NCBI GenBank assembly: GCA_021734045.1
Contig: JAIPJR010000034.1
Coordinates: 1 to 30,040, forward strand
Direction of reading: 5' to 3'
Length of the DNA: 30,040 nt
Origin: Fidelibacterota bacterium
GTDB lineage: Bacteria; Fidelibacterota; UBA8477
The position numbers and the translations under genes were made by a program. The notes beneath the pieces are model-generated. The model worked only from the letters and a program-made list of their open reading frames with translations. It had not been told where the DNA came from and ran no database searches. Positions 1 to 30,040 of this stretch are shown here, in pieces; the first letter of the stretch is position 1; each line of letters begins with the position of its first letter.

Positions 1-4
1 TTCG

Positions 5-691
5 TCAGATTAACAGGTTTCGCATATCACGGATGGCGGTTTCCAGTCCCACGAATACAGCCCGTGTTATAATACCTTCACCCAGAATGAAATTTTCGAT
101 TTCCTCAATGGTCATAAGGGGCTGGACATTCTGATAGTGGAGCTGACCACGCACGGCAACACCGAGACGATTTTTTACAGCGGTTTTGGCTAAAATAGCC
201 AGTTGCTCCCGGGCTTCTGCCTGGGCAGGCGGATGGATGGCATTGGCATAGGTGTTAATGTCCAATTCCACATAATCACCACCCAGTTTATAGGCGTGCC
301 TTAGTTCGTTCACATCCGGTTTAATGCCAAAGGAGACGAGGCGCTGGCCGTCTTTTAACTGACCCACGAAGGTGTGCAGGTCTTTTTTATAGCTTTCGAA
401 AATGCCTTCACCGTAGAACGTGACCTGTTGAACCGGCAGGTCCAGGGCTGCCTGAACCAGATTGGCTTTTGGCAGCATCCGCAGGTTAAAGCGGCAGGTG
501 GGCGCGATTTGGGTCAGCATTTCCACCGTTTTTTCCGTTAACCCGTGTTGAGCGCCATTGTATGTACAGCAAAAGCCATTCACGCCGGAGAGTTGCGCGA
601 TATTCACCACGCCTGCGACGGAAAATCCGGCGCTTTTGGTGAGCTCATTCAGTTTTAAAAATGGATCCAGATTGAGTTCAAATTGTGCCAT
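5..691 (-). CDS. PdxJ-fold protein lacking PdxJ catalytic residues
   Basis: Homologue of pyridoxine 5'-phosphate synthase (PdxJ), 228 residues against about 240 in the family, complete with TGA stop. From residue 5 (ELNLDPF, like the PdxJ VNIDH segment) to the C-terminal TRAVFVGLETAIRDM block it follows E. coli PdxJ almost without gaps. The family's catalytic positions are changed, as I recall them: the HLRED segment holding His45 and Arg47 reads TYNGA (Thr43, Asn45); Glu72 of NLEM is Arg71 in NLRM; the His193 of NAGHGL falls on Gly. The Glu of FIEIHTG is kept (YVELDIN). It therefore probably does not make pyridoxine phosphate and may bind another ligand or be regulatory. The start has a good ribosome site (GAGGA) upstream. 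It lies 49 bp downstream of the deacetylase gene, so the two are probably co-transcribed. Fold assignment is confident; function is unknown. Confidence 0.8.
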   Translation of the reverse strand: MAQFELNLDPFLKLNELTKSAGFSVAGVVNIAQLSGVNGFCCTYNGAQHGLTEKTVEMLTQIAPTCRFNLRMLPKANLVQAALDLPVQQVTFYGEGIFESYKKDLHTFVGQLKDGQRLVSFGIKPDVNELRHAYKLGGDYVELDINTYANAIHPPAQAEAREQLAILAKTAVKNRLGVAVRGQLHYQNVQPLMTIEEIENFILGEGIITRAVFVGLETAIRDMRNLLI

Positions 692-740
692 GCTGTCCTC
701 GTTACCCTTATGGTTCTTTCAAAAAATTATTCGTATAACA

Positions 741-1922
741 TTAGCGCAATAATTGCGTTACCGGAACGATTTCGTAACCCGCCTGCCGGAAAAGTGGCAA
801 ATAGCTCTCCAGCGCTGCCAGCGTGTTGGGCCGGCAATGGCCAATCGCTACAGCGGCGCCCCGCTCGGCGGCGATGTTGGCCAGGTGAATAAGTTCTTTT
901 TTTATGGCACTCACATCGTCCACATCATCCAGAAAAACATCCCGGCTGACGGTTTTTATTCCGGATTTCCTGGCCACCTCTTCCGCCACTGTTGCTGCAA
1001 TGGTCCGGCTATCCACAAACCAGAGATTTTTTTCCCGCAACCAGCGCATGACACTGGCCATTAAGTCCGCATCCTGGGTTGCACCGCTGCCCTGATGGTT
1101 GTTCAACCCCATGGCATGGGGGACGCTTTGGTAGGCTTCCTGCAAGCGCTCTTCCACTTCCACATCGCTTAATCCCGGCTTGATGACCAGCGCTGGTTCG
1201 CTGCTGGAATTGGTAATGGTCTCCATGGGCATGTGAATCATGATGGTTTTATTTGCCTGGTGGAGTTGTTGGGCGATTTGTGTGGAATAGGGGCGTTTGG
1301 GGATAATGGAATAATTCAGCGGCTCGGACATTTTCATGAATCCCTGGATCGTCCGGTTATAGGCATAGCCAAAATCATCAATAACGATGGCAATTCTGGC
1401 GCGACCGGATACCCGCTTCAGGCCGGTCGGCAGTGCGGTGGTGGCGGGTGCTTCTGTGTCACCTGCGGTGAGTTTGATCACCAGATCAGCCCAGATGGTC
1501 GAATCTGCTCCGATGGAAAAATGCCATTGTTCGCGTTGAATATTGCTGCTGATAATGGTAAATCCATATCCGCCCACTGTGTTCATCACAGCATCCTGAA
1601 TATCATTTTGCAGAATGGAAGTGTTCTGTGGCAGGCGATAGTTGTGGACAGAAATGCCACCGGGCTGTAATTCCACTGATTCAACTTCCAGAACAGGAAA
1701 GCGTTGCTGGAGGGATTTGTCCAGAATAGCATTCAGGGTGTAATACCCTTCGAAAAAGGCGTCCTGAGTTTGCGGTGGTGTTGCTGCCTGCGGGATGAGT
1801 CGTCCAATCCAGACGCCGGCAATGATGATGATGGCTAATAGCAGCACGGCTAATACCCATTGACGCCAATGCTTTTTGGGTGGGATTGAACCGGGTGGTG
1901 ATTCGAAATATTGATAGCGCAT
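741..1922 (-). CDS. divergent polysaccharide deacetylase (YibQ/DUF610 type)
   Basis: 393 residues. One transmembrane anchor at about residues 21-41 after a basic stretch (KKHWR), then a periplasmic N-terminal region of about 130 residues, then the divergent polysaccharide deacetylase domain (Pfam PF04748 family) from about residue 175 to the end. Visible motifs: IVIDDFG (Asp182, Asp183), IHMPME (His230), GLNNHQGS (residues 272-279), FVDSRT (Asp304), SRDVFLD (Asp328) and AIGHCRPNT (His362). These match the metal-binding and catalytic segments of the family, whose members are envelope proteins thought to act on polysaccharide or peptidoglycan amide groups; the substrate is not established. The start is the natural N-terminus before the anchor although no strong ribosome site precedes it. 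The PdxJ-like gene follows 49 bp downstream. Confidence 0.88.
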   Translation of the reverse strand: MRYQYFESPPGSIPPKKHWRQWVLAVLLLAIIIIAGVWIGRLIPQAATPPQTQDAFFEGYYTLNAILDKSLQQRFPVLEVESVELQPGGISVHNYRLPQNTSILQNDIQDAVMNTVGGYGFTIISSNIQREQWHFSIGADSTIWADLVIKLTAGDTEAPATTALPTGLKRVSGRARIAIVIDDFGYAYNRTIQGFMKMSEPLNYSIIPKRPYSTQIAQQLHQANKTIMIHMPMETITNSSSEPALVIKPGLSDVEVEERLQEAYQSVPHAMGLNNHQGSGATQDADLMASVMRWLREKNLWFVDSRTIAATVAEEVARKSGIKTVSRDVFLDDVDDVSAIKKELIHLANIAAERGAAVAIGHCRPNTLAALESYLPLFRQAGYEIVPVTQLLR

Positions 1923-2097
1923 GAGCGGACGGGTCTTTCGGATCTTGATTTCCTATGGCTAAATCACAACGGGCGAAATGTAATCTGTGAACGGCCGGGT
2001 CTCCAGTAAGGAATCAGATGTTACCGAAGAATTTACATCCCGTGGGAAACTTAGGAAGCAGACCGAATGAAGTTTTCTGCGACGGGATATCCACGGC

Positions 2098-2720
2098 GGT
2101 GAAGCGACACCGGGACCGGAAATCACAAATACCAAATTCCAAAAAACAAATAAATCTCAAGCCCCAAATAGCAATGACCGAAACAGCCGCGGTCCTGGTT
2201 AAGGTGGTTTGGAATTTCGGTCATTTGGATTTTGAATTGGTTTGAGATTTGATGCCTGGGATTTGGGCTTTCCTGTCTCCTTACGGTGTCGGGATTCAGC
2301 CAGGTGGTGAAATTGAGTGTGGTGAAGTGATACCGGGACCGGAAATCACAAATAGCAAATTCCAAAAGACAAACAAACCTCAAGCACCAAATAGCAATGA
2401 CCGAAACAGCCGCGGTCCTGGTTAAGCCGGTTTGGAATTTCGGTCATTTGGATTTTGAGTTTGTTTGTGATTTGATGCTTGGGATTTGGGCTTTCCTGTC
2501 TCCTTACGGTGTCGGGATTCAGCCAGGTGGTGAAATTGAGTGTGGTGAAATGATACCGGGACCGGAAATCACAAATAGCAAATTCCAAAAAACAAATAAA
2601 TCTCAAGCACCAATAATCAATGACCAAAACAGCCGCGGTCCTGGTTAAGGTGGTTTGGAATTTCGGTTATTCGGATTTGGAATTTGTTTGAGGTTTGATG
2701 CTTGGGATTTGGGTTTTCTA
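2098..2720. repeat. 223-bp tandem repeat, 2.8 copies, with internal inverted repeat
   Basis: The gene-free stretch 1923-2717 is mostly tandem repeat. Units begin at 2098, 2321 and 2544, exactly 223 bp apart; the third is truncated at about 2720, abutting the stop codon of the next minus-strand gene. By eye, units 1 and 2 differ at under 10 percent of positions. Each unit contains perfect 11-bp arms AATGACCGAAA / TTTCGGTCATT (unit 1: 2173-2183 and 2215-2225) around a CCGCGG-containing spacer. The arms extend outward as an imperfect inverted repeat rich in CAAATTCC / TTTGGAATTT words, so each unit could form a long cruciform or RNA hairpin. Similar AAATTCCAAA/TTTGGAATT-type dispersed repeats are known from other bacterial genomes. 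Open frames through it look like by-products of the repeat. In 1923-2097 I see nothing recognisable. Confidence 0.93.
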
Positions 2721-3296
2721 ATAATCCGACTCATCCTGCCACCGGACGATGCGCCAGAGGGCATCCGCGCCTTTGCGGAAGCTGAAAACGGCATTCCCGG
2801 TCACATGAATTTCCGTCCCGATATCCAAGTCAAAGGTTTTGGTAAAGCGTGCTTCATCAGCGGCAGCGATCTGTGCCGCTTCATCGGGCAGACTATCCAG
2901 CACCACACCCTGGGCGCGATATTCGGAGAACAGCGTGGCATTCCAAATCAGGTTAAAATGGTTGTAGGCATGAAAAAGACGGCTGGTGGTGCGTAATTCC
3001 ACATCCCGGCCCCAAAAGTTGTAATCCCCCGAGCCACCCAAATCAGGGTCGTAGTAGATGAAGACGAACCCAGTATCAATTATCTGTGAATAGATGAGCG
3101 AATCACGATAAATATAGGCATAACGCATGTTCTCCAGCACCTCTTCCGGTGATTGCTGGTTTGTCAAAGTCACGCTGTTGCCTCCCAAAATGTCGCCTTC
3201 CGTGGGCGCGAAAGGATTCCAGCAACCGCCCAGCAGTACGAACAGCAGTCCCGTCAGGGTGAATTGGAGAATGAGGCTTTTCCGCACACCGCTCAT
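2718..3296 (-). CDS. hypothetical lipoprotein, member of a paralogous pair
   Basis: 192 residues, function not recognised. A signal peptide with lipobox LLGGC puts the lipidated Cys at residue 25, followed by a Pro-containing linker, so the protein is probably anchored in an envelope membrane. The body is a single small domain of about 140 residues rich in aromatic residues, ending in WRIVRWQDES. The upstream lipoprotein ends in WQITRWEDAG and also shares the pattern of a helical start, a central GFxFI segment and an NxWGxxxE-like stretch, so the two are probably distant paralogues. The layout resembles NTF2/SnoaL-like folds, but this is only a guess. The start codon overlaps the upstream stop by 4 bp (ATGA), indicating translational coupling. 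The 223-bp repeats begin right at its stop codon. Confidence 0.78.
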   Translation of the reverse strand: MSGVRKSLILQFTLTGLLFVLLGGCWNPFAPTEGDILGGNSVTLTNQQSPEEVLENMRYAYIYRDSLIYSQIIDTGFVFIYYDPDLGGSGDYNFWGRDVELRTTSRLFHAYNHFNLIWNATLFSEYRAQGVVLDSLPDEAAQIAAADEARFTKTFDLDIGTEIHVTGNAVFSFRKGADALWRIVRWQDESDY

Positions 3297-3895
3297 TGTA
3301 GTGTTTTCAGGTAGGTCCAGGATGGCATTGAGTCATTACCGGCATCTTCCCAGCGTGTAATCTGCCAGTAATTATTATTCTGGCGCTTGATCAGCAGCAA
3401 CGCCCGGCCGGACAGGTGTTCCGGATAGGTTTCCCGGGAGGCGGTTTTGAATTTCAGGTGCAACTGATAATCGGCTTGGATTTGCATTTCGTCCAGGCTC
3501 AAAGTCGTTTCAATTTTATTAAACCAGGTTAGGGTATTGGTGGTATCGGTACTGAGGCGCGAAAATATGGCCTCCAGAAATTGACTTTCTTCTGTATAAC
3601 CCCAGTTGGTGAAATCCTGACCGCTGGTGTGGGCTACATTGGGATCGGGAATAAAGGTAAAGCCCTCATCGCTGGTGGCGGTGTCGGCCAGGACATCCAG
3701 GAAATACTTTTGATTCAATGCTTTAAACGCCAACTCCAAATCGGTGAGGACAATTTCCCAAGTGGTGGGTTGGAGCCATTGGTAGGGCGAATTGCCATCC
3801 GAGGGCGGTTGAGGGTCTCGCGGTTGAAATAATTCGCAAGCCGCCAGGAATAGAAATCCCACTAAAACCAGCAACAATATTTTTTTACACCGCAT
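3293..3895 (-). CDS. hypothetical lipoprotein, first gene of the pair
   Basis: 200 residues, function not recognised. Signal peptide MRCKKILLLVLVGFLFLAAC with a lipobox LAAC gives lipidated Cys20, then a Pro-rich linker (QPRDPQPPSDG). The remaining domain has a helical beginning (IVLTDLELAFKALNQKYF), a GFTFIPDP segment, an FTNWGYTEES segment and a C-terminal strand pair with WQITRWED. The same order of features and the W-x-I-x-R-W-x-D motif occur in the protein encoded just downstream. Its stop overlaps the next start by 4 bp, so the two are translated together and may act together in the envelope. No strong ribosome site was seen, but the start fits the signal peptide exactly. A possible NTF2-like fold is speculation. 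Confidence 0.78.
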   Translation of the reverse strand: MRCKKILLLVLVGFLFLAACELFQPRDPQPPSDGNSPYQWLQPTTWEIVLTDLELAFKALNQKYFLDVLADTATSDEGFTFIPDPNVAHTSGQDFTNWGYTEESQFLEAIFSRLSTDTTNTLTWFNKIETTLSLDEMQIQADYQLHLKFKTASRETYPEHLSGRALLLIKRQNNNYWQITRWEDAGNDSMPSWTYLKTLQ

Positions 3896-4007
3896 ACGAA
3901 GAAATTAGACACAAGTCCTCTGAAAACAATACAGAGTTGCGTTCGCCTGACTTACATCGGGCGACTGCAATTCCGGTTGTGCAGAATCACCATCCTGTTG
4001 CCGGGGA

Positions 4008-5054
4008 CTAAAGCAGCCTGAGCTGCTCACCCGGCCGCCGGAAGGCGGTGATGGAAAGTACCGGACCCTGCTTGTCCAGCCCGGCGCGCTCCCGGGAAAT
4101 GCGAAACAGGGATTGAATCTGTTCAGCAAAAATGCCCTGTCCCTGCATACGTTTCCGGAAGCGCGTGTCGTTCAATGCCCCCTGCCGAATGTCCCTCACC
4201 CGGTTGAGAATTTTCTCCTTTCGTTCCGGAAAATGCTGTTCCAGCCATTGGGAAAATATCTCTTTCACACCGTGGGGTAACCGCAGGAGGGTGTAATTGG
4301 CAAACTGGGCGCCGGCTGATTTGGCGGCAACCAGAATTGCGGGGATTTCGTGATCTGTAAGGCCCGGTACGATGGGTGAGACCAGTACACCCACCGGAAT
4401 GCCAGCATCATGCAGTGCCTGGATGGTACTCAGCCGTTTCCCGGGTCGGGCGGTGCGGGGCTCCATGACATTACACAAGTGATTATCCAGCGTCGTCAGA
4501 GAGAGAATCACGCTCACCGCCTGATCACGCGCCAATTCCTGCAAAAGGTCAATGTCACGGGTAACCAGCCCATTTTTTGTCACGATGGTGACCGGGTTAT
4601 GGAATTCAGCCAGGACTGTTAGACAGCTTCTGGTGAGCTCAAACTGTCGCTCTAATGGCTGGTAAGGGTCGGTGACACCGCTCAGGTTCAATACCTTTGG
4701 TTTCCATTTGGGTCGGGAGAGCTCCCTGCGGAGTACATCAGCCGCGTCCTCCTTCACCATGATTTTGGTTTCAAAATCCAAGCCGGCAGAAAACCCCAGA
4801 TACTCATGGTATGGCCGGGCGTAGCAGTAACTGCAGCCGTGCTCGCATCCACGGTAGGGATTAAGACTCGCATCGTACGGAATATCCGGGCTGGTGTTGT
4901 AGGAGATGATGGTTTTGGAATTGTCCCGGAAAAGCCGGGTTTCCGTAGCCAGTTCAATACCCTCATCCGGGATATAGGTGATGGGCTCAAAGCGCCCCGT
5001 GGGGTTGGTCTGGGTGCCGCGACCTTTTATGGGTTTACGATTATCATCGGGCAT
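4008..5054 (-). CDS. PA0069/SplB-like radical SAM protein
   Basis: 348 residues. The radical SAM cluster motif is visible as CEHGCSYCYAR (Cys70, Cys74, Cys77: C-x3-C-x2-C), preceded by SLNPYRGCEHG. It is followed by family-typical segments: VLNLSGVTDPYQPLE, VTIVTKNGLVTRD, VSVILSLTTLD, EPRTARPGKRL and the HGVKEIF and SQWLEQHFPER blocks. These match the PA0069/Rv2578c family of radical SAM proteins, related to spore photoproduct lyase SplB. The family reduces SAM with a [4Fe-4S] cluster to start radical chemistry; the substrate of the PA0069 branch is not known. It seems to be a single gene: 112 bp separate it from the lipoprotein pair downstream, and a terminator closes the gene upstream. Family assignment is confident, function is not. 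Confidence 0.9.
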   Translation of the reverse strand: MPDDNRKPIKGRGTQTNPTGRFEPITYIPDEGIELATETRLFRDNSKTIISYNTSPDIPYDASLNPYRGCEHGCSYCYARPYHEYLGFSAGLDFETKIMVKEDAADVLRRELSRPKWKPKVLNLSGVTDPYQPLERQFELTRSCLTVLAEFHNPVTIVTKNGLVTRDIDLLQELARDQAVSVILSLTTLDNHLCNVMEPRTARPGKRLSTIQALHDAGIPVGVLVSPIVPGLTDHEIPAILVAAKSAGAQFANYTLLRLPHGVKEIFSQWLEQHFPERKEKILNRVRDIRQGALNDTRFRKRMQGQGIFAEQIQSLFRISRERAGLDKQGPVLSITAFRRPGEQLRLL

Positions 5055-5092
5055 GGGATGTTAGTATAGAATAAATCATGTGGGAATTGGAT

Positions 5093-5128
5093 AAAAAACG
5101 CCCCCATGAAAAAAATCACAGGGGCGTT
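5093..5128 (-). terminator. intrinsic terminator of the FecR-barrel gene
   Basis: Read on the minus strand, AACGCCCC and GGGGCGTT pair as an 8-bp GC-rich stem around a loop of about 15 bases, followed directly by TTTTTT. It lies about 30 bp after the stop codon at 5157 and before the radical SAM gene, so it should end transcription of the FecR-domain gene. Confidence 0.85.
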
Positions 5129-5156
5129 GGTTTTTCAGATTCGTGTTGCGAGCAGG

Positions 5157-7415
5157 TTAGAAGGAAAAGCCCGTCTCGATGGAGGTCGTTTTCACGGTTT
5201 CATTGTCCTCGTCAATCACGCCATTTCCATTCAAATCCCGGTACGTCTGGCGAAAATCCCAGGTGATGGTAACACCACCGGCCAGATTCGCGCCCACACG
5301 ATAACCCATGAGGGTCCCTTCGCTCTTGAAGTCCCATGGATCGGATACATTCATGCGATTGATGTAAGCCCGGGCTTCCTTGATTTTTGGAATAACATCG
5401 GGTGAAAGGGCGATATCACCATAAATGCCCTTCACCGGATCAGCGCCATCCTGACGCATATCCTGATAAGCGCCGCTCACGGTGACAATATTCAGCACGT
5501 TCACACCCAGGCTGCCGAAAATGCCTTTCAGCGGATCATTATTAAACAACTTCTCGTAGCGTGTGACCGGGATGAGTTTGACACCGGCGGAATCAACAAG
5601 TGTTACCCGTTCAATGTCGTAATTTTGACCAAACAGGTTATAAATGAAGTCGCCGCCTGTCATGCGCCATTCCAGACCCAGATTTACGAAATTAAACAGA
5701 TTTGCCCGGAAGCCTGGCGCGGCCATACCCCAGCCATATTCAACGTCGGAAAAACTGCTGGTGGCGCGGTCGTAGAATTGAATATCCTTCCCAAAGTACT
5801 TCCCGAACTCACCAAACAGGGTCAGGTTCAGCCAGGGCATGTTGAGAATCGGATAACCGGCATCCACACTGGTGGCTACGATTCCCCGTGCATTTTTATG
5901 AATGTCAAAGGGGTCACCTTTTAGCCGTTGGTCAATGGTGGCGATGTCCGGGTCGTTGTCCACGACACTGGTATTCTGGGAGTTATCGGTATAGCCATTG
6001 CCATCCCGGTCCGGATCAACGGCATCCGGAATACCGTCCCCATCTGAATCCACATTCATACGCGGATCATTCGGGTGGGCTTCATCCGGGGTTCCATCCA
6101 CGTAGTCCGGGTAACCGTCGCCATCCACATCCTTCAATCCCAGATACTGGTTATAATCCGTAATGGCCGTTGCACCGAAGGTGAATTTTCCCAGTTTGTA
6201 GGTACCACGTAATCCCGCCAACCCGAAGCCGAATTCAGGGGTATTGGTAATTTCTTTGAAATTGGCCACCATGGTTTCCACCCCGATACTGCCCATGGTT
6301 ACACCCAGATGCATGCCGGATTTGCGAATGCTGGGATACTCCATCATATTGGAATAACCGCTCATGAACAGACCGTACCCCATCGTCACATTATCCAGAG
6401 CGCCGACCCGGAAGAAAAAGGGATCGCCCGGCTGAGCCCAGCGGACATACAGAACCTTGTCAATCAGGTTCTTGGGTTCGGTCCACTGTTCTGAGAGGAT
6501 ATTTCCGTCCTGATCAATGTAGAGAATCAGGTCCAGCCCCACACCCAGTTTGCCAACGGAGATGTCAGGCCGCAAGGCCAGCTGATTGTATAGCTGACCA
6601 TCAATGGTCACCGCACCAAATGCCGCGTCCATGGCCAGATTATCACCAAATAGGCCGCCACCTTCTTCTTCTCCTTCGCCTTCAGTAGTAGGCGTTTCTC
6701 CGGGAGCGCCGGGCATTCCGGCACTGGGTGGTCCGCTCACCGCGGCTTCGCCGGCATCTGTGGTGTCACCGGGTGCGCCGACACCTGGCTCCTGTTCTGG
6801 CATTGCCTGACCAAATTCATCTTCCGGATCTTCCGGTGTCTCATCTTCCATAGTAGGGGAATTCAGAACACCACCGGTACTGGTGGAAGTTACGGTTTCA
6901 CCGGCCTGAGCGGATGTAATGGCTCCTGAGACACTGTTTTCCACATCCACAAATCCTTCCGTCACAATCACCCTGTCCACACCATTGGGGTCCGACATTG
7001 TCCAGAACTCGGTGCCTTTTACAGACGCCACCGAGGTGGGTGTTTGAACCTGAAAGGCCATATCCGCCCCGCCTTTGTAGCGGCTTAACGCTTTCCCATA
7101 ATCCAGATGGACCGTGAATTTTTGGCCCAGGATATCCTCTTCCAGGGAGAGGGATAATTCGGTGTTGGGACGCAGTTTGACCTGACTTTTATCATCCAGA
7201 AGTAACAGAACGGCCCAGCCGTCAGCACCAACCTTGATTTTGTCACTGCCTTCCAGACTTGTACCCATGGTTACATTGGCAGACCAGTCAACTGAGTCTG
7301 ACTTCATTACCATGACTTCGCCGCCGGCTTTTGTGACGACGGCCAGCTTTTCAGCCCGAACCATGCCCAATAACAATGGCAGTGTAAGGGTAACTTGAAG
7401 TAACTTTTTCAGCAT
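5157..7415 (-). CDS. FecR-domain protein fused to an outer-membrane barrel-like region
   Basis: 752 residues. Signal peptide at residues 1-21 (cleavage near VRA-EK). A FecR-type domain spans about 25-170 (WAVLLLLDD, VKLRPNTELSLS, QVQTPTSVASVKGTEFW). An acidic, Pro/Gly/Thr-rich linker follows at about 185-255. The rest looks like a beta-barrel: alternating strands rich in Gly and aromatics, with FRVGALDNVTMGYGLF and an aromatic C-terminus (TGFSF) as in outer-membrane barrels. Inside this part, at about residues 428-480, lies a run of DxDGDGxPDxxD motifs like thrombospondin type-3 calcium loops; another Asp-rich loop (DLNGNGVIDEDNE) sits near the C-terminus. FecR domains usually sense or bind ligands in the periplasm or at the surface; here it is tethered to a barrel. 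A good ribosome site (GGGAG) precedes the ATG. Exact role unknown. Confidence 0.82.
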   Translation of the reverse strand: MLKKLLQVTLTLPLLLGMVRAEKLAVVTKAGGEVMVMKSDSVDWSANVTMGTSLEGSDKIKVGADGWAVLLLLDDKSQVKLRPNTELSLSLEEDILGQKFTVHLDYGKALSRYKGGADMAFQVQTPTSVASVKGTEFWTMSDPNGVDRVIVTEGFVDVENSVSGAITSAQAGETVTSTSTGGVLNSPTMEDETPEDPEDEFGQAMPEQEPGVGAPGDTTDAGEAAVSGPPSAGMPGAPGETPTTEGEGEEEGGGLFGDNLAMDAAFGAVTIDGQLYNQLALRPDISVGKLGVGLDLILYIDQDGNILSEQWTEPKNLIDKVLYVRWAQPGDPFFFRVGALDNVTMGYGLFMSGYSNMMEYPSIRKSGMHLGVTMGSIGVETMVANFKEITNTPEFGFGLAGLRGTYKLGKFTFGATAITDYNQYLGLKDVDGDGYPDYVDGTPDEAHPNDPRMNVDSDGDGIPDAVDPDRDGNGYTDNSQNTSVVDNDPDIATIDQRLKGDPFDIHKNARGIVATSVDAGYPILNMPWLNLTLFGEFGKYFGKDIQFYDRATSSFSDVEYGWGMAAPGFRANLFNFVNLGLEWRMTGGDFIYNLFGQNYDIERVTLVDSAGVKLIPVTRYEKLFNNDPLKGIFGSLGVNVLNIVTVSGAYQDMRQDGADPVKGIYGDIALSPDVIPKIKEARAYINRMNVSDPWDFKSEGTLMGYRVGANLAGGVTITWDFRQTYRDLNGNGVIDEDNETVKTTSIETGFSF

Positions 7416-7471
7416 AATACGCTCCCATTTCTCCCTTAGAATATCACAGGGATAAAACTGATTTTCATATT

Positions 7472-7498
7472 AAAAAAAGCAACCTGAGTGCTCAGATT
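7472..7498 (-). terminator. possible intrinsic terminator after the CcmH-like gene
   Basis: On the minus strand AATCTGA-GCAC-TCAGGTT can form a 7-bp stem (one T-G pair) with a GCAC loop, followed by GCTTTTTTT. It is about 200 bp beyond the CcmH-like stop and just upstream of the FecR-barrel gene. The rest of 7499-7696 shows nothing recognisable. Confidence 0.45.
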
Positions 7499-7696
7499 TG
7501 AGGTCATCACAGATTGGGTTGTCGTCATCAATTGGGTGTTTACCACCACCCGCTCCACGGTAAAAGATCTGTCATTTGGCAAAGCACACAAAACTACGCT
7601 GTCGATGCAATGAATTCAAATACAAACCATCAATCCGCTTAGCGTACCATTTTAATTGTGCGGTTGAAATTCGACTAAATAAAGCGCCGGGCGGGA

Positions 7697-8224
7697 TTAT
7701 TCCTTGTCCAGGTTTTTCAGCTCTTTTTCGACTTTTTCCAGGATTTTATCATTAACCTGACCGGTTGCCGTTGGGGCCGTGGCATCACCGGCTGATCGGC
7801 GGCGTCCCAGAAGTTTTTGCAGTGCAAACCAAAGGATGAAAATACCCAGAATAGCGAAAACCGCTACCATCCAGTAACTCACCTGACCCACCAGTTCATC
7901 TGATTTTGGGGCAGCCAGAATGCGATTGCCGTAAGGCCGCCCGGTGCGCGGGTCAATTTTTTTACGGAAATAATCCAGAATTTCGCTGTCGGATTTGCCC
8001 TCCAAAATCAATTTGCGAATTTCAACCCGCTGTTCCTCGGTGTAGTCATTCCGGCCGTGGGAGTGCACCGGTCCGCCAAAACAGCAGGCAGCCATGATCT
8101 CTTTTTCCATCTGAACCACGCGACTCTTTTGCGCGTCGGTGAGTTTATCATCCAATTCGGTAACCTGATCACCAATCAGAACGCCGGTGAGCAGCAGACT
8201 TAGGGTAAGTATGATTGATTTCAT
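7697..8224 (-). CDS. CcmH-like cytochrome c biogenesis protein with altered Cys motif
   Basis: 175 residues. Signal peptide or N-terminal hydrophobic segment at about 1-18; a soluble part; one transmembrane helix at about 115-137; a basic/charged cytoplasmic tail. The segment from residue 63 (EEQRVEIRKLILEGKSDSEILDYF) and the later RILAAP match CcmH, the thiol-disulfide protein that handles apocytochrome c for heme attachment (system I). In CcmH relatives the N-terminal motif has two separated cysteines (such as CxxC or CPCC); here it reads MAACCFGGPVHSHG, leaving only vicinal Cys47-Cys48 plus two His. An insertion (KKIDPRTGRP) precedes YGNRILAAP. No other cytochrome biogenesis gene is next to it. 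Family membership is fairly sure; an ordinary CcmH thiol role is uncertain. Confidence 0.75.
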   Translation of the reverse strand: MKSIILTLSLLLTGVLIGDQVTELDDKLTDAQKSRVVQMEKEIMAACCFGGPVHSHGRNDYTEEQRVEIRKLILEGKSDSEILDYFRKKIDPRTGRPYGNRILAAPKSDELVGQVSYWMVAVFAILGIFILWFALQKLLGRRRSAGDATAPTATGQVNDKILEKVEKELKNLDKE

Positions 8225-8363
8225 GCTTCTAATTTAGGCGTGGTTTCAGGTGAACCAACGGGGAAATGCGTTGCGGATTTTGGCGGAACAGGCTAAACTC
8301 CCATCACGTACCCGGTGAAGATTTTTCCCGGTGAAGCGCGTTTATTTACGGGATATTTGGATT

Positions 8364-8369
8364 GGAGGA
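8364..8369 (+). promoter_or_regulatory. ribosome binding site deciding the PfkB start
   Basis: GGAGGA lies 10 bases upstream of the ATG at 8380. An in-frame TTG at 8362 would overlap this site and add six residues before the conserved start, so the ATG is preferred. Confidence 0.7.
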
Positions 8370-8379
8370 AATAAAACGA

Positions 8380-9288
8380 ATGAGCAGAGATATGATTATC
8401 GTCGGATCGCTGGCGCTGGATACCATTGAAGCACCCTCTGGCCGCGTTGAAAATGCCGTTGGGGGATCGGCCACCTACGCCAGTCTGGCGGCCAGCTATT
8501 TCACGACACCGGGATTGGTGGGTGTGGTCGGAACCGATTTTCCGACGGAGCAAAAAGCGGCATTTGAAAAAAATGGCATTGATCTGACCGGTCTGCAAAT
8601 TGTGGACGGAAAGACCTTCCGCTGGGGCGGCCGCTATTCTCCCCAATTGGATCAACGGGAAACGTTGTTTACCGAATTGAATGTGTTCGAATCATTTTCG
8701 CCGGATTTGCCGGAGGCGTACAAGCAAGCCAATTATGTCCTGCTGGCCAATATTCAGCCGGATTTGCAGCACCAGGTTTTGGATCAGATTGGCGGTGACC
8801 CGTTTGTGGTAGTGGATACCATGAATTTGTGGATTAACACGGCGCTGGAGAGCTTAAAGCGCCTTTTGCGCCGAACCCATCTGTTGATTGTGAATGATGA
8901 GGAGGCGCAAATGCTTACGGGAGAGATGAGTCATGGTGCCGCCGCTCGGAAATTGCAGCAAATGGGACCCAAACTGGTGGTGATAAAGAAGGGTCAACAC
9001 GGCGCGCTGCTATTTGGTGCGGCGGGAAATGTCTTTTCTGCTCCGGCGCTGGTTTTTTCTAGGGTTACGGATCCCACGGGCGCCGGTGATGCATTTGCCG
9101 GAGGGATGCTGGGTTATTTGGCCAACGAGAAAAACACCGATTTTGATACATTGCGACGCGCTGTTGTGTGGGGCAGTGTCATGTCATCATTTGCCATTCA
9201 GGATTTTTCGGCCACGGGTCTTTTAATGCTCAAACAATCAGCGCTGGATAACCGCTACCAGGCGTTCAAAGCTATTTCAACATTCTAA
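8380..9288 (+). CDS. PfkB-family sugar/nucleoside kinase
   Basis: 302 residues from the ATG chosen by its ribosome site. PfkB (ribokinase-like) fold: an N-terminal beta strand IIVGSLALDTIE, the GGSATYASLA glycine segment (PfkB signature 1 region), a NDEEAQMLTG segment, and the C-terminal signature DPTGAGDAFAGG with the anion-hole glycines and probable catalytic base Asp237. These enzymes transfer phosphate from ATP or ADP to a hydroxyl of a sugar, nucleoside or similar compound. The substrate cannot be read from the sequence. It is followed after 38 bp by mtnA and then yjbQ on the same strand, which suggests a role near methylthioribose or ribose-1-phosphate type metabolism, but that is inference. 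Length is normal for the family and nothing appears missing. Confidence 0.88.
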   Translation: MSRDMIIVGSLALDTIEAPSGRVENAVGGSATYASLAASYFTTPGLVGVVGTDFPTEQKAAFEKNGIDLTGLQIVDGKTFRWGGRYSPQLDQRETLFTELNVFESFSPDLPEAYKQANYVLLANIQPDLQHQVLDQIGGDPFVVVDTMNLWINTALESLKRLLRRTHLLIVNDEEAQMLTGEMSHGAAARKLQQMGPKLVVIKKGQHGALLFGAAGNVFSAPALVFSRVTDPTGAGDAFAGGMLGYLANEKNTDFDTLRRAVVWGSVMSSFAIQDFSATGLLMLKQSALDNRYQAFKAISTF

Positions 9289-9326
9289 CGCTCACTGCTT
9301 TCCGCACCGAAGTACGGGAAATATTT

Positions 9327-10382
9327 ATGCGAACAGCTGATTTGAAGAATTCATCCGGTCAACCCAAATCCAGACACCTATGGTGGGAGGATGGTACGTT
9401 GGTTCTACTGGATCAGACCCGGCTTCCGGCTGAAGAAATCTGGTTGCGTCTGAACACGCTGGATGCAGTGGTGGAGGCGATTTACGCGCTGCGAGTGCGG
9501 GGGGCTCCGGCGATTGGCATTGCGGCAGCATATGGCGTGCTGGTGGGGATGAAAGAGCATACCAATCTGCCATTGGATGAATTTAAATCGCATTTCCAAG
9601 CGGTAAGAGAGCGCCTGTTTAAGGCGCGACCCACGGCTGTAAATCTGGGCTGGGCGTTGGGTAAAATGGCCGGCATTTTGGCGCACTTTTCCTCCGGAAA
9701 TGCCCAGGTGTTGTACGACCGACTGGAGCTGGAAGCCTTCACCATCCATTCGGAAGATATTGAATTGTGTGACCGGATTGCCGCAAATGGTGCGTCATTA
9801 TTTCCACCGGACACACGAATCATTACACACTGCAATACCGGATTTTTAGCCACTGGTGGTGTGGGAACGGCACTGGGTGTTATCGCCGCCGCCAATGAGC
9901 TTAACGGGGTAGCCATGGTATACGCGGACGAAACCCGGCCCCTGTTACAGGGTTCGCGACTGACAGCCTGGGAATGTGGAAAACTGGGCATTCCCTGTCG
10001 AGTCATTACCGACAGCTCCGCTGCTTACCGGATGGCTACGGAAACTATTGATGGCGTAATAGTTGGTGCCGACCGTATCGCTGCCAATGGTGATACGGCC
10101 AACAAAATCGGGACCTACGGACTTGCTGTGGCAGCGCGAGCACATCAGGTCCCCTTTTATGTCGCCGCACCCTATTCGACGATTGATGTGGATTTAGGCA
10201 AAGGCGCGGAAATTCCCATTGAGCAGCGGCCGGAATCGGAAGTAACCACATTTCACGGACAACCGGTCGCACCACAACTTACTGGTGCGTGGGCGCCGGC
10301 ATTTGATGTGACACCGGCGCATCTGATTACAGCGATTATCACTGAATCGGGCATTTTTCGCTACCCGTACGATTTTTCTTAG
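9327..10382 (+). CDS. mtnA: S-methyl-5-thioribose-1-phosphate isomerase
   Basis: 351 residues, normal for the family. MtnA converts methylthioribose-1-phosphate to methylthioribulose-1-phosphate in methionine salvage, in the cytoplasm; it belongs to the eIF2B-related isomerases. Clear signatures: VRGAPAIGIAAAYG, RPTAVNLGWALG, THCNTGFLAT with catalytic Cys169, YADETRPLLQGSRLTAWE, VGADRIAANGDTANKIGTYGLA with catalytic Asp249, and FYVAAPYSTID. Cys169 and Asp249 are each nine residues beyond Cys160 and Asp240 of the Bacillus subtilis enzyme, consistent with an intact active site. The related ribose-1,5-bisphosphate isomerases are an alternative to consider because of the adjacent PfkB kinase, but the motifs fit MtnA better. 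The yjbQ gene follows after 11 bp with its ribosome site touching the mtnA stop. Confidence 0.95.
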   Translation: MRTADLKNSSGQPKSRHLWWEDGTLVLLDQTRLPAEEIWLRLNTLDAVVEAIYALRVRGAPAIGIAAAYGVLVGMKEHTNLPLDEFKSHFQAVRERLFKARPTAVNLGWALGKMAGILAHFSSGNAQVLYDRLELEAFTIHSEDIELCDRIAANGASLFPPDTRIITHCNTGFLATGGVGTALGVIAAANELNGVAMVYADETRPLLQGSRLTAWECGKLGIPCRVITDSSAAYRMATETIDGVIVGADRIAANGDTANKIGTYGLAVAARAHQVPFYVAAPYSTIDVDLGKGAEIPIEQRPESEVTTFHGQPVAPQLTGAWAPAFDVTPAHLITAIITESGIFRYPYDFS

Positions 10383-10393
10383 GGAGGCATGGT

Positions 10394-10792
10394 ATGATTA
10401 AACTGGGCGTTAAGACCAGTGAACACACCGAGTTTGTTGATATAACACGGCAGGTTCAACAAATCATCAATCGAGAAAATTGGCAGTCCGGCGTACTCAC
10501 ACTCTCTGTTCCCCATACGACGGCCGGCCTCACGATCAATGAAAATGCTGATCCCGATGTCATCCGGGATATGACCAACGCGCTGGAGCGGATGGTTCCC
10601 TGGCAGCACGAGGATTACCGCCATTTTGAGGGCAACACTGCTGCCCATGTGAAGACCAGTTTACTAGGCTCCTCCCAGCAGATTATTGTGGAAAATGGGG
10701 AAATGCAATTGGGTCGCTGGCAGGGGATTTATTTTACTGAGTTTGATGGTCCCCGGTCCCGCGAGGTATGGGTGGCGTTTAACCGGGTTTAG
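10394..10792 (+). CDS. yjbQ: YjbQ/UPF0047 family protein
   Basis: 132 residues, normal length. Near-consensus UPF0047 sequence: SVPHTTAGLTINENADPDV, then HEDYRHFEGNTAAHVKTSLLG, a LGRWQGIYFTEFDGPRSREV block and a short hydrophobic C-terminus. The conserved His and Asp/Glu residues of these motifs are all present. Some members have weak thiamine-phosphate synthase activity and are named secondary thiamine-phosphate synthase; the main cellular role is not settled. It is a small cytoplasmic protein. An AGGGAGG ribosome site overlaps the end of mtnA and the gap is 11 bp, so it is translated from the same transcript as mtnA. No terminator was seen after it. Confidence 0.93.
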   Translation: MIKLGVKTSEHTEFVDITRQVQQIINRENWQSGVLTLSVPHTTAGLTINENADPDVIRDMTNALERMVPWQHEDYRHFEGNTAAHVKTSLLGSSQQIIVENGEMQLGRWQGIYFTEFDGPRSREVWVAFNRV

Positions 10793-11101
10793 ATCAAGTC
10801 TGGCATAGGCGATAAAAATTTCACCAGAAAGTAAATGCATCATCGTGAATTCGTCGTGGGGTCTGAGAATTGACGAGCATGAGCACGAGCACGAGTATGA
10901 GAACGGATACAACCGGTGAACTCAGATTTTGTGGGTGAAAAATTTAGTACCACAATTCATTATGTGGATTGGTTGGCACCGGGATCGCCCGAATGAATTC
11001 GATGTTCGTGTTAAGTTAAACCAGGGAGAAACACCGGAGTGATTTGATTTTCTGCCAGTGAAAGCAAAGCAGAGTAAGAGGAGCAAAGCGACTCAATCCG
11101 A
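10793..11101. other. gene-free convergent region between yjbQ and mutS2
   Basis: About 310 bp between the ends of two converging genes. Apart from a short hexanucleotide-type repeat near 10873-10906, no coding region with family features, RNA gene or convincing terminator hairpin with a T-run was recognised on either strand. Confidence 0.7.
10873..10906. repeat. short degenerate hexanucleotide repeat
   Basis: About five and a half copies of a six-base word of the form (C/T)GAG(C/T)A/(A): CGAGCA, TGAGCA, CGAGCA, CGAGTA, TGAGAA. It lies in intergenic DNA and looks like a simple-sequence tract. Confidence 0.75.
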
Positions 11102-13501
11102 CTAATCCAGATAAACCACCGTAACCCCGGCGCCGCCCTCATCCATTCCGCCTACCCTGAATTCCTGCACTGATTTGTGCCCTTTTAACAACTCATGCAC
11201 CCGCTGTTTCAGTGCACCGGTGCCCTTTCCATGGATAATATCCACCCGGGACAGGTTGGCTAATACCGCCTGGTCCAAGAATCGCAACAATGCCGTTTCC
11301 CCTTCATCCACCCGCATCCCCCGCATATCCAGCGTTGAGGAATACTGCCGATCTGAGGATATGGTTACCGAAACCGCACCCGAGTTCTCCGCCTCATGAG
11401 GAGCCGGTTCCGCCAATGCCAGCCAATCCAGGGGTACCTGCATCCGTTTATCTCCCAAATCCACCATTACACGGCCGCTGCCGCCAACCTTTCCCAGTAT
11501 AGTACCGTGTTGATCCAACGGTAACACCTGCACCCGGGTCCCATCCTGAACCTGTGATTTTTCCAATGGCTTTTCCGCTACCGGGACTGCCTCTTCACTC
11601 AATGTTTCCAGTTCTCGCGATTTCTGCTGTAATTTGGTGCGTACGCTCTGGATGTTGGATTTTTCCGCCTGACTTTCCCGTATCTCCCGGATCAGGCTTT
11701 CTGCCGTTTTCCGGGCGTCTGCAATCAATCGCTGCGCTTCCCGGGCGGCATCGCGCGTGGCCGTTTTATGCGCTTTGCGAATAGCCTTCAGGCTGGCTTC
11801 CATCTCGTTTTCACGACTTTTCAACAGACTTTCCAATCGCTTTACTTCCAATCGCGATTGATCCGCTTCCTGCAGTCTATGCTCCAAATCGGTGATGAGT
11901 GCTTCCAGACTCCCCCGCTTGTCACCAATGTAGGATCTGGCTTCATCCAAAATCTCCTTCGCCAGCCCCAATCGCCTGGAAATTTCTAAACCATAACTGC
12001 TGCCCGGCGTACCCTGTCTTAACCGGTAGGTGGGTTCCAGACGCTCTCCGTCAAATTCCATAGAGGCATTTTCCACCCCCGGAGTGTCGTGGGCATAAGC
12101 CTTTAATTCACCCAAATGAGTCGTGGCGATGGTGGTGGTTCCGCGGTGGGTTAAGGTATTTAATAATGCCCGTGCCAGCGCGCCGCCTTCTGCGGGATCA
12201 GTCCCCGTTCCCAATTCATCCAGCAGTACCAGACTTTCCGCGGTGGCATTCTCCACAATCTCCACCAGGGCGGACATGTGCGCGGAAAAGGTGGACAGGT
12301 CATTGAGAATGGATTGTTGATCACCAATATCGGAATAAACCGCATCTACCCAGGGAATCTCACTTCCTTCCTCCGCCGGGATGGGTACACCACAGCGCGC
12401 CAGCAGGACCATAAGTCCGATGGTTTTCAGTGCCACGGTTTTGCCGCCGGCATTGGGACCTGTGATGACCAATGTGTGGGTGTTCTCATCCAGATGGAGA
12501 TTCAGTGGAATCACATCGCGGGTTTCTGACAACAGCGGAAGGCGGGCATTAACCAGCTTCAAGCCGATGTTTTTATCCACCTGAGGCAGACTCCCGCTCC
12601 GTCGCTTTCCAAAGGCGGCCAGGCTGGCAATAAAATCCAAATCAATCAAGGCGTCGTAACTTTGGGCAATCGGCGCTGCTTCGGCATGGCATTTGGCCGT
12701 GAGGGCTCGCAGTATCCGTTCAATCTCCCGAGCTTCATCCAGCTGCAGCGAGCGGATTTTGTTATTCAGCTCGATAATTTCCAGCGGTTCCACATAGGTG
12801 GTATTGCCGGTGTGGGATTGGTCCTGAATGACACCCTTCACCTGGCGCTTGGCGTTGCTGCTCACCGGCAACACCAGCCGGCCACCTTTTATGGTTGGAC
12901 GGTCATCGGTTAGCAGACCCTGAGCGGTGTACTGAGCCACCAGACGATCCATCTCCCGCCGCACGGCCGCTTCCGCCCGTTGAATGGCGTTGCGGATTTT
13001 GCCCAATTCCGCAGAGGCGTTATCCAGTACAAATCCCTCCGGTGAAATGACCCGGTCGATGGCTTCCTCCAGTTTGGGTTGGGGGCTGAGTTTACCAAAC
13101 CACCCAAACCAGGGATTTTCCGGCTCCATGCGGGATTGAAAAAAATAGCGATGCAGCAACCGAAATTGCTCCAAAACCGGCCGCAGAACCAGAAAACTCT
13201 CCACACCAATTAAACCGCCCGCTACCCGGAGGGCATTTAAAATGTCTGTCAGATCATCGTAGTGGCGGAGCGGGAAGGGTGCGGAACTTCTCCAGAATTC
13301 CCAGAGCGCACGGGTTTTCGCAAACCGTTCCCGTGCAAGGTCAATTTCATCTAACGGTTCCAGTGCCAACAGGCGGGCGCTTACCCGGTCACCATGGGCC
13401 TCCTGCGCCAGAAGTTCCCGCACATCACGGAAACCCAATTGGGTAAATGCTTTTTGTGAGGGCGTTTGGTCCGATGTATTGGGAGTGAGGGGTGAGCGCA
13501 T
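11102..13501 (-). CDS. mutS2: endonuclease MutS2
   Basis: 799 residues, the usual MutS2 length. MutS2 is a DNA-binding ATPase with a C-terminal Smr nuclease domain, linked to control of recombination and to collided-ribosome rescue in some bacteria. The N-terminal core and clamp region (about 1-300) leads to the ATPase: Walker A GPNAGGKT at 348-355, LVLLDELGTGTDPAEGGALA as Walker B and signature, and TTIATTHLGELKAYA. A long coiled coil spans about 505-640 (LITDLEHRLQEADQSRLEVK and on). The Smr domain covers 724-799 and begins LDMRGMRVDEGE (family LDLRG) with HGKGTGALKQ at 757. All parts are present, so it should be functional. It is the last gene of the closely spaced LPP20-mltC-like-yqeY-cvpA-mutS2 group, 16 bp after cvpA. 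Confidence 0.96.
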   Translation of the reverse strand: MRSPLTPNTSDQTPSQKAFTQLGFRDVRELLAQEAHGDRVSARLLALEPLDEIDLARERFAKTRALWEFWRSSAPFPLRHYDDLTDILNALRVAGGLIGVESFLVLRPVLEQFRLLHRYFFQSRMEPENPWFGWFGKLSPQPKLEEAIDRVISPEGFVLDNASAELGKIRNAIQRAEAAVRREMDRLVAQYTAQGLLTDDRPTIKGGRLVLPVSSNAKRQVKGVIQDQSHTGNTTYVEPLEIIELNNKIRSLQLDEAREIERILRALTAKCHAEAAPIAQSYDALIDLDFIASLAAFGKRRSGSLPQVDKNIGLKLVNARLPLLSETRDVIPLNLHLDENTHTLVITGPNAGGKTVALKTIGLMVLLARCGVPIPAEEGSEIPWVDAVYSDIGDQQSILNDLSTFSAHMSALVEIVENATAESLVLLDELGTGTDPAEGGALARALLNTLTHRGTTTIATTHLGELKAYAHDTPGVENASMEFDGERLEPTYRLRQGTPGSSYGLEISRRLGLAKEILDEARSYIGDKRGSLEALITDLEHRLQEADQSRLEVKRLESLLKSRENEMEASLKAIRKAHKTATRDAAREAQRLIADARKTAESLIREIRESQAEKSNIQSVRTKLQQKSRELETLSEEAVPVAEKPLEKSQVQDGTRVQVLPLDQHGTILGKVGGSGRVMVDLGDKRMQVPLDWLALAEPAPHEAENSGAVSVTISSDRQYSSTLDMRGMRVDEGETALLRFLDQAVLANLSRVDIIHGKGTGALKQRVHELLKGHKSVQEFRVGGMDEGGAGVTVVYLD

Positions 13502-13517
13502 AAGAACTGGTTGATCT

Positions 13518-14120
13518 CTATTCTACGAACTTTGAAAGGGTGGAATCGGGGATTTTAAACGGCAGTGAATCTGACGTGGGTAGGGACAGATTCGGAGGCT
13601 TATTGATAATGCCGGCGATTTTAGCCTGAATGGCAGCCACCTCTTCATCCAGATTCAATAGTGTCACCATTCCCTGCTGGAACCCGGAGACCATGGGGAA
13701 GGTTTTGGATTCCACATGCCAATTTCCGGTCCATTTGGGTGGCATGAGTTGAATCACCCAGAGAATGACCGCCAGCAATACCAGGGCTTTCAAGCCACCA
13801 AACAGCATTCCCCCAAAACGGTCCACCCCACCCAGTGAAAGCGACTTTATCAAGTATTTCAGGAAGACGGTGAGTAATTGCATGAGGATAATCATGGCCA
13901 GAAAAACTACCGCGAATCCCAGCAGGGCATGGTATTGAGGTGGTATATCCCAGAATTTTAGCAGCAGAGTTGTTCCCAGGGAGTGAAAGTTAAGGGTCAC
14001 GTAAATGGCTACCACCACACCCACCAGTTTCATCAGTTCCTCGGTAATGCCTTTCCGGATACCGTTGAGACAGAGCAGCGTCAGAAGCACCAGTGCGACG
14101 ATGTCAAAAATTTTAGCCAT
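13518..14120 (-). CDS. CvpA family membrane protein
   Basis: 200 residues from the start MAKIFDIVALVLL, chosen because CvpA proteins begin with this short stretch ahead of the first membrane helix; an upstream in-frame ATG at 14168 would add 16 unconserved residues inside yqeY. Four hydrophobic segments are visible: about 5-22, 26-45, 62-88 and 104-125. Typical CvpA features include the FDIVALVLLTLLCLNGIRKG start and the LGGVDRFGGMLFGGLKALVL segment in the middle. The C-terminal 75 residues are soluble. CvpA-family proteins are inner-membrane proteins named for colicin V production in E. coli and involved in envelope homeostasis; the molecular role is not known. The start codon overlaps the end of yqeY by 8 bp, so translation is probably coupled, and mutS2 follows after 16 bp. 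Confidence 0.85.
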   Translation of the reverse strand: MAKIFDIVALVLLTLLCLNGIRKGITEELMKLVGVVVAIYVTLNFHSLGTTLLLKFWDIPPQYHALLGFAVVFLAMIILMQLLTVFLKYLIKSLSLGGVDRFGGMLFGGLKALVLLAVILWVIQLMPPKWTGNWHVESKTFPMVSGFQQGMVTLLNLDEEVAAIQAKIAGIINKPPNLSLPTSDSLPFKIPDSTLSKFVE

Positions 14121-14562
14121 TTTGTAATTTAGCCCGCACCAATTCCTGAACCTGCTTTCCATCTGCACGACCGGCTGCTTTTTTCATCACCATGGGCATC
14201 ACTTTCCCAATATCGCTCATGTCTTTAGCGCCAGTCTCGGTAATTACGTCGTCCACCAGTTGCACCAGCTCTGTTTCCGACAGCATCTTTGGTAAATAAG
14301 TTTCCAACAGCTGCAATTCCGCCTGCTCGCTCTCCACCAGATCCTGCCGGTCGCCTTTCTGGTACAGCGCAATCGATTCCCGACGTTGTTTCACAGCCGT
14401 TTGTACGAGTTTGAGAAAATCGGTTTCGGTGGCAGATTTCCCCTGCTGAATCTCCCAGTTCTTCACCCGGTTTTTTAACTCCCGAATGACCTTGAGTTTT
14501 ACCTGATTTTTGGTGCGCATGGCGTCTTTTAACGCGTCATTTAATTCATTAATAAAATCCAT
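14113..14562 (-). CDS. yqeY: GatB/YqeY domain protein
   Basis: 149 residues. Start taken at the ATG with an excellent ribosome site (GGGAGG, 5 bases away) rather than an upstream TTG at 14580. The sequence begins INELNDALKDAMRTKNQVKL and contains VIRELKNRVKNWEI, VKQRRESIALYQKGDRQDLV, LLETYLPKMLSETEL and SDIGKVMPMVMKKAAGRADG, which are the standard blocks of the YqeY family. The family shares its helical tail domain with GatB, the amidotransferase subunit that binds tRNA, so tRNA-associated activity is suspected but not proven. The length is normal. It overlaps cvpA downstream. A hairpin lies just upstream of its ribosome site. Confidence 0.93.
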   Translation of the reverse strand: MDFINELNDALKDAMRTKNQVKLKVIRELKNRVKNWEIQQGKSATETDFLKLVQTAVKQRRESIALYQKGDRQDLVESEQAELQLLETYLPKMLSETELVQLVDDVITETGAKDMSDIGKVMPMVMKKAAGRADGKQVQELVRAKLQNG

Positions 14563-14567
14563 TGTTT

Positions 14568-14573
14568 CCTCCC
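14568..14573 (-). promoter_or_regulatory. ribosome binding site of yqeY
   Basis: GGGAGG on the minus strand, 5 bases before the ATG at 14562. It fixes the start of yqeY and places the alternative TTG upstream of the site. Confidence 0.85.
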
Positions 14574-14588
14574 GCTTCAATTGCGGGC

Positions 14589-14610
14589 AAAAATAAGCCC
14601 TGACGGGGCT
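14589..14610 (-). terminator. hairpin with T-run between the transglycosylase gene and yqeY
   Basis: On the minus strand AGCCC-CGTCA-GGGCT forms a short GC stem and is followed by TATTTTTG. It lies about 60 bp beyond the transglycosylase stop and about 27 bp before the yqeY start, so it could end the upstream transcript or act as a partial attenuator within the gene cluster. Confidence 0.5.
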
Positions 14611-14671
14611 GTGAATAAGTCATTTTCCCACAAATGGTTAAAATTGAAAGGGTTAAAACTGGAGAGCAGAC

Positions 14672-16096
14672 TTAGCGCCAACCGGCGTAGAGTTTACGCC
14701 GTTCACTCACCTTCTGCAGATAATTTTTGGTTTCGTCATAGGGGAGTTTTTTCATCAGCGTGTCGTAAGTTTTGGTAGCTGACATGCGGTTGGCGGCATC
14801 GGCGGAGGCTGAAAGCCGTGTGGTACCGGTTAATGCCCGGGCCACATTCCCGACCCCGGTGTTGTAAGCGGCAATGGTCATGAACAGAGCGGTTTCATCA
14901 TCTTTCACTTTGCTGAAATAGACCTGACGGATTTTCTTCAGGTAACCGCAACCCAGTTCCACATTTTTATCGGGGCGGTAGAGGTAATCATCGTCCAGGA
15001 GCTTGTCTTTTTTATAAATATACTGATAAGCGTCCCGGGCGCCGCTACGGGGCACCAATTGCATTAACCCGTAGGCGGGGATGTGCGACTTGGCTTTGGG
15101 ATTGAAAAAACTTTCAGTATGGATGACGGCGTAAGCAAGTGCCGGATCGATGTTAAATCGCCTGGCTTCTTTTTCCACCGCGGACCGGAACTGCTCCGTC
15201 CGCTTTTGTACGTGATTGGGAACCATGGGGATAACGGTGGTAACCTTCGTGCGGGTTTTTCCGTCTTTTCCTTTAACCGGCTCGGTATAGGTAACGGGTT
15301 GGCGCGTTTTTTCCAGTTTGGGCTTTGCCTGCTGCATTTTCGCATTAGCCTGACGGACCCGTTCACGAGCCTGCTGTTCCCGTCGTTCATAATTTGCCAA
15401 GTCTGTTTTGCTGGGCGGTTTGGCTGCAACCGCTTTAGGATTGGCTACGGCCTGTTCCTGGCGAATGCGGGTTTGCCTTACTTTTGCAGTGGCGTATTCG
15501 CGATCAAAATTCGTACGGAGATAATGGTCGTAATCTTTGGCCGCTTGCACCATATCCGGTTTAGCCCGGGCGGTTTCGCGTCCCGTTACAATAGTGTTTT
15601 TGGCATATTGCTTTGCTGCGCTGCTGTTCACGGTAGTTGGGGTTCCCGGCAGCGTTAGTTGTTCAGCCAAAGCGCCTTTGGCCTTGGCTTCCTGGGCGAT
15701 GAGCGCTTCCAGAGCGGCCTGATTTTGCTGAAGGGCATTTTGTTCAGATTGCGTGCCGGTGCCTTCCACGATGGTTTCCACCACCACTTCCCCGTTTTCA
15801 TAATCCACGGTGGTACGGGCTCCCAGCGTGGCACTGTATTCCACCCACAGGGTGTTGGTGGAGCCTATAAATTCACCCCATTGCTGTTCAACTTGACGTT
15901 TGTAGGCGAGAAAAGCCTCTTCCTGCTGCTGTTCCCAGGCGTCGTACTGCGCAGTAACGGCAGCCGAGAAATTCTGGAAGTCTTCCAGATATGCCTGGAC
16001 GGCCTGATTCGGGTCATTGGACCGCAGGAAGTCTTGAAAATTATCCTGGGCGCGCAAACCCCCAACCAGTACCAGAAGGAGCAGGAAGAGGCGCAT
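14672..16096 (-). CDS. MltC-like lytic transglycosylase
   Basis: 474 residues from the ATG giving the signal peptide MRLFLLLLVLVGGLRAQ; the longer open frame adds 13 charged residues and no ribosome site. Domains: N-terminal region resembling the MltC DUF3393 domain (EYSATLGARTTVDYENGEVVVET, about 85-110); a charged, coiled-coil-prone middle (about 170-285, repeated QAR/ERxR words); then the SLT catalytic domain (about 300-474). The catalytic Glu is Glu328 in HTESFFNPKAKS, followed by AYGLMQLVPRSGARDA, CGYLKKIRQVYF and MTIAAYNTGVGNVARAL. MltC-type enzymes cut the glycan of peptidoglycan in the periplasm to form 1,6-anhydro-muropeptides. It has no lipobox, unlike E. coli MltC. It follows the LPP20 lipoprotein gene after 69 bp, so both probably belong to one operon for wall turnover. 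Confidence 0.9.
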   Translation of the reverse strand: MRLFLLLLVLVGGLRAQDNFQDFLRSNDPNQAVQAYLEDFQNFSAAVTAQYDAWEQQQEEAFLAYKRQVEQQWGEFIGSTNTLWVEYSATLGARTTVDYENGEVVVETIVEGTGTQSEQNALQQNQAALEALIAQEAKAKGALAEQLTLPGTPTTVNSSAAKQYAKNTIVTGRETARAKPDMVQAAKDYDHYLRTNFDREYATAKVRQTRIRQEQAVANPKAVAAKPPSKTDLANYERREQQARERVRQANAKMQQAKPKLEKTRQPVTYTEPVKGKDGKTRTKVTTVIPMVPNHVQKRTEQFRSAVEKEARRFNIDPALAYAVIHTESFFNPKAKSHIPAYGLMQLVPRSGARDAYQYIYKKDKLLDDDYLYRPDKNVELGCGYLKKIRQVYFSKVKDDETALFMTIAAYNTGVGNVARALTGTTRLSASADAANRMSATKTYDTLMKKLPYDETKNYLQKVSERRKLYAGWR

Positions 16097-16165
16097 TATA
16101 ATTTCACCGCAACGAGCTGACTCGATACGGCGCATTTGTTAACCCGGCAGAGCCCGGATTATTGA

Positions 16166-16750
16166 TTAATTATCACCCGTAGCGGCTTCCAGTTCCTGGA
16201 ATGCCTGTGATGCTTTGAACTCGGCGTACAGGGCTTTTTCATCCTTGATCTGGTTGACCAGTGCCTTGTTCACGGCATCCTTCCGGAGACCTACCAACAC
16301 ATAAGCGTGGTATGAGCCGCCTGGCATCATGTAGGGATATTTTTTCAGTACCTGCAGACCGCTCATGGTATTGTTGGTCACGGTCTTGCTGGCTTCCTGA
16401 TAAAACTCCACGATCTGAGTGTTTTCATCCATACCCGCTTCCTGGGTGAAGTTTTTCACCTGGGATTGGACAGTAGCCTGAATACGGGTTGAAATCATGG
16501 TTTGGGCAGATTGGGTCGCCTTGGAGATAGCAATATTCATCTTCCGGGAGGTGGCATCACCGGTTCCGTAGATGTAGGTGTCATCTTCTTCAGGCGTATT
16601 AATGTACCAATCTGGCAGGTCAGCCGGTCCCTGTGGCATGGCCGCCTGTTTCTGGGACGGCATGTCCGGTGCCGGAGTAGGTTTACTCCCGCAACTTACA
16701 ATCAAACCAATCATGCTGGTCAGTAACAAAACTTTGAACAGCGTCTTCAT
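16166..16750 (-). CDS. LPP20-family lipoprotein
   Basis: 194 residues. The signal peptide ends in a lipobox IVSC (Cys20), followed by a Pro-rich linker (about 24-45). The LPP20 domain begins at about residue 46 (LPDWYINTPEEDDTYIYGTG) and contains the helix with KATQSAQTMISTRIQA and the segment KYPYMMPGGSYHAYVLVGLR. LPP20 proteins are outer-membrane or periplasmic lipoproteins of uncertain function, found for example in Helicobacter and in flagellar T-ring-related proteins. A strong ribosome site AAGGAGG lies 4 bases before the ATG. It is the first gene of the minus-strand cluster that continues with the MltC-like enzyme, and its upstream region diverges from the large surface-protein gene. 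Confidence 0.88.
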   Translation of the reverse strand: MKTLFKVLLLTSMIGLIVSCGSKPTPAPDMPSQKQAAMPQGPADLPDWYINTPEEDDTYIYGTGDATSRKMNIAISKATQSAQTMISTRIQATVQSQVKNFTQEAGMDENTQIVEFYQEASKTVTNNTMSGLQVLKKYPYMMPGGSYHAYVLVGLRKDAVNKALVNQIKDEKALYAEFKASQAFQELEAATGDN

Positions 16751-16949
16751 TTCGCCTCCTTGTTAAGCGTGCTAGACATTTTCGTCTATTGGGTTTGCTC
16801 TTTATTTCCCTCAATTTCACCGTTTAGGTCCGCAAATATATAGCGGTACTGAAATCAATGCCATTTAAAATCTTGAAATTACCGGTGTTGCTACCCTAAG
16901 TTTATCTAAATCACTTTTTGATTGAATTATCATACGGGGAAGTCGAGCG
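16751..16949. other. divergent promoter region
   Basis: 199 bp between the LPP20 gene (minus) and the lamin-tail gene (plus). It should hold promoters for both. A short CCGC-N9-GCGG inverted repeat is present near 16829-16846, but no clear -35/-10 pair could be assigned by eye. Confidence 0.5.
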
Positions 16950-19900
16950 ATGAAAAGGCGCATCCTATTCATTCTATACTTTTTCTCAAGTATTTTCGGG
17001 CAGATTACCCTGAGCGAGGCCATGGTGAATCCTGGTGGTCTGGAATCCACGGATGAGTTCTTGGAAGTTTATCACTTGGGAGAGGCAAACCTCTCATTGA
17101 CCGATTGGGTTATTTCAGACGGAACCGGTACGGACACGCTGATTCACTGGGTGGGACCGGATTCGGTGTCACCGGGACAGTTCGCGCTGATTCTTGATCC
17201 GGATTATGACCTTGCAAGTGGTCTTTATTGGGAAGAGCCTCCCCAGAACATTCCCATTTTCACATCAGGGACTGACGCCAGCCTCGGAAGTGGCGGGTTC
17301 ACCAATAGTGGTGAAGCCGCTTTTCTGATCTCGCCAGCAGGCGATACCGTGAGCCAGTTTGCCTGGTCGTCCAGTCCACCGAACGGGTATTCCTTTGAAA
17401 AAATTCTGCCCTGGGGCAGTGATTCGGAGGAGAACTGGGTGATTGCAATGACTGAAAACGGTACACCAGGCCGTACCAATTCTGTTACGCCACCACCGAT
17501 CAATTGCAGCCTGGACAGTATCACCATTGGTGTCATCCCAGACAGCGCCCCGGCTGGCATTCAGATATACCTACACCTGCACAACGCTGGATTGCAGCTA
17601 CTTGATTCGGTCGCTGTTTCCATCGTTCTGGATGAAAATCAGGACAGTACCCTGACTACGGGTGAACTTGAAACAACCACCTTTGTTGTCACCTCCCTGG
17701 CATGGCTGGATACGCTCACTGTTGCGCTGGAATCACCGTCAATTCAGTACGGCATCAATCAATTAATTGCCCGCGTTTCCGCTTCCGGTGACACGATTGG
17801 TCATGATGATGTCCGTCTGTTTCGCCTCAATCTCTCGCCTCCGCAAGATGCGCTTGTCCTCAATGAAATCCATTACCGGCCGGATGATGAGCAAACAGAA
17901 TTCATCGAATTACTGAATACCAGCGCAGACGCCATTAACCTGCAGCTTTTTCACATTCAGGATGCCACCAGCTCGATGGGATTTTTTCCCGATGAGCCGC
18001 TTTGGCTGGATTCCGGTGAATTTACCGTAATTGCACCTGATGAGACCATGTCCTCAAGCCTTCCCTCCGGTGAGACGCTCTACATCATCCCGGATCGCTG
18101 GCCCAGTCTGAATAATAGCAGTGATTCGGTGCGCATTTCCGACGCATCGGGAGAACGCTTGATCACCAGCTGGTACGCCTCTGGATGGGGTGGCGGTGAA
18201 GGGATGAGTTTGGAACGGCGAGCGGTTTGGCTGCCGGCAGATGATCCAGAGAATTGGGGCACCAGTCAGGCTGGGGATGGTATGACGCCGGGGGATACGA
18301 ATAGCATCGTCTGGCCTGAATATGGACTGGACCTGAATATCACCATCCAACCGGAACATCCCCGCCGTATGGACTCGATTTTGGTTACCGTCGAAATCAC
18401 CGGTCAGGGGCGATTCATCACCACTTCCGGATTATTACAACTCACGCTTGATGAACTGGAAATTGCCTCCGAGATAGCTGGAATTCCAGCTTTTGGAGAG
18501 ACCACACGAATTCAATTTTCCATCCCTCCGCTATCCATGGGCCGACATTTCCTCGGAGTTCATTATGCCGGTAATGCTTCACAGTCCATGACGGATACGC
18601 TGATCGTTTTGCCCCGGGCGGGCGATGTCATTATCAATGAATTGATGCCCTGGCCGGCATCCGGACAGCCGGAGTGGGTAGAGCTTGCAAACCGAACCTC
18701 ACTGTCCGTTCCGCTTGATGTTTTGGGGTTGAGCAATGGCAGCTCCGCAGGTTTTTTTGTCAGCAATGATTCCATTGCGCCCCAGGCGTATAAGGTGTTG
18801 ACTGAGTTCGAAACCGAATTGGACTGTGGCCTTGTTCTGTCAGACTGGCCACGGTTGGTGAATAGCGATGATGAGGTGGTTCTCCTGGATTTGGAGCAAC
18901 ACAAGCTGGATTCTGTTCCGTACCAGGCTGCCTGGGGAATTCAGCAAGGCCATTCCCTGGAGAGAATTTGGCCAGATTCGACATCGTGGGAGATGGCAAA
19001 CTGGATGACCGGACCGCCCAGTGGCTCACCCTGTGAAATCAACATCAGCACCCCGCGGCCGGTGGATCTGGCTATCACAGCGGTGCAGCCGATGCGTCCA
19101 AAACCATTGCGTGGAGAAGAAGACACACTCCTCGTGACATTATCCAACCATGGATTTTTAGCCAATCCTCCAGGTGAGTTGACGCTCTTATGGGAGAATG
19201 AAGAGCACCAATATCCTATTCAACAGATTCCGGCATTCGATTCCATCCTGGTTCCCATACCCATCGATCTGTTGCTGGGTGGATTACGGCCGTATCGTTT
19301 TTCGCTCCAAATACCCGGCGATGCTATTGCTGAAAACAATATGTTTTCGGATACATTGCGCGTGGGTTATCCGGAAGGTAGTCTGACCTTGAATGAAATT
19401 GCCGCAGTACCACCGGGGAATCAGCCGGAATATCTGGAGTTTGTCAATGTGGATACGGGCAGGATCGATCTCTCCGGCTGGTCGATTCGTGATGCCGGAC
19501 AGCAGCACCACATCCTGGTTACCAACAAGATTCTCGAGACGGGTACTTTCGTTGTCCTTACGGCTAATGCTGATTTGGATAGTTATTTTGATTTGGAAAA
19601 CAAGCCCTATCTGGTTCCGGACAGTTGGCCAACCCTGAATAACACGACCGACTCGATAGTAATTATGGACGCGACCGGTCATACCGTGGGAAGGTGGTTC
19701 TACGATATGACCTGGGGTTCAATCGACAATACCAGTTTGGAACGACGCGCATTGTGGTTGCCAGGAGATACGCCTGAAAATTGGGGCAGCTCCATTGCGC
19801 AGGATGGGGGCACACCGGGCTTTGAAAATAGTATTGCCTACCCTGCATATCAGGTCTGGATAGATTCGCTGGAATTACCCGCACAAAACACTTATCACGA

Positions 19901-21686
19901 TTCGCTGACGATTCGGGTTCACTTCACCACAACAGGACATTTCGCCGAGAGCGGAACACTCCGTCTGTTCCTGGATGGTGTTGTTGCCCAAACCCGGATG
20001 GTGGACTCGGTGCGATTTGGAGAACGACGTGTCACCACATTCAATCTGGCGCCCCAGCCGTCCGGTAACCACAATCTGCGCGTCACATATACAGGTTCAA
20101 GCAGTACCGCTTTGGATAGTAGTCTTTGGATTGGGGTTGAACCCGGAGATGTGTTGATTAATGAAATGATGCCCTGGCCCGCGTCAGGTGAGTCGGAATG
20201 GGTGGAGATTCTCAATCAGTCATCATTAAATATTCCCTTAAATCTCCTGGGAATAGCTGATTATTCCACTATCGGATGGCTGGATACCACCGGCAGTCTC
20301 GCACCGGGTGACCTGCTGACGGTTAGCCAGGAACACATGCCCCTGTCATGCGCGCGACCGGTAAGCCCCTGGCCGGGATTCGGGAATTCGGCTGACGAGA
20401 TACGCATCGTGGACCGTACCGGGGAAACGATCGACAGCCTTACATATTCGTCTGACTGGGCGTTGAATCAGGGAAAATCTATTGAAAGAATTTGGCCAGA
20501 TTCGGCCTCTACAACGATTTCCAACTGGCGCCAGCATCCGGAAATTGGAACGCCATGCCAGTTGAATATCAGCACACCCCTGCCGGTGGATTTGGCGCTT
20601 ACGGCAGTGCAGTTTGACACAACCACATTGGTGGTGGATGCGGTTTCTCCGATAACATTCCAGATCACAAATCTTGGGTATGAAACCAGCAGTGGCGGGA
20701 AACTATGGGTCCAGGTGAACGATGCTTCTTCTACTCCGCTGGAAGCTGATCTCCCGATAATTCAACCAGACAGCACCATTTCAGTTTCTACTGAATTCCG
20801 GTGGCCCCGTCCCGGAATGGCCACTTTCACCGCCTGGCTGGAAGTGACTGCCGATCCCAATTCCACCAATGACTCGCTGATGACGTCTGTTTTCATCGCT
20901 CACTCCGAACCCCCACTGCTCCTGACTGAATTCATGTATTTACCCGCCGGTACAGACCCGGAGTGGGTTGAGATTTACAATCGCTCCACTGATACGATTC
21001 AGATAAATGGCTGGGAAATCGCGGACGCCACTGCTTTTGTGACGTTGAGCGCTGATTCCGCCATCTTCATTCCACCGGAAGACTATTTCGTTATCCAGGC
21101 GCAGGGTAATCCGGTGACACCCGCCGCATTAATTCTGGCGTCATTCCCGAATCTGAACAACACGGGAGATTTTCTTGGTCTATCGGACCCGTTGGGAAAT
21201 TGGGCAGATTCGCTGGCATTTTCGTCAAAATGGGGTGACCGGGAGGGCATTTCACTGGAGCGAATTCGACTGAACGCGCCGGCTGCCAGCGCTTCCAACT
21301 GGGGCAATGCGGTGTCACTGACTGGTGCGACGCCGGGTGCACAGAACAGCCTTTTCCTCGAGGACATCCCCTCCGCACTTGCCCTCACCGTTTCGCCTAA
21401 CCCCTTTTCTCCGGACCAGGATGGGTTCGAAGATATCCAGACCATCGCCTATACCTTACCTTTTGAATCGGGGCGGGTGAGCGTAGAAATTTTCGATGTC
21501 TATGGCCGGAAAATGGTAACCCTGGCGAAAAATCAACCCGTCGCTGCCATTGGTGAGTTGGTTTGGGATGGATCGTGGGACTATACGCAGCAGATTCGCA
21601 TGGGCATCTACATATTAAAATTTCAGGCTGATGATAATCGGGGACATGTGTACGAAAAACTGGTTAAAACCTACATTGCCCGGTGA
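16950..21686 (+). CDS. giant lamin-tail-domain surface protein with FlgD-Ig-like C-terminus
   Basis: 1578 residues. Signal peptide about 1-17 (MKRRILFILYFFSSIFG), so exported. Six lamin-tail-like domains (LTD) begin near residues 19, 300, 558, 810, 1066 and 1321, each starting with a LxExxxNP/LNEIxxxP-type strand, a EWVELxN segment and ending in a NWG...GTPGxxNS block. They alternate with five beta-sandwich domains resembling CARDB (for example VDLAITAVQPxRP ... TLSNHG). Units 2-3 and 4-5 form an internal duplication of about 508 residues (GDVIINELMPWPASG against GDVLINEMMPWPASG). The last 97 residues (SPNPFSPDQDG... from about 1482, RVSVEIFDVYGRKM, MGIYILKFQADD) are a FlgD-Ig-like domain, common in FCB-group secreted proteins, often as a C-terminal anchoring or sorting module. 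Likely a cell-surface or extracellular adhesin-like protein; no enzyme domain was seen. Confidence 0.9.
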   Translation: MKRRILFILYFFSSIFGQITLSEAMVNPGGLESTDEFLEVYHLGEANLSLTDWVISDGTGTDTLIHWVGPDSVSPGQFALILDPDYDLASGLYWEEPPQNIPIFTSGTDASLGSGGFTNSGEAAFLISPAGDTVSQFAWSSSPPNGYSFEKILPWGSDSEENWVIAMTENGTPGRTNSVTPPPINCSLDSITIGVIPDSAPAGIQIYLHLHNAGLQLLDSVAVSIVLDENQDSTLTTGELETTTFVVTSLAWLDTLTVALESPSIQYGINQLIARVSASGDTIGHDDVRLFRLNLSPPQDALVLNEIHYRPDDEQTEFIELLNTSADAINLQLFHIQDATSSMGFFPDEPLWLDSGEFTVIAPDETMSSSLPSGETLYIIPDRWPSLNNSSDSVRISDASGERLITSWYASGWGGGEGMSLERRAVWLPADDPENWGTSQAGDGMTPGDTNSIVWPEYGLDLNITIQPEHPRRMDSILVTVEITGQGRFITTSGLLQLTLDELEIASEIAGIPAFGETTRIQFSIPPLSMGRHFLGVHYAGNASQSMTDTLIVLPRAGDVIINELMPWPASGQPEWVELANRTSLSVPLDVLGLSNGSSAGFFVSNDSIAPQAYKVLTEFETELDCGLVLSDWPRLVNSDDEVVLLDLEQHKLDSVPYQAAWGIQQGHSLERIWPDSTSWEMANWMTGPPSGSPCEINISTPRPVDLAITAVQPMRPKPLRGEEDTLLVTLSNHGFLANPPGELTLLWENEEHQYPIQQIPAFDSILVPIPIDLLLGGLRPYRFSLQIPGDAIAENNMFSDTLRVGYPEGSLTLNEIAAVPPGNQPEYLEFVNVDTGRIDLSGWSIRDAGQQHHILVTNKILETGTFVVLTANADLDSYFDLENKPYLVPDSWPTLNNTTDSIVIMDATGHTVGRWFYDMTWGSIDNTSLERRALWLPGDTPENWGSSIAQDGGTPGFENSIAYPAYQVWIDSLELPAQNTYHDSLTIRVHFTTTGHFAESGTLRLFLDGVVAQTRMVDSVRFGERRVTTFNLAPQPSGNHNLRVTYTGSSSTALDSSLWIGVEPGDVLINEMMPWPASGESEWVEILNQSSLNIPLNLLGIADYSTIGWLDTTGSLAPGDLLTVSQEHMPLSCARPVSPWPGFGNSADEIRIVDRTGETIDSLTYSSDWALNQGKSIERIWPDSASTTISNWRQHPEIGTPCQLNISTPLPVDLALTAVQFDTTTLVVDAVSPITFQITNLGYETSSGGKLWVQVNDASSTPLEADLPIIQPDSTISVSTEFRWPRPGMATFTAWLEVTADPNSTNDSLMTSVFIAHSEPPLLLTEFMYLPAGTDPEWVEIYNRSTDTIQINGWEIADATAFVTLSADSAIFIPPEDYFVIQAQGNPVTPAALILASFPNLNNTGDFLGLSDPLGNWADSLAFSSKWGDREGISLERIRLNAPAASASNWGNAVSLTGATPGAQNSLFLEDIPSALALTVSPNPFSPDQDGFEDIQTIAYTLPFESGRVSVEIFDVYGRKMVTLAKNQPVAAIGELVWDGSWDYTQQIRMGIYILKFQADDNRGHVYEKLVKTYIAR

Positions 21687-21722
21687 TCATTTTTTTAATT
21701 CGGGAATGCTCTCGCAGCGCAT

Positions 21723-21753
21723 AAAAAAAGGCCGCTCATTCGAACGGCCTTTT
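21723..21753. terminator. bidirectional intrinsic terminator
   Basis: AAAAGGCCG and CGGCCTTTT pair as a stem around a 10-base loop, with A-run before and T-run after, so it works on both strands. It lies between the ends of the lamin-tail gene (plus) and pntB (minus). Confidence 0.9.
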
Positions 21754-21797
21754 ATCATCAGATTAGTTTGTCCTAAAATGACCGGGACGCGGAATGA

Positions 21798-23183
21798 TTA
21801 CTCTTCCTTCAATGTCTTCACCAGGTCGGTCACCACCTTTTTGGCGTCACCGAAAATCATCATGGTCTTATCATCAAAGAATAATTCATTGGCTTCACCG
21901 GCGAATCCGGCTCCCAGCGAACGCTTGACAATCATCACGGTACGCGCCTGATCCACATTCAGGATAGGCATGCCGTATAGCGGACTGTCTTTTTTATAGC
22001 GTGCGGCCGGGTTAACCACATCATTGGCGCCAATTACCAGCGCCACATCCGTGTCCTGGAAATCGTCGTTTATGGCATCCATTTCCAGCAACAAATCGTA
22101 TGAGACATTAGCTTCGGCCATGAGCACATTCATGTGTCCCGGCATGCGCCCGGCCACGGGATGAATGGCATAGCGGACCTTCACACCACGATCCATGAGA
22201 ATTTGTGCCATTTCCTGTAAGACATGCTGAGCCTGCGCCACGGCCAGACCATATCCGGGAACGATAATAACCGACTGGGCCTGTTCCATCATAATGGCTG
22301 CATCAACGGGCGTATAATTGGTAACGGTGCGGGTTTCTTTTTCACCACTGGTTGTGGCTCCACCGTCAGTACCCACCGCGCCAAAAAGGACATTCGCCAG
22401 GGAGCGATTCATGGCCACGCACATGATATTGGTGAGAATCAAACCGGAAGCTCCCACCAACGCACCGGCGATAATCAGGACGCTGTTTCCCAGTACAAAA
22501 CCGGTCATGGCTGCAGCCACACCGGAATAGCTATTTAACAGTGAAATCACCACCGGCATATCTGCACCACCGATAGGAATCACAAATGTGATTCCGAAAA
22601 TGGCGGCCACGCCCACGATGATAATCGCCCACAGCAGATATTCGCCCGGGTACATAATCGCCAAAACGATGAGCACCACGGAGGCGATTAGCAGCAATGT
22701 GTTCAGGATTTGATGCAGGGGTAGCACAATGGGTGCACCGCGCATAATGCCCTGTAATTTGGCATAGGCGATAAGACTGCCGGTGAATGTTACCGTACCA
22801 ATCAGCAAACTGAGGGAAACGGTGAGGTTGGCATGTACTGCCACATCACCGTGCGCCTGATACAATTCCGCGAATGCCACCAGCGTGGAAGCAATACCGC
22901 CAAACCCGTTGAACAGAGCGACCATTTGCGGCATGGAGGTCATCTGAACCTTTTTAGCGGCCACGGCGCCGATAGCGCCACCGACAATCAGTCCAACAAT
23001 GATGTATTCGAAACTAATGATATTGCGATCAAATAGCGTCATTACCACGGCGATTAACATGCCGAGCATGGCAAACAGATTCCCTCGGCGAGCAGTTTTT
23101 GGAGAGCTTAAATTTTTCAACCCCAGGATAAAAAAGACCGCTGCTACGAGGTAGACGATCCGGGTAATAATTTCCATAGTCAT
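21798..23183 (-). CDS. pntB: NAD(P) transhydrogenase subunit beta
   Basis: 461 residues, normal length. PntB forms the second half of the membrane domain and the NADP(H)-binding domain III of the proton-translocating transhydrogenase in the inner membrane, which uses the proton gradient to reduce NADP+ with NADH. Residues 1-260 hold about eight hydrophobic segments, with conserved MPQMVALFNGFGG and NSYSGVAAAMTGF. Domain III starts at about 285 and shows the nucleotide-binding VPGYGLAVAQAQ (308-319), HPVAGRMPGHMNVLMAEA, MDAINDDF, VIGANDVVNPAAR and the end block KRSLGAGFAGEANELFFDD. All expected motifs are intact. Start ATG has AAGGAG close upstream and lies 3 bp after the pntAB stop, so the three pnt genes are one operon. 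Confidence 0.97.
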   Translation of the reverse strand: MTMEIITRIVYLVAAVFFILGLKNLSSPKTARRGNLFAMLGMLIAVVMTLFDRNIISFEYIIVGLIVGGAIGAVAAKKVQMTSMPQMVALFNGFGGIASTLVAFAELYQAHGDVAVHANLTVSLSLLIGTVTFTGSLIAYAKLQGIMRGAPIVLPLHQILNTLLLIASVVLIVLAIMYPGEYLLWAIIIVGVAAIFGITFVIPIGGADMPVVISLLNSYSGVAAAMTGFVLGNSVLIIAGALVGASGLILTNIMCVAMNRSLANVLFGAVGTDGGATTSGEKETRTVTNYTPVDAAIMMEQAQSVIIVPGYGLAVAQAQHVLQEMAQILMDRGVKVRYAIHPVAGRMPGHMNVLMAEANVSYDLLLEMDAINDDFQDTDVALVIGANDVVNPAARYKKDSPLYGMPILNVDQARTVMIVKRSLGAGFAGEANELFFDDKTMMIFGDAKKVVTDLVKTLKEE

Positions 23184-23186
23184 GGC

Positions 23187-23486
23187 TTACTCCTTCCCGC
23201 CTTTTTGGTCTTTTTTGGGTTTGAACATCTCCAGCATACGGTCGGTGACCATGAACCCGCCCACCACATTAATGGTAGCCGAAATGATCGCCAGAAGACC
23301 CAAAACCGTGGCCAGTGTGGAATGTCCCGCACCGGTAGCCACCAGGGAACCCACAATGGTAATACCTGAGATGCCGTTGGAGCCGGACATAAGCGGTGTA
23401 TGCAGCAGCGGTGGTACCTTGGTAATCAATTCGAATCCGACGAAAATCGCCAGTACGAAAATGGTAAACAGTGAAAGCAGATCCAT
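23187..23486 (-). CDS. pntAB: NAD(P) transhydrogenase alpha, membrane part
   Basis: 99 residues. This is the short membrane portion of the alpha subunit (domain II), encoded as a separate gene as in Rhodospirillum rubrum, where it is PntAB; in E. coli it is the C-terminal part of PntA. Three hydrophobic helices are visible at about 3-20, 44-60 and 60-80, with the conserved VPPLLHTPLMSGSNGISGI and VGGFMVTDRMLEMF ending in a lysine-rich tail. Together with PntB it forms the proton channel. The start codon shares a base with the pntA stop (TAATG) and a GGAGG ribosome site sits inside the end of pntA, so translation is coupled. Confidence 0.95.
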   Translation of the reverse strand: MDLLSLFTIFVLAIFVGFELITKVPPLLHTPLMSGSNGISGITIVGSLVATGAGHSTLATVLGLLAIISATINVVGGFMVTDRMLEMFKPKKDQKGGKE

Positions 23487-24634
23487 TAGTTACCTCCGTT
23501 ACTTAAGCGATCTTTGACCATCTCATTGGTAATCTCACCGTCTCTGGTAATGCAAGCACCCACGGTAATTTCGTCTTCCCAATCCAGGGCGTTGTCTTCC
23601 GCCTGATAAAGATGATTGAACAGGTTCACGATGTTCTTGGCGTACATCTGGCTGGCATGTACGGGAACCGTAGCCGGCAGGTTCACGGCACCGATAATGG
23701 TGACATTTTCTTTCACCACCGTCTTGCCGGCTTCGGTGAGTTGGCAATTACCGCCATTCTCAGCGGCCAGGTCGACAATGACACTGCCGGGGTTCATTTT
23801 TTTCACCATTTCCTCTGTGATGAGCACAGGAGCGGCTTTCCCGAAAATCTGCGCCGTGGTAATCACGGCATCAATCTTGGGTAGCCGGGCTGCAATTGCT
23901 TCCTGTTCTTTCTGGAGAAAGAGGTCGGACTGGGCTTTCGCGTAGCCACCCTTGGTTTCCACATCCTCTTCTGGCAATTCCATTTCAACAAAGGTAGCGC
24001 CGAGACTTTCCACCTGCTCACGCACAGCCGGACGCGGGTCAAAAGCAGACACCCGGGCACCCAGCCGCTTGGCGGTGGCGATGGCCTGCAAACCAGCCAC
24101 GCCGGCTCCCAGGATTAAAACATTGGCTGGTGTAATGGTACCCGCAGCGGTCATGAGCAACGGGAAAATTTTACCCAGCTCGTTAGCCGCCATTAAAACG
24201 GCTTTATATCCGGCAATTGTCGCCATAGATGACAGGGTATCCATGCTTTGAGCCCGGGTGATCCGGGGAATGAATTCCATGGAAAATGCCGTGATTTTGC
24301 GCTGCTGAAATGTCTTCACCATCTCAGCATTGTAGAATGGCGCCATGTAACCGATGAAGGTTTTGCCCTCACCAATCAGCGCTGGCTCACCCTTGTCAGC
24401 CTGCGGGGGCTGCACTTTAAAAATAATATCCGCAGCATCGTACAACGATTGGGTGGTACCGATAATGGTAGCGCCTGCAGCGGTGTACGCTTCATCCGGA
24501 AAAGATGCCGCCATCCCTGCACCGGATTCCACCAAGACCTCATGACCCTTCTTGGTCAAGGGTGCTATCATTGATGGAATCAGTGCCACACGGGTCTCGC
24601 CGGCTACTGTTTCCTTTGGGATTCCTATTTTCAC
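23486..24634 (-). CDS. pntA: NAD(P) transhydrogenase alpha, NAD-binding part
   Basis: 382 residues. Domain I of the transhydrogenase, a soluble NAD(H)-binding subunit on the cytoplasmic face (PntAA type), related to alanine dehydrogenase. Start is a GTG with AAGGAG 6 bases upstream. The sequence begins KIGIPKETVAGETRVALIP, has the IPRITRAQSMDTLSSMA signature (123-139), the dinucleotide motif GAGVAGLQAIATAKRLG (176-192) with the acidic FDPRP after it, and the GGYAKAQSDLF and VIVDLAAENGGNC blocks. Fully consistent with a working subunit. The split into pntA, pntAB and pntB is the three-subunit arrangement. The thioredoxin-TPR gene ends 108 bp upstream with no clear terminator between, so read-through is possible. 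Confidence 0.96.
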   Translation of the reverse strand: MKIGIPKETVAGETRVALIPSMIAPLTKKGHEVLVESGAGMAASFPDEAYTAAGATIIGTTQSLYDAADIIFKVQPPQADKGEPALIGEGKTFIGYMAPFYNAEMVKTFQQRKITAFSMEFIPRITRAQSMDTLSSMATIAGYKAVLMAANELGKIFPLLMTAAGTITPANVLILGAGVAGLQAIATAKRLGARVSAFDPRPAVREQVESLGATFVEMELPEEDVETKGGYAKAQSDLFLQKEQEAIAARLPKIDAVITTAQIFGKAAPVLITEEMVKKMNPGSVIVDLAAENGGNCQLTEAGKTVVKENVTIIGAVNLPATVPVHASQMYAKNIVNLFNHLYQAEDNALDWEDEITVGACITRDGEITNEMVKDRLSNGGN

Positions 24635-24640
24635 TTGCCT

Positions 24641-24646
24641 CTCCTT
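24641..24646 (-). promoter_or_regulatory. ribosome binding site deciding the GTG start of pntA
   Basis: AAGGAG on the minus strand, 6 bases before the GTG at 24634-24632. The following residues match the conserved start of the family, so GTG is used. Confidence 0.85.
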
Positions 24647-24742
24647 GTTTATTCTCTATACCAATCTGATTGTTGCCTGTGGTCTGTCTGGTAAGCCCCC
24701 GGAGGCTGGTTTTTGTCTTAAAAAAGTCAGTTCACGCACTCA

Positions 24743-25840
24743 TCAAGCGCCTGAGCCGGCGGCCACTTCGCCGGCCTGAGTTGTCTGAAATTTCATCTTC
24801 TGCTTCGCGTAATACTCATCTTCCGGCTGCAGGGTAATACATTGGTCGATAATTTGGACGGCTTCATCACGCCGCCCCAGTTTCCATAGCACTTCCGCAC
24901 GGGTATCCATCACCTGCGCCCGGGAGGCAGAATCGGTCGTTTCCGGTAAGAGCTCAATCGCTTTGGCACTCTTGACCAGCGCGTCCTCCAGGTTTTTCTC
25001 CAGCTCAGCCATGCGCCAGGCATAGCCATTATACAATTGCGTGGAAACCGTGCCGCGTTGCTCCATGAAAGTCACATATTCCTGCAGAACCCGCGCTTCA
25101 CCTTCGCCATCACCGGCCCGACGATAGTAGCGGGACAGATTATTGTAGGCTTCCGGGATGTAGGGACTATCAGCATTTTGGCTGATATACGCTTTCAGAG
25201 CGTCCGGACTGGCAGATTGTTCAACCTGGTGCTGGGCAATCTTGAACCGTGAGAGTGCCTTCTGGTTATCATCGGCTTCCGCCAGATCCGGAACCTTCTC
25301 CCAGTATGAAACCGCACCTTCCAGTCCGCTCATGTTTTCAACCTTCTGGGCGAACTGAATGAGTAGCCCAGGATCGTTGGGATTCTCTTCCAGGCGGGCT
25401 TTCAGTGTGGGGTAGGTATCAATGCCATTCACAATCCGGGTCAGTTCTCCTACCATATCTTCAGCCGGTAAATATCCTGGAATACGGTCAACTTCTTCAC
25501 CCTCCGCATTGAGAAAAACCATGGTGGGATATCCACCGATGCGGAACTTTTTAGCAAGTTCAATGCCATCACCCTTTTCCGCGTCAACCTCAATGGGAAT
25601 CAGGTGTTGCTGCGCCACCTCAATAACCTTGGGATCCGGCCAGGTTTGGGCATCCAGGCGCTTGCACCACGAACACCAGTCAGTGGAAAATTCTATCATC
25701 ACCAATTTGCTGTCGTCCGTTTTGGCTTTGGCCAGGGCTTCATCAAATCCACCCTGCACCCAGGGGAAGGTGGGATTTTCCGTTGAACAATTCCCTAAAA
25801 CGAGAACAGCGGCAATTAATGGTACTATCAGGTGTTTCAT
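24743..25840 (-). CDS. thioredoxin-fold lipoprotein with TPR-like tail
   Basis: 365 residues. Signal peptide with a lipobox-like VLGNC (Cys18), so probably a membrane-anchored envelope protein. Thioredoxin domain about 28-140: FSTDWCSWCKRLD with redox Cys56 and Cys59 (C-S-W-C), the cis-Pro segment IGGYPTMVFLNAEG and a GYLPAEDM helix. From about 145 to 350 the protein is alpha-helical with TPR-like repeats (NDPGLLIQFAQKVENMSG, SPYIPEAYNNLSRYYRRAGD, ALVKSAKAIELLPETTD, AEVLWKLGRRDEAVQIIDQC). It likely reduces or isomerises disulfides of client proteins in the periplasm, with the TPR part for partner binding; the client is unknown. An AAGGAG site lies 8 bases before the ATG. The pnt operon follows downstream on the same strand. 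Confidence 0.87.
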   Translation of the reverse strand: MKHLIVPLIAAVLVLGNCSTENPTFPWVQGGFDEALAKAKTDDSKLVMIEFSTDWCSWCKRLDAQTWPDPKVIEVAQQHLIPIEVDAEKGDGIELAKKFRIGGYPTMVFLNAEGEEVDRIPGYLPAEDMVGELTRIVNGIDTYPTLKARLEENPNDPGLLIQFAQKVENMSGLEGAVSYWEKVPDLAEADDNQKALSRFKIAQHQVEQSASPDALKAYISQNADSPYIPEAYNNLSRYYRRAGDGEGEARVLQEYVTFMEQRGTVSTQLYNGYAWRMAELEKNLEDALVKSAKAIELLPETTDSASRAQVMDTRAEVLWKLGRRDEAVQIIDQCITLQPEDEYYAKQKMKFQTTQAGEVAAGSGA

Positions 25841-26063
25841 ATGTGAGGCTCCTTACATGACAGGAAGTCGTGTATTTTGTAAAGACGTGTCAGGGGTTGT
25901 ATTTGAAAGTGAGAAATGGGGTAGTTTGGCAAATTTATTTTTCAATGCGCGCCAATATAATCGGCAACTTCGCCGGGACAAGCCGGCATTCGTTGCGCCG
26001 GTGCTTCAAACTGCACCAGAAACCCCTCCAGATGTGAGGGTCTGGGACAAATGAAATTCAAAA

Positions 26064-26480
26064 TCAATAGATATCCGCCTGCTGCTTGTCTTTAATCTCC
26101 TGGATTGCCCGCAGAACATCCCGGCGGCTTACCTGTCCGATAACTCTTCCCTCTTCCACAACCGGCATCCGGCGATAGATGTTTTTCAAGAACAAATCAG
26201 CCACGGTGAAAATATCCGTGTCGGCGTGAATGGAGACCACCGCTTCTGTCATATAATCTTCCACCGTACCACCTGGCTCGTGATGGTACACACCATTGGC
26301 CAAAATCCGCAGACAATCCTTTTCGGACACAATCCCCACCAGACGACCTTTGTTGTCCACCACCGATGCGCCAGAAATCTCATTTTTCACCAGCGTATCA
26401 ATAGCGACTTCAATGGGCGTATCCGGCTTGAAGGTGATGACTTTTTTGGTCATAAAATCACGAACAGAAATCTTGCGCAT
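26064..26480 (-). CDS. stand-alone CBS-domain pair protein
   Basis: 138 residues from the ATG with a strong ribosome site (GGGAGG, 8 bases away); an upstream in-frame ATG at 26528 adds 16 non-conserved residues that overlap that site. Two CBS motifs: about 8-63 (DFMTKKVITFKPDTPIEVAI ... GIVSEKDCLRIL) and about 74-130 (DYMTEAVVSIHADTDIFTVA ... GQVSRRDVLRAI). CBS pairs bind adenosyl nucleotides such as AMP, ATP or SAM and often regulate other proteins. There is no attached enzyme or channel, so the partner is unknown. It diverges from the M16 protease gene. About 220 bp of gene-free DNA lie between it and the thioredoxin gene, with one weak GC hairpin near 26019-26045. Confidence 0.9.
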   Translation of the reverse strand: MRKISVRDFMTKKVITFKPDTPIEVAIDTLVKNEISGASVVDNKGRLVGIVSEKDCLRILANGVYHHEPGGTVEDYMTEAVVSIHADTDIFTVADLFLKNIYRRMPVVEEGRVIGQVSRRDVLRAIQEIKDKQQADIY

Positions 26481-26488
26481 TTGAAATT

Positions 26489-26494
26489 CCTCCC
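26489..26494 (-). promoter_or_regulatory. ribosome binding site deciding the CBS gene start
   Basis: GGGAGG on the minus strand, 8 bases before the ATG at 26480; supports the shorter start over the ATG at 26528. Confidence 0.85.
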
Positions 26495-26678
26495 GATTGT
26501 TGCCTTTGGAAAGCTCCCCCGGCGGCAACGCGTTTTTAAAAGATGCCTGAGTTAATATGCTACCGACGAATGAACCTATAAGTCAAGGTAAATTGTTAAT
26601 TAAGAGATTGTCACAGCCGGGAAATATCTGGAACAATCCGGGCTGCCAGTCTATTATTACCCAACAATGAAGTTTACC

Positions 26679-26684
26679 AAGGAG
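26679..26684 (+). promoter_or_regulatory. ribosome binding site deciding the M16 protease start
   Basis: AAGGAG, 6 bases upstream of the ATG at 26691. It supports this start over an in-frame ATG at 26667, which would add eight charged residues ahead of the signal peptide. Confidence 0.85.
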
Positions 26685-26690
26685 AGACAG

Positions 26691-29528
26691 ATGATACACC
26701 GATTTTACCGCCCCCTGATTCTTGTTATGGTTGTGGGAGTGGTTACCAGTTGCAGTTGGTTTACTCCCGGAAAAGAGAACGGGAAAAACCGCGCCGAATT
26801 CAAACAAGCCCTGCCCGTTGATCCTGCTGTGCGCACCGGACAATTGCCCAACGGGCTTCATTACTATATCCGTTACAATCCCAAGCCGGAACATCGCGCC
26901 GAGCTGCGCCTGGCTGTGAATGCCGGAAGTATTCTGGAAAATGATGACCAGCAGGGGCTGGCCCATTTTGTGGAGCACATGGCTTTTAATGGCAGTGAAA
27001 ATTTTGAAAAACAGGCGCTGGTGGATTATCTGGAATCCATCGGTATGCGCTTCGGCCCCGATCTGAATGCCTATACCAGCTTTGATGAGACCGTTTACAT
27101 GCTTCAGGTACCCACAGATTCCTCCGAAGAGCTGAAAACAGCCTTCCAAATTCTGGAAGACTGGGGACACCTGCTCAGTTTCAACGACGAAGAAATTGAC
27201 AAAGAACGGGGTGTGATTATTGAAGAATGGCGCCTGGGGCGCGGTGCGGATCAACGCATGCGGGATGAACAATTTCCCATTATCCTGAAAGACTCCCGCT
27301 ACGCTGAACGCCTGCCAATCGGCAAAAAGGAAATTCTGGAGACATTTCATTACGAGACATTACGCCGGTTTTACAAAGACTGGTACCGACCCGATCTCAT
27401 GGCCGTGGTGGCGGTGGGTGATTTTGACATGGATGCCATCGAAGGGCTGATCCAATCCCATTTCGGCAATCTCACCAATCCGGGAAATGAGCGGGAACGG
27501 GAATTTTACCCGGTTCCCGACCATGAAGAGACATTGTTTGCCATCGCTACCGATAAAGAGGCGACCCGCAATCAGGTGGCTGTGTATTACATGCATGATG
27601 TGCAGCCGGAGGAAACCGTTGGCCACTACCGGGAACGCCTCATGGGTTCTTTGTACAATGCCATGTTCAGTGACCGCCTGAACGAGCTGGCCAAACAGTC
27701 GGATGCGCCCTTTCTGTACGGCTATTCCGGACAGGGGCAATTTGTACGCACGAAAGAGGTTTATCTGTTGGCTGCCGGTGTGGCGGATAATGGCATTGAA
27801 ACGGGGCTGGAAGCGCTCCTGCGGGAGGCCAAGCGCGTCCATGACTACGGCTTCACCCAGTCGGAGCTGGCGCGTCAGAAGAAGGCACTGTTACGCCAAG
27901 TGGAGCAGGCCTACAATGAGCGCGATAAAACCGAATCCCGGAATCTGGCCCGCGAATATGTGAGTCATTACCTCAATGGTGAACCCATTCCCGGTATTGA
28001 ATATGAGTACGCCATTACCCAAAAATTATTGCCCACCATTACGCTGGAAGATGTAAACCGGCTGGCGGATGAGTGGATTACGCCCCATAATCGCGTGGTC
28101 ACCGTGAATGCACCGGAAAAAGAGGGCGTGTCTGTTCCCTCAGACCAAGAACTGGCCGCCGTGCTGGAAGCCGTTTCCCGGGAGAAAGTGGAGCCCTACA
28201 CGGAAGCGGTGAATGGCGAGCCATTACTGGCGCAGGAGCCGGCTCCGGGTCAGGTGGTGTCTGAATCGTCCCATTCTGATGTTGGGATTGTAGAATGGAC
28301 GCTGAGCAACGGTGTGAGGGTCATTCTCAAACCCACCGATTTCAAAAACGATGAAGTGCGTTTCACCGCTTTCAGTCCTGGTGGGACCAGCCTGGTTCCC
28401 GACAGTAATTATATCGCCGCGGAAACGGCTGCGGACATTTTGTACGAAAGTGGCTTGGGGAATTTCGACCGGATTAGTCTGGACAAAAAGCTGACCGGGC
28501 AGGTGGTGAACGTGAAGCCCTGGTTGAAAGAACTTGAAGAAGGTCTGAACGGTTCAGCGTCACCGGCCGACCTGGAGACGCTGTTCCAACTGATTTATCT
28601 TCATTTCACCGCACCCCGGGCAGACGAAAACGCCTATGCCGCTTACAAAGGTCAGCTGGAAGCCTATGTTGCCAATCGCAGCGCCCGGCCCGAATCGGCT
28701 TTTCAGGACACGATTCAGGTAACATTAGCCCAGCACCATTTTCGCGCTCGCCCCTGGTCACCCGAGGTTTTGCGTGAAATGGATTTGGGGAAATCGTACC
28801 GCGTTTTCCGGGAGCGTTTCGCAGATGCCGGTGATTTCACCTTCATTTTTGTAGGCAATTTTGAGCCGGAAAAGCTGAAACCCCTGGTGGAAAAATACCT
28901 GGGTGCTTTGCCGGCATTGAACCGGAACGAAAAGTGGCGTGATCTGAATATCGACCCGCCGGCTGGTGTCATTACAAAGGAAATTTTCAAGGGCGAGGAA
29001 GCCAAGAGCAGCACGAGGATTGTGTTCAATGGGACCTTCGACTGGAATCGCCAGACGCGCTATGACATCATTTCCCTGGTGGATCTGATGCGCATTCGCC
29101 TGCGGGAAATTCTGCGGGAAGACATGGGCGGCACCTACAGTGTGGGAATTTGGGCAGAGACGGAGCAATTTCCGGAACCGGCCTATAAAATCAACATCAC
29201 TTTCGGTTCCGCGCCGGATCGGGTGGAGGAATTGGTGCAGGCGGTGATGGATGAGATCGAACATCTGAAAAAATCACCCCCCGATGAAGAATATCTGGTG
29301 AAAATCAAGGAGACCCAGCGTCGCAGCCGGGAAACCAACCTGAAGCAGAATGGGTATTGGATCCAACTGTTGAAATTCTACTACGCCAACGGATTTGATG
29401 TGGCCAATATTAATAAATTCAATGAGTTGGTAGAAAACTTGGCTGGTAGTGATCTGCAGCAATCGGCCCGGCGCTACCTGGACACCGATCATTATGTGCA
29501 GGTGATTCTCTATCCGGCCTCGGATTAA
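26691..29528 (+). CDS. M16 family zinc metalloprotease, lipoprotein (PqqL-like)
   Basis: 945 residues from the chosen start. Signal peptide with lipobox VTSC (Cys21), so membrane-anchored and periplasmic. The N-terminal M16 domain carries the zinc motif HFVEH (His92, Glu95, His96) in GLAHFVEHMAFNGSENF, and the distal Glu pair 172/179 in DKERGVIIEEWRLGRG, the third zinc ligand. Further family blocks: GMRFGPDLNAYTSFDETVYM, RFYKDWYRPDLMAVVAVGDF. A second M16 half begins at about 525 (VEWTLSNGVRVILKPTDFKNDEV) without the zinc motif, plus a C-terminal domain with REDMGGTYSVGIWAE. This is the two-halved clam-shell type, of the PqqL-like group, which degrades peptides entering the periplasm. Length is normal and nothing is broken. 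It stands alone, followed by a terminator. Confidence 0.95.
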   Translation: MIHRFYRPLILVMVVGVVTSCSWFTPGKENGKNRAEFKQALPVDPAVRTGQLPNGLHYYIRYNPKPEHRAELRLAVNAGSILENDDQQGLAHFVEHMAFNGSENFEKQALVDYLESIGMRFGPDLNAYTSFDETVYMLQVPTDSSEELKTAFQILEDWGHLLSFNDEEIDKERGVIIEEWRLGRGADQRMRDEQFPIILKDSRYAERLPIGKKEILETFHYETLRRFYKDWYRPDLMAVVAVGDFDMDAIEGLIQSHFGNLTNPGNEREREFYPVPDHEETLFAIATDKEATRNQVAVYYMHDVQPEETVGHYRERLMGSLYNAMFSDRLNELAKQSDAPFLYGYSGQGQFVRTKEVYLLAAGVADNGIETGLEALLREAKRVHDYGFTQSELARQKKALLRQVEQAYNERDKTESRNLAREYVSHYLNGEPIPGIEYEYAITQKLLPTITLEDVNRLADEWITPHNRVVTVNAPEKEGVSVPSDQELAAVLEAVSREKVEPYTEAVNGEPLLAQEPAPGQVVSESSHSDVGIVEWTLSNGVRVILKPTDFKNDEVRFTAFSPGGTSLVPDSNYIAAETAADILYESGLGNFDRISLDKKLTGQVVNVKPWLKELEEGLNGSASPADLETLFQLIYLHFTAPRADENAYAAYKGQLEAYVANRSARPESAFQDTIQVTLAQHHFRARPWSPEVLREMDLGKSYRVFRERFADAGDFTFIFVGNFEPEKLKPLVEKYLGALPALNRNEKWRDLNIDPPAGVITKEIFKGEEAKSSTRIVFNGTFDWNRQTRYDIISLVDLMRIRLREILREDMGGTYSVGIWAETEQFPEPAYKINITFGSAPDRVEELVQAVMDEIEHLKKSPPDEEYLVKIKETQRRSRETNLKQNGYWIQLLKFYYANGFDVANINKFNELVENLAGSDLQQSARRYLDTDHYVQVILYPASD

Positions 29529-29824
29529 TGATCTAGCCGGCTCATATGGTTTAGCGGTTTGACCAAAACTGCTGATTGTACAAAAAAGCGCTCTGAGATG
29601 AATCAGGGCGCTTTTTAATTGCTGGGGACAACTGGATTCTGGTTTCATCATGCTCCCACTGCAGCCTGGAGGGAAAATATTCATCATTTAGAGTGTGATA
29701 CTCAGTAAATCCACCTGGAATTTGGGTTGGAGAAAATATTTTTATTCCGGGGAAAAGTACTTGCTCTTACCTCACCACCCACTGAACTTAAAAAAAGTAA
29801 AAGAACACGATTTTGGTCATAATC
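29529..29824. other. gene-free stretch after the protease
   Basis: About 300 bp holding the protease terminator and then DNA that is visibly richer in A and T than the upstream genes. A 60-codon open frame at 29695-29877 has no recognisable features and overlaps the start of the next gene, so it was not accepted. Confidence 0.6.
29583..29616 (+). terminator. intrinsic terminator of the M16 protease gene
   Basis: AAAAAGCGC...GCGCTTTTT with an inner CTGA/TCAG extension forms a stem around a GATGAA loop (one T-G pair), ending in TTTTT. It lies about 55 bp after the stop codon; the A-run on the other side may also let it act on the minus strand. Confidence 0.88.
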
Positions 29825-30040
29825 ATGGATTCTACTATTTCCGATCTGAAAGACTTAATCACGGCAGCGTCTATTAGTCTTTCACCTGCGATAGCTTGGT
29901 TAACCTTCTATTCGCTATGGAGGGAAAAGCGTCGCGAGCGTCTTTCATCGATTAGACAACGACTACTCGAGGTAAAGGAAGAAATGGAATATATCGGTAA
30001 CTGGGCCAGAGCAGAATACAATGAAGAGAGCAGTCATGAT
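29825..30040 (+). CDS. partial membrane-anchored protein, unrecognised
   Basis: Seventy-two codons from an ATG at 29825 run open to the window edge, so the gene is truncated by the window. The protein begins MDSTISDLKDLITAASISLS, has one hydrophobic segment at about 15-32 (ASISLSPAIAWLTFYSLW), then a basic, coiled-coil-prone stretch (REKRRERLSSIRQRLLEVKE) and EEMEYIGNWARAEYNEE. This resembles a small membrane protein with a cytoplasmic helix, but no family is recognised. There is no strong ribosome site before the ATG, so the start is uncertain. Base composition upstream is more AT-rich than the neighbouring genes. Confidence 0.5.
   Translation, partial: MDSTISDLKDLITAASISLSPAIAWLTFYSLWREKRRERLSSIRQRLLEVKEEMEYIGNWARAEYNEESSHD

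Follow-up and report, generated by a model that had tools for sequence, protein, structure and literature searches.

The window, by which we mean the whole stretch of 30,040 nucleotides analysed here, is one entire contig (C116) of a genome that is 92% complete, and it opens with a gene for a homologue of the vitamin B6 enzyme PdxJ in which the catalytic residues are replaced. The question raised by this locus is what such a protein is kept for, and why it is encoded beside a gene for an envelope deacetylase. The features that bear on it are the following.

5..691, minus strand: PdxJ-like protein, 228 aa, without catalytic residues and active-site loop (Pfam, NCBIfam, alignments)
741..1922, minus strand: divergent polysaccharide deacetylase, PF04748 (E. 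coli SddA/YibQ family; Pfam, 233 bits)
2718..3296, minus strand: small putative lipoprotein, cluster c3 (lipobox LLGGC by inspection; no Pfam family)
3293..3895, minus strand: small putative lipoprotein, cluster c4 (lipobox LAAC by inspection; no Pfam family)

Homology of the PdxJ-like protein

The PdxJ-like reading frame is intact from ATG to TGA. Its product matched the Pfam PdxJ family (PF03740) over the full length with 99.9 bits and an E-value of 1.6e-28 (gathering cut-off 24.5), whereas none of the NCBIfam equivalog models for PNP synthase gave more than 83 bits, with cut-offs of 190 and above. Identity to E. coli PdxJ was 24%. The closest named relative of the window is a Candidatus Marinimicrobia MAG (L032), with 79% identity in this protein. 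A profile of the PdxJ-like family matched PDB 1M5W across 225 positions (E 4e-38). An evident signal peptide was not found in the protein. As an AlphaFold2 model computed from an input of only two sequences, the window protein and one near relative, reached a pLDDT of 47.6 and was unusable, all statements on the pocket of the family rest on alignment.

Loss of catalytic residues and of the active-site loop

Residue equivalences were assigned relative to E. coli MG1655 PdxJ, with the reference sequence taken from the genome, and read from three concordant alignments: one of 37 sequences by L-INS-i, one including 84 additional family members, and that of the family profile with 1M5W. In PdxJ, we take His45, Glu72 and His193 to be the catalytic acid/base residues and Arg47 and His52 to bind DXP; all five were invariant among 23 canonical PdxJ sequences from diverse lineages. 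In the window protein His45 is replaced by Thr, Arg47 by Asn, Glu72 by Arg and His193 by Gly; these replacements had been listed by a first-pass annotation of the sequence, and all three alignments to the fetched reference agree on them. The annotation had also asked whether close homologues share them, and the loss proved common to the whole PdxJ-like family: among 35 aligned members, His45, Glu72, His193, Arg20, Arg51 and His52 were found in none and Arg47 in one, with Gly at position 193 in all 35.

Of the 45 columns invariant in the 23 canonical sequences, just 13 show that residue in half of the family or more, with Glu153 among them but not His45, Glu72 and His193. The pocket positions that survive are Asn9 (30/35), Asp11 (35/35), Glu153 (32/35) and Gly215 (33/35), and the Gly226 position is also retained, while the DXP-side residues His12, Arg47, His52 and Thr102 are lost. 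The earlier impression that the protein aligns with PdxJ with hardly any gap needs correction, as it overlooked a deletion of about 8-11 residues, which takes out the mobile active-site loop (95-105) and leaves E. coli positions 100 and 102 as gaps in 35 of 35 members. In PdxJ, residues 95-105 form the loop that closes the active site (PMC10471632). The alignments thus support a loss of PNP-synthase chemistry, with fold-level homology to PdxJ apparently retained, across the whole family, and the window protein is almost certainly no longer a PNP synthase.

Distribution, selection and phylogeny in Marinimicrobia

A search of 245 Marinimicrobia genomes returned PdxJ matches in 49, of which 48 belong to the PdxJ-like family; 40 of these 48 sequences were read in alignment and the other eight assigned by profile score only. 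With the family profile, 47 of the 48 scored at least 198 bits, while the top score outside the phylum was 173 bits; the 48th (G024) is a divergent outlier with 66 bits, in which even Asp11 and Glu153 are gone. The sole canonical PdxJ (G139 contig 35, L057) was rejected as a contaminant on account of the contig order pyrE-DUF2062-pdxJ-acpS-signal peptidase, which we presume to be typical of alphaproteobacteria; this is the one case of contamination that was removed, and other genomes outside the window could be affected. The gene is missing from many Marinimicrobia families, and its absence from 197 of the 245 genomes implies that it is dispensable.

Where present, it is under strong purifying selection, with dN/dS values of 0.016-0.086 for nine close pairs; in two further pairs, synonymous sites were saturated. 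The family also has invariant residues of its own (E5, D9, R67, A133, D139, G182, G215), and together with the low dN/dS these mark a conserved working protein and not a pseudogene. In the phylogenetic tree, the Marinimicrobia family was separated from all other sequences with a support of 98/90; a single clade of all non-catalytic PdxJ proteins was not rejected (AU p 0.35), in a tree with long branches.

Route of vitamin B6 synthesis

In the genome of the window, PdxS and PdxT are encoded adjacent to each other on contig 87, and neither PdxA nor a canonical pdxJ was found at 92% completeness. The check for a second, canonical pdxJ proposed in the first-pass annotation thus turned up the PdxS/PdxT route instead. 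PdxA is required for the PdxJ (DXP-dependent) route, so with PdxS/PdxT present and PdxA absent the genome makes vitamin B6 by the other route. In the phylum, PdxS was found in 59 of 60 Marinimicrobia, and PdxA was absent from 46 of 50, that of the window included; the PdxA-family matches in the remaining four (G043, G052, G058, G233) may be of the PdxA2 type.

Other lineages were sampled with one genome per family from a search of 400 genomes of relatives, and PdxJ-family proteins were read in all 79 genomes tested for PdxS. In six of these the only PdxJ is non-catalytic (G297, G298, G317, G289, G348, G334), and one further genome (G355) has a non-catalytic PdxJ and a second copy with His45, Arg47, Glu72 and His193 intact. 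Five of the six genomes with non-catalytic PdxJ only had a PdxS match above cut-off, against none of the remaining 73 (Fisher 2.7e-7, ignoring kinship among genomes; the count excludes the PdxJ variant L110 of G332, described below). G334 departs from this pattern, as both PdxS and a catalytic PdxJ are missing from it, perhaps owing to salvage or to a gap in the assembly. PdxA was absent in G297, G298, G317 and G348 and present in G289 and G355, as well as in all eight genomes with catalytic PdxJ that were tested.

Genomic neighbourhood

In the window, 49 bp separate the PdxJ-like gene from the deacetylase gene, the product of which shows, on inspection, a membrane segment at its N-terminus. 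Among the 60 nearest Marinimicrobia, 36 carry the PdxJ-like gene, and in all 36 its neighbour on the contig, in the same orientation, is a gene for a PF04748 deacetylase. In 34 of the 36, the next gene downstream on that contig is one of the L-asparaginase II family (PF06089), sometimes overlapping; none of the three genomes in the genus of the window has this neighbour. Upstream, the c3 lipoprotein gene recurs 5' of the deacetylase gene in several families and in other lineages, and several families have both the c3 and the c4 gene, the products of which are distantly similar to each other. In the loci read, no pdxS, pdxT or other B6 gene was found beside the PdxJ-like gene.

In genomes without the PdxJ-like gene (families f6, f11 and parts of f13), the deacetylase and asparaginase II genes abut; this PF04748/PF06089 pair (cluster c2; L035, L036, L038 and others) is conserved across Marinimicrobia, whether or not the PdxJ-like gene lies between its members. 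At positions 2098-2766 of the window, between the lipoprotein and deacetylase genes, a 223-bp unit occurs three times in tandem (94% and 78% identity to the first copy), with long imperfect inverted repeats; the reading frames inside look like chance occurrences only.

The first-pass annotation had regarded the deacetylase as an unusual partner of pdxJ, a view that did not hold outside the phylum. In G301, G250, G245 and G380, the gene for catalytic PdxJ follows that for the deacetylase immediately or after one small ORF, and in G245 both lipoprotein genes precede the pair; G312 falls into the same class by coordinates, and in G378 catalytic PdxJ follows the two lipoproteins with one ORF between. 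As catalytic PdxJ thus adjoins the deacetylase in at least four other lineages, the deacetylase-PdxJ operon seems to be older than the loss of catalysis. Non-catalytic PdxJ in other lineages uses the same slot in part: it adjoins the deacetylase in G298 and G355, is a few genes off in G289, lies directly behind homologues of the two lipoproteins in G317, and is found away from any deacetylase gene in G297, G348 and G334.

The last of these (L201 8270-10369) has the order cdaA-ORF-glmM-PdxJ, with non-catalytic PdxJ directly behind glmM, and in five other lineages (G335, G329, G337, G279, G258) it is catalytic PdxJ that directly follows glmM, the product of which forms glucosamine-1-phosphate. 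G334 is therefore a second case in which non-catalytic PdxJ occupies a position that is also found with catalytic PdxJ, and here, too, it lies beside a peptidoglycan gene.

Proposed function and alternatives

With the chemistry lost family-wide, no canonical pdxJ found and PdxS/PdxT encoded in the same genome, a function different from PNP synthesis is the best reading, as the first-pass annotation had proposed. We think there is about an even chance that the protein is a PdxJ-derived barrel retained in a non-catalytic, ligand-binding or regulatory role tied to the envelope operon. The ancestral operon would have comprised the two lipoproteins, the deacetylase and PdxJ; PdxS/PdxT would then have replaced the enzymatic job of PdxJ, and the PdxJ of the operon would have lost its chemistry in place. 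The protein may then have served the operon from the cytoplasm, by binding a ligand or as a regulator, probably without catalysis, and would use the remaining pocket positions Asn9, Asp11, Glu153 and Gly215. Direct contact with the deacetylase is unlikely, given the N-terminal membrane segment of the deacetylase, the periplasmic location of its E. coli relative and the lack of an evident signal peptide in the PdxJ-like protein. Compared to a direct complex, it is more plausible that the PdxJ-like protein controls expression or senses a metabolite in the cytoplasm.

It is conceivable, though we hold it to be the less probable course, that the barrel was re-tooled into a new enzyme for another phosphorylated substrate, in which Asp9, Glu142, Arg67 and the invariant Glu5 would have taken on new functional roles. 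Conservation is indeed among the highest at the barrel-strand residues E5, N7, D9, R67, T91, E142, G182 and G204, the family profile has weak matches to phosphosugar barrels beyond PdxJ, for instance N-acetylmannosamine-6-phosphate 2-epimerase (E 4e-4), and a few members match the KGPDC and ThiE models. However, these weak matches cover short stretches and are of a kind common to the superfamily at large, the catalytic pair of the matched enzymes was not found in the family, the substrate-closing loop and Arg20 are lost, and even Gly215 is lost in some members. Chemistry like that of the N-acetylmannosamine-6-phosphate epimerase is accordingly a lead only.

A sensor of B6 vitamers or regulator of PLP metabolism, as suggested by the first-pass annotation, would fit the descent from PdxJ and the retained Asn9 and Gly215 positions, but with no pdxS, pdxT or other B6 gene adjacent in the loci read and the DXP-side residues His12, Arg47, His52 and Thr102 lost we regard it as improbable. 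That the protein is still a PNP synthase by way of other residues, for which full-length homology and the retained Asp11 and Glu153 positions could be cited, is hardly credible with the loop and all three acid/base residues gone, PdxS/PdxT present and PdxA absent; a decaying, functionless pdxJ remnant, which would account for the absence of the gene from many Marinimicrobia families, is just as hard to reconcile with dN/dS values of 0.02-0.09 and seven invariant columns across deep divergence.

Going beyond the retained non-catalytic role in this operon, we tentatively consider, as a possible but rather unlikely generalization, that PdxJ has an old second function, separate from PNP synthesis and tied to peptidoglycan-related operons, behind an SddA-type deacetylase or glmM. 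The survival of non-catalytic PdxJ in the same operon slot would then show this second function alone, where the chemistry is no longer needed. If so, a textbook vitamin enzyme would have a part in the maintenance of the cell wall, and proteins in which the two functions are naturally separated would already exist for testing this.

Relation to known systems

Compared to PdxJ (PF03740, TIGR00559; PDB 1M5W), the family has full-length homology, retains Asp11, Glu153, Gly215 and Gly226, and holds a slot beside the PF04748 deacetylase as catalytic PdxJ does in some other lineages; it differs by the absence of His45, Arg47, Glu72, His193, His12, Arg20, Arg51 and His52, by the deleted active-site loop, and by its co-occurrence with PdxS/PdxT in the absence of PdxA. 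Among the papers searched, there was no description of a PdxJ-like pseudoenzyme and no paper on both PdxJ and Marinimicrobia. Catalytically dead paralogues kept as partners are described for trypanosomatid AdoMetDC prozyme (PMC5201418) and deoxyhypusine synthase (PMC3663545); there, too, an enzyme homologue is kept after the loss of catalysis, but it partners an active paralogue in the same cell, whereas the genome of the window yielded no active PdxJ.

For the deacetylase, the E. coli PF04748 protein SddA (YibQ) deacetylates denuded peptidoglycan strands at the septum, and its level is balanced through its operon structure with EnvC (PMC12440217). The genes for EnvC and for the PdxJ-like protein are alike in their stable linkage to a PF04748 deacetylase gene; EnvC is a periplasmic amidase activator, however, to which the PdxJ-like protein, without evident signal peptide, is unrelated.

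PdxJ has been used as the signature gene of the DXP-dependent B6 pathway, in a survey that reported ten genomes seemingly with both pathways and an incomplete DXP branch (PMC9997740); Caldithrix abyssi and Fibrobacter succinogenes are entered there as having both. Pfam by itself would wrongly assign the DXP-dependent pathway to the genomes described here, and some of those ten may be explained by a non-catalytic PdxJ.

Further PdxJ variants

Two more variants were noted among the other lineages. L110 (G332) is a PdxJ that is canonical except for Gln at the Glu72 position and Asp at that of Asn70. In a PdxJ group from five genomes (L088-L092; G304, G355, G371, G383, G305), Asp11-His12 is replaced by Asn-Lys and Gly194 by Asp, with His45, Arg47, Glu72 and His193 intact; the group forms its own branch with an SH-aLRT support of 100.
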